This document shows positions 1 through 64,000 of a stretch of DNA of 64,000 nt, in pieces. The stretch is from Lentzea sp. NBRC 102530 (GTDB lineage Bacteria; Actinomycetota; Actinomycetes; Mycobacteriales; Pseudonocardiaceae). The notes under the pieces were generated by a model, which saw only the letters and a program-made list of their open reading frames with translations, was not told where the DNA came from and did no database searches. A program made the position numbers and the translations under genes. How positions within the stretch are numbered: the first letter of the stretch is position 1; every line of letters starts with the position of its first letter. The stretch is taken from contig NZ_BSTF01000018.1 in the NCBI RefSeq assembly GCF_030269365.1, positions 62,001-126,000 of the forward strand, written 5' to 3'.

Positions 1-439
1 CGTGAACGAGATCGGCCCCGTCGCGTGGGGCTCGGACGGTTCCATGTCCGAGGTCATCCGCATCGACGACCGCGACTCGTTCATCCACCAGGAAGGCCAG
101 ACGGTCTTCCGGTGGGCGACGACGCAGATCGCACCGGTTGCGATCCGTGCCGCCGAACTCGCGGGTGTCGAACTGTCCGAAGTGGACGTGTTCGCCCCGC
201 ACCAGGCCAACCTCAGGATCATCGAAGCCATCGCCAAGCGCTTGCGCAACAATGGTGCGCGCGAGGACCTGAAGGTCGCTAGAGACATCGTCGAATCCGG
301 CAACACCTCCTCGGCCTCGATCCCCATGGCGCTCGACCACATGAGGACCGCGGGCGAGATCTCCTCGGGAGACGTGGTGTTGATGGTCGGTTTCGGCGCT
401 GGCCTGTCCTACGCGGGACAGGTCGTCAGGATCCCGTGA
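1..439 (+). CDS. fabH: 3-oxoacyl-ACP synthase III (KASIII), C-terminal part, cut by the window edge
   Basis: This is the C-terminal part of the condensing enzyme that starts fatty-acid chains from acyl-CoA and malonyl-ACP. About 145 residues are visible; the family is about 310-340 residues, so the N-terminal half with the catalytic Cys lies off the left edge. The His (in APHQAN) and Asn (in SGNTSSASIP) of the Cys-His-Asn triad are both present, as is the C-terminal glycine-rich GFGAGLSYAG strand. It ends 34 nt before acpP and is followed by fabF, the usual actinobacterial FAS II order. The first in-frame GTG at position 2 is not the true start. Confidence 0.95.
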   Translation, partial: VNEIGPVAWGSDGSMSEVIRIDDRDSFIHQEGQTVFRWATTQIAPVAIRAAELAGVELSEVDVFAPHQANLRIIEAIAKRLRNNGAREDLKVARDIVESGNTSSASIPMALDHMRTAGEISSGDVVLMVGFGAGLSYAGQVVRIP

Positions 440-473
440 GTTCTTCCACCGTTTCAATCGAAAGGGAACTTCA

Positions 474-710
474 GTGAGCGACAACGTCCTGTCCGGTCTT
501 GCCGAGATCGTCGAAGAGGTCGCCGGCGTTGCCGCCGACGACGTCACCGCTGAGAAGTCCTTCGTGGACGACCTCGACATCGACTCGCTGTCGATGGTCG
601 AGATCGCCGTCCAGGCTGAGGACAAGTTCGGCGTGAAGATCCCGGACGACGAGCTGGCGAACCTCAAGACCGTTGGTGACGCGGTGAACTACATCACCAG
701 CAACAAGTGA
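474..710 (+). CDS. acpP: Acyl carrier protein
   Basis: This 78-residue acidic carrier protein holds growing acyl chains on a phosphopantetheine arm. Ser38 in the DIDSLS motif is the attachment site. Length and the four-helix pattern fit FAS II ACP rather than a polyketide or peptide carrier domain, and its position between fabH and fabF supports that. The GTG start lies downstream of a GGGAA purine stretch (GAAAGGGAAC). Its stop codon overlaps the GTG of fabF, so the two are probably translationally coupled. Confidence 0.97.
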   Translation: MSDNVLSGLAEIVEEVAGVAADDVTAEKSFVDDLDIDSLSMVEIAVQAEDKFGVKIPDDELANLKTVGDAVNYITSNK

Positions 711-1942
711 CCTCGGGCATCGAGGTCGTCATCACCGGGCTGGGTGCCACCACCCCGCTCGGTGGTGATGTCACGTCCACCTGGGACGCGTTGCTGGCCG
801 GCAAGAGCGGCGTGGGTCCGATGACCCACGACTGGGTCGAGAAGTACGACCTGCCGGTCAAGATCGCGTCGCAGCTCGTGGTGGACCCGACCGAGGTGCT
901 CCCCCGAGTAGAGGCACGCCGCCTGGACCGCTCCGAGCAGGTCGCCATCGTGGCGTCCCGCCAGGCGTGGGCCGACGCGGGCCACGACGACGACACCGTC
1001 GACCGCCAGCGCCTCGCCGTGATCATCGGCACGGGCATCGGCGGCGCGATCACCCTGCTCACCCAGGACGACCTCCTGGAGCAGCACGGTCTGCGCAAGG
1101 TGTCGCCGCTGACCGTCCCGATGCTGATGCCGAACGGCCCGGCCGCGCACGTGGGCCTGGAACTGAAGGCACAGGCGGGCGTGCACGCCCCGGTCTCCGC
1201 GTGCGCGTCCGGCGCCGAGGCCATCGCGTGGGCCTACCGCATGATCATGTCCGGCGAAGCCGACGTGGTCGTCGCGGGCGGTGCCGAAGCGTGCATCACG
1301 GCCATCCCGGTCGCGGGCTTCTCGCAGGCCCGCACCATGAGCACCCGCAACGACGAGCCGGAGAAGGCCTCGCGACCGTTCGACACGGCCCGCGACGGTT
1401 TCGTCCTCGGCGAGGGCGCGGGCGTCATGGTCCTGGAACGCCGCGAGTTCGCAGAGGCGCGCGGGGCGAAGATCTACGGCCGCCTCGCAGGCATCGGCAC
1501 GTCGGCCGACGGCTACCACATCACGGCCCCGGACCCCGAGGGCGTGGGCCAGTCGCGCGCCATCGCCGCGGCCCTGCGCTCCGGCGGCATCGACCCGTCC
1601 GACGTGGGCCACGTGAACTGCCACGCCACCTCCACCCCGGTGGGCGACGTCGCGGAAACCGTGGCGATCCGCAAGGCGATCGGTGACCACCCGGTCCTGA
1701 CCGCGCCGAAGGGCGCACTGGGCCACCTGCTGGGCGCAGCAGGCGCGGTGGAAGCCATCGTCACCGTCCTGTCGATCCGCGACGGCATCGTTCCCCAGAC
1801 GCTCAACCTGGAGAACCTCGACCCGGCCGTCACGCTCGACGTGGTGGCGGGCGAGCCGCGCAAGATCAAGCTGGACGCCGCCGTGAACGACTCGTTCGGC
1901 TTCGGCGGCCACAACGTGGCACTGGCCTTCACCCCGGCCTAG
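707..1942 (+). CDS. fabF: 3-oxoacyl-ACP synthase II (KASII)
   Basis: This 411-residue condensing enzyme elongates acyl-ACP with malonyl-ACP in fatty-acid synthesis. The triad is visible as Cys166 (VSACASG), His306 (NCHATSTPVGD) and His340 (GHLLGAAGA), close to the spacing of E. coli FabF. The GFGGHN motif near the C terminus is also typical. The GTG start overlaps the acpP stop by 4 nt (GTGA). A strong hairpin at 1961-1990 follows 18 nt after the stop and probably ends the operon. Confidence 0.96.
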   Translation: MTSGIEVVITGLGATTPLGGDVTSTWDALLAGKSGVGPMTHDWVEKYDLPVKIASQLVVDPTEVLPRVEARRLDRSEQVAIVASRQAWADAGHDDDTVDRQRLAVIIGTGIGGAITLLTQDDLLEQHGLRKVSPLTVPMLMPNGPAAHVGLELKAQAGVHAPVSACASGAEAIAWAYRMIMSGEADVVVAGGAEACITAIPVAGFSQARTMSTRNDEPEKASRPFDTARDGFVLGEGAGVMVLERREFAEARGAKIYGRLAGIGTSADGYHITAPDPEGVGQSRAIAAALRSGGIDPSDVGHVNCHATSTPVGDVAETVAIRKAIGDHPVLTAPKGALGHLLGAAGAVEAIVTVLSIRDGIVPQTLNLENLDPAVTLDVVAGEPRKIKLDAAVNDSFGFGGHNVALAFTPA

Positions 1943-1960
1943 CCACACCGCTCGACCACG

Positions 1961-1990
1961 AGCCCCGACCCGAGCTTGCGGGTCGGGGCT
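1961..1990 (+). terminator. Hairpin terminator of the fabH-acpP-fabF operon
   Basis: A perfect 12-bp inverted repeat, AGCCCCGACCCG / CGGGTCGGGGCT, has a 6-nt loop and is followed by TTGTGTTG. It lies 18 nt after the fabF stop. The rest of the gap to 2306 holds no convincing gene. Confidence 0.85.
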
Positions 1991-2306
1991 TTGTGTTGCG
2001 CGAAGGGGGAAACGAGGCGAGGTGGCCACAGGACAGGTTCGGCACCAGGCGTGTGTCGAATCACGCGGGCGGGGTCACGCGTTCCGCGACCAATGACTCG
2101 AGGGCACGCGACGCGATCAGACGAACCGTCCGTCCTGGCCACACCGGTTCAGCACCTGGCCGGAAGACCTGTCCGAAACGACGGCCAAGCCCGCACTCCC
2201 ATACTTGAGCGAGCCAGACTCAACTTTGGAAGCGCACGCGGGGACCTTTCGTTTCCGTGGAGCGAACGCGAGGCCCCCGCGTGCCGAAAGCAGCGCGCGG
2301 GGAGTG

Positions 2307-2335
2307 GTCGCAGCCGCCCGCGAGGCGACTGCGAC
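2307..2335 (-). terminator. Hairpin just downstream of the gene ending at 2337
   Basis: Arms GTCGCAG and CTGCGAC, plus an inner CGCC/GGCG stem separated by one mismatch, form a stem of about 12 pairs with a 5-nt loop. It begins one nucleotide after the stop codon of the minus-strand gene. There is no T tract. The convergent stretch 1991-2306 shows no other structure I can support. Confidence 0.5.
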
Positions 2336-2336
2336 G

Positions 2337-2909
2337 TCAGCACTTCTCCATCTGCGGAGCCCGGCTCTCCAGAGCGTCGTCCACCTTCAACGCCCCGCCC
2401 TCCCAGGTCATCACGTACACCACCCGCCACCGGATGCACTTCTCCGGAAACGCGGGCGGAGCCTTCGCGACGTCCTGAGTGGACACGAACGAGATCAGCA
2501 CCCGCAGCCGCCGCCCCAGCACGTCGGACTCGATGCGCTGCACCACCATCCCGCCGTCCTTGGTGCTCTCGTAGGCGGCGATCCAGGTCTCCTCGCGCTG
2601 GGTGTCGAGGCGCTTGCGCGACACCACCAGCTGCCACTTGGGGAAGTCCAGCGTGTTGATCGAGTCGAAGTAGGTCTGCAGGACCCGCTGCACGGCGGTC
2701 CGGTCGGGGTGGGTGAACGAGTCGGGGCTCAGCCGCACCTCGGCCGACCCCGGCAGCGGTCCGACGACGGAGGACGACGGCACCGCAGGGGATCCGACTG
2801 CCTCGGCGGGTCGCGAGTAGACCGCGCGTCCCACCATTCCGGCCGCCACCGCGGCACCGGTGATCACGACCACGGCCGGCACCAGCCAGCGGCTCGCCAC
2901 GCTCCCCAC
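2337..2909 (-). CDS. Membrane-anchored protein of unknown function
   Basis: A 190-residue protein with one N-terminal membrane segment (about residues 8-27, WLVPAVVVITGAAVAAG) and the rest predicted outside. A Pro/Ser-rich linker (about 35-55) leads to a globular domain of about 130 residues (PDRTAVQRVLQTYFDSIN onward) whose size and start resemble the NTF2-like fold of many actinobacterial surface proteins; that fold call is a guess. It ends in a Cys (MEKC), with a second Cys in EKCIRW, so a disulfide is possible. It starts at GTG 2909. No neighbour suggests a role. Confidence 0.75.
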   Translation of the reverse strand: MGSVASRWLVPAVVVITGAAVAAGMVGRAVYSRPAEAVGSPAVPSSSVVGPLPGSAEVRLSPDSFTHPDRTAVQRVLQTYFDSINTLDFPKWQLVVSRKRLDTQREETWIAAYESTKDGGMVVQRIESDVLGRRLRVLISFVSTQDVAKAPPAFPEKCIRWRVVYVMTWEGGALKVDDALESRAPQMEKC

Positions 2910-3511
2910 GCGGCAAGCCTAGCCGCACGACACGCCCGGCAGCAGACGGCCGCGCACAAAACGTGTCGCGTTACATCCGAACACCGATTTCACTCGAACG
3001 ATTACATCACACCGCGAAATGACGACTCGCATGTAGCAAGACAATGTTTGGTACGTAATTGGTGATGCTCAATCTCATCCTATGAATGAGTTCCTTCGGG
3101 GGTCTCCGTACCGCCGTTCGGCCGTATCAAACACGCAATGGGAGCCATTTCCGGCTTCACCCGTAAAGAGCAGCCGACACGGCGCGTGCACAACGTTTGT
3201 ACCCGCCTAACTATACGTCGTGATCCACTTGGAATACCCCAGCTCACAGCCGTGCAAGATCAGGAACGCGGCAGTGCCGTTTAGCGGAAACCGGGCAGAC
3301 CGGCGCAGATGCCCCTCCAGCAAACATCTCATACGGGTGAGATGGGCCCAAACCTCATCACCACAAGTCACATACGCGCCGGTAACCGAGCGTCCTTCGG
3401 ACACGAACGGGCGACCCATATGACTCTAACGGCGGATTCCCCATAGGCTCGGATTTGTGCGGGAATATGCGGCATCGAAGAAAGCGAAAACGAACCAAGG
3501 GAGGGAATTCG
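2910..3511. promoter_or_regulatory. 600-nt AT-richer intergenic region upstream of the lanthipeptide operon
   Basis: No convincing gene is present. From about 2950 to 3480 the sequence is visibly richer in A/T than its surroundings, as expected for a regulated promoter region. It contains a perfect 7-bp inverted repeat, CATCTCA / TGAGATG (3325-3331 and 3338-3344, 6-nt spacer), and two TTACATC copies near 2974 and 3001. No clear -35/-10 pair could be chosen. The synthetase RBS AAGGGAGGG is at 3497-3505. No ramR-like activator lies nearby, so the regulator is unknown. Confidence 0.45.
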
Positions 3512-6070
3512 GTGGACCTCAGATACGAGGCGTACTGCTTCGCTGATCGGCAGTTCTACGATCTGCAGAGCAGCACCGAAAGCACCTCCAAGGACGACTT
3601 TTCCACCGAACTCCCCGCGCTCCCACCCGACTGGAGCACGGCTGAGCGCAACGTGTGGCGGCATCACCACCCGAAGGGGGTACAGCTCCCCAACCAAGGG
3701 TGGAAGATTCACGTTTCCGCTGGACTCGACAACGCCGGCCGGGTACTGAAGGCGACCTTCGACTACTGCGTCGAGCGGCGCATCAGCTTCAAGTACCTGC
3801 GGACGATGTCGATCGTGCTGGCGCGCAACTCCAAGTACGCCCCCCGCGAGGGCAGCGGCAAGCTGGTGACGATCTACCCGGTCGACGCCGCGCACCTGGA
3901 GCTGATCCTCACCGAGCTCGCGGAACTCCTCGACAACGAGCACGGCGCCTACATCCTCAGCGACCTGCGCTTCGGCAAGGGACCGCTGTACGTGCGCTAC
4001 GGCGGGTTCGCCGAGCAGTGGCTCGAGGTCGACGGGCAGCAGGTGCTCGCGATCGAGGGACCCGACGGCGAACTCGTCGCCGACAAGCGCAAGCCCGTCT
4101 TCAGCCTGCCCGAGTGGATCGAGCTGCCGGCGTTCCTCAAGCCGCACCTCGACGAGCGCAACGCGGGTGACCCGGAGCAGTTCCCGTACCGCATCAAGAG
4201 TTCACTGCACTTCTCCAACGGCGGCGGCGTCTACCTGGCCGACCGCAAGAGCGACGGCAAGGAGGTCGTGCTCAAGGAGGCACGTCCGCACGCCGGGCTC
4301 GACCGCGAGGGCGACGACGCCGTCGCCAGGCTCGACCGCGAGTACGAGATCCTCACGAAGCTGCAGGGCGTCAAGGGCGTGCCGGAGGTGTACGACCGCT
4401 TCACCGAGTGGGAGCACCTCTTCGTCGCCATGGAGTTCATGCCGGGGCGGTCGCTCGGGCAGTGGCTCGGCAGGCATTACCCGTTGACGCACAAGGACGT
4501 CAGCGACGAGACGATCGCCGAGTACAAGACCCGCGCCCTCGCGATGGTCGAGCGGGTCGAGAACCTCATGGCCCAGGTCCACGAGCGCGGCGTCGTCTTC
4601 GGCGACCTGCACACGCTCAACATCCTCGTGGACGAGGACGACGAGATCTCGCTCATCGACTTCGAGCTCAGCTCGACGATCGACGCCGTCCGCAAGCCCA
4701 CGCTCGGCGCGCCGGGGTTCCAGGCGCCGCGAGACCGCGACGGGTTCGACATCGACGCGCACCCGCTCGCCGCACTCCGGCTCTGGATCTTCCTGCCGCT
4801 CAACACGGTGCTGGAACTGGCGCCGGCGAAGATCCGGCAGCACGTCAAGGTCGTCCAGGAGCGCTTCGGGCTGACCGACGAGTACTGTGCGCCGATCATC
4901 GACGTGCTGACGCCGCGGGTCGACCCGCCGGCGGACCCCGCGTTCACCGAGTTCGACGAGGAGACGCCGGACTGGGCGTTGGTGCGCAAGGAGATCGCCA
5001 CCGCGATCCTGCACAGCGCCACCCCGCACCGCCACGACCGCCTCTTCCCCGGCGACATCGAGCAGTTCGAGACCGGCGGCACGAACTTCGGCCACGGCGC
5101 CGCGGGTGTGCTGCACGCACTGGCCGAGTCCGGCGAGGGCCGCTTCCCCGAGCACGAGCAGTGGCTCCTCGACGCGATCAGGAGAGACCCGCCCAAGCAG
5201 CCCGGTTTCCACACGGGAGCCCACGGCATCGCGCACGTGCTGGAGAACTTCGGCCACCACGACGCGGCGGCCGAGATCGTCGAGACCTATGCGGAGCTCG
5301 TACCGTCCACACAGGACCACGGTCTCAGCGCGGGGCTCTCCGGCATCGGCCTGAACCTGCTGCACTTCGCGGACAGCCGGCAGAACGACGACTACGCCGC
5401 CCAGGCCGAGCAGCTCGCGGAACGGCTCGCGAAGCAGTTCACCGACGCACCGAACACCGAGAAGGCCAGGGCAGGTCTGCTGCACGGCTGGTCCGGACCG
5501 GCGTTGTTCTTCCTGCGGATGTTCGAGCACACGGGCGAACGCCGCTGGCTCAAGCTCTCGGAACAGGCGCTCGAACGCGACCTGGCCGAGACGATGATCG
5601 CGCTCGACGGCTCGCTGCAGGTGCGCGACGGCACGCTCAGAAGCCTTCCGTACGTGGGCATCGGCGGCGCCGGCATCGCGCTGGTGCTGACGGAGTTCGC
5701 GAAGCACGCTCCGGAACGCCCGTGCGTCGAGAAGCTCCCCGAGCTGCTCAGCGGGTGCACCGGCGAGTTCGTCATCCAGCCCGCGTTCACGCTGGGCAGG
5801 GCCGGACTCCTCGCCACCCTGGCGCACGCGACCAGGTACCAGCCGAACGCCCGGTTCGAACGCGCGATCGGGCAGCACCTCAAGGCTTTGGGCTGGCACG
5901 CGGCACGGTACAGCGGGGGCCTCGCGTTCCCCGGCGTGCAGCTGCGGCGGCTCTCCATGGACCTCAACACCGGCGGTGCGGGCGTCCTGCTCGCCATCGC
6001 GTCCACTGTGGACGAGAAACCGCCACTGCCCTTCCTGGGCTCACGAACGCCGGTCCTCGCGGACCGGTAG
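3512..6070 (+). CDS. Class III lanthipeptide synthetase (LanKC, RamC-like)
   Basis: An 852-residue trifunctional enzyme that should phosphorylate Ser/Thr of the precursor, eliminate phosphate and cyclise Cys onto the dehydro residues. Residues about 1-230 form the lyase region and open with the family-typical MDLRYEAYCFADRQFYD. A Ser/Thr-kinase-like domain follows, with the ATP lysine in VVLKEA (about 254), catalytic Asp365 in GDLHTLN and Asp383 in DFE. The C-terminal LanC-like domain (about 525-850) lacks the Cys-Cys-His zinc ligands, which separates class III from class IV. I chose GTG 3512 because AAGGGAGGG lies 6 nt upstream; the frame opens further at 3455. The precursor follows 40 nt later, as in ramC-ramS. 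Confidence 0.93.
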   Translation: MDLRYEAYCFADRQFYDLQSSTESTSKDDFSTELPALPPDWSTAERNVWRHHHPKGVQLPNQGWKIHVSAGLDNAGRVLKATFDYCVERRISFKYLRTMSIVLARNSKYAPREGSGKLVTIYPVDAAHLELILTELAELLDNEHGAYILSDLRFGKGPLYVRYGGFAEQWLEVDGQQVLAIEGPDGELVADKRKPVFSLPEWIELPAFLKPHLDERNAGDPEQFPYRIKSSLHFSNGGGVYLADRKSDGKEVVLKEARPHAGLDREGDDAVARLDREYEILTKLQGVKGVPEVYDRFTEWEHLFVAMEFMPGRSLGQWLGRHYPLTHKDVSDETIAEYKTRALAMVERVENLMAQVHERGVVFGDLHTLNILVDEDDEISLIDFELSSTIDAVRKPTLGAPGFQAPRDRDGFDIDAHPLAALRLWIFLPLNTVLELAPAKIRQHVKVVQERFGLTDEYCAPIIDVLTPRVDPPADPAFTEFDEETPDWALVRKEIATAILHSATPHRHDRLFPGDIEQFETGGTNFGHGAAGVLHALAESGEGRFPEHEQWLLDAIRRDPPKQPGFHTGAHGIAHVLENFGHHDAAAEIVETYAELVPSTQDHGLSAGLSGIGLNLLHFADSRQNDDYAAQAEQLAERLAKQFTDAPNTEKARAGLLHGWSGPALFFLRMFEHTGERRWLKLSEQALERDLAETMIALDGSLQVRDGTLRSLPYVGIGGAGIALVLTEFAKHAPERPCVEKLPELLSGCTGEFVIQPAFTLGRAGLLATLAHATRYQPNARFERAIGQHLKALGWHAARYSGGLAFPGVQLRRLSMDLNTGGAGVLLAIASTVDEKPPLPFLGSRTPVLADR

Positions 6071-6110
6071 CAAGAAAGAGATCGATCCCTCGATATTAGG
6101 AGATAGTGTC

Positions 6111-6275
6111 ATGGGCTTCATCCTTGACATGCAGGACCTCGAGACCCCCGAGGCCCCGGCCAACGTGATGGCCGGCGGCGGCAGCGGCCACGGTGGCGGC
6201 GGTTCCACGACCGCGTCCAGCGCCTCCCTGCTGCTCCCCTGCAGCCACAGCAGCGCGTCGCTGCTGCTGTGCTGA
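6111..6275 (+). CDS. Class III lanthipeptide precursor (SapB/AmfS-like)
   Basis: A 54-residue precursor peptide. The leader has the class III leader helix ILDMQDLETP, then a glycine-rich stretch (AGGGSGHGGGG), then a core with two Ser-x2-Ser-x(3-5)-Cys motifs: Ser36/Ser39/Cys44 (SSASLLLPC) and Ser47/Ser50/Cys54 (SSASLLLC). These spacings permit two lanthionine or labionin rings and closely echo the LLLC ring of SapB. The last residue is Cys. ATG 6111 has AGGAGA 8 nt upstream. Two hairpins separate it from the exporters. The product is predicted to be an amphipathic morphogen-like peptide; leader cleavage probably falls in or near the Gly stretch, which is inference. Confidence 0.92.
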   Translation: MGFILDMQDLETPEAPANVMAGGGSGHGGGGSTTASSASLLLPCSHSSASLLLC

Positions 6276-6301
6276 TCTAGCTCCACCAGCACGTGACGGC
6301 C

Positions 6302-6334
6302 GGTGAGCGGCATAGGCGAAGTATGCCGCTCACC
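6302..6334 (+). terminator. First hairpin after the lanthipeptide precursor
   Basis: A perfect 13-bp stem, GGTGAGCGGCATA / TATGCCGCTCACC, with a 7-nt loop, begins 27 nt after the precursor stop. There is no T tract. It is likely an attenuator or 3'-end stabiliser that keeps precursor mRNA above exporter mRNA. Confidence 0.7.
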
Positions 6335-6342
6335 CGCCTGAA

Positions 6343-6376
6343 GAGGGCTCGGCAGCCGGCCAGCTGCCGGGCCCTC
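6343..6376 (+). terminator. Second hairpin, before the exporter genes
   Basis: A 14-pair stem with one T-G wobble, GAGGGCTCGGCAGC (6343-6356) against GCTGCCGGGCCCTC (6363-6376), has a 6-nt loop. It starts 9 nt after the first hairpin and ends 40 nt before the first exporter ATG. Two back-to-back stems point to differential expression within the operon. Confidence 0.6.
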
Positions 6377-6416
6377 GCTTCATGATGGGCCTTGCAGACC
6401 CCCGGAGGAACAGCCG

Positions 6417-8033
6417 ATGACCAAACCCGGTGACCAGCTGTTGTTCTCCACCGTCAAACGCGACTACCGCCCGTGGTTGCTGCTCGTGAACGCCGCCGTG
6501 GCCACGACCGGCGGCCTGCTCCTCCCCGCCGCCCTCGCCGGCGCCGTCGACATGGCGCTGAGCGGCACGTTCGTGCTGGTCACGATCGTGTTCCTGCTCG
6601 TCCTCGCGGGTGTCGAGATCTTCGCGGACGCCATCGGCATCGTGCTCGCCGCGAGCATCACCGCCCGCGCCACGGCCTGGCTGCGCCGCCGCGTCACCCG
6701 GCACCTGCTCACCCTCGGTCACCCCTCGCCGTTCGCCGCGGGAGACGCTGTCAGCAGGGTCACGGGCGACTGCGGCAATGCCGGCACCATCGCGACGACC
6801 GTGATCGGCCTCCTCGTCACCGTCGTCTCGTCCGTCGGCTCGGTCGTCGCACTCGCCCTGCTGGACTGGCGACTCGCCGTCGTCTTCCTGATCAGCGCTC
6901 CGCTCGCCGCGGTTCTCGTCCGCACGCACATGCGCCTCACCGCCGACGACGTCCTGGCGTACCAGGAGATCTCCGGCGAGGTCTCCGCGAGACTGCTCGA
7001 CTCCGTGTCCGGTCTGCGCACGATCGCGTCCGCCGGCATCGCCGACCGCGAGGCGGACCGCGTGCTGGAGCCGCTCCCCCGGCTCGCCGCGGCGGGCGGC
7101 GGCATGTGGCGCACCCAGGCGAAGATGATGTGGCGGGCCGGACTCCTGCTGCCCGCCGTCGAGGTCGCGGTGCTCGCCGCCGCCGGTTTCGGCGTGATGC
7201 AGGGAAGACTGAGCACCGGTGACGTGCTGGCCGCGCTCGGCTACGCGGCGCTCGGCATGGGGATCGTCGGCCAGATGACCCAGCTGACCGTGCTCGAACG
7301 CACCCGCGCCAGCGCCGGCCGGATCGCCGAGGTGCTCGACGCGAAACCTCCGAAACGTCCGCAGCCCAAGCGCTCCAACGGCGTCATCGAGCTGCGCAAC
7401 GTCAGCGTCGACGGCGCCCTGCACGGCGTGAACCTGATGATCCCGGCCGGCACGTTCGTCGCGGTCGTCGGCAGTTCGGGCGCCGGCAAGTCGACGCTCG
7501 CGGCGGTGCTCGGCGGACTGTCCGCTGTGGACTCCGGCGAGGTCTCCGGTCACGACTCGGTCGGCTACGCCTTCGAACGACCCGCGCTGCTCGGCGCGAC
7601 GGTCGGCCGCTGCATCGGCTACGGCACCGACGCCGACGAGGTCCAGGTGCGTGACGCCGCCGTCGCCGCGCAGGTCCACGACGTGCTGATCCGGTTGCCC
7701 CAGGGCTACGAGACGCCGATGGCCGACGCCCCGCTCTCGGGCGGTGAGGCGCAACGGATCGGGCTCGCCCGCGCGATCGTGCGCGACCCGGACGTGCTCG
7801 TGCTCGACGACGCCACCGCCAGTCTGGACACCGTGACCGAGGCCAAAGTGGACAGGGCACTGGTCACCGCGCTGCCCGGCCGGACGAGGATCGTCGTGAC
7901 GCACCGGCCCGCGACGGCGTCCAGGGCGGACTTCGTGGTGTGGCTCGAGAAGGGCCGGATCAGGGGTACGGGTTCGCACCGGGCTCTGTGGCACAACGAG
8001 GACTACCGCGCCGTGTTCACCGGGGGCGAGTGA
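6417..8033 (+). CDS. ABC exporter, fused membrane and ATPase domains (RamA-like)
   Basis: A 538-residue half-transporter, probably one subunit of a heterodimeric lanthipeptide exporter. Six membrane segments occupy about residues 20-300. The ATPase domain has Walker A GSSGAGKST (about 352-360), signature LSGGEAQ (about 440), Walker B VLVLDDATASLD (about 461) and the switch His in VVTHRP. The Walker B base is Asp rather than Glu, suggesting this is the weak, non-consensus site of the pair. There is no C39 peptidase domain, so leader removal must happen elsewhere. ATG 6417 has GGAGGA 8 nt upstream. Its stop overlaps the next start by 1 nt (TGATG). Confidence 0.92.
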   Translation: MTKPGDQLLFSTVKRDYRPWLLLVNAAVATTGGLLLPAALAGAVDMALSGTFVLVTIVFLLVLAGVEIFADAIGIVLAASITARATAWLRRRVTRHLLTLGHPSPFAAGDAVSRVTGDCGNAGTIATTVIGLLVTVVSSVGSVVALALLDWRLAVVFLISAPLAAVLVRTHMRLTADDVLAYQEISGEVSARLLDSVSGLRTIASAGIADREADRVLEPLPRLAAAGGGMWRTQAKMMWRAGLLLPAVEVAVLAAAGFGVMQGRLSTGDVLAALGYAALGMGIVGQMTQLTVLERTRASAGRIAEVLDAKPPKRPQPKRSNGVIELRNVSVDGALHGVNLMIPAGTFVAVVGSSGAGKSTLAAVLGGLSAVDSGEVSGHDSVGYAFERPALLGATVGRCIGYGTDADEVQVRDAAVAAQVHDVLIRLPQGYETPMADAPLSGGEAQRIGLARAIVRDPDVLVLDDATASLDTVTEAKVDRALVTALPGRTRIVVTHRPATASRADFVVWLEKGRIRGTGSHRALWHNEDYRAVFTGGE

Positions 8034-9751
8034 TGCGTTTCTACCTCTCCACGCTGGCCGGACACCGCAGGGGCGTGCTGGTCCTGCTCGGCTGGTCGAT
8101 GCTCGAAGGCATCCCGGCGTTCTTCGGCGGCAGGCTCGTCGGCCTGGCGGTCGACCGGGGTTTCGCCGCGGGGAAGCCGCTGGCCGGCGTGCTGTGGCTG
8201 CTGTCGTTCGCGGTGCTCGCGGTGGTGGGCGCGTGGGGGCAGCGGCAGGTGTTCGCCCGCCTCGGCGAGGTCGTCGAACCGATGCGCGACGCACTGGTCA
8301 CGCGAGTGGTCAAGGGCGTGCTGAACGACCCGTCGCACCGCCGCACGCCGGACGCCAGCGCGGTGGCCATGATCACGCGGCACGTGGAGGTCGTCCGGGA
8401 CGCCACGGCGGGTGTGCTGGTGCAGGCGCGTGCCCTCCTGGTCACCACGATCGCCGCGCTCGTGGGCCTCGCGACCACCGCGGCGGCGCTGATCTGGCTC
8501 GTCGTGCTGCCGATCGTGGCGGCGCTGGTGCTCTTCGGGTTGATGCTCCCGTCGTTGGCGAAACGGCAGCGCGACGTCGTGATGGCCGACGAGAGCACCG
8601 CCGAGGCGTCCGGTTCGGTGCTCACCGGGCTGCGCGACGTCGCCGCGTGCCACGCGTCCACCGAGGCCTACCAGGACGTCGCGCGGCAGATCAACCGGCA
8701 GGCCAGCGCCACGATCACGGTCGCCTGGGCGAACTCGTTGCGCGCCACGGTGATCGCGATCGGCGGCTTCACCCCGGTCGTGCTGCTGGTGGCGTTCGCT
8801 CCCCCGCTGGTCGCGTCCGGTCAGCTCACGACGGGTGCGGTGCTCGCGGCCGTGGTCTACCTGACCAACAGCGTGAACCCCGCACTGCACGGCCTGGCGC
8901 GTACGACCAGCACGGTCGTGATGCGCCTGATGGTCGCCCTCAAACGACTCCAGGAAGCCGCACCGCGCACCGACCGGACGCCGGGCACCGAAACTCCGGA
9001 CGACGGCACGTTCGTGCTGCACGACGTCACGTTCGGCTGGAGCCCCGACGCGGAACCCGTGCTGCGCGGCCTGTCGCTGAACCTCCGCCCCGGCGACCAC
9101 CTGGCCGTCGTCGGACCGTCCGGCATCGGCAAGTCCACAATGGCCAGTCTGCTGACCGGTCTGATGCCGCCCGGCAACGGCTGCGTGCTGTTCGGCGGAG
9201 CCCCCGTCGACCGGGTGACACCGCAGATCCGGCAGCACGCGATCGCGTTGATCCCGCAGGAGACGTACCTGTTCACGGGCACTGTGCGGGAGAACCTCGC
9301 ACTTCTCGCCCCGTGGGCGACCGACGAAGAACTGATAGCCGCCGCCACAATGGTTGGCGCCAAACCACTTCTGGACACCCTGGGCGGCCTGAACGCGTCA
9401 CTCGGCCACGGCGGCGAAGGACTTTCCGCTGGTGAGGCGCAACTCCTGGCACTCGCGCGGGTCTACGCCACGTCGGCAGGAGTGGTCATCCTGGACGAGG
9501 CGACCTCGCACCTCGACCCCGCGGCGGAGGCGCGCGTCGAACGGGCTTTCGCGCAGCGGAACGGAATCCTGGTGGTGATCGCACACCGGCTGAGCTCGGC
9601 GTTGCGGGCGAACCGCGTGCTGGTCATGGACGGCGGCAAGCCGTTGCTCGGCACCCACGAGCACCTGCTCCGCACGTCCGCGCTCTACGGGCAGCTCATG
9701 CTGGCCTGGGATCCGACGCACCGGAAAGAAACCCCGCTGCCCAAACGGTGA
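8033..9751 (+). CDS. ABC exporter, fused membrane and ATPase domains (RamB-like)
   Basis: A 572-residue half-transporter that should pair with the preceding subunit. Membrane segments fill about residues 15-285. The ATPase domain carries Walker A GPSGIGKST (about 362), signature LSAGEAQ (about 464) and Walker B VVILDEATSHLD with the catalytic Glu, then His in VIAHRLS. The canonical Glu here against Asp in the partner fits an asymmetric heterodimer. ATG 8033 overlaps the upstream stop; the frame continues upstream to 7940 but only inside the neighbour. The order synthetase, precursor, exporter, exporter equals ramCSAB of Streptomyces. Confidence 0.92.
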   Translation: MRFYLSTLAGHRRGVLVLLGWSMLEGIPAFFGGRLVGLAVDRGFAAGKPLAGVLWLLSFAVLAVVGAWGQRQVFARLGEVVEPMRDALVTRVVKGVLNDPSHRRTPDASAVAMITRHVEVVRDATAGVLVQARALLVTTIAALVGLATTAAALIWLVVLPIVAALVLFGLMLPSLAKRQRDVVMADESTAEASGSVLTGLRDVAACHASTEAYQDVARQINRQASATITVAWANSLRATVIAIGGFTPVVLLVAFAPPLVASGQLTTGAVLAAVVYLTNSVNPALHGLARTTSTVVMRLMVALKRLQEAAPRTDRTPGTETPDDGTFVLHDVTFGWSPDAEPVLRGLSLNLRPGDHLAVVGPSGIGKSTMASLLTGLMPPGNGCVLFGGAPVDRVTPQIRQHAIALIPQETYLFTGTVRENLALLAPWATDEELIAAATMVGAKPLLDTLGGLNASLGHGGEGLSAGEAQLLALARVYATSAGVVILDEATSHLDPAAEARVERAFAQRNGILVVIAHRLSSALRANRVLVMDGGKPLLGTHEHLLRTSALYGQLMLAWDPTHRKETPLPKR

Positions 9752-9758
9752 GCGGGGT
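9731..9758 (+). terminator. Hairpin at the end of the lanthipeptide operon
   Basis: A perfect 8-bp stem ACCCCGCT / AGCGGGGT with a 12-nt loop spans the stop codon of the second exporter. A small GGTCC/GGACC stem follows at 9756-9770. There is no T tract. The opposing gene ends at 9785, so it may serve both strands. Confidence 0.4.
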
Positions 9759-9784
9759 CCACTCCGGACCAGGCCCTGTCGCGT

Positions 9785-10288
9785 TCAGCCGACACGGTGC
9801 AGCCAGGTGACCGGTGCTCCGTCGCCCGCGCGGCGGAACGGTTCCAGCGCGTCGTCCCACGCCGCACCGAGGAGTTCGTCGACACCGTGCGCGAAGGACT
9901 CACCGCCTCTGGCCCGCACGGCCAGGGAACGCAGCTGGTCCTCGTTCACGACGATGTCGCCGTTGGCCGACGTGCGCGCATGCCACAGGCCCAGAACGGG
10001 CGCGAAGCAGAAACGTTCGCCGTCCTGACCGGAGGAGGGTTCCTCCGTGACCTCGAAGCGAAGCATCGGCCACGCGCGCAGCGCAGCCACGAGCTTGGCG
10101 CCGGTGCCGGCCTCTCCGGTCCATGCGCATTCAGCGCGCAACTGGCCTGGTGCCGCGGGTTGCGCTGCCCACCTGAGGTCTACCCGGACACCGAGGGTGC
10201 CCGAGATCGCCCACTCGACGTGCGGACAGACCGCAGACGGCGACGAGTGGACGTAAACCACGCCACTGGTGCTGCCACGGGTGCTCAC
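9785..10288 (-). CDS. DUF3145 family protein
   Basis: A 167-residue soluble protein matching the actinobacterial DUF3145 family: a STRG N terminus, then VVYVHSSPSAVCPHVEWA, then an APGQLRAE-CAWTGEAGTGAKLVAALRAW block. Its function is unknown. The family is widely conserved in Actinobacteria, often as a single chromosomal copy, so it belongs to the background chromosome and not to the lanthipeptide locus with which it converges. Length is normal for the family. The interval 10289-10488 contains a small perfect hairpin (TGCCTC / GAGGCA, 10378-10394) and no gene. Confidence 0.85.
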   Translation of the reverse strand: MSTRGSTSGVVYVHSSPSAVCPHVEWAISGTLGVRVDLRWAAQPAAPGQLRAECAWTGEAGTGAKLVAALRAWPMLRFEVTEEPSSGQDGERFCFAPVLGLWHARTSANGDIVVNEDQLRSLAVRARGGESFAHGVDELLGAAWDDALEPFRRAGDGAPVTWLHRVG

Positions 10289-10488
10289 TGCTGACCTCCG
10301 CTACTCGACGAGGGACGTCTTCCCCTACGCCTTTGCCGAGTGTGAGGTGATCACCGCGAAACCCGTTCGCTGCATTCTGCCTCGACTTGAGGCATGTCCG
10401 CCATAAGAACCAGCTCGATCATCACCCGACCGGGGCAGATACAGGTCTTAAGTCCCGATCTCCCGGCCGAGTGATGCGTGATCGTGAT

Positions 10489-11832
10489 CTACAGAGCGTT
10501 TACCGCGGCCACCACGTCGACCAGCCCGGTTCCCCGGTCGAACGACGAGGTGTACGGGCCCGCCGGCACGTACCCGGTGCCGTACTTGTGGGCCGTCGAC
10601 TTCAGCGCCCGCTCGATGTCGGCGGGGGTCGCGGAAGGCTTGGCCTGGAACAGCTGCGCGACGATGCCCGCGATGTGCGGGGCCGCCATCGACGTGCCGC
10701 TGATCGTGTTGAACGTGCCGAGGTCGAGCAGTCCCGGACCGTTCTGCGGCTTCAGGCCGGTCGCGCAGATCGGCAGGTAGAGACGGCACGACGAGGCGAT
10801 GTTCTCGCCCGGTGCGGAGATGTCCGGCCACGTCGCGGAGTCCGCCGCGAGACCACGCGAGGAGAAGTCGGACACAGCACCGTCACGCGTGCCGGTCTCC
10901 TGGTCGTTGTAGGACGCCACGGAGATCACGCCGGGGGTCGGGTCGGCACCCGGCGGGTTGGACAGGTTCGCGGACCCGTCGCCGCCGTCGTTGCCGTTCG
11001 CCCACACCACGACGACGCCCTCGGCCACCAGCTGCCGTTGCAACTTGACAGTGACCGACTCAGGGTCGAACGCACCGCCGCCAGACGGACCATAGGAGTT
11101 GTTGATCACCTTGATCGGCGGGCAGGTCGACACGGGCACGCCGGCGCCGCACGGGGCGTCGTGGTTCTCCAGCACCCAGTTCAGCGCGGCGTCCGCGCCG
11201 AGGATCAGGATCGCCGCGCCGGTCGAGATCACGACACCCTTCGCGCCCGGCGCCGCGCCGCGGATGACGGGACCGCCACCGGTGGTCTGCACGTCGCCGC
11301 CGATCGCGATGCCGGTGACGTGCGTGCCGTGGCCGCCCAGCGACGTGGTGTCGGTGTCGAGGAAGTTCGGCACCGGCACGATGCAGTTCGTCTGCGTGCT
11401 GCCGTCCAGGCACAGGCTCTTGAGGTTGCGCACGATCCGGCCGCCGAACGACGGGTGCGTCGGGTCGACGCCGGAGTCGATCACCGCGACCGACACGCCC
11501 GCGCCGGTCAGGCCGAGGCTGTTGCGGGCGTCCAGGCCGCGGGTGGCGGTGTGCGAGGTCGAACCGAGGAACCTGATCGGTCGCTGGACCTCGACGCGCG
11601 TCACGCCCGTTCCGGCCCTGGCGGAGGAGATCCGCGCGGAGTCACCCCGCGCGGCGACGACGCCGATCTTGCGGAAGCTCGTGAGCTTCTGCAGTCCGGC
11701 GGCCTCGACTGCCGCCTCCGCCGCGGCGATGTCGGTTCCGTGGACGTAGACGGTGGAGGTCGGCGCGGCCGTCGCGACAGGGGAAGCGGCGGCCACCAGG
11801 AGCACAGCGAGCAGTGCAGCGCGTTTGTACAT
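10489..11832 (-). CDS. Secreted subtilisin-like serine protease (S8 family)
   Basis: A 447-residue protease with a signal peptide (MYKRAALLAVLLVAAASPVATAA) and a short propeptide-like region to about residue 95. Triad residues are Asp119 (VIDSGVD), His168 (GGHGTHV) and Ser381 (ISGTSMAAPH), with the oxyanion Asn in WANGND. There is no membrane anchor or C-terminal domain, so it is predicted to be free outside the cell. I chose ATG 11832, with GGAGGG 4 nt upstream; the frame opens to 11904. It is on the opposite strand from the lanthipeptide operon, so a role as leader peptidase is possible but unsupported. Confidence 0.93.
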   Translation of the reverse strand: MYKRAALLAVLLVAAASPVATAAPTSTVYVHGTDIAAAEAAVEAAGLQKLTSFRKIGVVAARGDSARISSARAGTGVTRVEVQRPIRFLGSTSHTATRGLDARNSLGLTGAGVSVAVIDSGVDPTHPSFGGRIVRNLKSLCLDGSTQTNCIVPVPNFLDTDTTSLGGHGTHVTGIAIGGDVQTTGGGPVIRGAAPGAKGVVISTGAAILILGADAALNWVLENHDAPCGAGVPVSTCPPIKVINNSYGPSGGGAFDPESVTVKLQRQLVAEGVVVVWANGNDGGDGSANLSNPPGADPTPGVISVASYNDQETGTRDGAVSDFSSRGLAADSATWPDISAPGENIASSCRLYLPICATGLKPQNGPGLLDLGTFNTISGTSMAAPHIAGIVAQLFQAKPSATPADIERALKSTAHKYGTGYVPAGPYTSSFDRGTGLVDVVAAVNAL

Positions 11833-11975
11833 GGACCCTCCGTGAACATTGGCAGGCAATCCATCTAACGAGTGATCCACAAAACGGTGACGGCCATCAC
11901 CCAATGTCTCGACCGAGTGCGGTTGACCGACCCCGGACCGCTACGGTGTCCCCCCGTGCGGAAAGGTAGGGACTC

Positions 11976-13208
11976 GTGCGGCTGATCCGTCTGGGCGCTG
12001 AACCTTCGGCCATTGGGGCGGACGTCCGTGCCGCCCTCACGGCCTGCGGCGTCGGCACCGAGGTCCTGGGTGGCGTGGCGCTGATCGGCGTCCAGCCTCC
12101 GGACTGCCCCGTTCCGCTCGACGCGATCGTCGTGCTGCCCAAGGGCGTCCTGGTGATCGTCGGCGTCGACCTGCCGGATCCGGCGGTGAAGCTCGAGGCG
12201 CCGCTCGGCGGGCAGTGGAAGATCGACGGCTGGCCGCTCGTGTCGCAGGACGGCGCGCCCAACCCGGCGACGGAGGCCGTGGCGGCGGCGACGGCGGTGG
12301 CCCAACGCATCCAGGCGATGCGCGCGGAACCGCTCCCGGTGAGCACGGTCGTGGCCGTCGGCCCGTTCGTGAGCCAGGTCGTGCAGCCGACGGTCGACCT
12401 CAACCGCGGCGTGCGGGTGCTGCACCCCAAACCGTCCACTTTGCTCAGTGCGGCGCGCGAACTCGCGACGTCGGCGGTGCCGTGCACGGCCGACCACGCC
12501 GTGAAGCTGCTCGCGATCCTGCAGACCACCGGCACGCCTCCGGACGCGCGGTCGCTGCTGTCCGAGGGGTTCTCCGACGCGGTCTCCGACCTGGCGTCCG
12601 CGAGCACCATGCTGATCCCGAAGTCGACGATCAAGCCGTTGATCGCGCGCAAACGCTTGCCCGGCAAGCTGACCTGGCCCTACCTGGCCGGTGCGGCGCT
12701 CGTCGCGCTGATCCTCGTGGTGTGGCTCGTGGTGGCGTTGCCCGGCGACGAGAAGCCGGCCGACGCGACTCCCGCGCCGACGTCGACGCAGCCGACGACG
12801 GTGGTCGTGGACGGCACGACGTTCGTGCCGAAGGACATGAAGAAGGACGCCGACTGCCAGGCGCAGGCGTTCGGCGACGTGAAGGCGTGGCTGATCGCGA
12901 ACGACTGCGGCGTGCTGCTGCGCGCCACCTACGAGACGACGATCAAGGGCAAGCAGGCCACCGTGATGGTCGCGGACATGGACGTGTTCGACGCACCGAG
13001 CGCGAAGTCGTTGCACGCGGTCGTGGTGCTGCCGGGGTCGGGTGGCATCAGCGGCCTCGACGGCAAACCGCTGGAGAACGCGGCGTTCGCCAACTCCACC
13101 AAGGGCAGCCACGTGACGCTGGCGTTCGCGGTGTGGTCCGGCGGGGCGGGCGATCCGGCGCTGGAGCCGATCGCCAAGCAAGCGCTGCGGTTGCCCGTCA
13201 CCCGTTAG
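11976..13208 (+). CDS. Membrane protein of unknown function
   Basis: A 410-residue protein in three parts: a cytoplasmic N-terminal domain (about 1-210) with a nuclease-related-domain feel (ADVRAALTACGVGTEV ... ALIGVQPPDCPVPLDAIVVLPKGVLVI), one membrane segment (about 236-258, AALVALILVVWLVVAL) and an exported C-terminal domain (about 290-410) after a Thr/Pro linker. Two Cys in the outer domain (ADCQAQAF, ANDCGVLL) could form a disulfide. I do not recognise a named family and assign no function. GTG 11976 is preceded by GGTAGGGA. It diverges from the protease across a 143-nt promoter gap. Confidence 0.75.
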   Translation: MRLIRLGAEPSAIGADVRAALTACGVGTEVLGGVALIGVQPPDCPVPLDAIVVLPKGVLVIVGVDLPDPAVKLEAPLGGQWKIDGWPLVSQDGAPNPATEAVAAATAVAQRIQAMRAEPLPVSTVVAVGPFVSQVVQPTVDLNRGVRVLHPKPSTLLSAARELATSAVPCTADHAVKLLAILQTTGTPPDARSLLSEGFSDAVSDLASASTMLIPKSTIKPLIARKRLPGKLTWPYLAGAALVALILVVWLVVALPGDEKPADATPAPTSTQPTTVVVDGTTFVPKDMKKDADCQAQAFGDVKAWLIANDCGVLLRATYETTIKGKQATVMVADMDVFDAPSAKSLHAVVVLPGSGGISGLDGKPLENAAFANSTKGSHVTLAFAVWSGGAGDPALEPIAKQALRLPVTR

Positions 13209-13220
13209 AGGATGAAGGGC

Positions 13221-13580
13221 ATGGTCGGAAAACTTCGTTCTGTCGTGCTCGACTGCCCGGACCCCTCCGCACTGGCGTCCTTCTACGAGGAGTTGCTGGG
13301 GGCTTCCCGCCTGGAAGGCGGCGACGACACGTGGGTGGTGATCGTCGCGGACGGCACCCGCGTCGCGTTCCAGCTGGCGCCCGAGTACCGGCCACCGGTC
13401 TTCCCCGATCCCGCCGGGTCGCAGCAGTTCCACCTCGACGTGCTGGTGGACGACATCGAGGAAGCGGAACCCAAGGTGTTGGCTCTCGGCGCGAAGCTGG
13501 TGAGCCGGGACAACGACGACACGTTCCGGGTTTACGCCGACCCCGTCGGGCACCCCTTCTGCCTCGTGTGGCTTCCTTGA
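13221..13580 (+). CDS. VOC/glyoxalase-fold protein
   Basis: A 119-residue single-domain protein of the vicinal oxygen chelate fold: VVLDCPDPSALASFYEELLG at the N terminus and a late YADPVGHPFCLVW strand, the usual Asp-Pro-x-Gly-His-Pro signature. Substrate is unknown; such proteins include dioxygenases, glyoxalases and antibiotic-binding proteins. ATG 13221 is preferred because AGAGGA lies 8 nt upstream, while ATG 13212 would sit directly on that site. It follows the membrane protein gene by 12 nt and is probably cotranscribed. Confidence 0.85.
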   Translation: MVGKLRSVVLDCPDPSALASFYEELLGASRLEGGDDTWVVIVADGTRVAFQLAPEYRPPVFPDPAGSQQFHLDVLVDDIEEAEPKVLALGAKLVSRDNDDTFRVYADPVGHPFCLVWLP

Positions 13581-13601
13581 TCGAGGCCTAGGCTGGCCGC
13601 C

Positions 13602-14954
13602 ATGGACTTCGATGTCATCGTCATCGGCGGCGGAGCAGTGGGCGAGAACGTGGCCTGGCGGACGGCCGCGGGTGGCCTGTCCACCGCCCTGATCGAGAAG
13701 GAACTGGTCGGCGGTGAGTGCTCGTACTGGGCCTGCATGCCGTCCAAGGCGTTGCTGCGCTCGGGTCACGCGGTGGCCGCCGCCAACCGGCTCAAGGGGG
13801 TCGTCGGTGCGCGGCTCGACCCCAAGGCGGTGCTGGAGCGGCGCAACGGCTTCACCTCCAACTGGGACGACGCGAGCCAGGTCGAGTGGGCCGAGTCGGA
13901 GAACATCACCGTGCTGCGCGGTGACGGGGAGATCACCGGCGAGCGCGAGGTCACCGTTTCCGGGGCGGACGGGCCGACCGCGTACCGCGCCCGGCAGGCC
14001 GTCGTGGTGTGCACCGGCTCCGTGCCGAAGATGCCGCCGCTGGACGGGCTCGCGGACACTCCCGTGTGGACTTCCCGGCAGGCGACGTCGGCCCAGGAGG
14101 TGCCGGAGTCGCTGGTCGTGCTGGGTGGCGGCGTCGTCGGCGTCGAGCTCGCCCAGGCGTGGGCCCGGCTCGGGTCGAAGGTGACGATCGCGGTGTCGGG
14201 CGACCGGCCGTTGCCGAGGCTGGAGGAGTTCGTCGGGCCGCTGGTCGCGGACGGGCTGCGCGAGGACGGCGTCGAGGTCGTGCTGAACGCGCGGGCGTCG
14301 TCGATCGCGCCGGGCGCGCTCACGTTGCAGGACGGCCGGGTGCTGAAGGGCTCGGAGATCCTCATCGCCACCGGGCGGGTGCCGGCGACCAAGGACGCCA
14401 AGCCGCTGACCATCGACGACACCGGCCTGGTGTCCGGTGTGGACGGACGCTGGCTGTACGCGGCCGGTGACGTCACGGGCCGGGCGTTGCTGACGCACCA
14501 GGGCAAGTACCAGGCGCGGGCGGTCGGGACGGCGATCCTGGAACGCTCCCGCGGGTTCGAACCGAAGGAGCGCTCGGCGGGACAGGCCTGGGCGGACCAC
14601 GTGGCCGTGCCGCAGATCGTCTTCACCGACCCCGAGGTGGCGTTCGTCGGGCACACCGCGGCGGAGGCGAAAGCGGCGGGCAGGGACGTCCGGGTCGTGG
14701 ACCTGGACATCGCCGTGGCCGGGTCGTCGTTGCAGGCCGACGGGTACCAGGGCAAGGCGCGGATGGTCGTGGACGAGCGGACGCGGACGCTGGTCGGCGT
14801 CACGTTCGTCGGTCAGGACGTCGCCGAGCTGCTGCACGCGGCGACGGTCGCGATCGTCGGCGAGGTCACCGTGGACCAGTTGTGGCACGCGGTGCCCTCG
14901 TACCCGACGATGAGCGAGGTCTGGCTACGGCTGCTGGAGGCTTACGGGCTCTGA
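13602..14954 (+). CDS. FAD-dependent pyridine nucleotide-disulfide oxidoreductase
   Basis: A 450-residue flavoprotein of the lipoamide dehydrogenase/mercuric reductase group. It has an N-terminal FAD site (VIGGGAVGEN), the redox pair in CSYWAC (Cys-x4-Cys, about residues 42-47), an NAD(P) site (VVLGGGVVGVELAQ), the second FAD motif (GRWLYAAGDVTG) and a C-terminal dimerisation domain. The usual C-terminal His-x4-Glu-type pair is not evident: HAVPSYPTMSE has His and Glu separated by nine residues, a pattern known in mycothione and lipoamide reductases. No MerA heavy-metal domain or lpd operon partners are present, so the substrate is unassigned. Confidence 0.88.
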   Translation: MDFDVIVIGGGAVGENVAWRTAAGGLSTALIEKELVGGECSYWACMPSKALLRSGHAVAAANRLKGVVGARLDPKAVLERRNGFTSNWDDASQVEWAESENITVLRGDGEITGEREVTVSGADGPTAYRARQAVVVCTGSVPKMPPLDGLADTPVWTSRQATSAQEVPESLVVLGGGVVGVELAQAWARLGSKVTIAVSGDRPLPRLEEFVGPLVADGLREDGVEVVLNARASSIAPGALTLQDGRVLKGSEILIATGRVPATKDAKPLTIDDTGLVSGVDGRWLYAAGDVTGRALLTHQGKYQARAVGTAILERSRGFEPKERSAGQAWADHVAVPQIVFTDPEVAFVGHTAAEAKAAGRDVRVVDLDIAVAGSSLQADGYQGKARMVVDERTRTLVGVTFVGQDVAELLHAATVAIVGEVTVDQLWHAVPSYPTMSEVWLRLLEAYGL

Positions 14955-15611
14955 CGGCTCCAGCACGGAGCCGAGCATCCCGGTCAACAGCTCGTTCGCC
15001 GTGCCGACCACGTACGCGCGTTCGTCCTCGTCGACCCGTTCGGCGAGCTTGAACAGGGCGTCCGCGGTCTGCACGGCCATCCGGAAGGTCAGCACGACCG
15101 GGGCGTCACCGTGGGCACCGAACCGGTTGACGAACATCTCCGCCAGCCGTTCGGCCATCAGCTCGTACTGGTCGACGCTCGAGTCGAGGCGGTGGCTGTC
15201 CAGCATGTCGCTGAACCGCACCCGCCCGAAGCCCGGCACCTCCGTCAGCATCCGCATGTACACGGCGACGATCTGCGTCATGGCCTCGCGCCACGTGTCC
15301 GCGATCAGATCGGTGACGAACAGCTCCTCGACCTCGCGAAGATAGGTCTCCATACCGCGCAACGCGAGAGCGTGCACAACGGATCTTTTGTCCGGGAAGT
15401 ACTGATAGAAAGAACCAATGGGCACTCCGGCGACGTCGACTATCCGCGCCGTCGTGATGTCGTCGTAGTCGTATTCGTTGAGCAGGCTCGCACAAGCGTC
15501 CACGATCGCCGAAACAGTCGCCGCGCCTCGTTGTTGCACCGGCTGGCGGCGCATCACCCTCGCTAACCTGCCTTTGGCCGGGTCTTCATGCACGACGACA
15601 TCTTTATCCAT
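14925..15611 (-). CDS. TetR family transcriptional regulator
   Basis: A 228-residue repressor with an N-terminal helix-turn-helix (about residues 30-75: TVSAIVDACASLLNE, then ITTARIVDVAGVPIGSFYQYFPDK) and a C-terminal ligand domain with Glu/Asp-rich helices. Its 3' end overlaps the convergent flavoprotein gene by 30 nt. The start at ATG 15611 has few alternatives. No palindromic operator was obvious upstream of it. Ligand and targets are unknown. Confidence 0.9.
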   Translation of the reverse strand: MDKDVVVHEDPAKGRLARVMRRQPVQQRGAATVSAIVDACASLLNEYDYDDITTARIVDVAGVPIGSFYQYFPDKRSVVHALALRGMETYLREVEELFVTDLIADTWREAMTQIVAVYMRMLTEVPGFGRVRFSDMLDSHRLDSSVDQYELMAERLAEMFVNRFGAHGDAPVVLTFRMAVQTADALFKLAERVDEDERAYVVGTANELLTGMLGSVLEPSEPVSLQQP

Positions 15612-15649
15612 ATGTGCGCTTCAGCCCAAGCACAGGTTCCCGACAGGTT

Positions 15650-15868
15650 TCAGCCGGGATCTCCGCGACGTTTGCGGCGCACCACCCAGACGAAGTCCAC
15701 GAGGCAGACGACGGCGAGTAGCAAAAGCACGACCGCGACCCAGACCAGGTCAGCTCGCCACGCCAGCCACCCCGCCACCGAGTTGAAGACCAGGCCGAAC
15801 CCGGCCAGCCACAACCGCAGGGTCAGCGCACTGCGCGGCGGCGCGGGAGGGGGCAGGTAGTCACTCAC
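15650..15868 (-). CDS. Small two-pass membrane protein
   Basis: A 72-residue protein with two membrane segments (about 17-37, LWLAGFGLVFNSVAGWLAW; about 42-62, WVAVVLLLLAVVCLVDFVWVV) and a basic C-terminal tail (RRKRRG), placing both ends inside. GTG 15868 begins one nucleotide after the stop of the preceding membrane protein gene, so the two are coupled. An ATG at 15901 would add 11 residues inside the neighbour. Function unknown. Confidence 0.7.
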   Translation of the reverse strand: MSDYLPPPAPPRSALTLRLWLAGFGLVFNSVAGWLAWRADLVWVAVVLLLLAVVCLVDFVWVVRRKRRGDPG

Positions 15869-15869
15869 C

Positions 15870-16472
15870 TCACCCGGTTTCCCGCAGCAACGGCACGTCA
15901 ACCGCCCTCAGCCGGCGCGGCGGTTTCGTCACGTAGGGCCTGATGAGACGCGTCAGGGCCAGCCCGACGGCGATCAGCGGCACGACGGCGGTCAGCACGG
16001 CCGCCGTGATGCCCGCCCGGACGACGTCCTTCGGCATGACGGCGACCCGGTCGACGACGAACGCCCGGCGCCCGGTGATCGACACCACTGCCAGGACGAG
16101 CAGGAACACCACCATCGTGAGCATCGCGCGTTGCACCGCGTGCTCGTACCCGGCGGCCTCCCCCGCGACGAGCACGGCGAACCAGCCGGCCAGCGCGGGC
16201 AGCTGCCCCCGTTCGGTGGTGGCCGCCCAGCTCAGACCGCCGAGGGTGGCGAGCCACGCGAGGACGTCCGCGCGCTCCCTCGCCCATAGGGATGCCGAAT
16301 CGAGGGGAATGCCGGTCCAGGCGAGCAGGCCGAGCGGACTCGGGGGGTCTTCGGCCAGCTGGCCGAGCACCCAGGCGAGCGTCCACGCGGACAGCAGGAC
16401 CGCGACGACGAGTTGCCATCGGGGCCGGCGCACCACACAACGGGCGAGCCGGACGATCTCCGCACGCGTCAT
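15870..16472 (-). CDS. Multi-pass membrane protein of unknown function
   Basis: A 200-residue protein with four or five membrane segments (about 20-40, 65-85, 90-110, 118-138, 155-178) and an arginine-rich C-terminal tail. It begins MTRAEIVRLARCVVRRPRW. It shows no recognisable motif. It forms a two-gene unit with the small membrane protein just downstream (1-nt gap). Confidence 0.75.
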   Translation of the reverse strand: MTRAEIVRLARCVVRRPRWQLVVAVLLSAWTLAWVLGQLAEDPPSPLGLLAWTGIPLDSASLWARERADVLAWLATLGGLSWAATTERGQLPALAGWFAVLVAGEAAGYEHAVQRAMLTMVVFLLVLAVVSITGRRAFVVDRVAVMPKDVVRAGITAAVLTAVVPLIAVGLALTRLIRPYVTKPPRRLRAVDVPLLRETG

Positions 16473-16607
16473 ACCCCCACCTTGCCGCTTCCAGGTGGTT
16501 TGCGGAGAAACGTCACCCCATCGCTCACCCTGACGGCCCTCGTCCGGGCGTGTTCCTCACGCAGCGCAATCCACTTTCGGGGGACGGATCTTTCCTAGAC
16601 TTGGCAC

Positions 16608-17036
16608 ATGAGCATTGATCAGCTTCTGCGTCTGCCCAGCTACCTGATGCTCGGGCTGGTGCGCGAAGCACGCAGGATCGGCCGCGCGGACCTGCGGGGC
16701 CCTCACCTGACCGTGCTCGCGTACCTGTCGGAGCAGGAAGCGGTGGCGCAGAAGCGGATCAGCGACCGGGTGCGGATGGACCCGAGCGACCTGGTGTCGG
16801 TGCTCGACGACCTCGAGGGCTTCGGGTTCGCCCGGCGCAGACGGGATGAACGCGACCGGCGGCGGTTCACCGTGTCGATCACCGACGGTGGCAGGCAGGC
16901 GCTCGGCGAACGACTGGAAGCGGCGCGGGCCCACGAGGAGGAGCTGCTGGCGCCGTTGACCCCGCACGAGCGGGATACGTTGGCCACACTGCTGCGGAAG
17001 GCGTACCTGCACCACGCCGATATGCGTGTAGATTAG
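16608..17036 (+). CDS. MarR family transcriptional regulator
   Basis: A 142-residue winged-helix regulator. The recognition region (AVAQKRISDRVRMDPSDLVSVLDDLEGFG) and the basic wing (ARRRRDERDRRRFTVSITDGG) match MarR proteins, as does the length. It precedes the HelD-like gene on the same strand by 90 nt. That gap contains a small GCGCTG/CAGCGC stem (17044-17062). Regulation of the HelD-like gene by it is possible but not shown. Confidence 0.9.
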   Translation: MSIDQLLRLPSYLMLGLVREARRIGRADLRGPHLTVLAYLSEQEAVAQKRISDRVRMDPSDLVSVLDDLEGFGFARRRRDERDRRRFTVSITDGGRQALGERLEAARAHEEELLAPLTPHERDTLATLLRKAYLHHADMRVD

Positions 17037-17126
17037 ACAGTCTGCGCTGAGCCACCCAGCGCGGGCAGGAATGTGCGACACGGCATTCATAAGCCGACGC
17101 CGCATTGTATCGAGAAATGAGGCAAG

Positions 17127-19394
17127 TTGTCAAGCCCCTCCGATGACCTCCGGCTCGCCGAAATGGAGCCGGAGCAGGAATACGTGGCCATGTTGTACGG
17201 CCGGCTCGACGACCTCCGCGAACAGACGTCGAAACGACTCGCACAATCGTTGCGACAAACCGGCGGCACGCACCAGATGCGGTCGGAGCGCGACACGTCC
17301 GTCGCGATGTACACGGATCAATTGGCCCAGTACAGCGCTGTCGAGAACGGACTCGCGTTCGGCCGGCTCGATTTCCACAACGAAGACCGCTTCTACATCG
17401 GCCGAATCGGTCTCTTCGACGAGGACAAGGATTACGAGCCGCTGCTGATGGACTGGCGGGCGCCCGCCGCCAGGCCGTTCTACCTCGCCACCGCGGCCTC
17501 CCCCGACGGCGTGCGGCGGCGCAGGCACCTGCGGACCCGTTCGCGCAAGGTCATCGGCCTCGACGACGAGGTGCTCGACATCAACTCGGTCGACGCGACG
17601 CGCAGCGAGTCGCTGACCGGTGAAGCGACGCTGCTCGCCGCGTTGAACGAGTCGCGCACCGGCCAGATGAGCGACATCGTCGCGACCATCCAGGCCGAGC
17701 AGGACAAGATCATCCGGTCCGAGCTCAACGGCGTCGTCGTCGTGCAGGGCGGTCCGGGCACCGGCAAGACCGCGGTGGCCCTGCACCGAGCCGCGTACCT
17801 GCTGTACACCCACCGCCGGCAGCTGGCGAAACGCGGTGTCCTGGTCGTCGGACCGAACACGACGTTCCTGCGGTACATCAGCCAGGTCCTCCCCTCGCTG
17901 GGTGAGACGGGCGTGCTGCTGTCGACGGTCGGCGAGCTGTACCCGAACCTGACGGCGACGGGTCGCGAGTCGGCCGCGGCCGCCGCGATCAAGGGCCGGA
18001 TCCAGATGGCGGACGTGATCGCCGCGGCCGTGCGCGACCGGCAGGAAGCGCCGCCGTTCGTCGAGATCCGTTTCGACAACGACGTGCTGCGCCTCGACCG
18101 CCGCGCCATCGCCGACGCGCGGGGCCGGGCGCGCCGGACCCGCCGCGCGCACAACGAGGCCCGCCGCACGTTCGCCCGCGAGATCATCTCGACGCTGTCG
18201 AGCATGGTCGTGGGACGCCTGGGCGGGCACCTGCTCGACAAGGAGGACGTCGACGACATCCGCCGCGAGCTGCGCGAGTCCGAGGAGGTGCAGGCCGCGA
18301 TCTCGTCGCTGTGGCCGGTGCTGACGCCGTTCTCGCTGCTCTCCGAGCTGTACCGGAACCCGAAGCGGCGCAACCGCGCGATGGCGAAGTTCACCCGCGA
18401 GGAACGCGATCTGCTGCAGCGCTCGAACGACGACTGGACGCCGGCGGACGTGCCGTTGCTCGACGAGGCCGCGGAACTGCTCGGCGAGGACGACACCGAG
18501 GCCAAGGCCCGTGCCGAACGCCAGCGCCGCCAGGCGATCGAGTACGCGCAGGGGGTGCTCGACATCCTCGACCTGGAGGACGACGCGGACCCCGACCTCC
18601 TGATGGCCTCGGACCTGATGGACGCCTACAGCCTGGCCCAGCGCCACGGCGTCGACCGCTACGAGACGGCGGCGGAACGCGCCGCCGCGGACCGCACCTG
18701 GACGTTCGGCCACATCATCGTGGACGAGGCGCAGGAGCTGTCGGCGATGGCGTGGCGGACGTTGATGCGCCGCTGCCCCAGCAAGTCCATGACGGTCGTG
18801 GGTGACATCGCGCAGACCGGTGACATCGGCGGTGCGACCTCATGGGGTTCCGTGCTGTCGCCGTACGTGCAGAACCGTTGGCGCCTCACGGAACTCACGG
18901 TCAACTACCGGACGCCCGCGGAGATCATGGAGGTGGCCGCGGACGTGCTCGCCTCCGTGGACGCGGCGCTGGTGCCGCCGACGTCCGTGCGCGATTCCGG
19001 TGTGCCGCCGTGGGTTTCGGCCGTGGCGTCGTACGAGGCCGAGGTGCCCGCGCTGATCTCCCGCGAGGTCGCGGCGGTCGGCGACGGCAAGATCGCGGTG
19101 ATCGTGCCCGCCGCGCTGCTGCCGTCGGTGGGGTCGTCGATCTCGGCCGCGGTGCCGGGGTCGTCGGTCGGCAACGAACTCGAGGAGGCGCAGGTCGTGG
19201 TGCTCGGCGTGACCGACGCCAAGGGCCTGGAGTTCGACTCGGTGGTCGTGGTGGACCCGGAGGGCATCCTCGCGGAGTCGCCGCGCGGGGCGTCGGACCT
19301 GTACGTCGCGCTGACCCGTGCCACGCAACGACTCGGCGTCGTGCACACCGGAACGCTGCCCGATGTGCTATCCCGTCTGAAGGACGTTTCGTAA
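17127..19394 (+). CDS. HelD-like RNA polymerase-recycling ATPase (UvrD/Rep-type SF1)
   Basis: A 755-residue SF1 ATPase of the HelD type. Actinobacterial members displace stalled RNA polymerase from DNA and some protect it from rifamycins. An N-terminal coiled-coil arm (EQEYVAMLYGRLDDLREQT) precedes Walker A GGPGTGKT (about 207-215), a large insertion, Walker B IIVDEAQELSAMAWRTL, GDIAQTGD, VNYRTPAE and a late TRATQRLG motif. These fit HelD better than UvrD or PcrA. The TTG start has GAGG 4 nt upstream; ATG 17163 is an alternative. No rifamycin-associated element was recognised upstream, so classification as the HelR resistance form is open. Confidence 0.85.
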   Translation: MSSPSDDLRLAEMEPEQEYVAMLYGRLDDLREQTSKRLAQSLRQTGGTHQMRSERDTSVAMYTDQLAQYSAVENGLAFGRLDFHNEDRFYIGRIGLFDEDKDYEPLLMDWRAPAARPFYLATAASPDGVRRRRHLRTRSRKVIGLDDEVLDINSVDATRSESLTGEATLLAALNESRTGQMSDIVATIQAEQDKIIRSELNGVVVVQGGPGTGKTAVALHRAAYLLYTHRRQLAKRGVLVVGPNTTFLRYISQVLPSLGETGVLLSTVGELYPNLTATGRESAAAAAIKGRIQMADVIAAAVRDRQEAPPFVEIRFDNDVLRLDRRAIADARGRARRTRRAHNEARRTFAREIISTLSSMVVGRLGGHLLDKEDVDDIRRELRESEEVQAAISSLWPVLTPFSLLSELYRNPKRRNRAMAKFTREERDLLQRSNDDWTPADVPLLDEAAELLGEDDTEAKARAERQRRQAIEYAQGVLDILDLEDDADPDLLMASDLMDAYSLAQRHGVDRYETAAERAAADRTWTFGHIIVDEAQELSAMAWRTLMRRCPSKSMTVVGDIAQTGDIGGATSWGSVLSPYVQNRWRLTELTVNYRTPAEIMEVAADVLASVDAALVPPTSVRDSGVPPWVSAVASYEAEVPALISREVAAVGDGKIAVIVPAALLPSVGSSISAAVPGSSVGNELEEAQVVVLGVTDAKGLEFDSVVVVDPEGILAESPRGASDLYVALTRATQRLGVVHTGTLPDVLSRLKDVS

Positions 19395-19406
19395 CGAACG
19401 CTGGGA

Positions 19407-19436
19407 GTCCTGGGGGGCGAGCGCCGCCCAGGACTT
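19407..19436 (+). terminator. Hairpin between the HelD-like and NACHT genes
   Basis: A perfect 9-bp stem AGTCCTGGG / CCCAGGACT with a 12-nt G/C-rich loop starts 13 nt after the HelD-like stop. There is no T tract. It suggests the NACHT gene can be transcribed separately. Confidence 0.6.
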
Positions 19437-19461
19437 CGCCGTCGTCGAACAGGAGCCTTCG

Positions 19462-21993
19462 TTGCCCGACATCGAGTCGGCGGTCATCCGGGTCGTCGTG
19501 GGCGTGAGCGACCAGCTCTCCTCCCGCCTGGCGGACAGCCTGAAGCTGCCCTCGCCGTCCGCCAGGAGCGCGGCGACCGAGGCCCTGTTCGCGGACCTTC
19601 CCCGCCCGGACGTCGAAGCCCTGGAGCGCTACCTCGCCTCCCCCGACTTCGCGACCGTGGTGGCACAGAAGCGCGTCGGCAACATGATGGGCAAGGCCTC
19701 CAAGGACCAACTGCACGAAGGCCTCCGCCTGGCCGGCCTGTCCGACCAGCCGCTGGCCAGGGTCACCACCCTCCTGCACGACGCCATGGTCGCCGCCTGC
19801 CAGGAGGTAGAACCCCACTACCGCGCCGCGGGCACCAAGACCGACCGCGCCGACATCTACAACGCCGCCACGACGAACACCGTCATGCTCAGGCGCCTCA
19901 AGTCGTCCGCGCGCATCCACGTCTTCGCCGCCAGGATGCGCGACCAGGTGGCCGCCCTGCACAGTAGGATCCGCATGCCGCACATCGGCGTGAGCCGCGC
20001 GGTCCGCTACGACCAGCTCTACGTGCCGCCCACGCTGAAGTCGAAGTTCACCCTCCGCCTCGGCTCCCCCGGCCATCGCGTGCTGGTCCAGGGCGATCCC
20101 GGCGCGGGCAAGTCCACGCTGGCCGCGAAGTTCGCGTACGACGTCGCCACCGACGGCACGGGACGCGTGCCGTTCCTGTTGGTGTTGCGGCAGTTCGCCG
20201 ACTCGTTCGACGAGGGTGGCCACGACCTCCTGCACTACCTGGAGAAGCTGTGCCAGGAGCCGTACAACGTGAAGCCGCCGCGGGACGGCGTCGAGTACCT
20301 CCTGCGCACCGGCCGCGCGGTGGTCATCCTCGACGGCCTGGACGAGCTGGTGCAGATCGAACTGCGCCGCCGCGTGGTGTCGTTGGTGGAAGGATTCGCG
20401 CACCTCTACCCGCTGGTGCCGATCCTGGTGACCGCGCGGAAAGTCGGTTACGAGGACGCGCCGCTGAACGACGAGATGTTCGCTTCGAGCCAGATCGCGG
20501 AGTTCGACGACGAGCAGGTCGCCGACTACGTGTCGCGGTGGTTCAACCTCGACGAGGCCACTTCCCCGGTCGAGCAAGAGCGCCTGATCAGCTCGTTTCT
20601 GGAGGACAGCAAGCAGATCAAGGAGCTGCGCAGCAACGCGCTGCTGCTGACGTTGTTGTGCGCCATGTACTCCAGCGACCGGTACCTGCCGCACAACCTG
20701 GCCGAGGTGTACGAGCGGTGTGCGTTGATGCTGTTCGAGCAGTGGGACTCGAAGCGCGGCATCGAACTGCCGATCAAGTTCCACGGGCGGTTGCGTGGTG
20801 CCGTGCAACACCTGGCGTGGAAGATGTTCAGCGCTACTGAGTCCGGCAAGCCCCAGAAACGCACCAGGGTCATCAACCACCTCACCGAGTACCTCGACCG
20901 GAAGCTCGACGACCACGACGTGTCGGTGGCGGCTGCGGAGGAGTTCCTCGCGTACTGCACTGGCCGGGCCTGGATCCTCACCGATGTCGGCGCGAACGAG
21001 TTCGGCTTCACGCACCGCACGTTCCTCGAGTACTTCGCCGCCGAACACCTGGTGCGCACCCATCGCACGGCTGAAGCACTCTGGGCTGTACTCAAGCCAA
21101 CCGTCGATCAATGGGACGTCGTGGCCCAGATCGTGCTGCAACTGTTCGAACGCAACTTCGAGGGAGGCGCCGACGAACTGTTGGAAGAAGCACTCCACAA
21201 CGGCGGCTTGTACTTCGCCACGCGCGCATTGCGCCACGTGGCTCCTAGCGACCAGGTGGTCCGGACGATCACCACCGCAGCACTGGAGAAATTTGTCCGC
21301 TTCCCACTTGAGGACCGCACCCTTGACTACGACAGCACTGCAGACTTCCCGATCATGAACTGCGTGATCAACTCATCTCCGATGAACAGGGAAGCGATCC
21401 AGCGAACAGTGACAGAGCGCTTCGGGAGCTTGATCTCAGAAGGTGAAATTAGCGCAATCCTGGTGATCGACGCCCTGTTCAAACACGACTGGCCTGATGT
21501 TCGCCAGGACCTCTACAAGCAGTACCGCGCCGAAATTCGGGAACTCAGGAAGTCAACACCTTGGGCACACTGGATGCTCGATGACCCGGAAGTCCTCGAT
21601 TCGGCGATACGCAGGATGGGCGCCGGGATCCTCTACGGGGCGTGCAAAGCTGCCGGATACAGATTCTACAGCGCAGCCTCCGAACTGTTGGCCACCCACG
21701 AGATGGCTGAAGCTGACTCGATCGCCATCACAATGACCGTCCAGCCGACACCGTGGACCGGAACGGAACCGTTCGGTCTTGAGGACTGGAAGTTCTTCAG
21801 ACCTTCCAACGCCCTCGACCTGATGCTGACTCTGCCCTACCTGGAGTACACCGAGGAATGGGCGCTTCCAGACGGCTGGAACGACGACTACGAGGTTCCG
21901 GAGCAGGTGCGGGCGTTCCTGCAGAGGTGGGAGCGCGGTGGGTTCAGCTTGCTAGAGCGAGACCCAGACCAGCCGCCGCCACTCCCAGAGTGA
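19462..21993 (+). CDS. NACHT-type STAND NTPase, candidate defence protein
   Basis: An 843-residue STAND ATPase. Residues about 1-180 form a helical N-terminal domain without a recognised enzyme motif. The NACHT core follows: Walker A GDPGAGKST (about 211-219), Walker B VVILDGLDEL (about 287-296), then helical and winged domains with THRTFLEYFAAEHLV (about 515-530), the usual NACHT signature. Residues about 540-843 are the likely sensor. Bacterial NACHT proteins of this size include antiphage bNACHTs, but many are uncharacterised. TTG 19462 has AGGAG 6 nt upstream. From about 21060 the sequence becomes less G/C-biased. Its last 50 nt overlap crcB on the other strand. Confidence 0.88.
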   Translation: MPDIESAVIRVVVGVSDQLSSRLADSLKLPSPSARSAATEALFADLPRPDVEALERYLASPDFATVVAQKRVGNMMGKASKDQLHEGLRLAGLSDQPLARVTTLLHDAMVAACQEVEPHYRAAGTKTDRADIYNAATTNTVMLRRLKSSARIHVFAARMRDQVAALHSRIRMPHIGVSRAVRYDQLYVPPTLKSKFTLRLGSPGHRVLVQGDPGAGKSTLAAKFAYDVATDGTGRVPFLLVLRQFADSFDEGGHDLLHYLEKLCQEPYNVKPPRDGVEYLLRTGRAVVILDGLDELVQIELRRRVVSLVEGFAHLYPLVPILVTARKVGYEDAPLNDEMFASSQIAEFDDEQVADYVSRWFNLDEATSPVEQERLISSFLEDSKQIKELRSNALLLTLLCAMYSSDRYLPHNLAEVYERCALMLFEQWDSKRGIELPIKFHGRLRGAVQHLAWKMFSATESGKPQKRTRVINHLTEYLDRKLDDHDVSVAAAEEFLAYCTGRAWILTDVGANEFGFTHRTFLEYFAAEHLVRTHRTAEALWAVLKPTVDQWDVVAQIVLQLFERNFEGGADELLEEALHNGGLYFATRALRHVAPSDQVVRTITTAALEKFVRFPLEDRTLDYDSTADFPIMNCVINSSPMNREAIQRTVTERFGSLISEGEISAILVIDALFKHDWPDVRQDLYKQYRAEIRELRKSTPWAHWMLDDPEVLDSAIRRMGAGILYGACKAAGYRFYSAASELLATHEMAEADSIAITMTVQPTPWTGTEPFGLEDWKFFRPSNALDLMLTLPYLEYTEEWALPDGWNDDYEVPEQVRAFLQRWERGGFSLLERDPDQPPPLPE

Positions 21994-22282
21994 CGCTGAC
22001 GAAGACGTTCAGGAAGGCCGAGCGGTACTTCTCGGCCTCCAGCAACTTCACCGTTTCGTAGCTGAAGGTCGAGTACGTGGTGAGCCCGCCGCAGAAACCG
22101 ATGCCCAGCAACGGCATCCACGACGTGCCGATCACGAACCCGATCAGCAAGCAGCCGAGGACGTTCACCACCAACGTGCCGAACGGGAAGTCCCGCGAGT
22201 GCCTCGACTGCACGAACTGATCAAGCAGGTACCGGCAAGGCGCCCCAAGAGCAGCACCGAGAAACACGGCGAAAACAGTCAT
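21944..22282 (-). CDS. crcB: Fluoride exporter CrcB/Fluc subunit (second copy)
   Basis: A 112-residue small membrane protein of the Fluc/CrcB fluoride-channel family with four membrane segments, GTLVVNVLGCLLIGF and GFCGGLTTYSTFS, the family signatures. Fluc channels are dual-topology or paired dimers. ATG 22282 overlaps the upstream crcB stop by 4 nt (ATGA). No fluoride riboswitch was seen. The 3' end overlaps the NACHT gene. Confidence 0.93.
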   Translation of the reverse strand: MTVFAVFLGAALGAPCRYLLDQFVQSRHSRDFPFGTLVVNVLGCLLIGFVIGTSWMPLLGIGFCGGLTTYSTFSYETVKLLEAEKYRSAFLNVFVSVTLGVAAAGLGLALAS

Positions 22283-22608
22283 CGACGGGTCACCCGCAAC
22301 CCGAGAAACGCTGCCGCCACAGCACAAACCGGCGTGGCCAACAACGCCCAAGACCAAGCAGCGGCGTAGGACGAGAACGTCGTGAACCCGCCCAGCACCC
22401 CAACCCCGAAGAAGGCACGCACAAGAGGCCGAGGCACGGTCCCCATCAGCACGCCGATCAGGAACGACCCGAGCACGTTGATCACGAACAGCCCCCAGGC
22501 GCCGGACACAGCAAGAGACAAGCCGTAGCGCGCCACCCCACCCAGCCCGCCTCCCAAAGACACCAGAGACAGGAACGCCAGGGAACGGTCAGGCGGTGGG
22601 TTCGGCAA
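22279..22608 (-). CDS. crcB: Fluoride exporter CrcB/Fluc subunit (first copy)
   Basis: A 109-residue partner of the other crcB, with GLFVINVLGSFLIGVLMG and GVLGGFTTFSSYA. Two adjacent crcB genes usually encode a heterodimeric channel in which subunits insert in opposite orientation. A TTG start at 22608 with GGTGGAG 5 nt upstream lies inside the end of marR. A shorter GTG start at 22563 is possible. Gene order marR-crcB-crcB with overlaps indicates one mRNA. Confidence 0.9.
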   Translation of the reverse strand: MPNPPPDRSLAFLSLVSLGGGLGGVARYGLSLAVSGAWGLFVINVLGSFLIGVLMGTVPRPLVRAFFGVGVLGGFTTFSSYAAAWSWALLATPVCAVAAAFLGLRVTRR

Positions 22609-23032
22609 GGTGCTCCACCAGGTGGTCCAGAGCCTTCAGCGCTCGCACGACGTCCTCTCGTTCGGAGGACTCCAGTTTGGCCAGGGCGGAGCCGATCCGC
22701 TTCTCGTGTTCGCGCTGCCAGACGAGCAGCTGTTCGTGTCCACGGGGTGAGACGGATAGTCGCGCTACCCGCCTGTCCTTGGGGTCTCCGCCACGCACGA
22801 CGAGGCCCGAGTCGATCAGTTGGGACACCAGGCCGGAGACGGTGTTGGGGGCCAGGCGAAGCGCGGCGGCGAGGTCGCCGACCTTCATCGGCGGGCGCTC
22901 CGCGAGGGTCTGCAGCAGTTCTACCTGCGCCATCGGCAGGGATTCCCACGGCCAGTCGGCCCGGATGCTCGTCCGCAGCGCCCGGCGCAGGCGAGTGACG
23001 ACGTCGGTGAGCGTGCGGGCTTCGTCTGACAT
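22589..23032 (-). CDS. MarR family transcriptional regulator
   Basis: A 147-residue winged-helix regulator. The recognition helix lies in MKVGDLAAALRLAPNTVSGLVSQLIDSG and the wing in GDPKDRRVARLSVSPRG. It diverges from an MFS pump gene across a 57-nt gap, the usual setting for a MarR protein that represses the pump and itself. It overlaps crcB downstream. An imperfect inverted repeat, CTACTGAAC and GAACAATAG, at 23042-23062 is a candidate operator. Confidence 0.92.
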   Translation of the reverse strand: MSDEARTLTDVVTRLRRALRTSIRADWPWESLPMAQVELLQTLAERPPMKVGDLAAALRLAPNTVSGLVSQLIDSGLVVRGGDPKDRRVARLSVSPRGHEQLLVWQREHEKRIGSALAKLESSEREDVVRALKALDHLVEHLAEPTA

Positions 23033-23074
23033 GCGGAAATCCTACTGAACGCCGAACAATAGCTCTGGGTCAGA

Positions 23075-23080
23075 TATAAT
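23075..23080 (+). promoter_or_regulatory. Consensus -10 element TATAAT for the MFS gene
   Basis: TATAAT lies 9 nt before the ATG at 23090, rare in such G/C-rich DNA. Transcription would start about 6-8 nt later, at or next to the start codon, so the mRNA is probably leaderless or nearly so. No good -35 is visible. The candidate MarR site at 23042-23062 lies just upstream. Confidence 0.55.
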
Positions 23081-23089
23081 CGGCTTACG

Positions 23090-24124
23090 ATGAACTGGTT
23101 CGTCACGGAGTCGCCCAGACCGGCGTGGATCGCACGTCGGGCGTACGCGCCTTGGCTGGTCATCGCGACGGTCTGCTTCGGCGCGTTCATGGGGCAGTTG
23201 GACGCCTCGATCGTCACGTTGGCGTTCCCCGCGATGAGTGCTCACTTCGGTGCCGATCCGGAGTGGATCTCGCTCAGCTACCTGATCACGCTCGTGGCCC
23301 TGCTCGTCCCAATGGGCAGGATCGCGGACAGGATCGGGCGCAAGATCGTCTACATCTACGGGTTCGCGTTGTTCACGGCGGCGTCCGTCGCGTGCGTGTA
23401 CGCGCCGAGCTTCGACGCCTTGATCGCCGCCCGCATAGCCCAGGCCGTCGGGGCGGCGATGTTGCAGGCGAACAGCGTCGCGCTGGTGACCACTGCGGTC
23501 GTGCCCGAGAAGCGGCGCAAGGCCCTCGGGGTGCAGGCCGCGGCGCAGGCGGCCGGGCTCGCGGCGGGGCCGTTGCTCGGCGGGTTCCTCACCGAGCGGT
23601 ACGGGTGGCAGGCGGTGTTCGCGATCAACGTGCCGATCGGCGTCGTCGCCGTGGTCGCGGGGCACTACCTGCTGCCCCGCACGAAGACCGCGCGGGACAA
23701 GGGAAAGCCGACGTGGAAGGTGCTGCCGGGGCTCGTCGGCGTGCTGCTCACGTACGCCGCGTTGTTCGCGCCCATGACGTTGCTGCCGTTCACCATGAAA
23801 CAACCCTTGGCACATATAGGACTCACGGTCGCGGCGTTGCCCCTGGGGTTCGCGCTCGCGGCGACGCTGCTCAGCAGGCCGGGCATCCCCACCGGGGCAA
23901 CGATCACCGCGACAGCGCTGCTTCTGCCTGTACCGCAACCACTTCAGCTCGTCGTCGCGGGCATCGGGCTCGGGATCATCGCGCCGGCCTGCACGAAACG
24001 GGTCATGAGCGCGTTGCCCGAGAGCGCCGCCGGGGTCGGGAGCGGGCTCGTGAACGTCGCCCGCGGGCTCGGCACCGCGCTGGGCGTCGCGCTCGCCACC
24101 CTGCTGATTCACACTTTCCAGTGA
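23090..24124 (+). CDS. MFS drug-efflux type transporter, shortened
   Basis: A 344-residue MFS protein of the EmrB/QacA group. The first half is complete: motif A in GRIADRIGRK and the antiporter motif in GVQAAAQAAGLAAGPLLGGFL. After segment 6 the sequence jumps to a short second half, giving about 10-11 segments where relatives have 12 or 14 in 400-500 residues. The frame is intact, so this is a compact variant or an in-frame deletion rather than a frameshift. It is probably controlled by the divergent MarR gene. Confidence 0.85.
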   Translation: MNWFVTESPRPAWIARRAYAPWLVIATVCFGAFMGQLDASIVTLAFPAMSAHFGADPEWISLSYLITLVALLVPMGRIADRIGRKIVYIYGFALFTAASVACVYAPSFDALIAARIAQAVGAAMLQANSVALVTTAVVPEKRRKALGVQAAAQAAGLAAGPLLGGFLTERYGWQAVFAINVPIGVVAVVAGHYLLPRTKTARDKGKPTWKVLPGLVGVLLTYAALFAPMTLLPFTMKQPLAHIGLTVAALPLGFALAATLLSRPGIPTGATITATALLLPVPQPLQLVVAGIGLGIIAPACTKRVMSALPESAAGVGSGLVNVARGLGTALGVALATLLIHTFQ

Positions 24125-24197
24125 CAGCTGGAATTCCGCTAGCCCGAACGGGCCCATGCCCTGCCGGACGGACGGCGCGTCTCAGTAGCCTGGGGGC

Positions 24198-25001
24198 ATG
24201 GCTGAACAGGTGAGCTGGGTTCCCGAAGGCGTGGACACGGGCAAGCCCAGTGCCGCGCGCCTCTACGACTACCTGCTCGGCGGCGGGCACAACTTCGCGG
24301 CCGATCGGGCACTCGCCGAGAAGTTCCTCAAGGCACAGCCCAACGCCCGCGCGATCGCCCGGCTGAACAGGGCGTTCCTGCGCCGGTCGGTGCTGTTCAT
24401 GATCGACGAGGGCATCCGGCAGTTCCTCGACCTCGGCTCCGGCATCCCCACGGTCGGCAACGTGCACGAGATCGCGCAGAAGGCCGACCCGGAGGCGCAC
24501 GTCGTGTACGTCGACTTCGAGGAGGTCGCCGTCGCGCACAGCCAGCTCATCCTGGAGCACGACCCGCGCGCGACGATCGTCCAGGAGGACATGACCAGGC
24601 CGGACGCGGTGCTGCAGGCGGCACGCGAGAGCGGTCTGATCGACTTCACGCAGCCCGTCGGCGTGCTGACGGCCGGCGTCTTCCACTTCGTGCCGCCCCA
24701 GGCCGACCCGAACGCCGTGGTCGCCGCCTATCGCGACGCGGTGCCGGTCGGCAGCTACCTCGCCGTCTCGCAGTTCACCCAGGACCTCCAGCCGGAGGAG
24801 ATGGCCGGGATCGTCGAGGTCATGAAACAGAGCCAGAACCCCATGTACCCGCGCACGAAGAGCGAGGTCGAGGCCTTGTTCGCGGGGTTCGAGCTCGTCG
24901 AACCGGGCATCGTGCCGACGCCGCTGTGGCGGCCGGAGGGCAGTGACACCGACGATCCGGACAAGGCGGGCATTTACGCGGCGGTGGGACGCAAGCTGTA
25001 G
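24198..25001 (+). CDS. SAM-dependent methyltransferase, DUF574/PF04672 type
   Basis: A 267-residue protein of the actinobacterial S-adenosyl methyltransferase family PF04672. It has the family start GKPSAARLYDYLLGGGHNFAADR, the SAM-binding FLDLGSGIPT (about 74-83), YVDFEEVAVAHS and a FHFVPPQADP region. Members occur in many copies in actinomycete genomes and substrates are unknown. It is followed closely by the GGDEF gene on the same strand, but no functional link is evident. Confidence 0.92.
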   Translation: MAEQVSWVPEGVDTGKPSAARLYDYLLGGGHNFAADRALAEKFLKAQPNARAIARLNRAFLRRSVLFMIDEGIRQFLDLGSGIPTVGNVHEIAQKADPEAHVVYVDFEEVAVAHSQLILEHDPRATIVQEDMTRPDAVLQAARESGLIDFTQPVGVLTAGVFHFVPPQADPNAVVAAYRDAVPVGSYLAVSQFTQDLQPEEMAGIVEVMKQSQNPMYPRTKSEVEALFAGFELVEPGIVPTPLWRPEGSDTDDPDKAGIYAAVGRKL

Positions 25002-25053
25002 CGCCTGTCGTTGTTGGCCGCTCGGCGGCGGATCCGTACGCTCTGTGCACAGG

Positions 25054-27024
25054 ATGGAACTTCCCGAGCTCGCCGCCCGCTGGATGCACGCGTTGACGCC
25101 CACCGCGTACATCCCGCTGTCCCACGCCGAAATCGAGCACGCGCTGCTCGACTCGTTGCGGGAACTGCCGGAGTCACCTGAATCGGTCGCCAAACGATTG
25201 GTGTCACTGCACGCAACCGGCCCCGACTCGTTGAGTGCCACGATCGAGGTTCTTTCGCCCTCGTTCGAACTCCCCGTGCTGGCCCGGTTGAGCGCCGCGT
25301 ACGCGCAGGCCATGCGGCTGGACGCGTTCGACCAGCAGGAGCAGCTCAAGGTCGCGATCGTGCGGGCCAAACAGCGGGTCGAGCGCACGCTCAAGGTCAG
25401 CGAGGCGCGGTTCCAGGAGGTGTTCGACTCCGCCGCGCTGGGCATCGCGATCACCGACCTCACCGGCCGGTGCGTCGAGGCGAACGACACGCTGGCCGAG
25501 ATCGTCGGCCTGCCCTCGGGCGCCGACGTCGTCGACCACGACCTGAAGGAGTTCTACCGGCCGGAGGACCTGGCCCCGCTCGGCGCCTCCTACCGCAACC
25601 TCAGCGAGGGGCGCCTCGACCGGTTCCGCGACCAGCGCGAGCTGATCCGCGCGGACGGCGAACCGGTGTGGGTGCTCCTCGTGGTCTCCGTGCTGCGCGA
25701 CGCGGACGGCAGGCCCACCCACCACGTGACGATGGTCGAGGACATCAGCGAGCTGCACCTGTTGCAGCGCAGCCTCGACCACCAGCTGTTGCACGACTCG
25801 CTCACCGGCCTGTCGAACCGCCAGCACTTCGTCACACAGGTCGAACGGCTGCTCGACGGCGGCCCGATCACCCTCTACCACCTGGGTCTGGACGCGTTCT
25901 CCGTCGTCAACATCGGTCTCGGCCAGGACACCGGCGACAAGCTCCTCAAGATCGTCGCCAGCCGCCTGGGCAGGCTCGCGGCCGAGAAGAACGCCGTGCT
26001 GGCGCGGATCGGCGGCGACGAGTTCGGGTTCCTCACCGTGAACGACACCGTGACGTCGACCGTCGAGGAGATCCAGGACGTCCTCGGCGAACCGACCTTT
26101 GTGGACGATCACGGCATCGCGCTGTCCGCGAGCATCGGCGTGGTGGACCGGCCGCCTTCGTTCGTGACGGCGGCCGAACTGATGCGCTGCGCCAACGCCG
26201 CACTGCGTCAGGCGAAGGCCCGCGGCAAACGGCAGTGGGCGTTGCACGACCCGCACGACGACGCGCGCCGGCGCGGCAAGTACGCGCTGGCCGCGTCGAT
26301 GCCGGGTGCCTGGGAGCACGGCGAGATCGAGATCGTCTACGCGCCCGTGCACGACCTGGAGACCCGCGAGGTGCTCGGCGCCGTCGCCCGGCTGCACTGG
26401 GACGACCTGAGCCACAACGACACGATGGCGCTCGCCGACTCGACGGGCCTGTCACTGCCGATCGGCCGCTGGCTGCTGCGCGAGGCATGTGCGCAGGCCG
26501 CCCGGTGGGCCGAGGAGTTCGGCGACGGCGCGCCCACGCTGCACCTCGCGCTCGGCGCCCTGCAGTCGCGGGACGAGGACCTGGTCGCGGAGGTCAAACG
26601 CGCGCTGGACGAAACGGGCCTGCCGCCGGAACGGCTGCGCATCGCGCTGGACATCTCGTCGGTGCTCGCGGGCGACGACAACGCGGTGGTGCTGCACGAC
26701 AGCGGCATCGTGACGGCGCTCGACGGGTTCCGCGGCGGCCACGACGAACTGGCCGTGCTCACCGAGGTGCCGGTCCGCTCGGTGATCACCCGCGCCCCCG
26801 CCCCCACGCCGGATTCCCCGCTGCACCAGGCGATGCGGGCGTTGATCGCGACCGTGCACGGCTTCGGCGTGCGGTTCGGCGTCGACGAGGTGCACACCCT
26901 CGCCGACGCCGAGCACTGGCGGCAGGCGGGCGCCGACGGCGTGATCGGCCTGCTGCCCGCGTTGACCAGCGCCGAGGTCACCGACCTGCTCAGAGCTGCT
27001 TCACAGCCGCCAGGAGCTTCGTGA
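25054..27024 (+). CDS. PAS-GGDEF protein with a degenerate EAL domain
   Basis: A 656-residue cyclic-di-GMP signalling protein. A helical N-terminal region (about 1-110) precedes a PAS domain (about 113-230, SEARFQEVFDSAALGIAITD), a GGDEF domain with an intact GGDEF motif (about 319-323) and an EAL-like domain (about 415-650). The glutamate motif of the EAL domain reads GAVARLHW where active enzymes have EALxRW, so phosphodiesterase activity is probably lost. The protein may make or only bind c-di-GMP. ATG 25054 was chosen; GTG 25045 is close. The 3' end overlaps pntB by 35 nt. Confidence 0.85.
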   Translation: MELPELAARWMHALTPTAYIPLSHAEIEHALLDSLRELPESPESVAKRLVSLHATGPDSLSATIEVLSPSFELPVLARLSAAYAQAMRLDAFDQQEQLKVAIVRAKQRVERTLKVSEARFQEVFDSAALGIAITDLTGRCVEANDTLAEIVGLPSGADVVDHDLKEFYRPEDLAPLGASYRNLSEGRLDRFRDQRELIRADGEPVWVLLVVSVLRDADGRPTHHVTMVEDISELHLLQRSLDHQLLHDSLTGLSNRQHFVTQVERLLDGGPITLYHLGLDAFSVVNIGLGQDTGDKLLKIVASRLGRLAAEKNAVLARIGGDEFGFLTVNDTVTSTVEEIQDVLGEPTFVDDHGIALSASIGVVDRPPSFVTAAELMRCANAALRQAKARGKRQWALHDPHDDARRRGKYALAASMPGAWEHGEIEIVYAPVHDLETREVLGAVARLHWDDLSHNDTMALADSTGLSLPIGRWLLREACAQAARWAEEFGDGAPTLHLALGALQSRDEDLVAEVKRALDETGLPPERLRIALDISSVLAGDDNAVVLHDSGIVTALDGFRGGHDELAVLTEVPVRSVITRAPAPTPDSPLHQAMRALIATVHGFGVRFGVDEVHTLADAEHWRQAGADGVIGLLPALTSAEVTDLLRAASQPPGAS

Positions 27025-28351
27025 GCGAGTCCTTCGCGTCCCCGAACAGCAACGTCGTCTTGGGGTTGTAGAGCAACTCGTTGTCCACGCCCGCGAACCC
27101 CGGCCGCATCGACCGCTTCATGAACACCACGGACTTCGCGCGGTCGACGTCGAAGATCGGCATGCCGTAGATCGGGCTGGACGGCTCGTCGCGCGCACCG
27201 GGGTTCACCACGTCGTTCGCCCCGACCACGACCGCCACGTCGACGGACGTGATCCCGGGGTTGACGTCGTCGAGTTCCTTGAGCTGCTCGTACGGCACGT
27301 CCGCCTCGGCCAGCAACACGTTCATGTGCCCCGGCATCCGCCCCGCCACCGGGTGGATCCCGTACGCCACCGCGACTCCGCGCTTCTCGAGCTGCCCCAC
27401 CAGCTCGCGCACCGCGTGCTGCGCCTGCGCCACCGCCAGCCCGTACCCCGGCACCACGACGACGTTGTTGGCGTACCCCAACAGGATCGCGACGTCCTCG
27501 ACCGTCCCGGACTTGACCGTCCGCTGCTCCTCTTGCTGGGCAGTGGCCGTCGTCGCCTTGAACGCCCCGAACAGGATGTTGGCGAGCGACCGCCCCATCG
27601 CCTGCGCCATGAGCCGCGTCAGGATGGTGCCGGACGCGCCGACGAGCGTGCCCGCCACGATCAGCAACGTGTTGGCCAGCACGTACCCGGACGCCGCCAC
27701 CGCGAGGCCGGTGAACGCGTTGAGCAACGAGATCGCGATCGGCACGTCCGCGCCACCCACCGGCAGCACGAACAACACGCCGAGCGCGAGCCCGACGACC
27801 GCCAGCAACCACAGCAGGAACCCGTTCGGCACCGCCGTCGTCAAGGCGCACAAGGCAACCGACGACACACCCGCCGCGATCGCGAGCTGCTGCCCCGCAG
27901 GCAGGAGCACCGGCCGGGTGGTCATGAGTTCCTGCAGCTTCAGGAACGTGACGACCGAGCCGGAGAAGCTGACCGAGCCGATCAGCACCGTGAGGACGGT
28001 GGCGAGGCGGAACATCACGGTCGTGTCCGGCACCGCGAAGAACTCGGCCAGTGCGACGAGGGCTGCGGCCGCGCCGCCGACCCCGTTGAACAGGGCCACC
28101 ATCTGCGGGATCGCGGTCATCTTGACCGAACGGGCGGCCGGGATGCCCACCGCCACACCGAGTGCGACGGCGATCAGGATCCACAGTCCGTTGTGGACGA
28201 CGCCGTGGACGTAGGCGGTGACCACGGCGACCAGCATGCCGAACGCGCCGATGAAGTTGCCGTAGCGCGCGTACTTGGGCGAACTCAGGCCTTTCAGCGC
28301 CAGGATGAAGCAGAGCGACGCGACGAGGTACATCAGCTGGACGATGGTCAT
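26990..28351 (-). CDS. pntB: NAD(P) transhydrogenase subunit beta
   Basis: A 453-residue beta subunit of the proton-translocating transhydrogenase, which uses the proton gradient to make NADPH from NADH. Nine membrane segments (about 1-260) precede the soluble NADP domain with VVVPGYGLAVAQAQH, GIHPVAGRMPGHMNVLLAEA, VVVGANDVVNP and the late KRSMRPGFAGVDNELLY. ATG 28351 has GGAGGG 6 nt upstream (28358-28363); the frame opens to 28396. It belongs with pntAA and pntAB, but a 1.2-kb TnpB element on the other strand now separates it from them. Confidence 0.95.
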   Translation of the reverse strand: MTIVQLMYLVASLCFILALKGLSSPKYARYGNFIGAFGMLVAVVTAYVHGVVHNGLWILIAVALGVAVGIPAARSVKMTAIPQMVALFNGVGGAAAALVALAEFFAVPDTTVMFRLATVLTVLIGSVSFSGSVVTFLKLQELMTTRPVLLPAGQQLAIAAGVSSVALCALTTAVPNGFLLWLLAVVGLALGVLFVLPVGGADVPIAISLLNAFTGLAVAASGYVLANTLLIVAGTLVGASGTILTRLMAQAMGRSLANILFGAFKATTATAQQEEQRTVKSGTVEDVAILLGYANNVVVVPGYGLAVAQAQHAVRELVGQLEKRGVAVAYGIHPVAGRMPGHMNVLLAEADVPYEQLKELDDVNPGITSVDVAVVVGANDVVNPGARDEPSSPIYGMPIFDVDRAKSVVFMKRSMRPGFAGVDNELLYNPKTTLLFGDAKDSLTKLLAAVKQL

Positions 28352-28363
28352 CTGAAGCCCTCC

Positions 28364-29611
28364 AAGGAAACCTGCCCGTTTCGGGCCGCACGGCATCCGC
28401 TAGGTTTCGAACTGTGAGCGGCCAGGTGAAGCGAGGGTTCAAGTACCGCTTCTACCCGACCGAAGTGCAAGCCGCGGAACTGCTGCGCACGTTCGGATGT
28501 GTTCGCAAGGTCTACAACCTGGCTTTGCAGGCCCGCACGGAAGCGTGGACCGAAGGCCGGGCACCGATCGACTACAAGGCCTCGTCGGCGCTGCTCACGA
28601 GCTGGAAACGCACCGAAGAGCTCGCGTTCCTCAACGAGGTTTCTTGCGTTCCGCTGCAGCAGGCATTGCGACACCTGCAATCGGCGTTCACCAACTTCTG
28701 GGCGAAACGCGCGCGATACCCGCGTTTCAAGTCCCGGAAGAGGGCGCGGTCCAGCGCCGTGTACACGCGTTCGGCGTTCCGCTGGCGGGACGGGGCGGTG
28801 ACCCTCGCCAAGATGTCCGAGCCGTTGCACATTCGCTGGTCCCGGCCGTTGCCGACAAGTGCGGAGCCGTCGTCGGTGACGGTCTCGCTGGACGCTGCCG
28901 GGCGTTGGTTCGTGGCCTTGCTGTGCGAGGACCCGCACGTGACGGCGTTGCCTGCCATCGACACCTCGGTAGGGATCGACGCGGGTCTGAACCACCTGCT
29001 GACGCTCTCGACAGGGGAAAAGATCGCCAATCCCCGGCACGAGCACCGCGACAGGGTGAAACTCGCCCGAGCGCAGCGAGCCTTGGCCCGCAAGCAGAAA
29101 GGCAGCAACAACCGGACGAGAGCTCGTCTCGCGGTCGGCCGGATCCACGCTCGGATCGCCGACCGGCGGGCCGACCACCTGCACAAAGTCACCACTCGAC
29201 TCGTGCGTGAGAACCAAACGCTCGTGATCGAGGACCTGGCCGTGTCCGGCATGGTCCGCAACCGCCGTCTCGCCCGCTCGATCAGTGACGCGGGCTGGCG
29301 GCAGTTCCGGGAGATGCTGGAGTACAAGGCGGCCTGGTACGGGCGGAAGGTGATCGTCGCTGATCGCTGGTTCCCGTCGTCCAAGCTGTGCTCGGTCTGC
29401 GGCACACCAGCGGCGACCATGCCGCTGCACGTGCGCACCTGGACCTGTGGCTGCGGAGCGACCCACGACCGGGACGTGAACGCGGCACGCAACATCCTGG
29501 CCGCCGGGCTGGCGGCGACAGTCTGTGGAGCCGGTGCAAGACCTCAACGGACACACTCCGGGCGGGCGATCGGCGACGAAGCAGAAATCCCCTTGTCAGC
29601 AAGGGGAAAGG
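28364..29611. mobile_element. IS200/IS605-type (IS1341-like) element carrying tnpB only
   Basis: The boundaries are approximate: the pntB RBS ends at 28363 and the pntAB stop begins at 29612, so everything between is foreign to the pnt operon. Near the left side is a GCCCG/CGGGC hairpin (28374-28386), and near the right a CCCCTT/AAGGGG hairpin with a 6-nt loop (29589-29606). Subterminal hairpins are typical of IS200/IS605 ends. No tnpA is present and no target duplication is expected. An omega-RNA would overlap the tnpB 3' end and the right hairpin. Confidence 0.7.
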
Positions 29612-29622
29612 TCAATTTTTGA
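28414..29622 (+). CDS. tnpB: TnpB RNA-guided nuclease of an IS200/IS605-like element
   Basis: A 402-residue TnpB (OrfB) protein, the family ancestral to Cas12. The N terminus (KRGFKYRFYPTEVQ) is typical. The RuvC residues are all present: Asp189 (VGIDAGLNHL), Glu273 (VIEDLAVSG) and Asp354 (DRDVNAA). The zinc finger has Cys326, Cys329, Cys345 and Cys347. The frame is open to the end, so the protein looks functional. GTG 28414 is the best start. The last 11 nt overlap pntAB on the other strand. The gene lies inside the pnt operon, opposed to it. Confidence 0.93.
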   Translation: MSGQVKRGFKYRFYPTEVQAAELLRTFGCVRKVYNLALQARTEAWTEGRAPIDYKASSALLTSWKRTEELAFLNEVSCVPLQQALRHLQSAFTNFWAKRARYPRFKSRKRARSSAVYTRSAFRWRDGAVTLAKMSEPLHIRWSRPLPTSAEPSSVTVSLDAAGRWFVALLCEDPHVTALPAIDTSVGIDAGLNHLLTLSTGEKIANPRHEHRDRVKLARAQRALARKQKGSNNRTRARLAVGRIHARIADRRADHLHKVTTRLVRENQTLVIEDLAVSGMVRNRRLARSISDAGWRQFREMLEYKAAWYGRKVIVADRWFPSSKLCSVCGTPAATMPLHVRTWTCGCGATHDRDVNAARNILAAGLAATVCGAGARPQRTHSGRAIGDEAEIPLSARGKVNF

Positions 29623-29878
29623 ACATCTCCAGCATCCGGTCCGTCACCACGAACCCGCCCACGACGTTCACCGTGGCCAGGAACACCGCCAGCACCCCGA
29701 GCACCAGCTCGAGCGTGCTCTCGGCGGACCCCGTGATCAGGATCGCGCCCACCAGGATCACGCCGTGGATGGCGTTGGCGCCGGACATCAGCGGCGTGTG
29801 CAGGATCGTGGACACCTTCGAGACCACCTCGAAGCCCACGAACACGGCCAGCACGAAGATCGTCAACAGGTCGATCAC
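29612..29878 (-). CDS. pntAB: NAD(P) transhydrogenase subunit alpha, membrane part
   Basis: An 88-residue subunit with three membrane segments (about 3-21, 35-53, 57-78) and the family motif HTPLMSGANAIHGVI. In split transhydrogenases this small alpha-2 subunit joins the membrane channel with PntB. ATG 29878 overlaps the pntAA stop by 4 nt. It normally leads straight into pntB; here the tnpB element lies between. The C-terminal LEMFKN residues look normal, so the insertion did not damage the protein. Confidence 0.95.
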   Translation of the reverse strand: MIDLLTIFVLAVFVGFEVVSKVSTILHTPLMSGANAIHGVILVGAILITGSAESTLELVLGVLAVFLATVNVVGGFVVTDRMLEMFKN

Positions 29879-30981
29879 GGCAACTCCTTGCGGATCTGGC
29901 CGTCGTGGGTGAGGCAGCAGCCGTCGAGCACCTCGTCGCCCAGGTCCGGCGCCACCACCCCGTCCGCGGTCATCAGCTTGAGCAGGTTCAGCACGTTGCG
30001 CGAGTACAACCTGCTCGCGTGCACCGGCATGGACGACGGCAGGTTCAGCGCGCCGTGCACGAGCACGTCGCCCACCCAGATCTCGGACCCCGCAACGGAT
30101 CCCGCGTAGTTGCCGCCGGACTCCGCGGCCAGGTCGACGACGACCGAGCCGGGGGCCATCGCCTTGAGCATGTCCGTGGTCACCAGCACGGGTGCCTTCC
30201 GGCCGGGGATGGCCGCGGTGGTGATCACGACGTCGGACGCCGCCACGTGTTCGCCGATGAGTTCCCGTTGGCGTTCCAGGAACTCCTCGGACTGCACGGA
30301 GGCGTAGACGCCGGACTGGGTTTCCAGGTCCAGTTCGAGGAACTTGGCCCCCAGGCTGCGGACCTCCTCGCCCGCGGCCTTGCGGACGTCGTAGGCCTCG
30401 ACCACGGCACCCAGGCGACGGGCCGTGGCGATGGCCTGCAGGCCCGCCACTCCGGCGCCCAGGACCAGGACTTTCGCCGGGGGCACGGTGCCCGCGGCGG
30501 TGGTGAACATCGGGAGGAAGCGCGGAAGTCGTTCGGCGGCCACGAGCACCGCCCGGTAACCGGCGACGAGGGCCTGGGACGAGAGGGCGTCCGCGCTCTG
30601 GGCCCGGGTGACGCGGGGCAGCAGGTCGAAGCTGAACGACGTGACCCGGCGGTCTCGGTAGACCTCCAGGAGTGCGCGTTCCAGGCCTGGCTGCAAGAAG
30701 CTCACGGTGATGGCGCCCGGTTTCAACAGGGAAGCCTGGGCGATGGTCAACGGCTGCACGGACACGACGACATCGGATTCCGACGTCGGGTCCTCGGGCG
30801 TCACGTGGGCCCCGGCCGCTCGGTAAGCGGCGTCGGGGGCGTGGGCGTGACGCCCTGCACCTTCCTGTACGTGCACGGTCAGTCCAGCGTCGACCAGCGA
30901 CGACACCGTTTCCGGTACGCAGGCGACTCGGCGCTCGGCGGGCCGCGACTCTGCGGGGGTTCCCACTTTCACCGTACGCAC
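29875..30981 (-). CDS. pntAA: NAD(P) transhydrogenase subunit alpha, soluble part
   Basis: A 368-residue NAD(H)-binding alpha-1 subunit related to alanine dehydrogenase. Visible are GTPAESRPAERRVACVPETV at the N terminus, VLVLGAGVAGLQAIATARRLGAVV (NAD site), the conserved YDVRKAAGEEVRSLGAKF and the GSVVVDLAAESGGN loop. Length is normal. It is the first gene of the pnt operon and overlaps pntAB by 4 nt. The 31-nt gap upstream joins it to the end of the permease gene, so the pnt promoter may lie inside or before that gene. Confidence 0.95.
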   Translation of the reverse strand: MRTVKVGTPAESRPAERRVACVPETVSSLVDAGLTVHVQEGAGRHAHAPDAAYRAAGAHVTPEDPTSESDVVVSVQPLTIAQASLLKPGAITVSFLQPGLERALLEVYRDRRVTSFSFDLLPRVTRAQSADALSSQALVAGYRAVLVAAERLPRFLPMFTTAAGTVPPAKVLVLGAGVAGLQAIATARRLGAVVEAYDVRKAAGEEVRSLGAKFLELDLETQSGVYASVQSEEFLERQRELIGEHVAASDVVITTAAIPGRKAPVLVTTDMLKAMAPGSVVVDLAAESGGNYAGSVAGSEIWVGDVLVHGALNLPSSMPVHASRLYSRNVLNLLKLMTADGVVAPDLGDEVLDGCCLTHDGQIRKELP

Positions 30982-31012
30982 GTTACGCGATCAAAGGTGA
31001 CCTGGGCCACAT

Positions 31013-32083
31013 CTACAGTTGCCAGAGCACCGCACCGGCGAGGGTCAGGCACCCTGCCAGCCCAATCGCCGGCACGAGACGCTTACCGAGCGTCCACGCG
31101 CTGGCGTTGGCGATCGCGTAATAGAGCAGCACGCAGAACGAGCTGAACACGATCGCACGCGTGACATCCACCGTGAGCACCAGAATGATCGCCACGGCGC
31201 CGGTCGCGATTTCCGCCCAACGGAGATCGGCGAGAAACGACGGCAGTCGGCGGTCGCGTGCCATGGCCAGCGCGGTCCGGCTCACCCCGAGCTGCAAGGA
31301 AAGCAGCGAACCCAACGCAGCCAGGCAGGCGGCCACCCGAATCACAGGCGCCAGAGAGGGTGACACGTCGGCAAGAGTCGACACGGCGAGACGGCTGCCC
31401 AACGCGTTCAACGCCACGAGGGCCACCCCGAAGTACACGACCAGAGTGATCGACAGGGCAACCACGACCGCACGGGGGATCGTGCGCGCGGGGTCCCGAA
31501 CCTCCTCTCCGAGAGTCGCGATGCGCGCGTACCCGGCGAACGCGAAGAAGAGCAGCGCGGCGGCGGGAAGGATTCCTGACGGCAGGAACTCCGCCGGCTG
31601 CACGGCCTCACGAGCTGTGAACGCCACAAGGCAAAGCACGAGCAGGACAACAACAACGATGACGCGGGTGACCAGCGCGGACTTCTGCACACCGGTCAGG
31701 TTCAGCACGGTCAACGCCACGATCGCCACCACCGCAACGGTTTTCGGCGCACCGGCGTACACGCCGACCGTCAACGCCATGGCGGCGCACGACGCCGTCT
31801 TGCCCAGCACGAACGCCCACCCGGCCGCATCGCCCCACACGCGCCCGAGGCGTTCGCGGCCGTAGACGTACGTCCCGCCGGACTGCGGGTAGCGGGCGGC
31901 CAGCCAGGCGCTCGACAACGCGTTGCAGCCGGCCACCACACCCGCGACGACCAGGCTCACCAGCAACGCGGACCCGGCCGCGGCGGCAGCCGGGGCGAAC
32001 ACCGCGAACACCCCGGCGCCGATCATGGAGCCGAGCCCGACGAACACGGCGTCGGTCAGCGTCAAGCTACGGGTCAGTTGCAC
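31013..32083 (-). CDS. APC family amino-acid permease
   Basis: A 356-residue permease. The N terminus has the APC hallmark (SLTLTDAVFVGLGSMIGAGVF) and YPQSGGTYVYGRE. About ten membrane segments are visible, fewer than the usual 12, and the protein ends soon after segment 10. GTG 32083 begins 3 nt after the NO synthase stop, so the two genes are coupled. Since NO synthase consumes L-arginine, import of arginine or a related amino acid is a reasonable inference; sequence alone does not give the substrate. Confidence 0.85.
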   Translation of the reverse strand: MQLTRSLTLTDAVFVGLGSMIGAGVFAVFAPAAAAAGSALLVSLVVAGVVAGCNALSSAWLAARYPQSGGTYVYGRERLGRVWGDAAGWAFVLGKTASCAAMALTVGVYAGAPKTVAVVAIVALTVLNLTGVQKSALVTRVIVVVVLLVLCLVAFTAREAVQPAEFLPSGILPAAALLFFAFAGYARIATLGEEVRDPARTIPRAVVVALSITLVVYFGVALVALNALGSRLAVSTLADVSPSLAPVIRVAACLAALGSLLSLQLGVSRTALAMARDRRLPSFLADLRWAEIATGAVAIILVLTVDVTRAIVFSSFCVLLYYAIANASAWTLGKRLVPAIGLAGCLTLAGAVLWQL

Positions 32084-32086
32084 ACC

Positions 32087-33262
32087 TCAGTGTGCGACAG
32101 GGCAACCGGACGGCTTGGCGGCGGGGAAGAAGTTCGGCAGCAGTTCATCCGAGTCGTAGTACCGGTGGTAGACCGGCGTCAGCCCGCCCGACACGGGTGG
32201 CACGATCCACGACCAGTCAGCGGGGCACGAACGTCCGGCCGCCTCCTCCTTCTCCAGGTGCGTCAGGAACCGCTTCGACTCCGTGTGGTGATCCGTGATC
32301 GTGACCCCGGCCTCCGCGAACGAGTGCAGGACGGCGCGGTTGAGCTCCACCAGGGCTCGATCGCGCCACAACGTCGCCTCCGACGACATGTCCAGGCCCA
32401 TTCGCTTGGCGAGGTACGGCAGCAGGTCGTAGCGGTCCGAGTCGGCCAGGTTGCGGGCGCCGATCTCGGTGCCCATGTACCAGCCGTTGAACGGCGCCGA
32501 CGGGTAGTCGATGCCGCCGATGCGCAGGCGCATGTTGCTGATCGCGGGCACGGCGTGCCACTTCACGCCCAGCGCGCCGAGCCACGGGAAGTCCGGGTGC
32601 GACAGCTTGACCTCCAGCACGTCGTCGGCGGCGATCTCGACGAGCGCGGGCTCGTGGCCCTGGCAGGTCACCATCAGCGGCAGCACGTCGAACGGGCCGC
32701 GCGTGGCCGGTGGCTTCCAGCCGCGCTGCACCGCGAGTTCGGTGAGCGCGAGGTTGCGGCCGTCGCCGAGCACGCCGCCGTCGGACCCGCGGTAGGCCGC
32801 GTAGCGGATGATCTGCTCGTTCACGATCACCGGTGCGTGCGTGCCGGGCTCCGCGGGGGCGAAGACCGTGATGACCGGGCGGATCTTGCCCTTGTTCGTC
32901 GCCACCCGCAGGTGTTCGACGCACTCCTTCGCGACGTCGGCGGGGGCGGACACCTCCCGCTGGTCGCGCACTTTCAAGCTCCGCCAGTACAGGCGCCCGA
33001 TGCAGCGGGAGCTGTTGCGCCAGGCCACGCGCGCGCCGAAGGTGAGTTCCTCGGTGGTGTGGCGGTAGGTGCCGGTCGCGGCGATCTCCGCGTGGACCTC
33101 GGCCAGCCGGGCCTCGACCGGACCGAGTTCCGGGTGCTCGGTGTGGTGCTGTCGGACGAAGTCCTCAGCCTCGGCGATGTCGATCTCGCCGGTGTTCTCG
33201 ACCTGCGCCGGGGGAAGCGCCGTGAGGGAACGGGGCATCACATCAGTCGGGACGGGGGTCAT
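32087..33262 (-). CDS. nos: Bacterial nitric oxide synthase, oxygenase domain
   Basis: A 391-residue bNOS that oxidises L-arginine to citrulline and NO. The haem-thiolate Cys87 sits in WRNSSRCIGR and the arginine-binding Glu266 in GWYMGTEIG. The DSDRYDLLPYLA and WIVPPVSGG (pterin-region) segments match bNOS. There is no reductase domain, as usual for bacteria, so a separate flavoprotein must donate electrons. Known roles are stress protection and, in thaxtomin synthesis, supply of NO for a nitrating P450. ATG 33262 was used; ATG 33238 is possible. The coupled permease may feed it. Confidence 0.95.
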   Translation of the reverse strand: MTPVPTDVMPRSLTALPPAQVENTGEIDIAEAEDFVRQHHTEHPELGPVEARLAEVHAEIAATGTYRHTTEELTFGARVAWRNSSRCIGRLYWRSLKVRDQREVSAPADVAKECVEHLRVATNKGKIRPVITVFAPAEPGTHAPVIVNEQIIRYAAYRGSDGGVLGDGRNLALTELAVQRGWKPPATRGPFDVLPLMVTCQGHEPALVEIAADDVLEVKLSHPDFPWLGALGVKWHAVPAISNMRLRIGGIDYPSAPFNGWYMGTEIGARNLADSDRYDLLPYLAKRMGLDMSSEATLWRDRALVELNRAVLHSFAEAGVTITDHHTESKRFLTHLEKEEAAGRSCPADWSWIVPPVSGGLTPVYHRYYDSDELLPNFFPAAKPSGCPVAH

Positions 33263-33444
33263 GGCGAGGCACCGTAGTTGCGCTTTCGTGTAGGAGGAAC
33301 CGCCTGTCGCGCTACGCCATCTGGATCACTGGACCGCGTCCGACACGCTCAGCAGTTACTTGATCCTACAACTGGGTGACAATGGGCGCGACAAAGGGTG
33401 GTTCTAGTCCGTTATCCCGCCGACACCAAACATTGACCTGTGAT

Positions 33445-34515
33445 TCAGTTCACCACTGGGTTCGACCCGATCGAGTGAACTTGCGGCACCTCCCACGAGG
33501 AGAAGCGCGTCATCCCCTGAATTGCCAAGGAAGGTGGCAACACGCGGAACGCGAAGTCGCGCAGCGCCAAGGCGATCGGCGACCGCATCTCGATGCCGAA
33601 CTTCCCCGCCATCCGCGAGCCCTTCCACACCGACCGCGTGCGCGGACGGCGCACAGCGTCGTACCGGGCCAGATCACCACCCACCGCGGCCAGCGTCACG
33701 GCGTCCTCCAGCGCCATGCAGGCGCCCTGCCCGAGGTACGGCGTCATCGCGTGCGCCGCGTCGCCGAGCAACGCCACCCGCCCCCGCACGAACGTCGGCA
33801 GCAACGGCAACTGGTAGATGTCGTGCCGGATGACGTCCTGAGTCGTGGACACCAGTTCCGGCAACGGATCGTGCCAGTCCGCGAACAGCTCCACCGGGTC
33901 GAGTCGAGCGTCAGCGGGAGCGACGCACGCGACGTACCAGCACACCCGGCCGTCCCCGAGGGGCAGGATCCCCGCCTCCCCACCGGGACCGAGCGTCTGC
34001 GAGATCGGCAGGTCGAACGGCCCCGGCGCCACCCCGCGCCACGCCGTCGCCCCCGCGTACTCCGGTCCGCGGGCCTCCGGGAACAACTCCGCGCGCAACC
34101 GGCTGTTGATGCCGTCGGCCGCCACCACGAGATCCGCGTCCAACTCGTCCACACGAGTCACCTCGGCGTCGTTGAACAGCACCGACGACGGCAACGCCCG
34201 CAGCAGTACGCCGTGCAGATCGGCGCGGTGCATCGCGATCACCTTCTCCTGCCCCACGTCCGGCAGATGCACGAGCCAGCGCCCGTCCTGACGCCGCACC
34301 CCACCGGACACGCGGGGCGTGCCGAGCCGCCGGATCTCGTCGGAGACCCCCATCCACTCCAGCGCGCGCATCGCGTTCGGCATCACGCCCACGCCGGCGC
34401 CGATCTCCCCGAACGCCGCCGCGCGTTCGCGGACCTCGACCTCCCAGCCGACCCGGCGCAACGACACCGCCGCCGCCAGCCCTCCGATGCCGCCGCCCAC
34501 CACGATCGCCTTCAT
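33445..34515 (-). CDS. FAD-dependent aromatic monooxygenase
   Basis: A 356-residue class A flavoprotein monooxygenase. It shows the dinucleotide motif VVGGGIGGLAAA (about 5-16), RADLHGVLLRAL, VAADGINSRLR and the second FAD motif GDAAHAMTPYLGQGACMALEDA (about 265-285). Relatives include salicylate, 6-hydroxynicotinate and zeaxanthin epoxidase types as well as antibiotic-inactivating enzymes such as the tetracycline and rifamycin monooxygenases; the sequence does not decide between them. It diverges from a TetR gene across a region with three operator palindromes, which probably gives substrate-inducible expression. Confidence 0.9.
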   Translation of the reverse strand: MKAIVVGGGIGGLAAAVSLRRVGWEVEVRERAAAFGEIGAGVGVMPNAMRALEWMGVSDEIRRLGTPRVSGGVRRQDGRWLVHLPDVGQEKVIAMHRADLHGVLLRALPSSVLFNDAEVTRVDELDADLVVAADGINSRLRAELFPEARGPEYAGATAWRGVAPGPFDLPISQTLGPGGEAGILPLGDGRVCWYVACVAPADARLDPVELFADWHDPLPELVSTTQDVIRHDIYQLPLLPTFVRGRVALLGDAAHAMTPYLGQGACMALEDAVTLAAVGGDLARYDAVRRPRTRSVWKGSRMAGKFGIEMRSPIALALRDFAFRVLPPSLAIQGMTRFSSWEVPQVHSIGSNPVVN

Positions 34516-34525
34516 CGCATCCTCC

Positions 34526-34570
34526 TCTACAGATGTAGAAGACTCTACGCCTGTAGACTACAGCTGTAGA
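34526..34570. promoter_or_regulatory. Three palindromic operators between monooxygenase and TetR genes
   Basis: Three related 14-mers lie in 45 nt: TCTACAGATGTAGA (34526-34539), TCTACGCCTGTAGA (34544-34557) and ACTACAGCTGTAGA (34557-34570). The core CTACAGCTGTAG of the third is a perfect palindrome; the others keep CTAC and GTAG arms. Centre spacings are 18 and 13 nt. They almost fill the gap between the two divergent start codons, so the TetR product should control both genes. Confidence 0.8.
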
Positions 34571-34588
34571 GAGAGATGGGGGCCACAG

Positions 34589-35125
34589 GTGCGCAAAGAC
34601 CTCATCACCGACGCCGCGATCAAGCTCGTGGCCGCCCAGGGCATGCGCGGCCTCACCCATCGCGCGGTCGACCGCGAGGCAGGCCTGCCGGAGGGTTCGA
34701 CCAGCGCTTACTTCCGCACGCGCAAGGCCTTGATCGAGGGGTTCGTGGCGCGGCTGGCCGAGCAGGAACGCCTCGACGTCGCGCCGGATCCGGACGACGT
34801 CGCCGGCAGCATCGCGAGGACGCTCGACAGCTGGCTCGTGGAACGCGACCGCACGCTCGCCCGGTACGCGGCGATGCTCGAGGCGACGCACCACCCCGAA
34901 CTGAAGTCGATCATGGCCCACTCCCCGCGCGAGCAGGCCACGGCGCTCGCGGAACTGCTGGGCCACGAGGACCCCGAACGGGCGGGCGCGCACTTCACCG
35001 CGTTCCTCGAAGGCCTGCTCTTCTACCGGCTCGTCGGCGGCGGCAGCACGGTCGGCCCGACGCCCGGCACCGAGGAGAGCGTCCGGGACCTCACCGCGGC
35101 CGTCGAAAAGGCGTTGCGACCGTAG
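34589..35125 (+). CDS. TetR family transcriptional regulator
   Basis: A 178-residue repressor. The DNA-binding helices are in ITDAAIKLVAAQGMRGLTHRAVDREAG and STSAYFRTRKALIEGF; the C-terminal domain (PREQATALAELLGHEDPERAGAHF) is the ligand region. GTG 34589 is preceded by GGGGG at 7 nt; the frame opens far upstream into the operators. Three palindromes immediately upstream indicate autoregulation and control of the divergent monooxygenase. It ends only 14 nt before the ABC-F leader ORF, so read-through from its promoter may feed the attenuator. Confidence 0.9.
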   Translation: MRKDLITDAAIKLVAAQGMRGLTHRAVDREAGLPEGSTSAYFRTRKALIEGFVARLAEQERLDVAPDPDDVAGSIARTLDSWLVERDRTLARYAAMLEATHHPELKSIMAHSPREQATALAELLGHEDPERAGAHFTAFLEGLLFYRLVGGGSTVGPTPGTEESVRDLTAAVEKALRP

Positions 35126-35139
35126 GTACCGTGGGTTTC

Positions 35140-35172
35140 ATGGGATTCGGGTACGGGGTCTTCTACCTCTGA
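35140..35172 (+). CDS. 10-residue leader peptide upstream of the ABC-F gene
   Basis: ATG 35140 opens a 10-codon ORF (MGFGYGVFYL) ending in TGA at 35170-35172, two nucleotides before a strong terminator-like hairpin. An in-frame GTG at 35131 would add MGF in front. Its position between the TetR stop and the hairpin is the classic layout of ribosome-mediated attenuation, in which an antibiotic-stalled ribosome on the leader allows read-through into a resistance gene. The aromatic- and Gly-rich composition could favour stalling. Translation is not proven. Confidence 0.6.
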   Translation: MGFGYGVFYL

Positions 35173-35174
35173 TC

Positions 35175-35205
35175 CAGGACGTGTGCCTCCGCGCAACACG
35201 TCCTG
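35175..35205 (+). terminator. Attenuator hairpin upstream of ABC-F
   Basis: A perfect 10-bp stem CAGGACGTGT / ACACGTCCTG with an 11-nt loop is followed by ATTTCGCG. It starts two nucleotides after the leader ORF stop and ends 27 nt before the ABC-F start. It is a candidate conditional terminator. I could not define a competing antiterminator with confidence by eye. Confidence 0.7.
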
Positions 35206-35232
35206 ATTTCGCGTACCCAAAAGAGGATCCCC

Positions 35233-36828
35233 GTGCGTTCGCATGTTCATTTGACGACCCAAGACCTCACCAAGGGCTATGAGGCCGGGCCCGTCGTCGA
35301 CGGCATCTCCCTGACCGTCTCCGCGGGCCAGCGCCTCGGCGTCATCGGCGAGAACGGCCGCGGCAAGACCACCCTCCTCCGGCTGCTGGCCGACGACCTC
35401 GTGCCGGACCAGGGAACTGTCACCCGGCACGGTTCGTTGAGCCTGGTGCAACAGGAAATGCCTTTCCACCAAGGCGAAACCGTGGGGGACCTGCTGTCCG
35501 AGGCGCTGCGCGAGAGCCGTGCCGCACTGTCCGAACTGGACGGTGCGGCCGAGCCGTTCGACGAGCGGCGCTACACCGAGGCGTTGGCGCACGCCGAGAA
35601 CATCGAGGCCTGGGACGCCGAACGGCGTGCCGACATCGCCCTCAAAGCACTCGACGCCGACCACGACCGGGCGACGGAACTCGCGCGGCTCAGCGTGGGC
35701 CAGCGCTACCGGGTCAGGCTCGCGTGCCTGCTCGCCGAACGCGCCGACGTGCTGCTGCTCGACGAACCGACGAACCACCTCGACGCGGGCGCACTCACGT
35801 TCCTCACCGAACGCCTGCGCCGGCACCACGGCGTCGTCGTGCTGGTGAGCCACGACCGCACGTTGCTCGACGACGTCTGCACGCAGCTGCTCGACCTCGA
35901 CCCGACCCCGGACGGCGAGGTGCACCTGCACGGCGGCGGCTACCAGGCGTTCAAGGAGGCGAAACACGCCGAGCGCCAGCGCTGGGAGCAGCGGTTCGCC
36001 CAGGAGGAGGCCGAGCACGACGAGCTGACCGACAAGGTCGAACGCGCCCAGTCCCGACTGAAGGACAACTGGCGGCCGCCGAAGGGCGCGTTCAAGCACA
36101 AGCGCAGCACCCGTGCGGCGAACAAGATGCGCAACGTCGCACGGAGGCTGGAGGAGCTGGACGACCAGAGACTGGACGCTCCCCCACCGCCGTTGCGCTT
36201 CATGCCGCCGGAGTTGGAGGCGAGCGGCGACCTGCTGCACGCCACCCCGCTCGAAGTACCCGGCCGGGTGCGCCTGACCGAGCCGATCTCGCTCAGCGCG
36301 GGCGAGAAGCTGCTGGTCACCGGAGCGAACGGGGCGGGCAAGTCGACGTTGCTGAACGTCCTCGCCGGCCGTATCACCCCGGTTCACGGCACGGTGCACC
36401 ACGTCGGCGAGGTCGCGTTGCTGGCCCAGGAGTCGGTGTTCGAGAACGAGGACGCCACCGCCCGGCAGTTGTGCCCGCGGGTGGAGGACCTCGGTCTGCT
36501 CAGCGGAACGGACCTCGCCCGCCCGGTCGCCCGGCTGTCCACCGGGCAACGACGGCGGCTGGAACTCGCGATCCTGCTCAGCGGCTCCCCACACGTGCTG
36601 CTGCTGGACGAACCGACCAACCACCTGTCGATCGCCCTGGTCGACGAGCTGACCGAGGCGCTGCACCAGACCAGGGCGGCGGTGGCCGTCGCGACGCACG
36701 ACCGGCGGATGCGGACAGATTTCGGGTCGTGGCGGTCCGTGACCCTGAATTCACCTTCACGGAGTCATGAAACTTCTGTAGCTTCAGAAGTAGGTCCTCT
36801 GCTGAGCACTGGGAGGTGTGCGAGATGA
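35233..36828 (+). CDS. ABC-F ATPase, probable antibiotic resistance type
   Basis: A 531-residue soluble protein with two ATPase domains and no membrane segments. Domain 1 has Walker A GENGRGKT (39-46), signature LSVGQ and LLLDEPTNHLD. A charged, helical linker (about 240-320) follows. Domain 2 has GANGAGKST, LSTGQRRRLELA and LLLDEPTNHLS. ABC-F proteins of this kind act at the ribosomal E site and can dislodge macrolides, lincosamides, streptogramins or pleuromutilins; housekeeping members also exist. The leader ORF and hairpin upstream favour an inducible resistance role. GTG 35233 has AAGAGGA 5 nt upstream. The stop overlaps the P450 ATG by 4 nt. Confidence 0.9.
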   Translation: MRSHVHLTTQDLTKGYEAGPVVDGISLTVSAGQRLGVIGENGRGKTTLLRLLADDLVPDQGTVTRHGSLSLVQQEMPFHQGETVGDLLSEALRESRAALSELDGAAEPFDERRYTEALAHAENIEAWDAERRADIALKALDADHDRATELARLSVGQRYRVRLACLLAERADVLLLDEPTNHLDAGALTFLTERLRRHHGVVVLVSHDRTLLDDVCTQLLDLDPTPDGEVHLHGGGYQAFKEAKHAERQRWEQRFAQEEAEHDELTDKVERAQSRLKDNWRPPKGAFKHKRSTRAANKMRNVARRLEELDDQRLDAPPPPLRFMPPELEASGDLLHATPLEVPGRVRLTEPISLSAGEKLLVTGANGAGKSTLLNVLAGRITPVHGTVHHVGEVALLAQESVFENEDATARQLCPRVEDLGLLSGTDLARPVARLSTGQRRRLELAILLSGSPHVLLLDEPTNHLSIALVDELTEALHQTRAAVAVATHDRRMRTDFGSWRSVTLNSPSRSHETSVASEVGPLLSTGRCAR

Positions 36829-38039
36829 CCGAACTGATCTCCGAGAAACTGCCCACGACGCGCCAGACCCCGTTCGACCCGCCGGCCGAGGTCACGGCCA
36901 TCCGCGAGCAGGCCCGCGTCAGCAGGCTGAAGTTCTCGGACGGCCACCTCGGCTGGCTGGTCACCGGCCACCACCAGGTGCGCGAGATCCTGGGAAGCCC
37001 GAAGTTCAGCAACCGCCCGGAGAACCACCACCTGCTCGACGTGCGCTTCCAGGGCGATCTGCCCGAGGAGAAGGACAAGCGCAAGGTCGAACCGGGCATG
37101 TTCCTGAGCCAGGACCCACCGGACCACACCCGGCTGCGCAAGATGCTGCAGGGCCAGTTCACCGTCCGGCGGATGAACCAGCTGTCCGAGTGGATCGGCC
37201 AGATCGTCGACGACCAACTGGCGCACCTGCGCACGTTCGACGGCCGCGCGGACCTCGTCAAGGAGTTCGCGATGCCGGTGCCGTCACTGGTGATCTGCGC
37301 GCTGCTCGGCGTCGGCTACGAGGAGAAGTCGCGATTCCAGGACGACACCGCGAAGCTCCTCAGCCTGGACTCGACGTTCAAGGAGGCCATGGAGGCCTTC
37401 CAACGCATCCAGGAGTTCATGCGCGAACTGGTCGCCCGCAAGAAGGAGAACCCGGGCGACGACATGATCAGCGACCTCATCGCCACGGGGGAACCCACCG
37501 ACGAGGAAGCGTCGAACATGGCGATGCTGCTGCTGATCGCCGGGCACGAGACCACGGCGAACATGCTGGGACTCGGCACGTTCACGCTGTTGCAGCACCC
37601 GGACCAGCTCAAGATCCTCAAGGACGAGCCGGGCGTCGTCGACAACGCCGTCGAGGAGCTGATGCGGTACCTGTCGATCATCCACTTCGGACCGGTGCGC
37701 ACCGCGCTGGAGGACGTGGAGATCGAGGGTCACCTCATCAGGGCCGGGGACACCGTGGTGATGCACGTGCCGACGGCCAACCGCGACCCGGAGAAGTTCC
37801 CCGGCAACCCCGAGGAGCTCGACCTGCGCAGGCCCGCGAGCGGGCACGTGGCGTTCGGGCACGGCATCCACCAGTGCCTCGGCCAGCAGCTCGCGCGCAT
37901 CGAGATGAGGATCGGGTTCGCCAAGCTGTTCCAGGAGTTCCCCGACCTCCGCCTCGACGTCGAGCCCGAGGAGGTGCCGCTGCGCACCGACATGGGGATC
38001 TACGGAGTGCACTCGTTGCCAGTAGCGTGGTCGTCATGA
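36825..38039 (+). CDS. Cytochrome P450, coupled to ABC-F
   Basis: A 404-residue soluble class I P450. The I-helix oxygen motif AGHETT is at about 239-244, ExxR in EELMR, and haem ligand Cys351 in FGHGIHQCLG. An aromatic ring-oxidation or macrolactone hydroxylation role is typical of such actinomycete enzymes; substrate is not deducible. ATG 36825 overlaps the ABC-F stop (ATGA), with GGGAGG upstream at 36809. Its stop overlaps the ferredoxin ATG. Placement in an attenuator-controlled ABC-F operon suggests that it oxidises the same drug, which is inference. Confidence 0.93.
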   Translation: MTELISEKLPTTRQTPFDPPAEVTAIREQARVSRLKFSDGHLGWLVTGHHQVREILGSPKFSNRPENHHLLDVRFQGDLPEEKDKRKVEPGMFLSQDPPDHTRLRKMLQGQFTVRRMNQLSEWIGQIVDDQLAHLRTFDGRADLVKEFAMPVPSLVICALLGVGYEEKSRFQDDTAKLLSLDSTFKEAMEAFQRIQEFMRELVARKKENPGDDMISDLIATGEPTDEEASNMAMLLLIAGHETTANMLGLGTFTLLQHPDQLKILKDEPGVVDNAVEELMRYLSIIHFGPVRTALEDVEIEGHLIRAGDTVVMHVPTANRDPEKFPGNPEELDLRRPASGHVAFGHGIHQCLGQQLARIEMRIGFAKLFQEFPDLRLDVEPEEVPLRTDMGIYGVHSLPVAWSS

Positions 38040-38227
38040 AGATCTCCGTCGACCAGACGAAGTGCTGTGGTTCGGGAATGTGCGTTTTGACCGACCCGGA
38101 CCTGTTCGACCAGAGCGAGGACGACGGCACCGTCGTGCTGCTGCAGGAGAATCCGGACGCCGAGCACGAAGCGGGCGCGAAGGAGGCGGCGGGGCTCTGC
38201 CCTGCCGGAGCGATCACGATCAGCTGA
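38036..38227 (+). CDS. [3Fe-4S] ferredoxin, P450 partner
   Basis: A 63-residue ferredoxin typical of actinomycete P450 partners. Cluster ligands are Cys10, Cys16 and Cys55 (TKCCGSGMC and LCPAGA), with Gly or another residue where a fourth Cys would sit, so a [3Fe-4S] cluster is expected. An extra Cys11 is present. The ATG overlaps the P450 stop by 4 nt. It should deliver electrons to that P450; no ferredoxin reductase lies in the window. Confidence 0.95.
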   Translation: MKISVDQTKCCGSGMCVLTDPDLFDQSEDDGTVVLLQENPDAEHEAGAKEAAGLCPAGAITIS

Positions 38228-38306
38228 CGCGCTGAAGACGTGCCGGGCGGCAAAACCGTGCCCTGTCGCCCGGCGCCAGCGTGTCTCGAAGTCGTACGCT
38301 CGCCGC

Positions 38307-39107
38307 ATGAACACAGCGCCGGGCTGGTACCCGGACAACGCCGACCCCCGGTTCGTCCGGTGGTGGGACGGCGTTCAGTGGACGCCGCACGTCCAGCCGC
38401 GGCAGGAGCGGTCCGACTCCCACCACACCGAGCTGCAGGTGGGCGGCACCGGCCAGGACCGCGTGGCCCAGCAGGTGCAACGCGCCGGCGTGCAGGGCGT
38501 GGTGTCCGGTGGCGGCGGAACCCTGTTCGACGAACCGGTCCTGGTGGTGAACCAGAAGGCCAAGCTGATCGAGATGTCGAACTCGTACGTCATCTACGAC
38601 CAGCACGCCCGCCACCTCGGCACGGTCGAGCAGGTCGGTCAGTCCGGCGCCGCGAAGGCGTTGCGCGCCTTCACGAAGATGGACTCGATGCTGGACGTCC
38701 GGCTGGAGATCCGCGACGTGCACGGCATGCCGCGGTTGCGCGTCACCCGGCCCGCGACGATGTGGAAGTCGAAGGTCGTCGTCGAACGCGGGGACGGCCT
38801 GCCGATCGGCGAGATCGTGCAGGAGAACGTCTTCGGCAAGGTCCGGTTCGCGTACGTCTGCAACGGGACGCAGATCGGCGGCCTCTACGCGGAGAACTGG
38901 CGGGCCTGGAACTTCTCGCTCCAGGACCACACCGGCACCGAGGTCGCCCGGATCACCAAGACCTGGCAGGGCTTCTCCAAGGCCATGTTCTCGACGGCGG
39001 ACAACTACGTCGTGCAGTTCCACCGGCCGGTGCCCGACCCGTTGCTCAGCATGATCGTGGCCTCGGGTGTCACCGTCGACACGGTGCTGAGCCAGAACCA
39101 GGGCTAG
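38307..39107 (+). CDS. DUF2510 plus scramblase-like (LURP-one type) protein
   Basis: A 266-residue protein. The N-terminal 30 residues are a DUF2510 module (PGWYPD ... RWWDGVQWTPH), common on actinobacterial envelope proteins. The rest (about 75-260) resembles the phospholipid scramblase/LURP-one beta-barrel fold (GGTLFDEPVLVVNQKAKLIE; SLQDHTGTEVARITKTWQGFSK). No strong membrane segment is visible. Bacterial members have no settled function. It converges with the SARP gene, with 4 nt between the stops. Confidence 0.8.
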   Translation: MNTAPGWYPDNADPRFVRWWDGVQWTPHVQPRQERSDSHHTELQVGGTGQDRVAQQVQRAGVQGVVSGGGGTLFDEPVLVVNQKAKLIEMSNSYVIYDQHARHLGTVEQVGQSGAAKALRAFTKMDSMLDVRLEIRDVHGMPRLRVTRPATMWKSKVVVERGDGLPIGEIVQENVFGKVRFAYVCNGTQIGGLYAENWRAWNFSLQDHTGTEVARITKTWQGFSKAMFSTADNYVVQFHRPVPDPLLSMIVASGVTVDTVLSQNQG

Positions 39108-39111
39108 GACC

Positions 39112-42039
39112 TCAGGACGTCGCCAGGCGGAGCTCGTCGACCTCCGCCTGGAACCCGGCCGCCGTCAGGGTTTCCTCGGCCTGCCGCCAGTGCTCGCGGG
39201 CCTCCTCGGCACGCCCGCAGCGGTCCAGGGCGTTGCCGAGCACCCGCAGCGAACGGCCGAACTCGGGCGGGGAGCCCATTTCACGCGCCTGCTCCAGGGC
39301 GAGGGACGCGAGCCGCAACGCCTCCTCGGGTGCGGCGGCGAGCCCGGACCGCAGGCGCCACACCCAGATGCGGCCCTGCCGGTCGTCGTGCTCCTCGAAG
39401 AACTCCCAGGCCTGCCGCAGCTGTTCCTCCGCGGGCTCGTTCTGCCCCGAGCGCACCAGGGTGTCCGCGAGGAACAGCCGGATGTTGGCCGCGAGGTCCG
39501 GGTCGCCGAGCTTCTGCGCGGCCGCGAGCGACGAGCGCAGGAAAGCCGCGGACTCGTCCAGTTCGCCGGTGAACTGGTGCAGGCGCCCCAGTTCCAGCGT
39601 CGCCATCAGCTCGCTCTGCTCGTCGCCGAGCCGGCCCGCGAGGCGCCGGGCCCGTTCCAGGTACTGCTGTGCGGCGGCGAGTCCGCCTGCCCGGCGTTCG
39701 ATGGCGCCCAACGAGCAGAGCACCTCGATCTCGCCGTGCGAGTTGCTCGCCGCGACGAACCGTTCCATGGCTTCCCGATGTGCCGCACGGGCTTCCAGGG
39801 ACCGGCCGCTCCACTCGTGCATCCAGCCCGTGCCGTACCAGGCGTAGGCCTCGCCCCAGACGTCACCGGCCTCGACGAAACCCTGCTGCGCGGCCTGGAA
39901 GTCGGCCGACGCGGCGGCGTAGTCGTGCAACCGGGCCCGCAGGATTCCGCGCTGCTGGAACAACACCGGCCTGCGGTCGGCGGGCGCACACGTCAGCCCC
40001 AGCGCGTTGATCTGCTCCCAGTCGTCGAACCGGGCGCGCAGGTCGCAGAACGCGGCGGAGCGGATCGCGAGCTCGGCGGCCAGCGAGCCGAGGCCGAGCG
40101 CGGCGGCCTGCGTGATCACGGCGTGGATGTTCTGCCACTCCGCGTCGAACCACTCGGCGGCGTCGCCGAGGTCGAACCGTTCCAGCGCCAGGGGTTCGAG
40201 CCGCAGGCCCTGGTGCGGCAGTTCGACGTCCGCGCGCATCGCCAGCTCGAGCCACTGCTCGAACAACGCCTTCAACGCCTCGGCCGGGTCCTCCGAGGCA
40301 GCCTCGCGCCCGAACGCGCGCAGCAGGTCGTGCAGGCGATAGCGCACCTGCCCCAACGCATCGCGGCCCGCGTAGTCGACCAGCCGGGCGTCGACCAGCG
40401 CCTCGACGTGGTCCTCCGCGTCGTCGAGATCGAGGCCCAGCAACGGGGACGCCACCCAGGCCGGGAAGTCCGGCGTGTCCACCAGCGACAGCAGCCGGAA
40501 CGCCGTGCGGTGCGACTCGTCCAGGCCGTCGTAGCTCAACGCGAGCGAGGCCCGCACGTCGAGGTCGCCCAGCGACAGCTCGTCGAACCGGCGCCGTTCG
40601 TCGGACAACCGCCCGGCGAGCTTCGAGAGCTGCCAGTGCGGCCGCGCCACCAGCCGGGCCGCCGCCACCCGCAACGCGAGCGGCAGGCTGCCGCAGTACG
40701 TCACGATCTGCTGCGCCGCAACGGGTTCGGCGGCGCACCGGGCCTCACCGACGGCGGCCCGCAGCAACGCCAGCGCGTCCGGCGAGGGCAGCACGTCGAG
40801 CGGCACGACGTGCGCCGCCTCCAGCCCTGCCAGCGCGGCCCGCGAGGTCACCAGCGCCGCACCCGACGTGGTCCCCGGCAGCAACGGGCGGACCTGCGCC
40901 TCGTTCACCGCGTTGTCCAGCACGACCAGGATCTTCCGGTCCGACAGCAGGTCGCGGTACAGGTCGACCCGATCCTCCACGGTGGACGGGATCGCACCAC
41001 CGGACACGCCCAGCCCGCGCAGCAACCGGTCGAGCGCCGCGGCGGGTTCGACGGGCTTCTGCTCGCCCCCGCGCAGGTTCAGGTACAGCTGGCCGTCCGG
41101 GAACGCGTCCCGCACGAGGTGGGCGCAGTGCACGGCCAACGAGGTCTTGCCGACGCCACCGGGCCCGGTGATCGTCCACGTCCCGCCGGCCCGCAACCCG
41201 GCCGTGAGCCGCACGACCTCCGCGGCCCGGCCCGAGAAGTCACCGACGGCGGGCGGCAGCCACGACGGTCCCGTGCCGGCGGCGACGACCGGTGCGGACG
41301 ATCCCGCCAGCACCTCCATGTGCAGCGCGCGCAGTTCGGCGTTCGGGTCGATGCCGAGCTCGTCGGCGAGCACGTCGCTCGCGCGCCGGAACACGTCCAG
41401 CGCCTGCGCCTGCTGGCCGGTGCGGTGCAGGGCGAGCATCAGCTGGTACCAGAAGCGTTCGCGCAGCGGGTGTTCCGTGACCAGGGACCGCAGTTCGTCG
41501 ACGACCTGGTCGTGCCGGCCGAGCTGGAGTTCGGCGTCGTTGCGCCGTTCCAGCACCTCCCAGCGCTGCTCGTTGAGGCGCTGCACGTCGGTCTGCTCCA
41601 TGCGCAGCGACGACACCTGGTCCAGGGCCGGTCCGCGCCACAGGGCGGCCGCCTCGCCGAGCAGGCGCGCCTCGGTCTCCAGGTCCGGCGCGCGCCGGGC
41701 CTCGGCCCGCAACCGCTGGAACGTCAGCAGGTCGAGCTGGTCGTCCTCGACGTGGATCGAGTAGCCGGTCGGCCACGTGCGGACGAGCTTGCGGTCGGCC
41801 AGGTCGTCCAGCGACTGTCTCAACCGCATGACATATGTCTGCAAGGTCGCGCGCGCCGCACCTGAAGGCTCATCGCCCCAGAGGTGTTCCATCAGCTCGT
41901 ACGACGACACCGGCGCGTTCGGCTTCATCAGCAACGCGGCGAGCAGCACGCGTTGCTTGGCAGAACGCAGCTCCACGACCCGTCCGGAGTCGATGACCTG
42001 CAACGACCCGAGAACCCTGAACCCCCACCGGCGCTGCAT
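39112..42039 (-). CDS. AfsR/SARP-family transcriptional regulator with NB-ARC and TPR
   Basis: A 975-residue regulator. An OmpR-type DNA-binding domain (about 1-95, FRVLGSLQVIDSGRVVELRSAKQRVLLAAL) and BTAD (about 96-245) define a SARP. An NB-ARC ATPase follows with Walker A GPGGVGKTS (292-300) and KILVVLDNAVNEAQVRPLLPG, then a long TPR region (about 600-975). This is the layout of AfsR, which activates secondary metabolism. Such regulators often act on nearby clusters; candidates are the P450 sets or the lanthipeptide operon, but no target is proven. It lies downstream of a TPR gene on the same strand. Confidence 0.93.
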   Translation of the reverse strand: MQRRWGFRVLGSLQVIDSGRVVELRSAKQRVLLAALLMKPNAPVSSYELMEHLWGDEPSGAARATLQTYVMRLRQSLDDLADRKLVRTWPTGYSIHVEDDQLDLLTFQRLRAEARRAPDLETEARLLGEAAALWRGPALDQVSSLRMEQTDVQRLNEQRWEVLERRNDAELQLGRHDQVVDELRSLVTEHPLRERFWYQLMLALHRTGQQAQALDVFRRASDVLADELGIDPNAELRALHMEVLAGSSAPVVAAGTGPSWLPPAVGDFSGRAAEVVRLTAGLRAGGTWTITGPGGVGKTSLAVHCAHLVRDAFPDGQLYLNLRGGEQKPVEPAAALDRLLRGLGVSGGAIPSTVEDRVDLYRDLLSDRKILVVLDNAVNEAQVRPLLPGTTSGAALVTSRAALAGLEAAHVVPLDVLPSPDALALLRAAVGEARCAAEPVAAQQIVTYCGSLPLALRVAAARLVARPHWQLSKLAGRLSDERRRFDELSLGDLDVRASLALSYDGLDESHRTAFRLLSLVDTPDFPAWVASPLLGLDLDDAEDHVEALVDARLVDYAGRDALGQVRYRLHDLLRAFGREAASEDPAEALKALFEQWLELAMRADVELPHQGLRLEPLALERFDLGDAAEWFDAEWQNIHAVITQAAALGLGSLAAELAIRSAAFCDLRARFDDWEQINALGLTCAPADRRPVLFQQRGILRARLHDYAAASADFQAAQQGFVEAGDVWGEAYAWYGTGWMHEWSGRSLEARAAHREAMERFVAASNSHGEIEVLCSLGAIERRAGGLAAAQQYLERARRLAGRLGDEQSELMATLELGRLHQFTGELDESAAFLRSSLAAAQKLGDPDLAANIRLFLADTLVRSGQNEPAEEQLRQAWEFFEEHDDRQGRIWVWRLRSGLAAAPEEALRLASLALEQAREMGSPPEFGRSLRVLGNALDRCGRAEEAREHWRQAEETLTAAGFQAEVDELRLATS

Positions 42040-42282
42040 GTGACCGATCCTAACCAGCCGGTAACCCCAGGTGTCAGCGAAATGTCAGCGGCGGTCGCGA
42101 TGCTCACAGCAGAGGAAGGGTCAGCGGCCCCATCACCCCAGGCGGGTCGCTGACGCACCACCCGAGCGGAGCGGCGTCCCGGCCCCCAGCTGGACGTCGC
42201 TCCCTCCCAGACGGTGCCGCCGGGGACCGGACAGCCCAAACCTCTCCCCGGGCCCTGGCGGCGCCTTTCCACCCCCGGACGG

Positions 42283-43242
42283 TCAGGCAGCGCCCTGCGC
42301 CCCCGTCATGAACTTCCCGAGCCGGTGCGCGAGGTCGTCGGCGGCCTCGTTGCCCCGCAGGCGTTCCGCTTCCTGCCGCAACGGGCGCATGCGGTCACGG
42401 GTGCGGGCGGAACGAATGGGGCCGGACACCGCGATGGCCTGTTCCCCGACGTCCCGCGCTTGTTCGGCCTCGTTCTGCACCAGGTGGTTGACCGCCAGCG
42501 CGGCGAGCCGGAACGACTGGCTGCGCGAGGCGTCCTCGCCGCCGCTGGAGATCGCCCTGGTGAGCAGCGGGATCGCGGACCGCGCGTACTTCACGTCGCA
42601 GGTGCGCGCGAGTTCGGTGTGCACCATGCCGCCGATCGACACCAGGTCGGCCAGGTCGAAGAACCTCGCCCACGGCGGCGCGTCCTCGGCCACCGACCGT
42701 GCGAACTCGTCCTCGGCGCGCGCGAACTGGCGCAGCGCCTGCCTTTCCGCGCCCATCTTCGCGAACGCCCACGCCTCGTTGGCGTGCAGGATGGACACGG
42801 CCAGAGTGGACCCGCTGGCCTGCGCGATCGGCAGTCCTCGTTGGAACGACGCCAACGCGTCCTCGGCCAGTTCGTAGTGCAGGTGCACGCGACCCATCCG
42901 GTAGTGGATGTTCGCTTCCAGCGCGCTGTTGCCCGACGCGCGCGCGAGATCCATCGCACGGCCGAAGTGCAGGTGTGCGGACTCCAGCAGTCCCATGTCG
43001 AACGACGACCAGCCGGCCAGGTTGTGCAGGTCCGCGATGGCGACCTGGAGCCGGTGCAGCACCTTGCCGGCCGAACCGGTGTCGAGCAGCGGGTTCGCCC
43101 AGTTCAGCAGTGCGACGCAGGCATCCCGGCAGGCGCCGCCGCCATATTCGTGGTCCAGCGCTCTGAGCGCGCCGGTGAGCGTTTCCACGTGCCGCACATC
43201 GGTTTTGTCCACCCGAGCGGGAAATGCTTCGCCGTCGAACAT
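42283..43242 (-). CDS. TPR protein resembling the sensor half of an XRE-family regulator
   Basis: A 319-residue all-helical protein of TPR-like repeats (HVETLTGALRALDHEYGGGACRD; GLLESAHLHFGRAMDLARASG; YRMGRVHLHYELAEDALASFQRG). The opening block is the one that usually follows a Cro/C1-type HTH in large actinomycete regulators, but no HTH precedes it. ATG 43242 has GGAGGG 8 nt upstream, so the gene is complete as it stands. It may be a decayed regulator or a stand-alone partner. It lies 243 nt upstream of the AfsR-like gene, same strand. Confidence 0.8.
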   Translation of the reverse strand: MFDGEAFPARVDKTDVRHVETLTGALRALDHEYGGGACRDACVALLNWANPLLDTGSAGKVLHRLQVAIADLHNLAGWSSFDMGLLESAHLHFGRAMDLARASGNSALEANIHYRMGRVHLHYELAEDALASFQRGLPIAQASGSTLAVSILHANEAWAFAKMGAERQALRQFARAEDEFARSVAEDAPPWARFFDLADLVSIGGMVHTELARTCDVKYARSAIPLLTRAISSGGEDASRSQSFRLAALAVNHLVQNEAEQARDVGEQAIAVSGPIRSARTRDRMRPLRQEAERLRGNEAADDLAHRLGKFMTGAQGAA

Positions 43243-43345
43243 AGCTGGGCCCTCCTGACGTGCGCCGGTCACCCGTCGTGCGGATACCCGTTACACACCG
43301 CCGGTACTCACCGCGCCGCGTCACCATCCCGCTGTCCGGCCTGGT

Positions 43346-43410
43346 CGGGAAGGGTCTTTCGGCCTTCCCGGGACATGTCGGCGCGACCACCACAACGCCG
43401 TGGTGGCCGC
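43346..43410 (-). terminator. Two hairpins downstream of the ferredoxin gene
   Basis: The perfect stems CCACCAC/GTGGTGG (43387-43406, extended outward by GCG/CGC after a mismatch) and CGGGAAGG/CCTTCCCG (43346-43370) lie 110-175 nt after the minus-strand ferredoxin stop. They probably end the P450-ferredoxin mRNA. Nothing else was found in the 278-nt gap 43243-43520. Confidence 0.4.
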
Positions 43411-43520
43411 GCCTACGATTTCGGACGGTCATGGTGATCGGAAAGGGGCCATCGAGGTGTCAAGCATGTCGATCTGAATCAATTTCCCGTGACCGGAGAA
43501 CACCGGATCGGCCGCTGAAT

Positions 43521-43715
43521 TCACTCTTCCAGGGTGACCACCTGGGCCGGGCACCGGTCCACGGCGTCACGAACCCCCGGCAACAACTCCGCGGGCGGCT
43601 CGGAGATCAGCACGAGGCCGAGCCCGTCGTCGTCGGACTGGTCGAACACGTCCGGTGCGGCCAGCACGCACTGACCCGAACCGATGCACTTCGCCTGGTC
43701 TATCCGGACGGTCAT
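43521..43715 (-). CDS. [3Fe-4S] ferredoxin, second P450 set
   Basis: A 64-residue ferredoxin with Cys10, Cys16 and Cys55 as ligands (AKCIGSGQC, DRCPAQ), indicating a [3Fe-4S] cluster. The ATG at 43715 overlaps the P450 stop by 1 nt (TGATG). It is close in length and pattern to the ferredoxin at 38036, so the two operons may share ancestry or an electron-transfer reductase. Confidence 0.95.
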   Translation of the reverse strand: MTVRIDQAKCIGSGQCVLAAPDVFDQSDDDGLGLVLISEPPAELLPGVRDAVDRCPAQVVTLEE

Positions 43716-44908
43716 CACCAGACCACCGGGATGGTCGCCGCGCCGTAGGTGATCATGTCCTCGCGGAAGTCCATCTCGGCCACGGGAACGGCCGGCCGGA
43801 CGTCCGGGAACCGGGTGAACAGCGTGCGCAGCAGGATCTGCAGCTCCGCGCGCGCCAGGTTCGCGCCGAGGCACTGGTGCGGCCCGTACCCGAACCCCAG
43901 GTGCGACACCGCCCTGCGTTCCAGGTCGAGCTCGCCGGCGTGCGGGCACAGCGACTCGTCCAGGTTGGCCTGGAACGTCACCGCGACCCACTCACCGGCC
44001 TTGATGGTGACGCCGTCGACCTCGACGTCCTCGACGGCCCGGCGCGCGAGCCCCGCTCCGCCGAGCCTGCCGACGGTGTAGCGCATCAGCTCCTCGACGA
44101 TGACGTCGGCGCGGCCGGGGTCGCGCTTCAGGATCGCCAGCTGGTCCGGCTTCTCGAAGAGCGTGAGCGTGAACAGGCCGAAGAAGTTCGACGTCGTCTC
44201 GTGCCCCGCCGCGAGCAGGCCGATGGCGAGGAACAGCAGTTCGTCCATCTGGAAGTCGGTGTCGTTGACCATGAGGCCGATCAGGTCGTCGGTGGTGCCC
44301 GACGCCTTCTTCTCCTGCACGACCTTGAGCAGCACCCCGTCCAGTTCCTCGGCCTTCGCCTCGTACTCGGCGCGCGAGCCGTTCTTGCCGAACATCTCCC
44401 TGGCCGTGGCCTGGAACAGCGCCTGGTGCTCCGGCGGCACGCCGAGCAGTTCTGCGATCACCAGCGACGGCACCGGCAGGCAGACAGACGACACCAGGTC
44501 GGCGGGCGCTCCGGCGCGTTCCATCGCGTCGAGGTGCTCGTCGACGATCTCCTGGATGCGCGGGCGCATCTCGTTGAGGCGCTTGACCATGAACGCCCTG
44601 GCGAGCGGCCGGCGCAGCCGCAGGTGCGCGTCACCGTCCATCACGTTCATGTTGCCGGGCTCCGGCAGGCCGAGGACCTGCTCGCCCTCGGTGCGCATCT
44701 CCGGCTGGCCGTCCTTGTTCGCGCTGAACCGCGGATCGGACAGCACCTTGCGCACGCCGGCGTAGCTGCTGATGACCCAGGCCTCGACGCCGTTGGGCCA
44801 CAACATCTTCACCGGGCCGTCGCTGATGGCCTCCGCGAAGCCCGCGGGCGCGCCCAGCGGGTGGACGCGGTTCTCGTGCGGGACGGGGCAGACAGCGGCT
44901 TCGGTCAC
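43715..44908 (-). CDS. Cytochrome P450, second set
   Basis: A 397-residue soluble P450. The AGHETT oxygen motif, EELMR ExxR and haem Cys346 (FGYGPHQCLG) are intact. The sequence begins MTEAAVCPVPHENRVHPLGAP, like CYP105- and CYP107-type actinomycete enzymes; the subfamily is not assigned. GTG 44908 has GGGGGA upstream. The 79-nt gap to the TetR gene holds an AGAAC-T-GTTCT palindrome, so induction through that TetR is likely. Substrate unknown. Confidence 0.93.
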   Translation of the reverse strand: MTEAAVCPVPHENRVHPLGAPAGFAEAISDGPVKMLWPNGVEAWVISSYAGVRKVLSDPRFSANKDGQPEMRTEGEQVLGLPEPGNMNVMDGDAHLRLRRPLARAFMVKRLNEMRPRIQEIVDEHLDAMERAGAPADLVSSVCLPVPSLVIAELLGVPPEHQALFQATAREMFGKNGSRAEYEAKAEELDGVLLKVVQEKKASGTTDDLIGLMVNDTDFQMDELLFLAIGLLAAGHETTSNFFGLFTLTLFEKPDQLAILKRDPGRADVIVEELMRYTVGRLGGAGLARRAVEDVEVDGVTIKAGEWVAVTFQANLDESLCPHAGELDLERRAVSHLGFGYGPHQCLGANLARAELQILLRTLFTRFPDVRPAVPVAEMDFREDMITYGAATIPVVW

Positions 44909-44930
44909 GGGAAATCCCCCTCAACAGAAC

Positions 44931-44941
44931 AGAACTGTTCT
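44931..44941. promoter_or_regulatory. Palindrome upstream of the second P450
   Basis: AGAAC-T-GTTCT is an 11-nt perfect palindrome 22 nt upstream of the P450 start, next to AT-rich sequence (TTTTGAATCC). A second partial AGAAC copy adjoins it (ACAGAACAGAAC). It is a candidate TetR operator. Confidence 0.45.
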
Positions 44942-44987
44942 TTTGAATCCATGACCGAACGTAGCGCAACGACTACGCCCTGGCGAG

Positions 44988-45548
44988 TTATTTGGTCCGA
45001 AATGCACCGAGGAGCGGTCTCAACAGGCCGTCGACGATGCCCTCGACGACCCCCGGTTCCTCCGAACGCAGCACGAAAGTCGAGATCAGCGCGGTGATGA
45101 GGACGTCGGCGTCGAGGGACTCGGGCAGCTCACCGCGCGCCTTCGCCCGTTCGACGGCGACCCGCAGGTGCTCGGTGTAGGCGCGGTCGACGTGCTCCTC
45201 GCGCAGGCTCGCGAGGTCCGCGTCCTGGCGGCTGCCTTCGAGGAGGCCGAGGAAGATCCCGGCGGTGTCGAACGGCGGCTCGCGCCACGCCCGGATGATC
45301 TGGCGGACGTCCTCCGCGAACGCGCCCTCGTCGGGCTGCGGCGACTGCGGCAGGTTCGCCCGCAGCGCGTCGGTGATGAGCCGCGCCTTCGACGGCCAGC
45401 GCTGGTAGAGGCTCGCCTTGCTCGCGCGGGCCCGGCCGGCCACGAGGTCCATGTTGAACCTCGCGTAGCCGACCTCGGCCAGCACGTCGAGGACGGCGGC
45501 GAAGACCTCCCGCAGACGCTCCGGCGCGTCCAAAGGCGTGCGCCCCAC
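44988..45548 (-). CDS. TetR family transcriptional regulator
   Basis: A 186-residue repressor with HTH in ARFNMDLVAGRARASKASLYQRWPSK and the C-terminal TetR_C-like domain (DLASLREEHVDRAYTEHLRVAVERAKARGEL). GTG 45548 has GGGAGG 6 nt upstream. It stands directly upstream of the P450-ferredoxin pair on the same strand and probably represses it. Confidence 0.92.
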   Translation of the reverse strand: MGRTPLDAPERLREVFAAVLDVLAEVGYARFNMDLVAGRARASKASLYQRWPSKARLITDALRANLPQSPQPDEGAFAEDVRQIIRAWREPPFDTAGIFLGLLEGSRQDADLASLREEHVDRAYTEHLRVAVERAKARGELPESLDADVLITALISTFVLRSEEPGVVEGIVDGLLRPLLGAFRTK

Positions 45549-45609
45549 AGACAGCCTCCCGTGTTCTCGGCCGCTGCTGCGCAGACGGCGGCGAGTCCGT
45601 CCCCGCGTC

Positions 45610-47493
45610 TCAGTTGACCGGGACCGTACCTGGCGCGTTGGCGAGCTTGCCCGTGCGCCGCACCGACATCCACCGCAGCCGCGTGCCGTGCACGGCCGTG
45701 ATCAACGACTGGATCACCACGGCGTACATCAGCTGCCGGTACACGACCTGCTGCAGCGGATACGCCCACAACGGCTTGAGCGACTCGCCGTCGAGCCTCA
45801 GCGCGTAACCGGCGCTCGCCGTCTGGATCAGCAGGAACACGGTCCACACGAGCAACGCGAGCGGTGCGTCCGCGACGAAGAACCCGTACAGCACGAGGAG
45901 GTCCATCACAGGCGCGAGGAGCGGCAGCAGCAGGTGGAACGCCACCAGGTAGCTGAGCCCGTACCGGCCCATCGGCCCTTTCTCCGCCAACGCGCCGCGG
46001 TGCTTCCACATCGCCTGAAAGGTGCCGTACGACCAGCGGTACCGCTGCCGGAACAGGCCTTTCAGGCTGACCGGCGCCTCCGTCCACGCCTTGGCCTCGG
46101 GGCGGTACGCGACCCGGCGGCCCGCGCGCGTGACGGCCATCGTGAGGTCGGTGTCCTCGGCGAGCGTGTCGTCGCTGACGCCGCCGACGTCGGCGAGCGC
46201 GGCGCGGCGGAACGCCCCGACCGCGCCCGGCACCGTCGGGATGCACCGCAGCGCGTGCAGGATCTGGCGGTCCAGGTTGGACCCGGCGCAGTACTCCAGG
46301 TGCTGCCAGCGCCCGAGGATCCCCTGCCGGTTGCCGACCTTGGCGTTGCCGGCGACCGCGCCGACCTCGTCGTCCGCGAACGGCTGCACGAGCTGGCCAA
46401 CGGTGTCCGGTTCGAAGATCGTGTCGGCGTCCACGAGCACCAGCACGTCGTGCCGTGCCGCGCGGATCCCGGCGTTCAGCGCGGCCGGCTTGCCCTGGTT
46501 GTCCTGCCGGAGCACGGTGACGCCGGGCAGGTCGAGTTCCTCGGCGATCTCGCCGGTGCCGTCGGTGGAGCCGTCGTCCACGACGATCACCTCGACGTCG
46601 GCGAGGTGGTTGTTCCCGGCGATGGACGTGACCGCGGCGGCGATGTTCAACGCCTCGTTGTACGCCGGCACCACCACTGAGACCGGCGGCGCGAACCACG
46701 GCGGCGCTTCCTCTTCGCGGCGCATCCTGCGGTCGTTGTGCGCCAGCCCCAGCTGCATCAACGTGCGCAAGATGCCCAACAGCGCGGCGATCCCGATGGC
46801 GGTGCCGAAGACCACGAGCACGATGCCGCCGTTGCGTTGTGCCCACGTCGTGACGGCACCGGTGAACCGCTCGTGCGCGGCCACCGGGATCAGCGGCTCG
46901 TCGCTCACCCGCACGAACTCGTAGCCGCGTGTCTTCGCGAGCCGCCGGGCGGCGTCGCCGCCGAGAGTGCCGTTGTCGTACAGCCGGATGACGCCTTTCT
47001 TCGGCTGCAACGACTTCCGCACGAACGTGGCGATGTCCAGGAAGTCCCGGTAGCCGGCGTCGATCTCCCGCGGAGCACCGACGAGCGTGGTGTGGCCGTC
47101 CAGCGCGTCGGCGAGCGCGGCCTGGGCGAGGGCGAGGTTCAGCCCGGTGCCGAGGTCGCCCTCGGCGCGGAACCCGTCGAGGCCGACCTGGTGTCCCTCG
47201 GCGACGATCCGGCGCGCGAGGTCCGGTTCCCGCGTGACCTGGGCGCCGGTGACGTAGAAGGTCGCCTTGACGCCGGCGTCCCGCAGGCGGTCGAGGGTGC
47301 GCGGCGTCCACTTCGGGTCGGGACCGCCGTGGAACGCCAGCGCGAACGTGCCCCTGGGCAGGTCGAGCTGCTCCCCCGCGTGCCGCACCGGCTTCGGCCG
47401 GACGCCCGCGTAGGCGTGCAACGACACCACGCACATCAGCACCAGCAGCGCGAGCAGGATCGAGACCCAGTGCAGCCACGGCGTGCGTCTCAC
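45610..47493 (-). CDS. Membrane GT2 glycosyltransferase fused to a degenerate polysaccharide deacetylase
   Basis: A 627-residue membrane protein. After an N-terminal anchor (about 8-28) comes a NodB-like domain (about 45-210) whose active-site motif reads LAFHGGPDPKW instead of TFDDGP and whose metal-His motif is lost (GHQVGLDGF), so deacetylase activity is unlikely. A membrane segment (about 225-245) leads to a GT2 domain with VVVPAYNE, VDDGSTDGT, VDADT, EDTDLTMAV and QRYRWSYGT, the processive synthase signature. Four more membrane segments follow. It probably extends and exports a polysaccharide. GTG 47493 overlaps the small gene upstream by 4 nt. Confidence 0.9.
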   Translation of the reverse strand: MRRTPWLHWVSILLALLVLMCVVSLHAYAGVRPKPVRHAGEQLDLPRGTFALAFHGGPDPKWTPRTLDRLRDAGVKATFYVTGAQVTREPDLARRIVAEGHQVGLDGFRAEGDLGTGLNLALAQAALADALDGHTTLVGAPREIDAGYRDFLDIATFVRKSLQPKKGVIRLYDNGTLGGDAARRLAKTRGYEFVRVSDEPLIPVAAHERFTGAVTTWAQRNGGIVLVVFGTAIGIAALLGILRTLMQLGLAHNDRRMRREEEAPPWFAPPVSVVVPAYNEALNIAAAVTSIAGNNHLADVEVIVVDDGSTDGTGEIAEELDLPGVTVLRQDNQGKPAALNAGIRAARHDVLVLVDADTIFEPDTVGQLVQPFADDEVGAVAGNAKVGNRQGILGRWQHLEYCAGSNLDRQILHALRCIPTVPGAVGAFRRAALADVGGVSDDTLAEDTDLTMAVTRAGRRVAYRPEAKAWTEAPVSLKGLFRQRYRWSYGTFQAMWKHRGALAEKGPMGRYGLSYLVAFHLLLPLLAPVMDLLVLYGFFVADAPLALLVWTVFLLIQTASAGYALRLDGESLKPLWAYPLQQVVYRQLMYAVVIQSLITAVHGTRLRWMSVRRTGKLANAPGTVPVN

Positions 47494-47615
47494 CAGGCTC
47501 CCAGCAACGTGCCCGCCACGACGGCGCCGAACGCGACCAGTCCACTCGCGACGGTCCAGCTGACCAGTGCGGCCGCTACCCGTCTACCGCCACTGCCGTC
47601 GACGAAGACCTGCAT
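47490..47615 (-). CDS. 41-residue single-pass membrane peptide
   Basis: A short ORF starting at ATG 47615 after a strong purine RBS (GGGGGAGAAGGA). It encodes MQVFVDGSGGRRVAAALVSW followed by a hydrophobic helix to GTLLGAW. Its stop overlaps the glycosyltransferase GTG by 4 nt and its start lies inside the gene before it. The overlaps and RBS make it a likely real small subunit of, or translational coupler for, the synthase. Function unknown. Confidence 0.65.
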   Translation of the reverse strand: MQVFVDGSGGRRVAAALVSWTVASGLVAFGAVVAGTLLGAW

Positions 47616-47992
47616 TTCCTTCTCCCCCTGCTGAAAACGCGGACCGCCGCGACCACGAGTGCCGCGCCGACCGCCGCCGCCATCCACGGGAACCCGTGCA
47701 CCAGCAACGGAACCGCGTCCGCTCCGAGCTCCCTCGTGCTCCCCCACCACGCGAGCCGGCGCGACTGCCGCTCCCACCCCGCGTTCCCCACCGCGACGAC
47801 GACGAACACGAGCGGCGGCACCGGCACCACGGTCCAGAGACCGACCATGCGCACCAGCGCCGAGACCGCGAGCGCGCCGCCCACGAACCAGCCGCCGAAG
47901 CCCCAGCCGAAGCCGTCGTCCACCCAGATCCCGGTCTGCGTGAACACCGCCAGCATCGCGACCGCGGCGAGACTGGGCAGTTGCACCCCCAT
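47576..47992 (-). CDS. Small multi-pass membrane protein
   Basis: A 138-residue protein with four predicted membrane segments (about 5-20, 30-55, 58-75, 98-118) and a basic, Ser-rich C terminus. The pattern resembles the actinobacterial DUF6542-like membrane proteins, but I am not certain. It starts 19 nt after the LuxR-type regulator stop and overlaps the 41-residue ORF by 40 nt. The four genes from 50279 to 45610 therefore look like one transcript. Confidence 0.7.
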   Translation of the reverse strand: MGVQLPSLAAVAMLAVFTQTGIWVDDGFGWGFGGWFVGGALAVSALVRMVGLWTVVPVPPLVFVVVAVGNAGWERQSRRLAWWGSTRELGADAVPLLVHGFPWMAAAVGAALVVAAVRVFSRGRRKCRSSSTAVAVDG

Positions 47993-48011
47993 GCCGGCCG
48001 AGGATAGCCCG

Positions 48012-50279
48012 CTAGGAACGGCGCTCCGTCACCCACGTCGCGATCTGCGCCCGTGAGCTGAACCCGAGCTTCTGCAGGATCCGCTCCACGTGTCCCTCCG
48101 CGGTCCGGCGCGCGATCACCAGCCGGGCCGCGATCTCCTTGTTCGACATGCCTCCGGCGATCAGGTCCGCCACCTGCTGCTCCCGCCGGGTCAGCGGCGC
48201 GAGCGGCGCGGCCGGTTCCGGTGCGGCGGTCTCCTCCTCCCCGATGGCGAACGCGATGGCGTCCTCCAGTTCGAGGTCCATGCCCTTGCGGAACAGGGTG
48301 CGGAACTCCTGCTCGCCGAGCGCGGACACCGTCGCCGACTCGCACTCGCCGTGCGGCGCGCCGAAGTACCGCGACCCGAACATGGGGTAGCCCACCGACT
48401 GCCAGATCTCGTTGGTGGCGCCCAGCAACGTCGCCGCGCGCAGCGCGTTGCCCTGCGAGGCCGCGATCCAGGCGAGCAGCTCGACCGCCAGCACGATGCC
48501 CAGCAGATCGTGGAACGTGCGCTTGATCCGCAGGCACTCGCGGCCGAGCTGGTCGGCGCGGGCGAGGTCGCCGCTGACCCACGCGCACAGCGCCAGCACC
48601 CAGATCGCGTACGCCTGCGCCCACAGCTCGCCGTGTTCCTCGCCGACGGTCCTGGCCTCGACGCACAGGCGTTCGGCGGCGGCGAAGTCACGCCGGAACG
48701 TCGCCGAGATCGCGAGTTCGATGCCGGCGAGCATGGTGTGGCTGTTGACCGTGCCCTGGCCCCGGTACAGGCGCATGGCCTCGGCGAACCCGCTGTCGGC
48801 GAGGTCGAGGTCGTCGCCGACGAGGTGCGTGCAGGCGATGCGGTGGGTCGCGTAGGCGAGCGCGGTGCCGTCACCGGAGCTGAGCGCGTACTCGCGGCAC
48901 TCGTCCAGCATCCGCACCGACGCGGGCAGGTCGCCCTGCAACGTCGACACGTAGCCGTTGACCCACAGCGCCTTGGCCCGGTGCGGACCCGGTTTCGCCC
49001 CGGCCACGGCCCGGTCGAGCCAGTGCCTGCCCTCGCCGAGCATGCCGCAGCCCGCCCAGTAGAACCACAGCGTGCTCGCGAGGTGCACGCAGCTGTCGCC
49101 GTCGGTGTCGAAGCAGAAGTCCAGCGCCGACCGCAGGTTCGCGTGCTCGAGCCGGGTGAGGCTGAAGATCCGCGCCTGGGCCGGGCCGAACCACTCGGCC
49201 TCGCGGCGCTCGGCCCAGTCGATGAAGTGGTCCCGGTGCCGTTCGCGCATCACCTGCTCGCGACCGGCGTCGCGGAGCTTCTCGAGGCCGTACTGGCGCA
49301 GCGGTTCGAGCAGCCGGAAGCGGGTGCCGGACGGGTGCTGCTCGGACACCACGACCGACTTGTCGACCAGGCCCATCAGCGACCGCAGGATCTCCTCGGC
49401 CGGGACGCTCTCGCCCGCGCAGACCCGTTCGGCGGCCTCCAGGTCGAACGTGCCGGCGAAGACCGACGCCCGTGCCCACAGGACCTGCTCGTCGCGGGTG
49501 CAGAGGTGGAAGCTCCAGTCGACGGCGGCGTGCAGCGTCTGGTGCCGCGGGTCGCCGCCGCGCTTGCCGTCGACGAGCACCCGGAAGGTGTTGCCCAATC
49601 TGGACAACAAGTGGTCAAGGCTCAACACGCGCAGCCGCACGGCGGCCAGTTCGATCGCCAGCGGGATGCCGCCGAGCAGCGCGCAGATCTGGCTGACCTG
49701 CTCGTGGTTGCGCTCGTCGAGGACGAACCCCGGTTCGACGGCCGCGGCCCGTTCCGCGAACAACGCCAGCGCCGGTTCGCCCGGCAGTGGCAGGACCTGC
49801 CACAAATGTTCGCCGTCGACACCCAGGCGTTCCCGGCTCGTGACGAGCACGCGCAGGCCCGGCACTCCGCGCAACAACGCGTCCACGAGGTCCGCGGTCG
49901 ATCCGATGACGTGCTCGCAGTTGTCGAGCACCATCAGCAACTGGCGGTCGCGCAGGTGTTCCACCAGGACGGTCCGGTGCATGCGAACGGTGTCGTCGTG
50001 CACGCCCAACTGTTCCAGGACCGTGTGCACGACGAGGTCCGGATCGGTGACCCCGCCCAGGTCGACGAACCACACCCCGTCGCGGAACGCCCGGTGCGTC
50101 TCGGCGGCCGCGCGCAACCCCAGCCGCGTCTTGCCGACTCCACCAACACCCGTAAGAGTGACAAGGCGCGACTCGGACAGCAGCCTGCGCACCTCGGCGA
50201 CGTCCTGCTTGCGGCCGACGAAAGTAGTTGTGTCAGCAGGCAAGTTGCCTTTCCGACCAGGGTGAAGCGAACCTCCCAC
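48012..50279 (-). CDS. LuxR-type regulator with an ATPase and TPR domains
   Basis: A 755-residue regulator. The N-terminal AAA/NB-ARC-like ATPase has Walker A GVGGVGKT (44-51) and LMVLDNCEHV, preceded by NLPADTTTFVGRKQD. A TPR-like middle follows. The C-terminal LuxR HTH (about 690-750) contains LTRREQQVADLIAGGMSNKEIAARL. This is a common actinomycete layout for pathway activators. GTG 50279 was used; TTG 50243 after GGAAAGG is an alternative that would start at MPADTTTF. It heads a minus-strand group with membrane and polysaccharide synthase genes. Confidence 0.88.
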   Translation of the reverse strand: MGGSLHPGRKGNLPADTTTFVGRKQDVAEVRRLLSESRLVTLTGVGGVGKTRLGLRAAAETHRAFRDGVWFVDLGGVTDPDLVVHTVLEQLGVHDDTVRMHRTVLVEHLRDRQLLMVLDNCEHVIGSTADLVDALLRGVPGLRVLVTSRERLGVDGEHLWQVLPLPGEPALALFAERAAAVEPGFVLDERNHEQVSQICALLGGIPLAIELAAVRLRVLSLDHLLSRLGNTFRVLVDGKRGGDPRHQTLHAAVDWSFHLCTRDEQVLWARASVFAGTFDLEAAERVCAGESVPAEEILRSLMGLVDKSVVVSEQHPSGTRFRLLEPLRQYGLEKLRDAGREQVMRERHRDHFIDWAERREAEWFGPAQARIFSLTRLEHANLRSALDFCFDTDGDSCVHLASTLWFYWAGCGMLGEGRHWLDRAVAGAKPGPHRAKALWVNGYVSTLQGDLPASVRMLDECREYALSSGDGTALAYATHRIACTHLVGDDLDLADSGFAEAMRLYRGQGTVNSHTMLAGIELAISATFRRDFAAAERLCVEARTVGEEHGELWAQAYAIWVLALCAWVSGDLARADQLGRECLRIKRTFHDLLGIVLAVELLAWIAASQGNALRAATLLGATNEIWQSVGYPMFGSRYFGAPHGECESATVSALGEQEFRTLFRKGMDLELEDAIAFAIGEEETAAPEPAAPLAPLTRREQQVADLIAGGMSNKEIAARLVIARRTAEGHVERILQKLGFSSRAQIATWVTERRS

Positions 50280-50426
50280 AGCCGCACCCTAGGTCGGCTC
50301 GATCTCCCGCTGCAACGCGGTCCCCCGGAGGTACCAACGCCGAAACACGGGTAGTTACCCCCTAGGGCGCATGCGGTCACATCGACAGTCTTGAAAGCTT
50401 GGGGACGCGCGTCCGAGGGAGGGGTC

Positions 50427-51200
50427 ATGGCCGTGCACAACCTCGAGGTCGACGTCCGGGAGCAGAACGGCGTGCTCGTCGTGCGGTTCAGCGGGCGGCT
50501 CGACTGGACGACGTACATGCGCGCGCAGGACGTGCTGCTCGACCACGCGACGAAGGAGCTCGTCGGCGTCATCGTGGAATTGGACGAACTCGTCGCGGAG
50601 TCCCCGGCGCTGCTCGTGCTGTTCGACGTCGTGTGGTTGTCGGCGGCGCGCTGGCCGGGCATTTCGCTCAGCATCGTGGTCAGCGACCCGGGGTTGCGGT
50701 CCACGCTGGAGTCGCGCGGGCTGCCCCGGCACATCCCGATGTTCTCGACGACGGCCGCGGCGGTGGGGGCCGTGGTGCGGCACCGGCACGAGGACCGGGT
50801 GGACGCGCCGCTGCCGACGTGCCGCTGCCTGCCGCACGTGGCCGAGCGGATCACCGAACGCGCCTGCGAGCGGTGGGGCGTCCAGTCGATGCTCGACGTC
50901 GCGCCCCAGGTAGCCGTCGAGCTCGTGTCGCACGTCGAAGAAGACAGCTCGCTCGCGCTGCTGTTGCGCATGCGTGGCGACCAGATGTCCGTTGCGGTGC
51001 GCACGACCGCACGGTTCGACCTCAAGCAGTGGCACATCATGCGGCACAACGTCGCGTCCATCGCGGTCTGCAACTTCACGATGGGCGAGACACCGGCCGG
51101 AGGTGGCAGGCACGTCATCTGGGCGTTGCTCGACGTGCCGGCGGACAGCCGGCGGCCGCCGATCGCCGTTCCCGAACCGGCCTTCACCTATCAGGCGTGA
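50427..51200 (+). CDS. STAS-domain protein with a HATPase-like C-terminal domain
   Basis: A 257-residue protein. The first 110 residues form a STAS domain like anti-sigma-factor antagonists (VVRFSGRLDWTTYMRAQDVLL; VIVELDELVAESPALLVLF); a Ser is present in the usual phosphorylation region, but the exact site is unclear. The second half has an HATPase-like pattern (QVAVELVSHVEEDSSLALLLRM) in which the catalytic N-box Asn appears replaced by His, and a Cys-x-Cys (TCRCLPH) is nearby. Fusion of antagonist and degenerate kinase is unusual. ATG 50427 has GGAGGGG upstream. It diverges from the LuxR gene. Confidence 0.78.
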   Translation: MAVHNLEVDVREQNGVLVVRFSGRLDWTTYMRAQDVLLDHATKELVGVIVELDELVAESPALLVLFDVVWLSAARWPGISLSIVVSDPGLRSTLESRGLPRHIPMFSTTAAAVGAVVRHRHEDRVDAPLPTCRCLPHVAERITERACERWGVQSMLDVAPQVAVELVSHVEEDSSLALLLRMRGDQMSVAVRTTARFDLKQWHIMRHNVASIAVCNFTMGETPAGGGRHVIWALLDVPADSRRPPIAVPEPAFTYQA

Positions 51201-51264
51201 TCTTTGCAGAACCCGAACATTCAGCGGACCGTGCTCTGACCGTGAGCCGTCATCGTTCCGTGCC

Positions 51265-51627
51265 ATGAACATTTCGCGAATCGGTGGGCTGGTGGCGGGA
51301 ATGCTGCTGCTGGGCGCGGGCACCGCGTCGGCGCAGGAGCCGATCACGATCAGCCCCGAGAAGGTGGAGAAGATCTGCTCGCAGCGCGTGCCGCGGGTGG
51401 AAGCCAAGGTCAAGGCGCTGACCGACAAGATCAACGGCACCGCGGAGACCCTGGGCTCGAAGAAGTGGATCGAGCAGAGGGCCGCCGACGCCCGCAAGAA
51501 CGGCAACACGGCGCGCGCGGACGTGCTGGACGCCCGCCTGAAGCTGCGTGACGCCCAGCTCGTCAAGCTGGCGAAGGCCGCCGAGCGCGTCGGGAAGTTC
51601 AAGACCGAGCACTGCGGGTCGAAGTGA
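51265..51627 (+). CDS. Secreted helical protein of unknown function
   Basis: A 120-residue protein with a signal peptide (MNISRIGGLVAGMLLLGAGT, then ASAQ cleavage). The mature part is mostly charged helix (VEAKVKALTDKINGTAETL; ADVLDARLKLRDAQLVKLAK) with two Cys (KICSQR and EHCGSK) that could staple its ends. Its stop overlaps the next start by 4 nt (GTGA), followed by a two-component system. It may be an extracellular partner of that sensor, which is inference. Confidence 0.8.
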   Translation: MNISRIGGLVAGMLLLGAGTASAQEPITISPEKVEKICSQRVPRVEAKVKALTDKINGTAETLGSKKWIEQRAADARKNGNTARADVLDARLKLRDAQLVKLAKAAERVGKFKTEHCGSK

Positions 51628-51755
51628 GGTGGCTCGCGGCCGTCGTCCTGCTGTTCGCCCTGACGGCGTGCCGGGGCGAGGAGGCGCCGACGGACCTCGA
51701 TGATGTGGAATCAACGCTGAACAGCATCGAGTCGGACCTCAACCAGCCGGGGTGA
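51624..51755 (+). CDS. 43-residue lipoprotein
   Basis: A short gene starting at GTG 51624, overlapping the previous stop (GTGA), ending TGA 51753-51755. It encodes a lipoprotein signal (WLAAVVLLFALTAC, lipobox LTAC, Cys16) and a short acidic tail (DLDDVESTLNSIESDL) likely to be a coiled coil. It precedes the response regulator by 4 nt. The tail is too short for an enzyme, so a sensor-modulating role fits best. Confidence 0.75.
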   Translation: MRWLAAVVLLFALTACRGEEAPTDLDDVESTLNSIESDLNQPG

Positions 51756-51759
51756 ACGC

Positions 51760-52431
51760 GTGGAACGTGGCCTGGTGCTCGTCGTGGAGGACGAACCGGC
51801 GATCGCCGAGCTCGTGTCGCTCTACCTGCGACGCGACGGCTTCGGCGTGCACCTGGAGTCCTCGGGGGACGCGGCACTGGCCGCGGTCCGCGCCCTTTCC
51901 CCGGTCGCGGTCGTGCTGGACGTCGGCCTGCCCGTCATGAACGGCATCGAGGTGTGCCGGGCGATGCGCTCGTCCGGTGACTGGACCCCGGTCCTGTTCG
52001 TGACGGCGCGCGACGACGAGGTGGACCGCCTGCTGGGCCTGGAGCTGGGTGCCGACGACTACATCACCAAGCCTTTCAGCCCACGCGAGTTGGCGTTGCG
52101 TGTGCGCACGGTGCTGCGTCGTTCGTCCGGCGTCGTGTCCGACGTGCTGCAAGTCGGTGCCGTACGGCTCGATGTGGGCGAACGGCGCGCATTCGCGGGT
52201 TCGGCCGAGGTGTCTTTGACGTCAACGGAGTTCGGATTGCTTTCCTACCTGATGAAGAACCCGCGTCAGGTGTTCTCGCGTGAGCAACTCCTCTCCGCCG
52301 TGTGGGGCTACTCCTCCGTTGCCGGCACACGCACCGTCGACGTCCACATAGCCCAGCTGCGCGCGAAGTTCGGTGCGTCGAGTCCGATCCGGACAGTGCG
52401 CGGCGTCGGCTACTCGGCAGACGCCTCATGA
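51760..52431 (+). CDS. OmpR-type response regulator
   Basis: A 223-residue regulator. The receiver has acidic Glu10/Asp11, phosphoacceptor Asp54 (VVLDVGLP), a Thr in FVTARDD and Lys in ITKPFSP. The C-terminal winged helix contains LTSTEFGLLSYLMKNPRQVF and TVDVHIAQLRAKF. GTG 51760 follows the lipoprotein stop by 4 nt, and its stop overlaps the kinase ATG by 4 nt. Confidence 0.95.
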   Translation: MERGLVLVVEDEPAIAELVSLYLRRDGFGVHLESSGDAALAAVRALSPVAVVLDVGLPVMNGIEVCRAMRSSGDWTPVLFVTARDDEVDRLLGLELGADDYITKPFSPRELALRVRTVLRRSSGVVSDVLQVGAVRLDVGERRAFAGSAEVSLTSTEFGLLSYLMKNPRQVFSREQLLSAVWGYSSVAGTRTVDVHIAQLRAKFGASSPIRTVRGVGYSADAS

Positions 52432-53723
52432 ACCTCGCGGGCAGAATCGCGTTGCTGTGCCTGGGAGTGGCGTTCGTGGCGGTGTCCGTGGCGGGCTTCG
52501 TCTCCATCCGCCAGGTCACCACCACCTCGCAGCAGGTGAGCCAGGAGTTCCTGCGCGCCCAGGCCGACGTCGTCGCGGGCCAGATCTCGAACGACCGCGT
52601 GGAACAGATCCTGGAGGGCCAGGACATCACGATCGTCCGGATCACCGCCGCCGGTGACGTGACCGGTGCCGACCGCGCGGCGGTGCGAGCGGTCCGTTCG
52701 ATCGACTACCAGCGCGTCCTGTCCGGTTCCGCGGTGTCCGGGGTGAGCGGCCGCCTGAACGTGGAGGCCCGTCCGTCGGGGGCGGGCGGCTTCGCCCTGG
52801 TCCAGCAGACCGAGACGAGCGGCACCTACCGCAAACTGATCCGCAACATCCTCCTGGCGCTGGCGGTGGGGTTGGCCGTGGCAGCGCTGGCGGGTTTGGC
52901 TCTGGGCACCTTCCTGGCCCGCCCGCTGCGCCGAGTCGCGTCGGTCGCCCACGCCATGTCCGGTGGCCGCCGCGACCTGCGCGTCCCCCCGGTGGGCACG
53001 CACGAGTTGGCCGAGGTGGGCCACGCGATGAACTCGCTGGCCGACGCCCTGCACCGCAGCGAATCCCGCCAACGCGACTTCCTGCTGTCCGTCTCCCACG
53101 AACTCCGCACACCGCTGACCGCCGTCACGGGCTTCGCCGAATCCCTGGCCGACGGCGTCGTCACCGGCACCCGGGTGGCCCCGGTCGGCACCGTGATCCT
53201 GGACGAGGCCCGCCGCCTCGACCGCCTGGTCACCGACCTGCTCGACCTGGCCCGCCTGGGCGCCGACGACTTCAGCCTGGACATGGCCCCCGTGTCGCTG
53301 GAACCCGTCGTGCGTTCAGCCGCAGAGGTCTGGCACGCCCGCTGCCATGCGCGCGGTGTGCAGTTCTCTCTCGAGGTGTCGTCGTCTCCAGTCGTTCTCG
53401 CCGACGCACGCCGCCTGCGTCAGGTGATCGACGGCCTGATGGAGAACGCCCTGCGCGTCACACCTGCCGGCCTGCCCGTGGTGTTGTCGCTGTCCTCGGT
53501 GCTGGAGGTGCGGGACGGCGGCCCCGGGCTGGCGCCCGAGGACTACGCGGTGGCGTTCGACCGCGGGGTGCTGCACGCGCGGTACCAGCAGACGCGGCCG
53601 GTGGGAACCGGGGTGGGGCTCGCGCTGGTGCACGGGCTGGTGACGCGGATGGGCGGGACGATCGTGGCGGGGCCGGCGACGGAGGGCGGAGCGGCCTTCA
53701 CCGTGACGCTGCGGCCCGCCTGA
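52428..53723 (+). CDS. Sensor histidine kinase
   Basis: A 431-residue membrane kinase. Segment 1 (about 6-28) and segment 2 (about 143-165) flank a short extracytoplasmic sensor region. HAMP follows (about 165-215, ARPLRRVASVAHAM). The dimerisation domain has phosphoacceptor His224 in SVSHELRTPLTAV. The ATPase domain has an N-box (MENALRVT), VRDGGPGL and GTGVGLALVHGL. The partner is the regulator just upstream, with an ATGA overlap. The two small exported proteins at 51265-51755 probably share the transcript. Confidence 0.93.
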   Translation: MNLAGRIALLCLGVAFVAVSVAGFVSIRQVTTTSQQVSQEFLRAQADVVAGQISNDRVEQILEGQDITIVRITAAGDVTGADRAAVRAVRSIDYQRVLSGSAVSGVSGRLNVEARPSGAGGFALVQQTETSGTYRKLIRNILLALAVGLAVAALAGLALGTFLARPLRRVASVAHAMSGGRRDLRVPPVGTHELAEVGHAMNSLADALHRSESRQRDFLLSVSHELRTPLTAVTGFAESLADGVVTGTRVAPVGTVILDEARRLDRLVTDLLDLARLGADDFSLDMAPVSLEPVVRSAAEVWHARCHARGVQFSLEVSSSPVVLADARRLRQVIDGLMENALRVTPAGLPVVLSLSSVLEVRDGGPGLAPEDYAVAFDRGVLHARYQQTRPVGTGVGLALVHGLVTRMGGTIVAGPATEGGAAFTVTLRPA

Positions 53724-53838
53724 GCGACCTCGCCCGCGCCACCTCGCCCAGGTCACTTCGGCTGATCCACCTCGCCCACGCGACCTCGCCCACGATCGCC
53801 TCGCCCACGATCGCCTCGCCCGCGATCACTTCGCCTGG
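53724..53838. repeat. Eight degenerate 14-15-nt tandem repeats
   Basis: Eight units run from just after the kinase stop into the end of the exonuclease gene: five of 14 nt (53724-53793, pattern GCGACCTCGCCCAC), then three of 15 nt (53794-53838, pattern GATCGCCTCGCCCAC). Units 6 and 7 differ by one base. They lie between convergent genes. No secondary-structure arm is apparent. Confidence 0.85.
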
Positions 53839-54704
53839 GGCAGCTTGACCTTCTTCTTCGCCCCCGGCGACGACGGTGGCGGCACCACGGGCCCGATGTC
53901 CCCGTCCGGTGCCTCGTCCAGGTCCACGATCACCGGCGCGTGGTCGCTCGGCCCCGTCCCCTTGCGCGCGTGCCGGTCGATCCAGGCGGCCTTGGTGCGC
54001 GGCGCCACCGAGTCGGAGGCGAGGATCAGGTCGATCCGCATGCCGAGGTCGCGGTGGAACATGCCGGCGCGGTAGTCCCAGTAGCTGAAGATGCGTTCGT
54101 CGGGCCACCGTTCGCGCACCACGTCGTGGAACCCCAACGCCTCGATGGCCTGCAACGCGGCGCGTTCTGGTTCGGTGACGTGGGTGTGGCCGATGTAGGC
54201 CGCGGGGTCGAACAGGTCGGCGTCGGCGGGGGCGATGTTGATGTCACCGCACACCAGGGCGTCGGCGGGTCCGGCCTCCAGCACGTCGCGGAGGGCGGCG
54301 AGCCATTCGAGCTTGTACTTGTAGTGGTCCGATTCGGGCTCACGGCCGTTCGGCACGTACAGCGAGTGGACGCGCACGCCGCCGCACGTGGCAGCTACGG
54401 CGCGTGCCTCGACGTGGGGAAAACCGGGGGCACCGGCCACACCGACCGCGACGTCCTCCAAGCCCACCTTGGACAGCAGGGCCACGCCGTTCCACTGGGT
54501 CTCGCCGAAGAGCGCGACCTCGTAGCCACGTTCCTTGAGAGCGTCACCGAGCAGGGCGGTGAAGGCATCGTCGGCCAGTTTGGTCTCCTGCAGGCACACG
54601 ACGTCGGGCTGCCGCTGGTCGAGCCACGGCAGGAGCCTCGGCACGCGCTGCTTGACTGAGTTCACGTTCCACGTCGCCACTCGCACGCCGTCAACCGTAG
54701 CCAC
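53826..54704 (-). CDS. xthA: Exodeoxyribonuclease III
   Basis: A 292-residue AP endonuclease/exonuclease of base excision repair. The fold signature motifs are present: ATWNVNSVKQR, VCLQETK, YVPNGREPES, GDINIAPADAD and SDHAPVIVDL near the C terminus. A C-terminal extension (residues about 265-292) is Pro/Lys-rich (PPPSSPGAKKKVK) and unlike the catalytic core. GTG 54704 was used; GTG 54686 gives MRVATWNVNS. The last codons run into the tandem repeat array. It ends convergently with the kinase gene. Confidence 0.95.
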   Translation of the reverse strand: MATVDGVRVATWNVNSVKQRVPRLLPWLDQRQPDVVCLQETKLADDAFTALLGDALKERGYEVALFGETQWNGVALLSKVGLEDVAVGVAGAPGFPHVEARAVAATCGGVRVHSLYVPNGREPESDHYKYKLEWLAALRDVLEAGPADALVCGDINIAPADADLFDPAAYIGHTHVTEPERAALQAIEALGFHDVVRERWPDERIFSYWDYRAGMFHRDLGMRIDLILASDSVAPRTKAAWIDRHARKGTGPSDHAPVIVDLDEAPDGDIGPVVPPPSSPGAKKKVKLPQAK

Positions 54705-54710
54705 CGGCGC

Positions 54711-55850
54711 TCAAGCCCGCATCGAACCCGGTGCGCGCAGACCGCGTGCCGCGACCGCCGCGATGATCGGCATGAGCACCAGCGACAGCAGGCCCCACTG
54801 CAGGTCGGAGGCACCGGCGATGGCGCCGACGACCGGCGAGCCGAGGCCTCCGATGCTCACCGCGAGGCCGAGCGTGACGCCGCTGGCGGTGCCGACGCGG
54901 TTCGGCAGGTAATCCTGGCCGAGGGTGACGTGCAGCGAGAACGGCACGTAGAGCGCCACGGCCGTGAGCGCCACCATCAGGTACACGGCGGGGCCGGGCA
55001 CTAGTGCCACGCCCGCGACAGCAGGCACCGCCAACGCGTACGAAGCCTGTAGTACCCGGACACGTCCCCATCGTCCGGCCAGCACGCCGCCCAGCAACGT
55101 GCTCGCGGCGCCCGCGCCGAACAGCACCACCAACGCCGCCGCTCCGGCCGCCGGACCACCGCCGACCCGGTCGGTCACCCAGAGCGCGAGGAACGTGCCG
55201 AGCCCGAACGTCACCACCGAGCGCGCCACGATGATCACGGTGAGCCTGCTGAACTGCCCCCAGTCGTCCCGGCCCGGACTCACCGGCGCCGCCGACGAAG
55301 CACCGTGCACCCCGCGCAGAGCGACGAACGTCGCCGCCCCTGCGAGGAGTGCGGGAACGGCCAGCAGTGGACTCCACGCCAGCCCGCCGAACGCCAGGAC
55401 CGGCGTCACCAGCACGGGGCCGAGCGCGAACCCGACGTTGCCGCCCACCGCGAACCAGCTCATGCCGACGTGGCTGTCCTGCGCGACGCGGCGCGCGAGC
55501 CGGGCCGCCTCCGGGTGGTACGCGGCGACGCCCAGACCGGACAACGCGATCGCGAGCCACGTCAGCACGTAGGAGTCGCTCAGCCCGGACAGCCCGACGC
55601 CCACCCCGGCGAGCGTCATGCCGAGCGGCACCAGCCACGGCATCGGGCGCCGGTCGGTCAGCACGCCGAACAGCGGCTGCACCACCGACGACAACAGCGT
55701 CGCGGCGACCGTGATGCCGGCCGCCGCGAGGTAGCTGTACCCGCGTTCGAGCACGAGGAACGGCACGACGGCGGGGACGGCGCCCTGGTACAGGTCGTTC
55801 ACCGCGTGCCCGGCGACGAGGACCGACATGCGCCGGCGGGAGGTGTTCAC
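54711..55850 (-). CDS. MFS transporter, Fsr (fosmidomycin resistance)-like
   Basis: A 379-residue 12-segment MFS transporter. The start of the protein (VLVAGHAVNDLYQGAVPAVVPFL) and the second-helix motif (GVLTDRRPMPWLVPLGM) match the fosmidomycin-resistance/NarK-like efflux group, as does YHPEAARLARR. GTG 55850 was chosen because the next homologous block starts here; the frame extends to 56036. It diverges from an AraC gene, 54 nt apart, and is probably its target. Confidence 0.88.
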   Translation of the reverse strand: MNTSRRRMSVLVAGHAVNDLYQGAVPAVVPFLVLERGYSYLAAAGITVAATLLSSVVQPLFGVLTDRRPMPWLVPLGMTLAGVGVGLSGLSDSYVLTWLAIALSGLGVAAYHPEAARLARRVAQDSHVGMSWFAVGGNVGFALGPVLVTPVLAFGGLAWSPLLAVPALLAGAATFVALRGVHGASSAAPVSPGRDDWGQFSRLTVIIVARSVVTFGLGTFLALWVTDRVGGGPAAGAAALVVLFGAGAASTLLGGVLAGRWGRVRVLQASYALAVPAVAGVALVPGPAVYLMVALTAVALYVPFSLHVTLGQDYLPNRVGTASGVTLGLAVSIGGLGSPVVGAIAGASDLQWGLLSLVLMPIIAAVAARGLRAPGSMRA

Positions 55851-55904
55851 GCCCTTGATCGTGGCCCCGCCAGCGCCTTCCCGATTCCGATATTCTGCCG
55901 ATGT

Positions 55905-56636
55905 ATGTCGAATTCTCGCCACCTGCCGGCGGCACCGACCACTAGCCGCGACCTGGCGGCCACCAGTGGCGTCACCGCGCACTGGCACGACGAACACCAG
56001 ATCGTCTACGCCAGCCGTGGCGTCGTGGCCGTGCACACGGAGACGTCACGCTGGATCGCACCCGTGCACCGTGCGTTGTGGATCCCCGCAGGCGCCGTGC
56101 ACTCCCACCGCGCGTACGGCGTCACACGGCTGCACTTCCTCGGCCTGACTCAGAACCCGTTGAAGCTCAACGAACCCACAGCGCTGGCCGTCTCGCCTCT
56201 ACTACGTGAACTCCTGATCACCTACACAGAGCTCACCGACCGAGAAACCCCTGCGGGCAAACGAATGCGTTCGGTGCTGCTCGACCAACTGGCCACCGCG
56301 GCCGAACAACCCGTCCGCGTCCCCGCCGCCCGCGACCCGAGACTCGCGACCGTGTGCACAGCGCTCGAGACTGACCCCTCGGACAACCGCGGTCTCGAAG
56401 CACTCGGCCGTGAGGCGGGCGCGAGCGGCAGGACGTTGACGAGACTGTTCCGCGACGAGATGGGCATGACGTTCCCCCAGTGGCGCACCCAGCTGCGCCT
56501 CTACCACGCCCTGCGCCTGCTCGCCGAAGGCCAGCCCGTCACCTCGGTGGCCCTGCGCTGCGGTTTCGCCAGCGCCAGCGCGTTCATCGACGTGTTCCGC
56601 CGCTCGCTGGGCCACACCCCCGGCTCGTACCTCTAG
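55905..56636 (+). CDS. AraC family transcriptional regulator
   Basis: A 243-residue regulator. The N-terminal cupin-like ligand domain has ARGVVAVHTETSRWIAP-type strands (SRGVVAVHTETSRWIAPVHR) and AVHSHRAYG. The C-terminal double HTH has LEALGREAGASGRTLTRLFRDEMG and VTSVALRCGFASASAFIDVFRRSLG. The ATG at 55905 sits just after an AT-rich GATATTCT. It diverges from the MFS gene, the common AraC/efflux arrangement. Its stop overlaps the convergent SDR gene stop by 4 nt. Confidence 0.92.
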   Translation: MSNSRHLPAAPTTSRDLAATSGVTAHWHDEHQIVYASRGVVAVHTETSRWIAPVHRALWIPAGAVHSHRAYGVTRLHFLGLTQNPLKLNEPTALAVSPLLRELLITYTELTDRETPAGKRMRSVLLDQLATAAEQPVRVPAARDPRLATVCTALETDPSDNRGLEALGREAGASGRTLTRLFRDEMGMTFPQWRTQLRLYHALRLLAEGQPVTSVALRCGFASASAFIDVFRRSLGHTPGSYL

Positions 56637-57328
56637 AGCACCGAGAAGATCTCCTCCGCGCGGTCCCGCTCCACGAACATCCGCCACGCGATCTCGGCGA
56701 TCTCGTCGGGGTCCAACGTCGCCACCTCTCCGAACGTCCCGGGATTCGCCCGCACCGCCTCGTGGATGTCACCGCGCTCGACCAGCCCACCGATCGTGAG
56801 CGTCCCCGAGTACACCCCCTTCCCGGCCAGCGCCACGTTGAGCGTCACCGCGTAGTTCCGCAACGCGGCACCGGAAAGCGCCAGCGACCCCAGCATCGGC
56901 ATGGGCCGCACGGCGCTGAGCCCGCCGGCGAACAACAACCCGCCACCCCGCTCGATCACGCCGGGCAACACGTGCTGAACGACGTCGATCGCCGGGTAGA
57001 GCCACTCCATCGCGGCCCGGGCGTCATCAGACGTCGTCTCAATCAGGTCCTCCGGCGCCTCGCTCAAATCGGTGGCCCCAGGCCCGTAGTACACGACGTC
57101 GACCACCCCGATCGAGTCCACAATGGACTTCACCTGCACGGGGTCGCGCAAGTCCGCCGCGAACGCCCGCGCCTTCACACCGGCCGCGGCCAACTCGGCC
57201 ACGTACCCCTCGTGCCGGTGCGCGCCGCGCGAAACCAGCACGACCTCGTACCCCTCACGCCCGAACCGGTGGGCGACGGACATGCCGAGACCGGGTCCGA
57301 CCCCGAGCACGACTGCGGTGGGAGACAT
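56633..57328 (-). CDS. Short-chain dehydrogenase/reductase-like protein lacking the Tyr-Lys pair
   Basis: A 231-residue Rossmann protein with the NAD(P) motif VLGVGPGLGMSVAHRFG (GxxxGxG-type) and the SDR layout. Where active SDRs have Tyr-x3-Lys, this one reads LGSLALSGAALRNYAV, so classical reductase chemistry is doubtful; the next block (ALRNYAVTLN) is still SDR-like. It is divergent from a TetR gene across two palindromic operators and so probably ligand-induced. Substrate unknown. Confidence 0.85.
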   Translation of the reverse strand: MSPTAVVLGVGPGLGMSVAHRFGREGYEVVLVSRGAHRHEGYVAELAAAGVKARAFAADLRDPVQVKSIVDSIGVVDVVYYGPGATDLSEAPEDLIETTSDDARAAMEWLYPAIDVVQHVLPGVIERGGGLLFAGGLSAVRPMPMLGSLALSGAALRNYAVTLNVALAGKGVYSGTLTIGGLVERGDIHEAVRANPGTFGEVATLDPDEIAEIAWRMFVERDRAEEIFSVL

Positions 57329-57353
57329 GGGCTCCGCCCTTCTGAAAGCTAAT

Positions 57354-57413
57354 TCGAGGCAACCCTCGACTTACGCCCGCCGACGCTACCACAAAAGTTG
57401 AGGCCACCCTCGA
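57354..57413. promoter_or_regulatory. Twin operators between the SDR and TetR genes
   Basis: Two near-identical palindromes with a 44-nt centre-to-centre distance: TCGAGG-CAAC-CCTCGA (57354-57369, perfect arms) and TTGAGG-CCAC-CCTCGA (57398-57413, one mismatch), each followed by CTTA. They lie in the 111-nt gap between divergent starts at 57328 and 57440. They are the expected sites for the TetR product. Confidence 0.8.
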
Positions 57414-57439
57414 CTTAACCGCCCCGTACTATCCAGCGC

Positions 57440-57994
57440 ATGGTCACCGCGTCGAGGCCCCTGCGTGCGGACGCGGCACGCAACAGGGAGAAGCTGCTGG
57501 CGGCAGCCACCGAACTGTTCGCGGAACGAGGCCTCGACGTCCCCACCGAACACATCGCCCGCCGGGCGGAAGTCAGCATCGGCACGCTCTACAAGCACTT
57601 CCCGACCCGCGAGGACTTCTTCGCGGCGATCTTCCCCCCGCGCCTCGCCGCCCTGGACGTGATCGGCGCCAAGGCCCTGGCCGACGACGACCCGTGGCAC
57701 GCCTTCGTCACGTACCTCGAAGACCTCTACGGCCTGCAGGCGGAAGACCGCAGCCTCAACGACATCCTGGCCCGCGACCTGCCCAACGCCCCCGAGGTCG
57801 TCTCGGCCTGCCACCGGGGCGCGGGCCACGCCGAGGTGCTGATCATGCGCGCCATCGCCGGCGGCACGCTGCGGCCGGACTACTCGCTCACCGACATGGC
57901 CACGCTGACCAGGGCGATGGCCCAGGTGATCAGGGACTCCCCCGGCGAGTGGCGCCGCTTCCTGTCGATCTACGTCGAAGGCCTGCGCGCGTAG
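57440..57994 (+). CDS. TetR family transcriptional regulator
   Basis: A 184-residue repressor. The HTH is in AERGLDVPTEHIARRAEVSIGTLYKHFPTRED. The C-terminal domain (SLNDILARDLPNAPEVVSACHRGAGHAEVL) resembles the SbtR-like C-terminal domain common in actinomycetes. It diverges from the SDR gene; two operator palindromes between them argue for joint control. Confidence 0.93.
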   Translation: MVTASRPLRADAARNREKLLAAATELFAERGLDVPTEHIARRAEVSIGTLYKHFPTREDFFAAIFPPRLAALDVIGAKALADDDPWHAFVTYLEDLYGLQAEDRSLNDILARDLPNAPEVVSACHRGAGHAEVLIMRAIAGGTLRPDYSLTDMATLTRAMAQVIRDSPGEWRRFLSIYVEGLRA

Positions 57995-58031
57995 GACTTC
58001 CGGAGGACCAGGGGCGGAACACCCACAGGCC

Positions 58032-58799
58032 TCATTCCGCGTCGGCCGCGGCTTCGGCCATCAACAGATCGACACGCCTGATCCAACGTGCGGTGTCGAG
58101 ATGTCTCACGACGGTGAACGCCCAGAAGCCCAGCGCCCCGACGGACGCGAACCACACACCGAAAAGGTCGCGATTCCCCGAACTGAGGCACACGTACAGG
58201 TAGCACGCCACCAGAACCGGACTTGCCAACCCGAACAGCAGAGAAGGGTGCGAAAGCCCCAGTATCCGTTCAGGAAAGCGTTCCTGGGTCACACCGGCTG
58301 GGATCTCCGCCGCGCTGCCTGCGACGTAACGCCTGCTCCTGATCTGCCTCAGGAAGGCCTCCCACCTGAGCACGGGCTCACCGACAATCCCCGAAAGCCT
58401 GGGTCGCAGGACGAACGACACGTAGGCAGCCGCCCGGAATATGGCCACCACATGATCGACGTACCTGAGCCACAGAACCGAGTTCACCACGGCGAGAGCA
58501 ATGAGAACCGGCTGGATCTTGCCCGCGACGGAGATCCCCGCCCCCAAAGCCGTCAGTTCCACCGCCATGACCGCACTGGCGATCGTTTGATGGCTTCGTA
58601 TCTCTTGCCGAATGTCATCGAACTCTGCTTTCAGAACCTCACCGGCGTCGCACACGGAAGCCCCCAGTTCTGACTCGAACAGACCACGAGTCTGGCGCGC
58701 TTCCAGGAAAGGGAGACAAGGCCGCCACGAACTGACCAGATCTTGTCCAGAACCTTCCGCGCGCCGCGCGCACCCGTGAGAACTCACGGACGGCGTCAT
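58032..58799 (-). CDS. Membrane protein of unknown function
   Basis: A 255-residue protein with four or five membrane segments: about 75-95 (VMAVELTALGAGISVAGKI), 97-112 (LIALAVVNSVLWLRYV), 118-135, and a pair at about 190-240 (LLFGLASPVLVACYLYVCL; WFASVGALGFWAFTVV). A short helical segment before them (LKAEFDDIRQEIRSHQTIAS) is amphipathic. GTG 58655 after GGGGGC is an alternative start giving about 207 residues and a cleaner N terminus; the upstream part is less G/C-biased. No family recognised. Confidence 0.65.
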   Translation of the reverse strand: MTPSVSSHGCARRAEGSGQDLVSSWRPCLPFLEARQTRGLFESELGASVCDAGEVLKAEFDDIRQEIRSHQTIASAVMAVELTALGAGISVAGKIQPVLIALAVVNSVLWLRYVDHVVAIFRAAAYVSFVLRPRLSGIVGEPVLRWEAFLRQIRSRRYVAGSAAEIPAGVTQERFPERILGLSHPSLLFGLASPVLVACYLYVCLSSGNRDLFGVWFASVGALGFWAFTVVRHLDTARWIRRVDLLMAEAAADAE

Positions 58800-58854
58800 G
58801 GACAGCGGACCGCCTATGGGCGTGGAAGACGCCTTACGCGCTGGTCAGACTGGT

Positions 58855-58928
58855 GGGGCAGGTCGGATTCGAACCGACAACCTGACAGATTATGAGTCTG
58901 CTGCTCTGACCGGTTGAGCTACTGCCCC
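58855..58928 (-). tRNA. tRNA-Met (anticodon CAT)
   Basis: A 74-nt cloverleaf on the minus strand: 7-bp acceptor GGGGCAG/CTGCCCC, D arm GCTC/GAGC, anticodon stem GCAGA/TCTGT with loop CTCATAA, T arm GTCGG-TTCGAAT-CCGAC. No CCA is encoded. The CAT anticodon also occurs in tRNA-Ile2 and initiator tRNA; the paired first base and AATCTG anticodon stem fit elongator Met best. Confidence 0.85.
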
Positions 58929-59034
58929 CTCGCAGCTGCGGACCCCCGCCCGCTGACGCTGCGTGGTGGAGGATACCGATCACGCCGAACGGGCCTTGCG
59001 CGCCCCCGTGGCGAGCGACACATAGGGTGGACGC

Positions 59035-59496
59035 GTGCGTTTGACCCTCCGCGACTTCACCCCGGCGGACGAGCCCGAGGTGCTGCGGCTGTTCGCCGAC
59101 TGCGACGACTGGTTCCAGGCCGCGACGGGCCACCCGTCCGGGCCCGGTGACGTGCAGGGCCTCTTCTACTCGGTGCCCGAGGGGGCCTCGTTCGAGCAGA
59201 AGCACCTGCTGGTGGCGCAGGCCGAGGGGATGATCGGGTTCGTCGACCTCACGATCGACCACCCCGAACCCCGCCACGCGAGCATCGGGTTCTTCCTGGT
59301 GCCGAAGGACCTGCGGCGGTGGGGCATCGGGCGCGAGATGGTCAAGGCGCTGACGGAGCGGTTCCCGGACGTCACGCGGGCGCACGTGCGGCTCGACGAG
59401 TTCCAGCCCGGCACCGAGTTCCTCAAGGCGATGGGGTTCGTGTTCGACGGTCAGCGGGCCGTGCTGGAGATCGCGCCGAGGTCGGACGGCCGGTAG
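59035..59496 (+). CDS. GNAT family N-acetyltransferase
   Basis: A 153-residue acetyltransferase. The N-terminal LTLRDFTPADEPEVLRLFAD strand-helix, ASIGFFLVPKDLRRWGIGREMVKAL (acetyl-CoA loop, RRWGIG) and the late KAMGFVFDGQRAVLEI are typical. Substrate unknown. GTG 59035 is the start. Its 3' end overlaps the convergent MpaB-family gene by 46 nt. Confidence 0.9.
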   Translation: MRLTLRDFTPADEPEVLRLFADCDDWFQAATGHPSGPGDVQGLFYSVPEGASFEQKHLLVAQAEGMIGFVDLTIDHPEPRHASIGFFLVPKDLRRWGIGREMVKALTERFPDVTRAHVRLDEFQPGTEFLKAMGFVFDGQRAVLEIAPRSDGR

Positions 59497-60308
59497 CCGC
59501 GCGGGTAGCCCGGGTAGGTGCGGTTCGGGGCGCTGGTGAGCTTCAGGGTCTTGCGGACGGGCAGGCGGCGCACCACGAACGCCCTCAGCCGCAACGCGCG
59601 GCGCCCCAGCCGGCCCACCCACGACGGGGGCGCGGTGAAACCGAAGGCGCGCACCATCAGCGGGTCCAGCATCGCGACCACGGCGCGCGACACGACCGGA
59701 CGCGCCACGGACGGGTACCACGAGCAGAACAGGTCGAGGGTGTACTGGCCGATGCGGCGGTTCGACGGCGCGTACACGAAGTGCTCGGCCTCGTAGGTCT
59801 CCTTGAAGGCGCGGAACTCCGCGTAGTCGGCCGGGATGTCGCGGATGCCCATGCGGGCGCCGACCGCGCGGTAGAAGTGGAAGGCGGCCTGCCGCTCGAC
59901 GTGGGTCAGCGGGCGCCAGCCGTAGTGCGAGATCCACTCGATCGGGTCGTAGATGAACGTCGACAGGACGTAGAGCATGTCGTCGTTCGAGATGTCGTAA
60001 CGGCCGTGCTGGCGGTTCACGACGCGCAACGCCTCCCGGCCGCGCGCGGAGTCGTAGCCGTGCTCGACCAGTTCGGCCATGAGGATCGCGGTGTCGTCGT
60101 AGCGCTTCTGCGGGCGCCTGGAGAACTCGCCGGTGCGGTCGAGCAGGCCCGAGATGGTCGGCACGCAGTACGTGCGGAACAGGGCCAGCTCCAGCGCCTT
60201 CTGGTAGTCCCACGGGAACTCCAGGCCCGCGGAGATCCGCATGATCTCCTCGTGGTCGGTGACCGGGTCCAGCGAGGCGATGCGGCGGAGGTTCGCGAAG
60301 CGGGCCAT
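59451..60308 (-). CDS. MpaB/DUF2236 family oxygenase-like protein
   Basis: A 285-residue all-helical protein of the MpaB/latex-clearing (DUF2236) family. It has FPWDYQKALELALFRTYCVPTIS near the N terminus, a conserved RYDISNDDMLYVLSTFIYDPIEWI (about 100-125) and a late GYRPSDLG. Family members bind haem b and act on polyisoprene or fungal polyketides, but most actinobacterial copies are uncharacterised. The start at ATG 60308 is just downstream of a tRNA-Asn terminator on the same strand. Confidence 0.85.
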   Translation of the reverse strand: MARFANLRRIASLDPVTDHEEIMRISAGLEFPWDYQKALELALFRTYCVPTISGLLDRTGEFSRRPQKRYDDTAILMAELVEHGYDSARGREALRVVNRQHGRYDISNDDMLYVLSTFIYDPIEWISHYGWRPLTHVERQAAFHFYRAVGARMGIRDIPADYAEFRAFKETYEAEHFVYAPSNRRIGQYTLDLFCSWYPSVARPVVSRAVVAMLDPLMVRAFGFTAPPSWVGRLGRRALRLRAFVVRRLPVRKTLKLTSAPNRTYPGYPRGYRPSDLGAISSTAR

Positions 60309-60340
60309 CCACCCAAGCTGGCCGACGGACCCCCGACACC

Positions 60341-60370
60341 AAAAGACCCCAGTCGGATGACTAGGGTCTT
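60341..60370 (-). terminator. Terminator after tRNA-Asn
   Basis: Read on the minus strand, AAGACCCTAGTC pairs with GACTGGGGTCTT (11 of 12 pairs) around a 4-nt loop, then TTTT. It lies 7 nt after the tRNA 3' end, a textbook intrinsic terminator. Confidence 0.9.
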
Positions 60371-60376
60371 GGAAGC

Positions 60377-60448
60377 TCCCCCAACTGGACTCGAACCAGT
60401 AACCCTGCGATTAACAGTCGCATGCTCTGCCAATTGAGCTATGGGGGA
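60377..60448 (-). tRNA. tRNA-Asn (anticodon GTT)
   Basis: A 72-nt cloverleaf on the minus strand: acceptor TCCCCCA/TGGGGGA, D arm GCTC/GAGC, anticodon stem TGCGA/TCGCA with loop CTGTTAA, T arm ACTGG-TTCGAGT-CCAGT. No CCA is encoded. An intrinsic terminator follows 7 nt later. Confidence 0.95.
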
Positions 60449-60592
60449 ATGTTCTGTTGTGTCTCGCTTGTCAGGCTTGGTTCCTCCTGACAGTGGGTAA
60501 CTCTACATGAGCCTCAAAAGGGGTTTTGCAGGCACCCCCCACTTTGCGGCAACATAGGCTCTGACCAGGCACGATGCGAGAGGAGACGCCAC

Positions 60593-60865
60593 ATGAAGGG
60601 CATCATGGTCGGTGTGGCCATCGGCTACGTGCTCGGCGCGAAGGCCGGACGGGAGCGTTACGACCAGATCGTGCGCCTCTGGCACCGCTTCGTCGAGAAC
60701 CCCACGGTGCGCAAGACGGCCGCGCAGGCGAAGGACAAGGCGTTCGAAGCCGCAGCTCAGGCCAAGGACGTCGCTGTCGACGCCGCGGAGAAGGCGGCCG
60801 AGAAGGCGCCGTGGCGGCACCAGGAAGAGACCAACGGGAAGGTCACCACGCCGCCCCGGTTGTGA
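60593..60865 (+). CDS. YtxH-like small helical protein
   Basis: A 90-residue protein. A short hydrophobic N-terminal segment (GIMVGVAIGYVLGAKAGRERY) carries the GYxLGAKAGRERY motif that actinobacterial YtxH-like proteins share, followed by amphipathic Ala/Lys/Glu-rich helices (AAQAKDKAFEAAAQAKD). It may associate with the membrane; function unknown. A good GGAG-containing stretch (GAGAGGAGACGCC) precedes ATG 60593. Confidence 0.8.
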   Translation: MKGIMVGVAIGYVLGAKAGRERYDQIVRLWHRFVENPTVRKTAAQAKDKAFEAAAQAKDVAVDAAEKAAEKAPWRHQEETNGKVTTPPRL

Positions 60866-60871
60866 TCACCT

Positions 60872-61612
60872 TCACACCTGGGCGACCGCGAAGATCCTCC
60901 TGAACGGGAACCAAGTGGTGCCGTCGGCTCGCTGCGGGTACGCCTCGCGCAGCCGCGGCGCCAGTTCCGCCCGGTACGCCTCCCAGTCCTCAACGGACAG
61001 TGCGGCGCGCACGGGGCGCAAAGCCGTGCCAGTCACCCATTCGAGCACCGGATCGGCACCGGAGAGCCGCTGGACGTAGGTCGTCTCCCAGACGTCCACT
61101 GTGGAGCACGAGCCGAGCAGGTTCGCGTACTCCACGGGGTCGAGGACCGGCTTCTCGGCGCGGAAGACGTGCATCAACGCCTCTCCCGCCACCTCGCGGA
61201 TCAACCGGTGCGAGGGGTCCCCGTAGTTGCCGGGCACCTGGAACGCGAGCCACGCGCCCGGAGCCAGAGCAGAAAGCCAATTAGACACGATCGTGGGATG
61301 CGAAGGCACCCACTGCAGCACCGCGTTGGACACCACGACGTCGGTGTCGGGCAACGGTTCCCACGTCGTCACGTTGTCCACCCGAGCGTCGACGCCTGCC
61401 TCACGCGCCGCCGCGACCATTTCCGGCGAGGAGTCGAACGCCTCGACCACGGCCGACGGCCACCGGGCGGACAGCGACGTGGTCAGGTTGCCGGGCCCGC
61501 AGCCCACGTCGACGACACGACGTGGCGAAGAAGCCCGCACGCGCCCAACGAGTTCGTAGAACGGCCTCGCCCGGTGGTCGGCGAAGGCCAGGTACTGCGC
61601 CGGATCCCACAT
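60872..61612 (-). CDS. tam: Trans-aconitate 2-methyltransferase
   Basis: A 246-residue SAM methyltransferase. It has WDPAQYLAFADHRARPFYEL at the N terminus (trans-aconitate methyltransferase signature), the SAM motif VVDVGCGPGNLT (about 33-44) and NAVLQWVPSHPTIV. The enzyme detoxifies trans-aconitate, an aconitase inhibitor. Length fits the family. It converges with the YtxH-like gene. Confidence 0.9.
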   Translation of the reverse strand: MWDPAQYLAFADHRARPFYELVGRVRASSPRRVVDVGCGPGNLTTSLSARWPSAVVEAFDSSPEMVAAAREAGVDARVDNVTTWEPLPDTDVVVSNAVLQWVPSHPTIVSNWLSALAPGAWLAFQVPGNYGDPSHRLIREVAGEALMHVFRAEKPVLDPVEYANLLGSCSTVDVWETTYVQRLSGADPVLEWVTGTALRPVRAALSVEDWEAYRAELAPRLREAYPQRADGTTWFPFRRIFAVAQV

Positions 61613-61636
61613 ACGGCTAACAGTACACGCGTACTG

Positions 61637-62140
61637 CTAGCCCGCAAGCTTCGCGGCGAACGGCCCCACGGCCTCGCGCACCGCCGCCAGGTCCACCCCG
61701 GCGTCGCCGCGCGCCTGCCACACCACGCCGTCCCTGCCTGGGATCTTGCGCTGCAGCACCCACACACCGGGCGACTCGATGCGCTCGCGGTGCCGGATCG
61801 ACCCCTCGACGCGCTGGCTGATCGCCCGCAGCACCCGGTCCGGCCGCTCCAGGGGGAACCGCAGCGCCGGCAGGTCTTCGAGCAGCACGACGGGGCCTTC
61901 GGCGGACGCCTCGGTGGCCTCCACGACCCGCAGTGAGCCCTCCCACTTCACCTTGCTGACCAGGTGCCACCCGATCCGCCGCGGCTCGCCCTCACCCGGC
62001 ACCCACAGGCCGAGCGACGTCACCACGAGGTACCCGCCGGACGTCACCGGCGCGTGCGCGATCACGGTCTCGTCCTTCTCCAGCGCGCCCGTGAACCCGT
62101 CGGGCGCACCATCGCCGAACAACCGCCTGAACAGGCCCAC
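61637..62140 (-). CDS. Conserved hypothetical protein coupled to dnaG
   Basis: A 167-residue soluble protein with a beta-rich, PH-like pattern (VIAHAPVTSGGYLVVTSLGLWVP; HLVSKVKWEGSLRVVEA). No enzymatic motif. Similar small proteins follow dnaG in many actinobacteria. The GTG at 62140 overlaps the dnaG stop by 1 nt (TAGTG), so it is probably translated with primase. Function unknown. Confidence 0.8.
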   Translation of the reverse strand: MGLFRRLFGDGAPDGFTGALEKDETVIAHAPVTSGGYLVVTSLGLWVPGEGEPRRIGWHLVSKVKWEGSLRVVEATEASAEGPVVLLEDLPALRFPLERPDRVLRAISQRVEGSIRHRERIESPGVWVLQRKIPGRDGVVWQARGDAGVDLAAVREAVGPFAAKLAG

Positions 62141-64000
62141 TACAGCACTCCAGCGCTCTGCTGCAGGAGCGCCTTGCGGTACTCCTCCAGCGCCACCAGG
62201 TCGCCCCACAGGGCCCGGTACTCGTCGGCGTCCTTGATCGGCGACAGCCTCCGCAGGCGCGACTTCACGTCGTCGACCTGCTTGCCGACCTGCACCTCCT
62301 GCAGCCGCGCGATCACCATCGACACGTAGCGGAACTCGTCGTTCTGCTTGACGGCCAACGGTTCCACGGCGAGTTCGGTCAGCACCGACCGCACCGAGGC
62401 GTGCGAACACGTCTGCGAGATCGCGTCCAGGTAGGCCGAGCCCGCGAGCCCGCACGACGCGCCGCCCGCGTCCCGGATCGCCCGGTGCAGCGCCACGTAC
62501 GCGGGTTCGGTGAAGGCCTCGTCCGGCAGCGAGTCGTAGAGCGGACCGGCGTACTCCGGCAGCCGTAGTGCGATCTTGAGCACTTCACGCTCGAAGACGA
62601 GCTTCGGGTCGCGCGGGTTCGGCCGGGCGGGCCCGTCCACCTCCACCCCCAACGCGATCTGGTTCGGGTCGACGCGCTGGGCGGGGGCGGCGACGGGCAC
62701 CTTGCCGCCGGCGGTCTGCCGCACCCGGCGCACCACCATCGCCTCGTCGTCCCAGCCCACCCACCAGGCCAGCCGCGTCGCGTAACCGTCGCGCTTGGCC
62801 CTGTCCTTGATCTGCGCGACGAACGGCACCATCTTCTTCAACGCCTCGACGCGCCCGTCCACGGAGTCGAGGTCGTACGCCCGCAGCTGCGCCTTGATCG
62901 CGAACTCGATCAGCGGGATGCGCCGCGCCACCAGGTCGCGCACCGCCACGTCGCCCTTGGCCTGCCTCAGCTCGCACGGGTCCATGCCGTCCGGCGCGAC
63001 CGCGATGTAGGTCTGCGCGGAGAACTGCTGCTCCCCCTCGAACGCCTTCAGCGCGGCCTTCTGGCCCGCCTCGTCGCCGTCGAAGGTGAAGATGACCTCG
63101 CCGTTCACGTCGTCGTCGATCAGCAGCCTGCGCAGCACGTTCATGTGGTCCGTGCCGAACGCCGTGCCGCACGACGCGACGGCCGTGGGCACGCCCGCGA
63201 GGTGCATCGCCATGACGTCGGTGTAGCCCTCGACGATCACGGCCTGCTTGCGTTTGGCGATCTCGCGCTTGGCCTGGTCGAGCCCGAACAGCACCTGCGA
63301 CTTCTTGTAGATCATCGACTCGCTGGTGTTCAGGTACTTCGCCTGGATCGGGTCGTCGTCGAAGATCCGCCGCGCGCCGAACCCGACGACGTCGCCGCCG
63401 ATCTCCTTGATCGGCCACAGCAGCCGCCGGTGGAACCGGTCGATCGGCCCCTGCTTGCCTTCCTTGACGAGCTGCGACTTGATCAGTTCCGACAGCTCGA
63501 AACCGCGCCCGAGCAGGTACTTCGTCAGCTTGTCCCAGCCGCCGGGCGCGAAGCCGCAGCCGAACTGGCGGGCCGCCGCCTCGTCGAACCCGCGCTCGGC
63601 CAGGAACTCCCGCGCCGGCTGGGCCTCCGGCGTCTTGAGCTGCTCGGCGTACCACTCGGCGGCCGCCTTGTGCGCCTCGATCAGCCTGCTGCGGGTGCCT
63701 CGGTCGCGCTGGACCGTCGCGCCGCCGCCCTCGTAGACGAGCTGGATGCCGGCCCGGTCCGCGAGCCGCTCGACGGCCTCGACGAACGACAGGTGCTCGA
63801 CCTTCATCACGAAGGCGATCACGTCACCGCCCTCGCCGCAGCCGAAGCAGTGGAACGTGCCGTGCGACGGGCGCACGTTGAACGAGGGCGTCTTCTCGTC
63901 GTGGAAGGGGCACAACCCCTTGAGCGCGCCTCCGCCCGCCCTCTTCAGCGAAACCTGGTCACCGACGACCTCGTCGATGCGGCTGCGCTCACGCACCAAC
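62140..64000 (-). CDS. dnaG: DNA primase, cut at the right window edge
   Basis: About 619 C-terminal residues of the primase that makes RNA primers for the replisome. The sequence opens near the N terminus, in the RERSRIDEVVGDQVSLK block, so only about 10-15 residues are missing. The CHC2 zinc-finger motif (LCPFHDEKTPSFNV and HCFGCGEGGD), the TOPRIM motif (VIVEGYTDVMAMH) and the DnaB-binding C-terminal domain are all visible. Confidence 0.97.
   Translation of the reverse strand, partial: LVRERSRIDEVVGDQVSLKRAGGGALKGLCPFHDEKTPSFNVRPSHGTFHCFGCGEGGDVIAFVMKVEHLSFVEAVERLADRAGIQLVYEGGGATVQRDRGTRSRLIEAHKAAAEWYAEQLKTPEAQPAREFLAERGFDEAAARQFGCGFAPGGWDKLTKYLLGRGFELSELIKSQLVKEGKQGPIDRFHRRLLWPIKEIGGDVVGFGARRIFDDDPIQAKYLNTSESMIYKKSQVLFGLDQAKREIAKRKQAVIVEGYTDVMAMHLAGVPTAVASCGTAFGTDHMNVLRRLLIDDDVNGEVIFTFDGDEAGQKAALKAFEGEQQFSAQTYIAVAPDGMDPCELRQAKGDVAVRDLVARRIPLIEFAIKAQLRAYDLDSVDGRVEALKKMVPFVAQIKDRAKRDGYATRLAWWVGWDDEAMVVRRVRQTAGGKVPVAAPAQRVDPNQIALGVEVDGPARPNPRDPKLVFEREVLKIALRLPEYAGPLYDSLPDEAFTEPAYVALHRAIRDAGGASCGLAGSAYLDAISQTCSHASVRSVLTELAVEPLAVKQNDEFRYVSMVIARLQEVQVGKQVDDVKSRLRRLSPIKDADEYRALWGDLVALEEYRKALLQQSAGVL

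Follow-up and report, generated by a model that had tools for sequence, protein, structure and literature searches.

The window, by which we mean the whole 64,000-nucleotide stretch of Lentzea DNA analysed here, carries a gene for an ABC-F ATPase preceded by a very short upstream open reading frame (uORF) and followed by genes for a cytochrome P450 and a ferredoxin. The features of this locus are as follows.

33445..34515, minus strand: FAD-dependent monooxygenase gene, divergent
34518..34578, no strand: CTACAG/CTGTAG dyads, a likely TetR operator, between the genes for the FAD monooxygenase and TetR
34589..35125, plus strand: TetR-family regulator gene, its start the GTG common to relatives
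35105..35118, plus strand: candidate WhiB7-type element, GAAAA (35105-35109), 3 nt, -35-like GTTGCG (35113-35118), putative role from sequence
35127..35132, plus strand: -10-like box TACCGT (TAnnnT), 7 nt 5' of the leader ATG
35140..35172, plus strand: leader peptide uORF ATGGGATTCGGGTACGGGGTCTTCTACCTCTGA, MGFGYGVFYL, UGA stop (sequence, conservation)
35149..35155, plus strand: predicted 5' strand of a long-range helix, GGGTACG, within the leader, pairing with 35212-35218
35175..35205, plus strand: hairpin, candidate terminator or pause, beginning 2 nt past the leader stop and of 10 bp in this sequence
35212..35218, plus strand: predicted 3' strand of the long-range helix, CGTACCC, 5' of the ABC-F Shine-Dalgarno (SD) sequence (alignment pairing)
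35233..36828, plus strand: ABC-F ATPase gene, 531 aa, GTG start (profile match, motifs)
36756..36784, plus strand: P450-ferredoxin promoter TTCACG, 17 nt, TAGCTT, inside the ABC-F 3' end, conserved
36756..36771, plus strand: dyad TTCAC-N6-ATGAA within that promoter
36825..38039, plus strand: cytochrome P450 gene, 404 aa (Pfam p450 match, heme-ligand motif FGHGIHQCLGQQLAR)
38036..38227, plus strand: single-cluster ferredoxin gene, 63 aa

The ABC-F protein contains two LLLDEPTNHL motifs, and its best NCBIfam model is TlrC/CarA/OleB/SrmB (NF000171), at 326 bits, below the 800-bit cut-off; ten of its relatives score 268-441 bits on the same model. Its score against NF000355 (ribosomal protection-like ABC-F) is 315 bits, below the cut-off of 380 bits.

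We identified the 135-nt leader region in all 24 genomes of the window's genus, taken to be Lentzea, with the 33 nt of the ORF identical in 21 and the peptide MGFGYGVFYL identical in 22, confirming that the 10-codon ORF named in the earlier note is real and conserved beyond chance. In genome G315 the leader is unchanged despite an ABC-F at 71% identity, in which 147 of the 353 same-residue codons differ (P about 0.008), and the same comparison for G313 gave a weaker result (110/413, P about 0.06). These 24 genomes overlap with a set of 16 named loci (L015 and G313 are apparently one contig), and the counts of 16 and 24 are therefore not independent. The first locus set comprised 21 loci, from which the weak L018-L022 were dropped, and two further Lentzea loci were added from the survey of the genus. 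Within the genus the conservation is at the nucleotide level, where selection on DNA, RNA and peptide is not separable, and a promoter DNA or regulator site with an incidental ORF would produce the same picture. Across genera, however, the DNA differs while the C-terminal residues and the stop stay, encoded by synonymous codon sets, and the class of leader tracks the ABC-F tree, all of which makes an incidental ORF highly improbable.

Outside Lentzea, uORFs ending in [FYLM][FY][LV]-stop, 6-7 nt behind a TAnnnT box, were found at 34/52 ABC-F loci, compared to 0/52 on the reverse strand and, averaged over 200 rounds of shuffling, 0.00 loci per round. The C-terminal pattern had been shaped on part of these 52 loci; a scan fixed beforehand passed 8/13 loci from another family, and this is the only run on unseen loci. 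One of the locus sets consists of 30 loci out of a longer list. MHLYFL is encoded by 4 codon sets in 6 loci, MQQLLFL is another of the leaders, 32 of the 34 leaders end in UGA, and all four relatives at 61-62% identity have a leader, one of them (L082) lacking the P450. The exact form of the Lentzea leader matched 3/298 genomes of the order, all of the window's genus; we rejected this count as evidence, since a reversed control pattern also gave 3 matches elsewhere, and a phylum sample (3/396 genomes) gave no new locus. On this comparison the window leader is a member of a wider actinobacterial family of tiny ABC-F leaders. The leader peptides were not found in print in the open-access literature.

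Some related ABC-F genes have leaders of another class, carrying Arg/Lys-X-Arg/Lys (e.g. VLTASMRLRFRA), and these basic-residue leaders were identified by a looser scan without a control. This motif is a known macrolide/ketolide arrest motif (PMC8298421) and is shared with ErmDL-type leaders, whereas the window leader and its group are without it. The two classes separate on the ABC-F tree by one change, at a branch with support 100/100, and in a 68-row tree no aromatic leader falls within the basic-leader clade. With outgroup rooting the genes with aromatic leaders come out as a grade rather than a clade, and L158 and L175 sit among them with no leader detected in either. ABC-F homologues lacking both leader and P450, which the earlier note took as counting against it, occur among some distant relatives: 7/65 loci have neither a uORF, even in a looser scan, nor a directly downstream P450 (L109, L111, L116-L118, L158 and L175, the downstream DNA covered for the last two being 1.5 kb). 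A leader class that tracks the tree offers a direct route, by toeprinting, to the inducing drug, which for actinomycete ABC-F genes is often not known.

The TAnnnT boxes 6-7 nt 5' of the uORF starts suggest leaderless transcripts. Two spacings have been reported for Mycobacterium abscessus WhiB7 promoters (PMC10727445); the AT box of the window, 22 nt 5' of the -10, fits the shorter, and an A/T 4-mer starting 30-33 nt 5' of the -10, fitting the longer, is present at 24 of the 34 non-Lentzea loci and absent from 10. The candidate WhiB7-type element overlaps the coding sequence of the TetR C-terminus, and is kept in G223, a genome without the TetR and FAD monooxygenase genes.

The 10-bp hairpin 2 nt past the leader stop described in the earlier note is present in the window (arms 35175-35184 and 35196-35205), with relatives keeping throughout only its inner 7 pairs (20/20 distinct sequences); of the two basal pairs, one is broken in 8 of the 20 and the other in 6, and the top pair in 5. 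The leader region of the window folds better than its shuffles (z -2.34, 3/200 as good), and by both position and stability a ribosome stalled on the uORF would be able to reach the hairpin: the MsrDL footprint, transferred to the window, ends at 35182-35184. At all 26 loci folded, the first predicted pair falls 0-9 nt past the uORF stop, in stretches that are GC-rich, and stability is uneven, with z of -2 or below in only 10/26 (range -4.3 to +0.5). As a U-tract, the ATTTCG tail of the window hairpin is weak. The hairpin is absent from the output of a terminator scan that takes loops of 3-8 only, the loop here being 11. Rfam identified two tRNAs only in the window at gathering score.

A switch acting on translation is also conceivable, in which leader codons would sequester the ABC-F SD and start and a stalled ribosome would free both, with no early termination. 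We regard this as a tentative reading, one which overlaps with the attenuator discussed below, the distinction being the level at which expression is controlled. Leader nt 12-25 are predicted to pair with the SD/start region in 92% of cells, the weak U-tract is consistent with it, and the helix 35149-35155:35212-35218 is paired in 97% of cells (4 unpaired), with one compensatory change, UA to CG, in L044, a genome with a Y5H leader. The covariation is thin, however, with 2 both-side cells matched in 19/500 shuffles, and was set aside as proof of structure because the changes are too few; the SD helix shows no both-side change. Release of the SD was inconsistent across the 20 distinct sequences when the leader was masked in folding, with pairing falling from 0.59 to 0.41 in the window but rising from 0.31 to 0.77 in L035, and a purely translational switch was rejected on these grounds. 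The pairing evidence comes from Lentzea. In other genera the distance from leader to ABC-F gene is mostly 139-212 nt, which counts against this reading.

Conservation of the leader, its association with ABC-F lineage and the position of its -10-like box are what the comparison shows, and from there we infer the leaderless start, the stall at the stop codon, what the hairpin does, which kind of drug acts, and whether control is transcriptional or translational. We favour, at a probability of roughly 0.65, the reading that 35127-35232 is a ribosome-mediated attenuator of the ABC-F gene similar to that of MsrDL, and a drug that stalls the ribosome on the leader probably switches ABC-F on. Transcription would start at the leader ATG, with the uORF translated from a leaderless mRNA. 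In the absence of drug, ribosomes would complete the leader and exit at the UGA; the hairpin would then form and limit transcription as a terminator or pause, and/or the leader RNA would stay base-paired close to where ABC-F begins. When a suitable 50S-binding drug is present, the short peptide ending in VFYL may block termination at the UGA, and the stalled ribosome would lie over 35175-35184, the hairpin's 5' arm, allowing ABC-F to be expressed. The leader-peptide attenuator of the earlier note is well supported by comparison, through genus conservation, uORFs across genera and the ABC-F tree. Our confidence is lowered because clear stability is seen in only 10/26 hairpins and because the genes with aromatic leaders are a grade. 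The predominance of UGA stops also counts against this reading, UGA having lowered the induction of MsrDL (PMC10314930).

Among the closest known systems is msrDL/msrD, which similarly has a very short hydrophobic leader 5' of an ABC-F gene and a hairpin near the stop. As in MsrDL (MYLIFM-stop), the leaders identified here are short peptides with conserved hydrophobic residues directly 5' of the stop; L3 and I4 of MsrDL are critical and Y2 is dispensable (PMC10314930), and MHLYFL of the relatives has the length of MYLIFM and shares its L3 and F5. In contrast, msrDL is translated from a ribosome binding site of its own and stops at UAA, as opposed to the putative leaderless start and mostly UGA stops here, and the window's host, unlike that of msrDL, is an actinomycete. 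This leader family would extend to leaderless actinomycete mRNAs the stop-codon arrest established with MsrDL. The Streptomyces genes lmrC, tiaA and are5sc are likewise actinomycete ABC-F genes under uORF control; they are ARE5 genes, unlike the window gene. In lmrC, terminator formation reportedly required uORF2 translation, unlike our model. Lincosamides, streptogramin A and pleuromutilins make ribosomes stall on the start codon of the are5sc and tiaA leaders (MLV and MVGDDDISG; PMC12421871). Such start-codon or early-elongation stalling would be an alternative to stop-codon arrest in the window, and an unlikely one, as the conserved residues of these 6 to 10 codon leaders are C-terminal, beside the stop. 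Mycobacterial polycysteine uORF attenuators also involve a leaderless short ORF in actinobacteria, and reportedly respond to cysteine and not to a drug. Further background is given in PMC8546547, PMC10201436, PMC10219788 and PMC13236596.

The best solved relative of the P450 is CYP105AS1, and the C-x5-C...CP pattern of the adjoining ferredoxin suggests the [3Fe-4S] type. Pairs of CYP105-type P450 and ferredoxin are known; unlike those pairs, this one comes immediately after an ABC-F gene, both in Lentzea and in a single further genus. The leader, hairpin, ABC-F, P450 and ferredoxin occur together in 24/24 Lentzea genomes, and the search for the same gene order elsewhere, proposed in the earlier note, found ABC-F/P450/ferredoxin in one second genus (3/3 genomes examined); the order was not found in print in the open-access literature. 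This fixed order makes read-through from ABC-F into P450-ferredoxin plausible.

It is quite improbable, in our view, that a drug induces one ABC-F/P450/ferredoxin transcript that both protects the target and oxidises the inducer. The coupling of ABC-F to oxidation put forward in the earlier note stands as far as gene order is concerned, and across the 16 named loci the P450 starts between a 4-nt overlap and 63 nt past the ABC-F stop. Both of its 4-nt ATGA overlaps are present in the window; that of P450 and ferredoxin recurs at 14/16 named loci, whereas that of ABC-F and P450, found at four of them besides the window, is not conserved. Against coupling, the P450-ferredoxin unit appears to have its own switch. 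The TTCACG/TAGCTT pair is present in the window, at 16/16 named loci and in L085, L086 and L079-L081, with variants in L008 (TTCATG) and G306 (L121; TAGGTT) and one dyad arm broken in L080/L124. The dyad also precedes 14 of 30 P450 homologues, seven of which are without such an ABC-F within the 1.5 kb examined. Of 38 other family loci taken with wide flanks (ranks 6-40 and 42-44 of 109 listed places; a further five places on that list, all Lentzea, were covered by a narrow DNA stretch), 33 have no P450 directly downstream of ABC-F. Two further genera have other P450 genes 18 and 50 nt past ABC-F, some gene calls around them resting on a GC3 rule. We rejected this recurrence as evidence of coupling: the P450s of L083 and L084 are of other types, and that of L083 is terpene-oxygenase-like, resembling pentalenene oxygenase, so adjacency may be incidental. 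Coupled drug oxidation is thus weakly supported. Expression of P450-ferredoxin would be driven mainly from the 36756-36784 promoter, read-through adding at most extra expression, and because the unit has its own promoter, gene order alone is no guide to co-induction.

More speculatively, a previously unrecognised actinobacterial family of leaderless stop-codon-arrest sensors (hydrophobic-F/Y-L-stop) with WhiB7-type promoters may gate a large group of ABC-F genes, with read-through in Lentzea and one other genus to a P450-ferredoxin unit itself perhaps under MarR-type control. A MarR-family protein is encoded next to a second copy of the dyad in this genome. If true, this would combine a global gate (WhiB7-type) with a drug-specific one (the leader).

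Among the neighbouring genes, 32087-33262, for which nos is a working name, has no NCBIfam match; SARP-like, for 39112-42039, and o38307 are likewise working names. The TetR regulator was rejected as master of the operon: it is missing, with the FAD monooxygenase, from G223, and neither was found beside the locus of G330. The leader, ABC-F, P450 and ferredoxin are retained at both loci.

The arrangement described in the earlier note, of a leader uORF and hairpin followed by ABC-F, P450 and ferredoxin genes, is correct in the window, where the sequence gives the following gene order.

Gene order at the window's locus, from sequence
FAD monooxygenase gene (minus strand), first in gene order
TetR gene, between the FAD monooxygenase gene and the leader uORF
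35140-35172, leader uORF
35175-35205, hairpin
35233-36828, ABC-F gene
36825-38039, P450 gene
38036-38227, ferredoxin gene

An identical order was identified in 16 named loci (15 Lentzea and one labelled Nocardia sp. NRRL S-836), with ABC-F identities of 83-91%. The stretch separating the FAD monooxygenase gene from the TetR gene contains repeated CTACAG/CTGTAG dyads (34518-34578). A conserved neighbour gene at 32087-33262 (minus strand), with no match in an NCBIfam search, has a product that presumably resembles bacterial nitric oxide synthase.

The leader region (135 nt), the P450 and the ferredoxin were each present in all 24 genomes assigned by the tool to the window's genus, at adjoining coordinates with the ABC-F gene between. 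The peptide MGFGYGVFYL is encoded in 22 of these genomes, the exceptions being one G4W and one Y5H change, and the 33-nt ORF is unchanged in 21. In genome G315, whose ABC-F protein is 71% identical, 147/353 same-residue ABC-F codons have changed and none of the nine degenerate leader codons (P about 0.008); the same comparison in G313 gave 110/413 changed codons (P about 0.06). Just the inner seven of the hairpin's ten stem pairs are retained in 20/20 distinct sequences.

We searched for ABC-F relatives in 120 genomes of the family (threshold 1e-80, 74 matched), 246 of the class (1e-115, 15 matched) and 100 of another family (1e-120, 21 matched). Many are preceded by short uORFs, including MVPPFFVFYL, MGSPFGVFYL, MCLGFAVYYL, MQQLLFL, MQYLYFL, MHLYFL and VHLPLYL. 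A scan for TAnnnT, a 6-7 nt gap, ATG or GTG, and 5-12 codons ending [FYLM][FY][LV]-stop was positive in 34/52 non-Lentzea loci, on part of which the pattern had been shaped, and in 0/52 on the reverse strand; 200 shuffle rounds averaged 0.00 positive loci each. Fixed beforehand, it was positive in 8/13 unseen loci; in four of the remaining five, a looser, uncontrolled scan picked up leaders containing basic residues (MARGIWSQKIRSAR, VYAQTASTAAAMRPWTRA, VLTASMRLRFRA, VFTASLRLRPRA), and one yielded no leader by either scan. The same looser scan defined a second leader class, including MLIQSMRLRTRR and VLTASMRLRFRA, and detected no uORF in 7/65 loci (L109, L111, L116-L118, L158 and L175). MHLYFL is written with four codon sets among six loci, which points to selection on the leader peptide.

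When 55 ABC-F proteins, seven of them unlabelled, were placed in a tree, all 37 with aromatic leaders (hydrophobic-F/Y-L-stop) fell on one side of a single branch (100/100). Rooted on L116-L118, the aromatic-leader set is a grade, in which Lentzea and its nearest relatives diverge before the rest and from within which the basic-leader clade emerges. A 68-row FastTree contained a basic-leader clade without aromatic leaders and a main aromatic clade without basic leaders; L158 and L175, with no leader detected, were placed in the aromatic clade. Thus the putative attenuator upstream of the ABC-F gene is well supported by comparison, through leader conservation, the wider uORF family and the correspondence of leader class with the tree. 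The window's genome has a second ABC-F gene (L116, G000:C2:225608-227149), 47% identical and in a distant group, with neither an aromatic nor a basic leader detected upstream. In locus L102 (G076), the ABC-F reading is broken after 264 residues in the assembly, through either gene decay or sequencing error.

Because the TAnnnT box lies 6-7 nt upstream of the uORF start, we infer a transcription start at or near the start codon, and hence a leaderless leader mRNA. An A/T 4-mer begins 30-33 nt before the -10 in 24/34 non-Lentzea loci, and an A/T box lies 21-22 nt before it in Lentzea and in L082, an ABC-F relative without the P450. In M. abscessus WhiB7 promoters, an AT-rich box stands 3 nt before the -35, which is followed by the -10 box after 13-14 or 23-24 nt (PMC10727445); the likeness of the leader promoters to this pattern is suggestive. 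The Lentzea A/T box overlaps the TetR gene end and is retained in G223 (L034/L053), which is without the TetR and FAD monooxygenase genes and keeps the promoter region, leader, ABC-F, P450 and ferredoxin.

A ribosome stalled as on MsrDL, the msrD leader (PMC10314930), would have its edge at 35182-35184 and cover the hairpin's 5' arm (35175-35184). In 26/26 folded loci, pairing is predicted to begin 0-9 nt past the leader stop. Fold stability relative to shuffles ranged from z -4.3 to +0.5, reaching -2 or below in just ten, so predicted hairpin support is uneven, better in some lineages than others. A predicted helix of 35149-35155 with 35212-35218 (97% paired) shows one compensatory change, in the Y5H-leader genome, and total covariation is small. 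Masking the leader in folding did not consistently free the Shine-Dalgarno sequence. The putative switch may act on transcription, on translation or on both. A macrolide would be our guess for the inducing drug, given the likeness to MsrDL and the presence, in leaders of related genes, of Arg/Lys-X-Arg/Lys, which is known as an arrest motif for macrolides and ketolides (PMC8298421). The best model match of the ABC-F protein was TlrC/CarA/OleB/SrmB, scoring far under the cut-off.

The ABC-F and P450 genes overlap in the window and in 4/16 named loci; in the other 12 the P450 ATG lies 20-63 nt past the ABC-F stop, and given this short gap read-through into the P450 is likely. A promoter, TTCA(C/T)(A/G)-17-TAGCTT, precedes the P450 in the window, in 16/16 named loci, in loci L085 and L086 and in L079-L081, from a second genus; G306 has a TAGGTT variant. 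The dyad TTCAY-N6-RTGAA precedes 14/30 P450 homologues, and its N6/7 form 16/30, where shuffled sequences gave 0.05 per round on average. Seven N6-dyad loci (L126, L128-L130, L137, L140, L143) have no such ABC-F within 1.5 kb; in two of them the opposite strand encodes an ABC ATPase with 26-31% similarity. With its own promoter and a dyad that also precedes P450 homologues lacking such an ABC-F, the P450-ferredoxin pair is best seen as an independent unit that came to stand behind the ABC-F gene. The earlier proposal that a drug induces its own oxidation through a coupled module is thus weakly supported, the kept order and short gap speaking for it and the infrequent overlap and separate promoter and dyad against.

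Elsewhere, a P450 lies directly downstream of the ABC-F gene in 5/38 other family loci examined with wide flanks, namely L079-L081, and L083 and L084 with other P450 types. Outside Lentzea and the second genus, the ABC-F gene is followed within 60 nt by a gene on the same strand in 4/31 aromatic-leader loci; these genes encode the P450s of L083 and L084, a protein with a methyltransferase domain and one with a YjbR domain. In another genus, a small-methyltransferase (MTS/PrmA-like) domain gene (L110:5624-6835) overlaps the ABC-F gene by 4 nt. The dyad-plus-TGTA pattern occurs twice in the window's genome, and a control pattern not at all. The second dyad copy (L163:1501-1525; G000:C10:211449-211473) lies between a DrrA-like ABC ATPase gene and a MarR-family gene, whose product may regulate the P450 unit.
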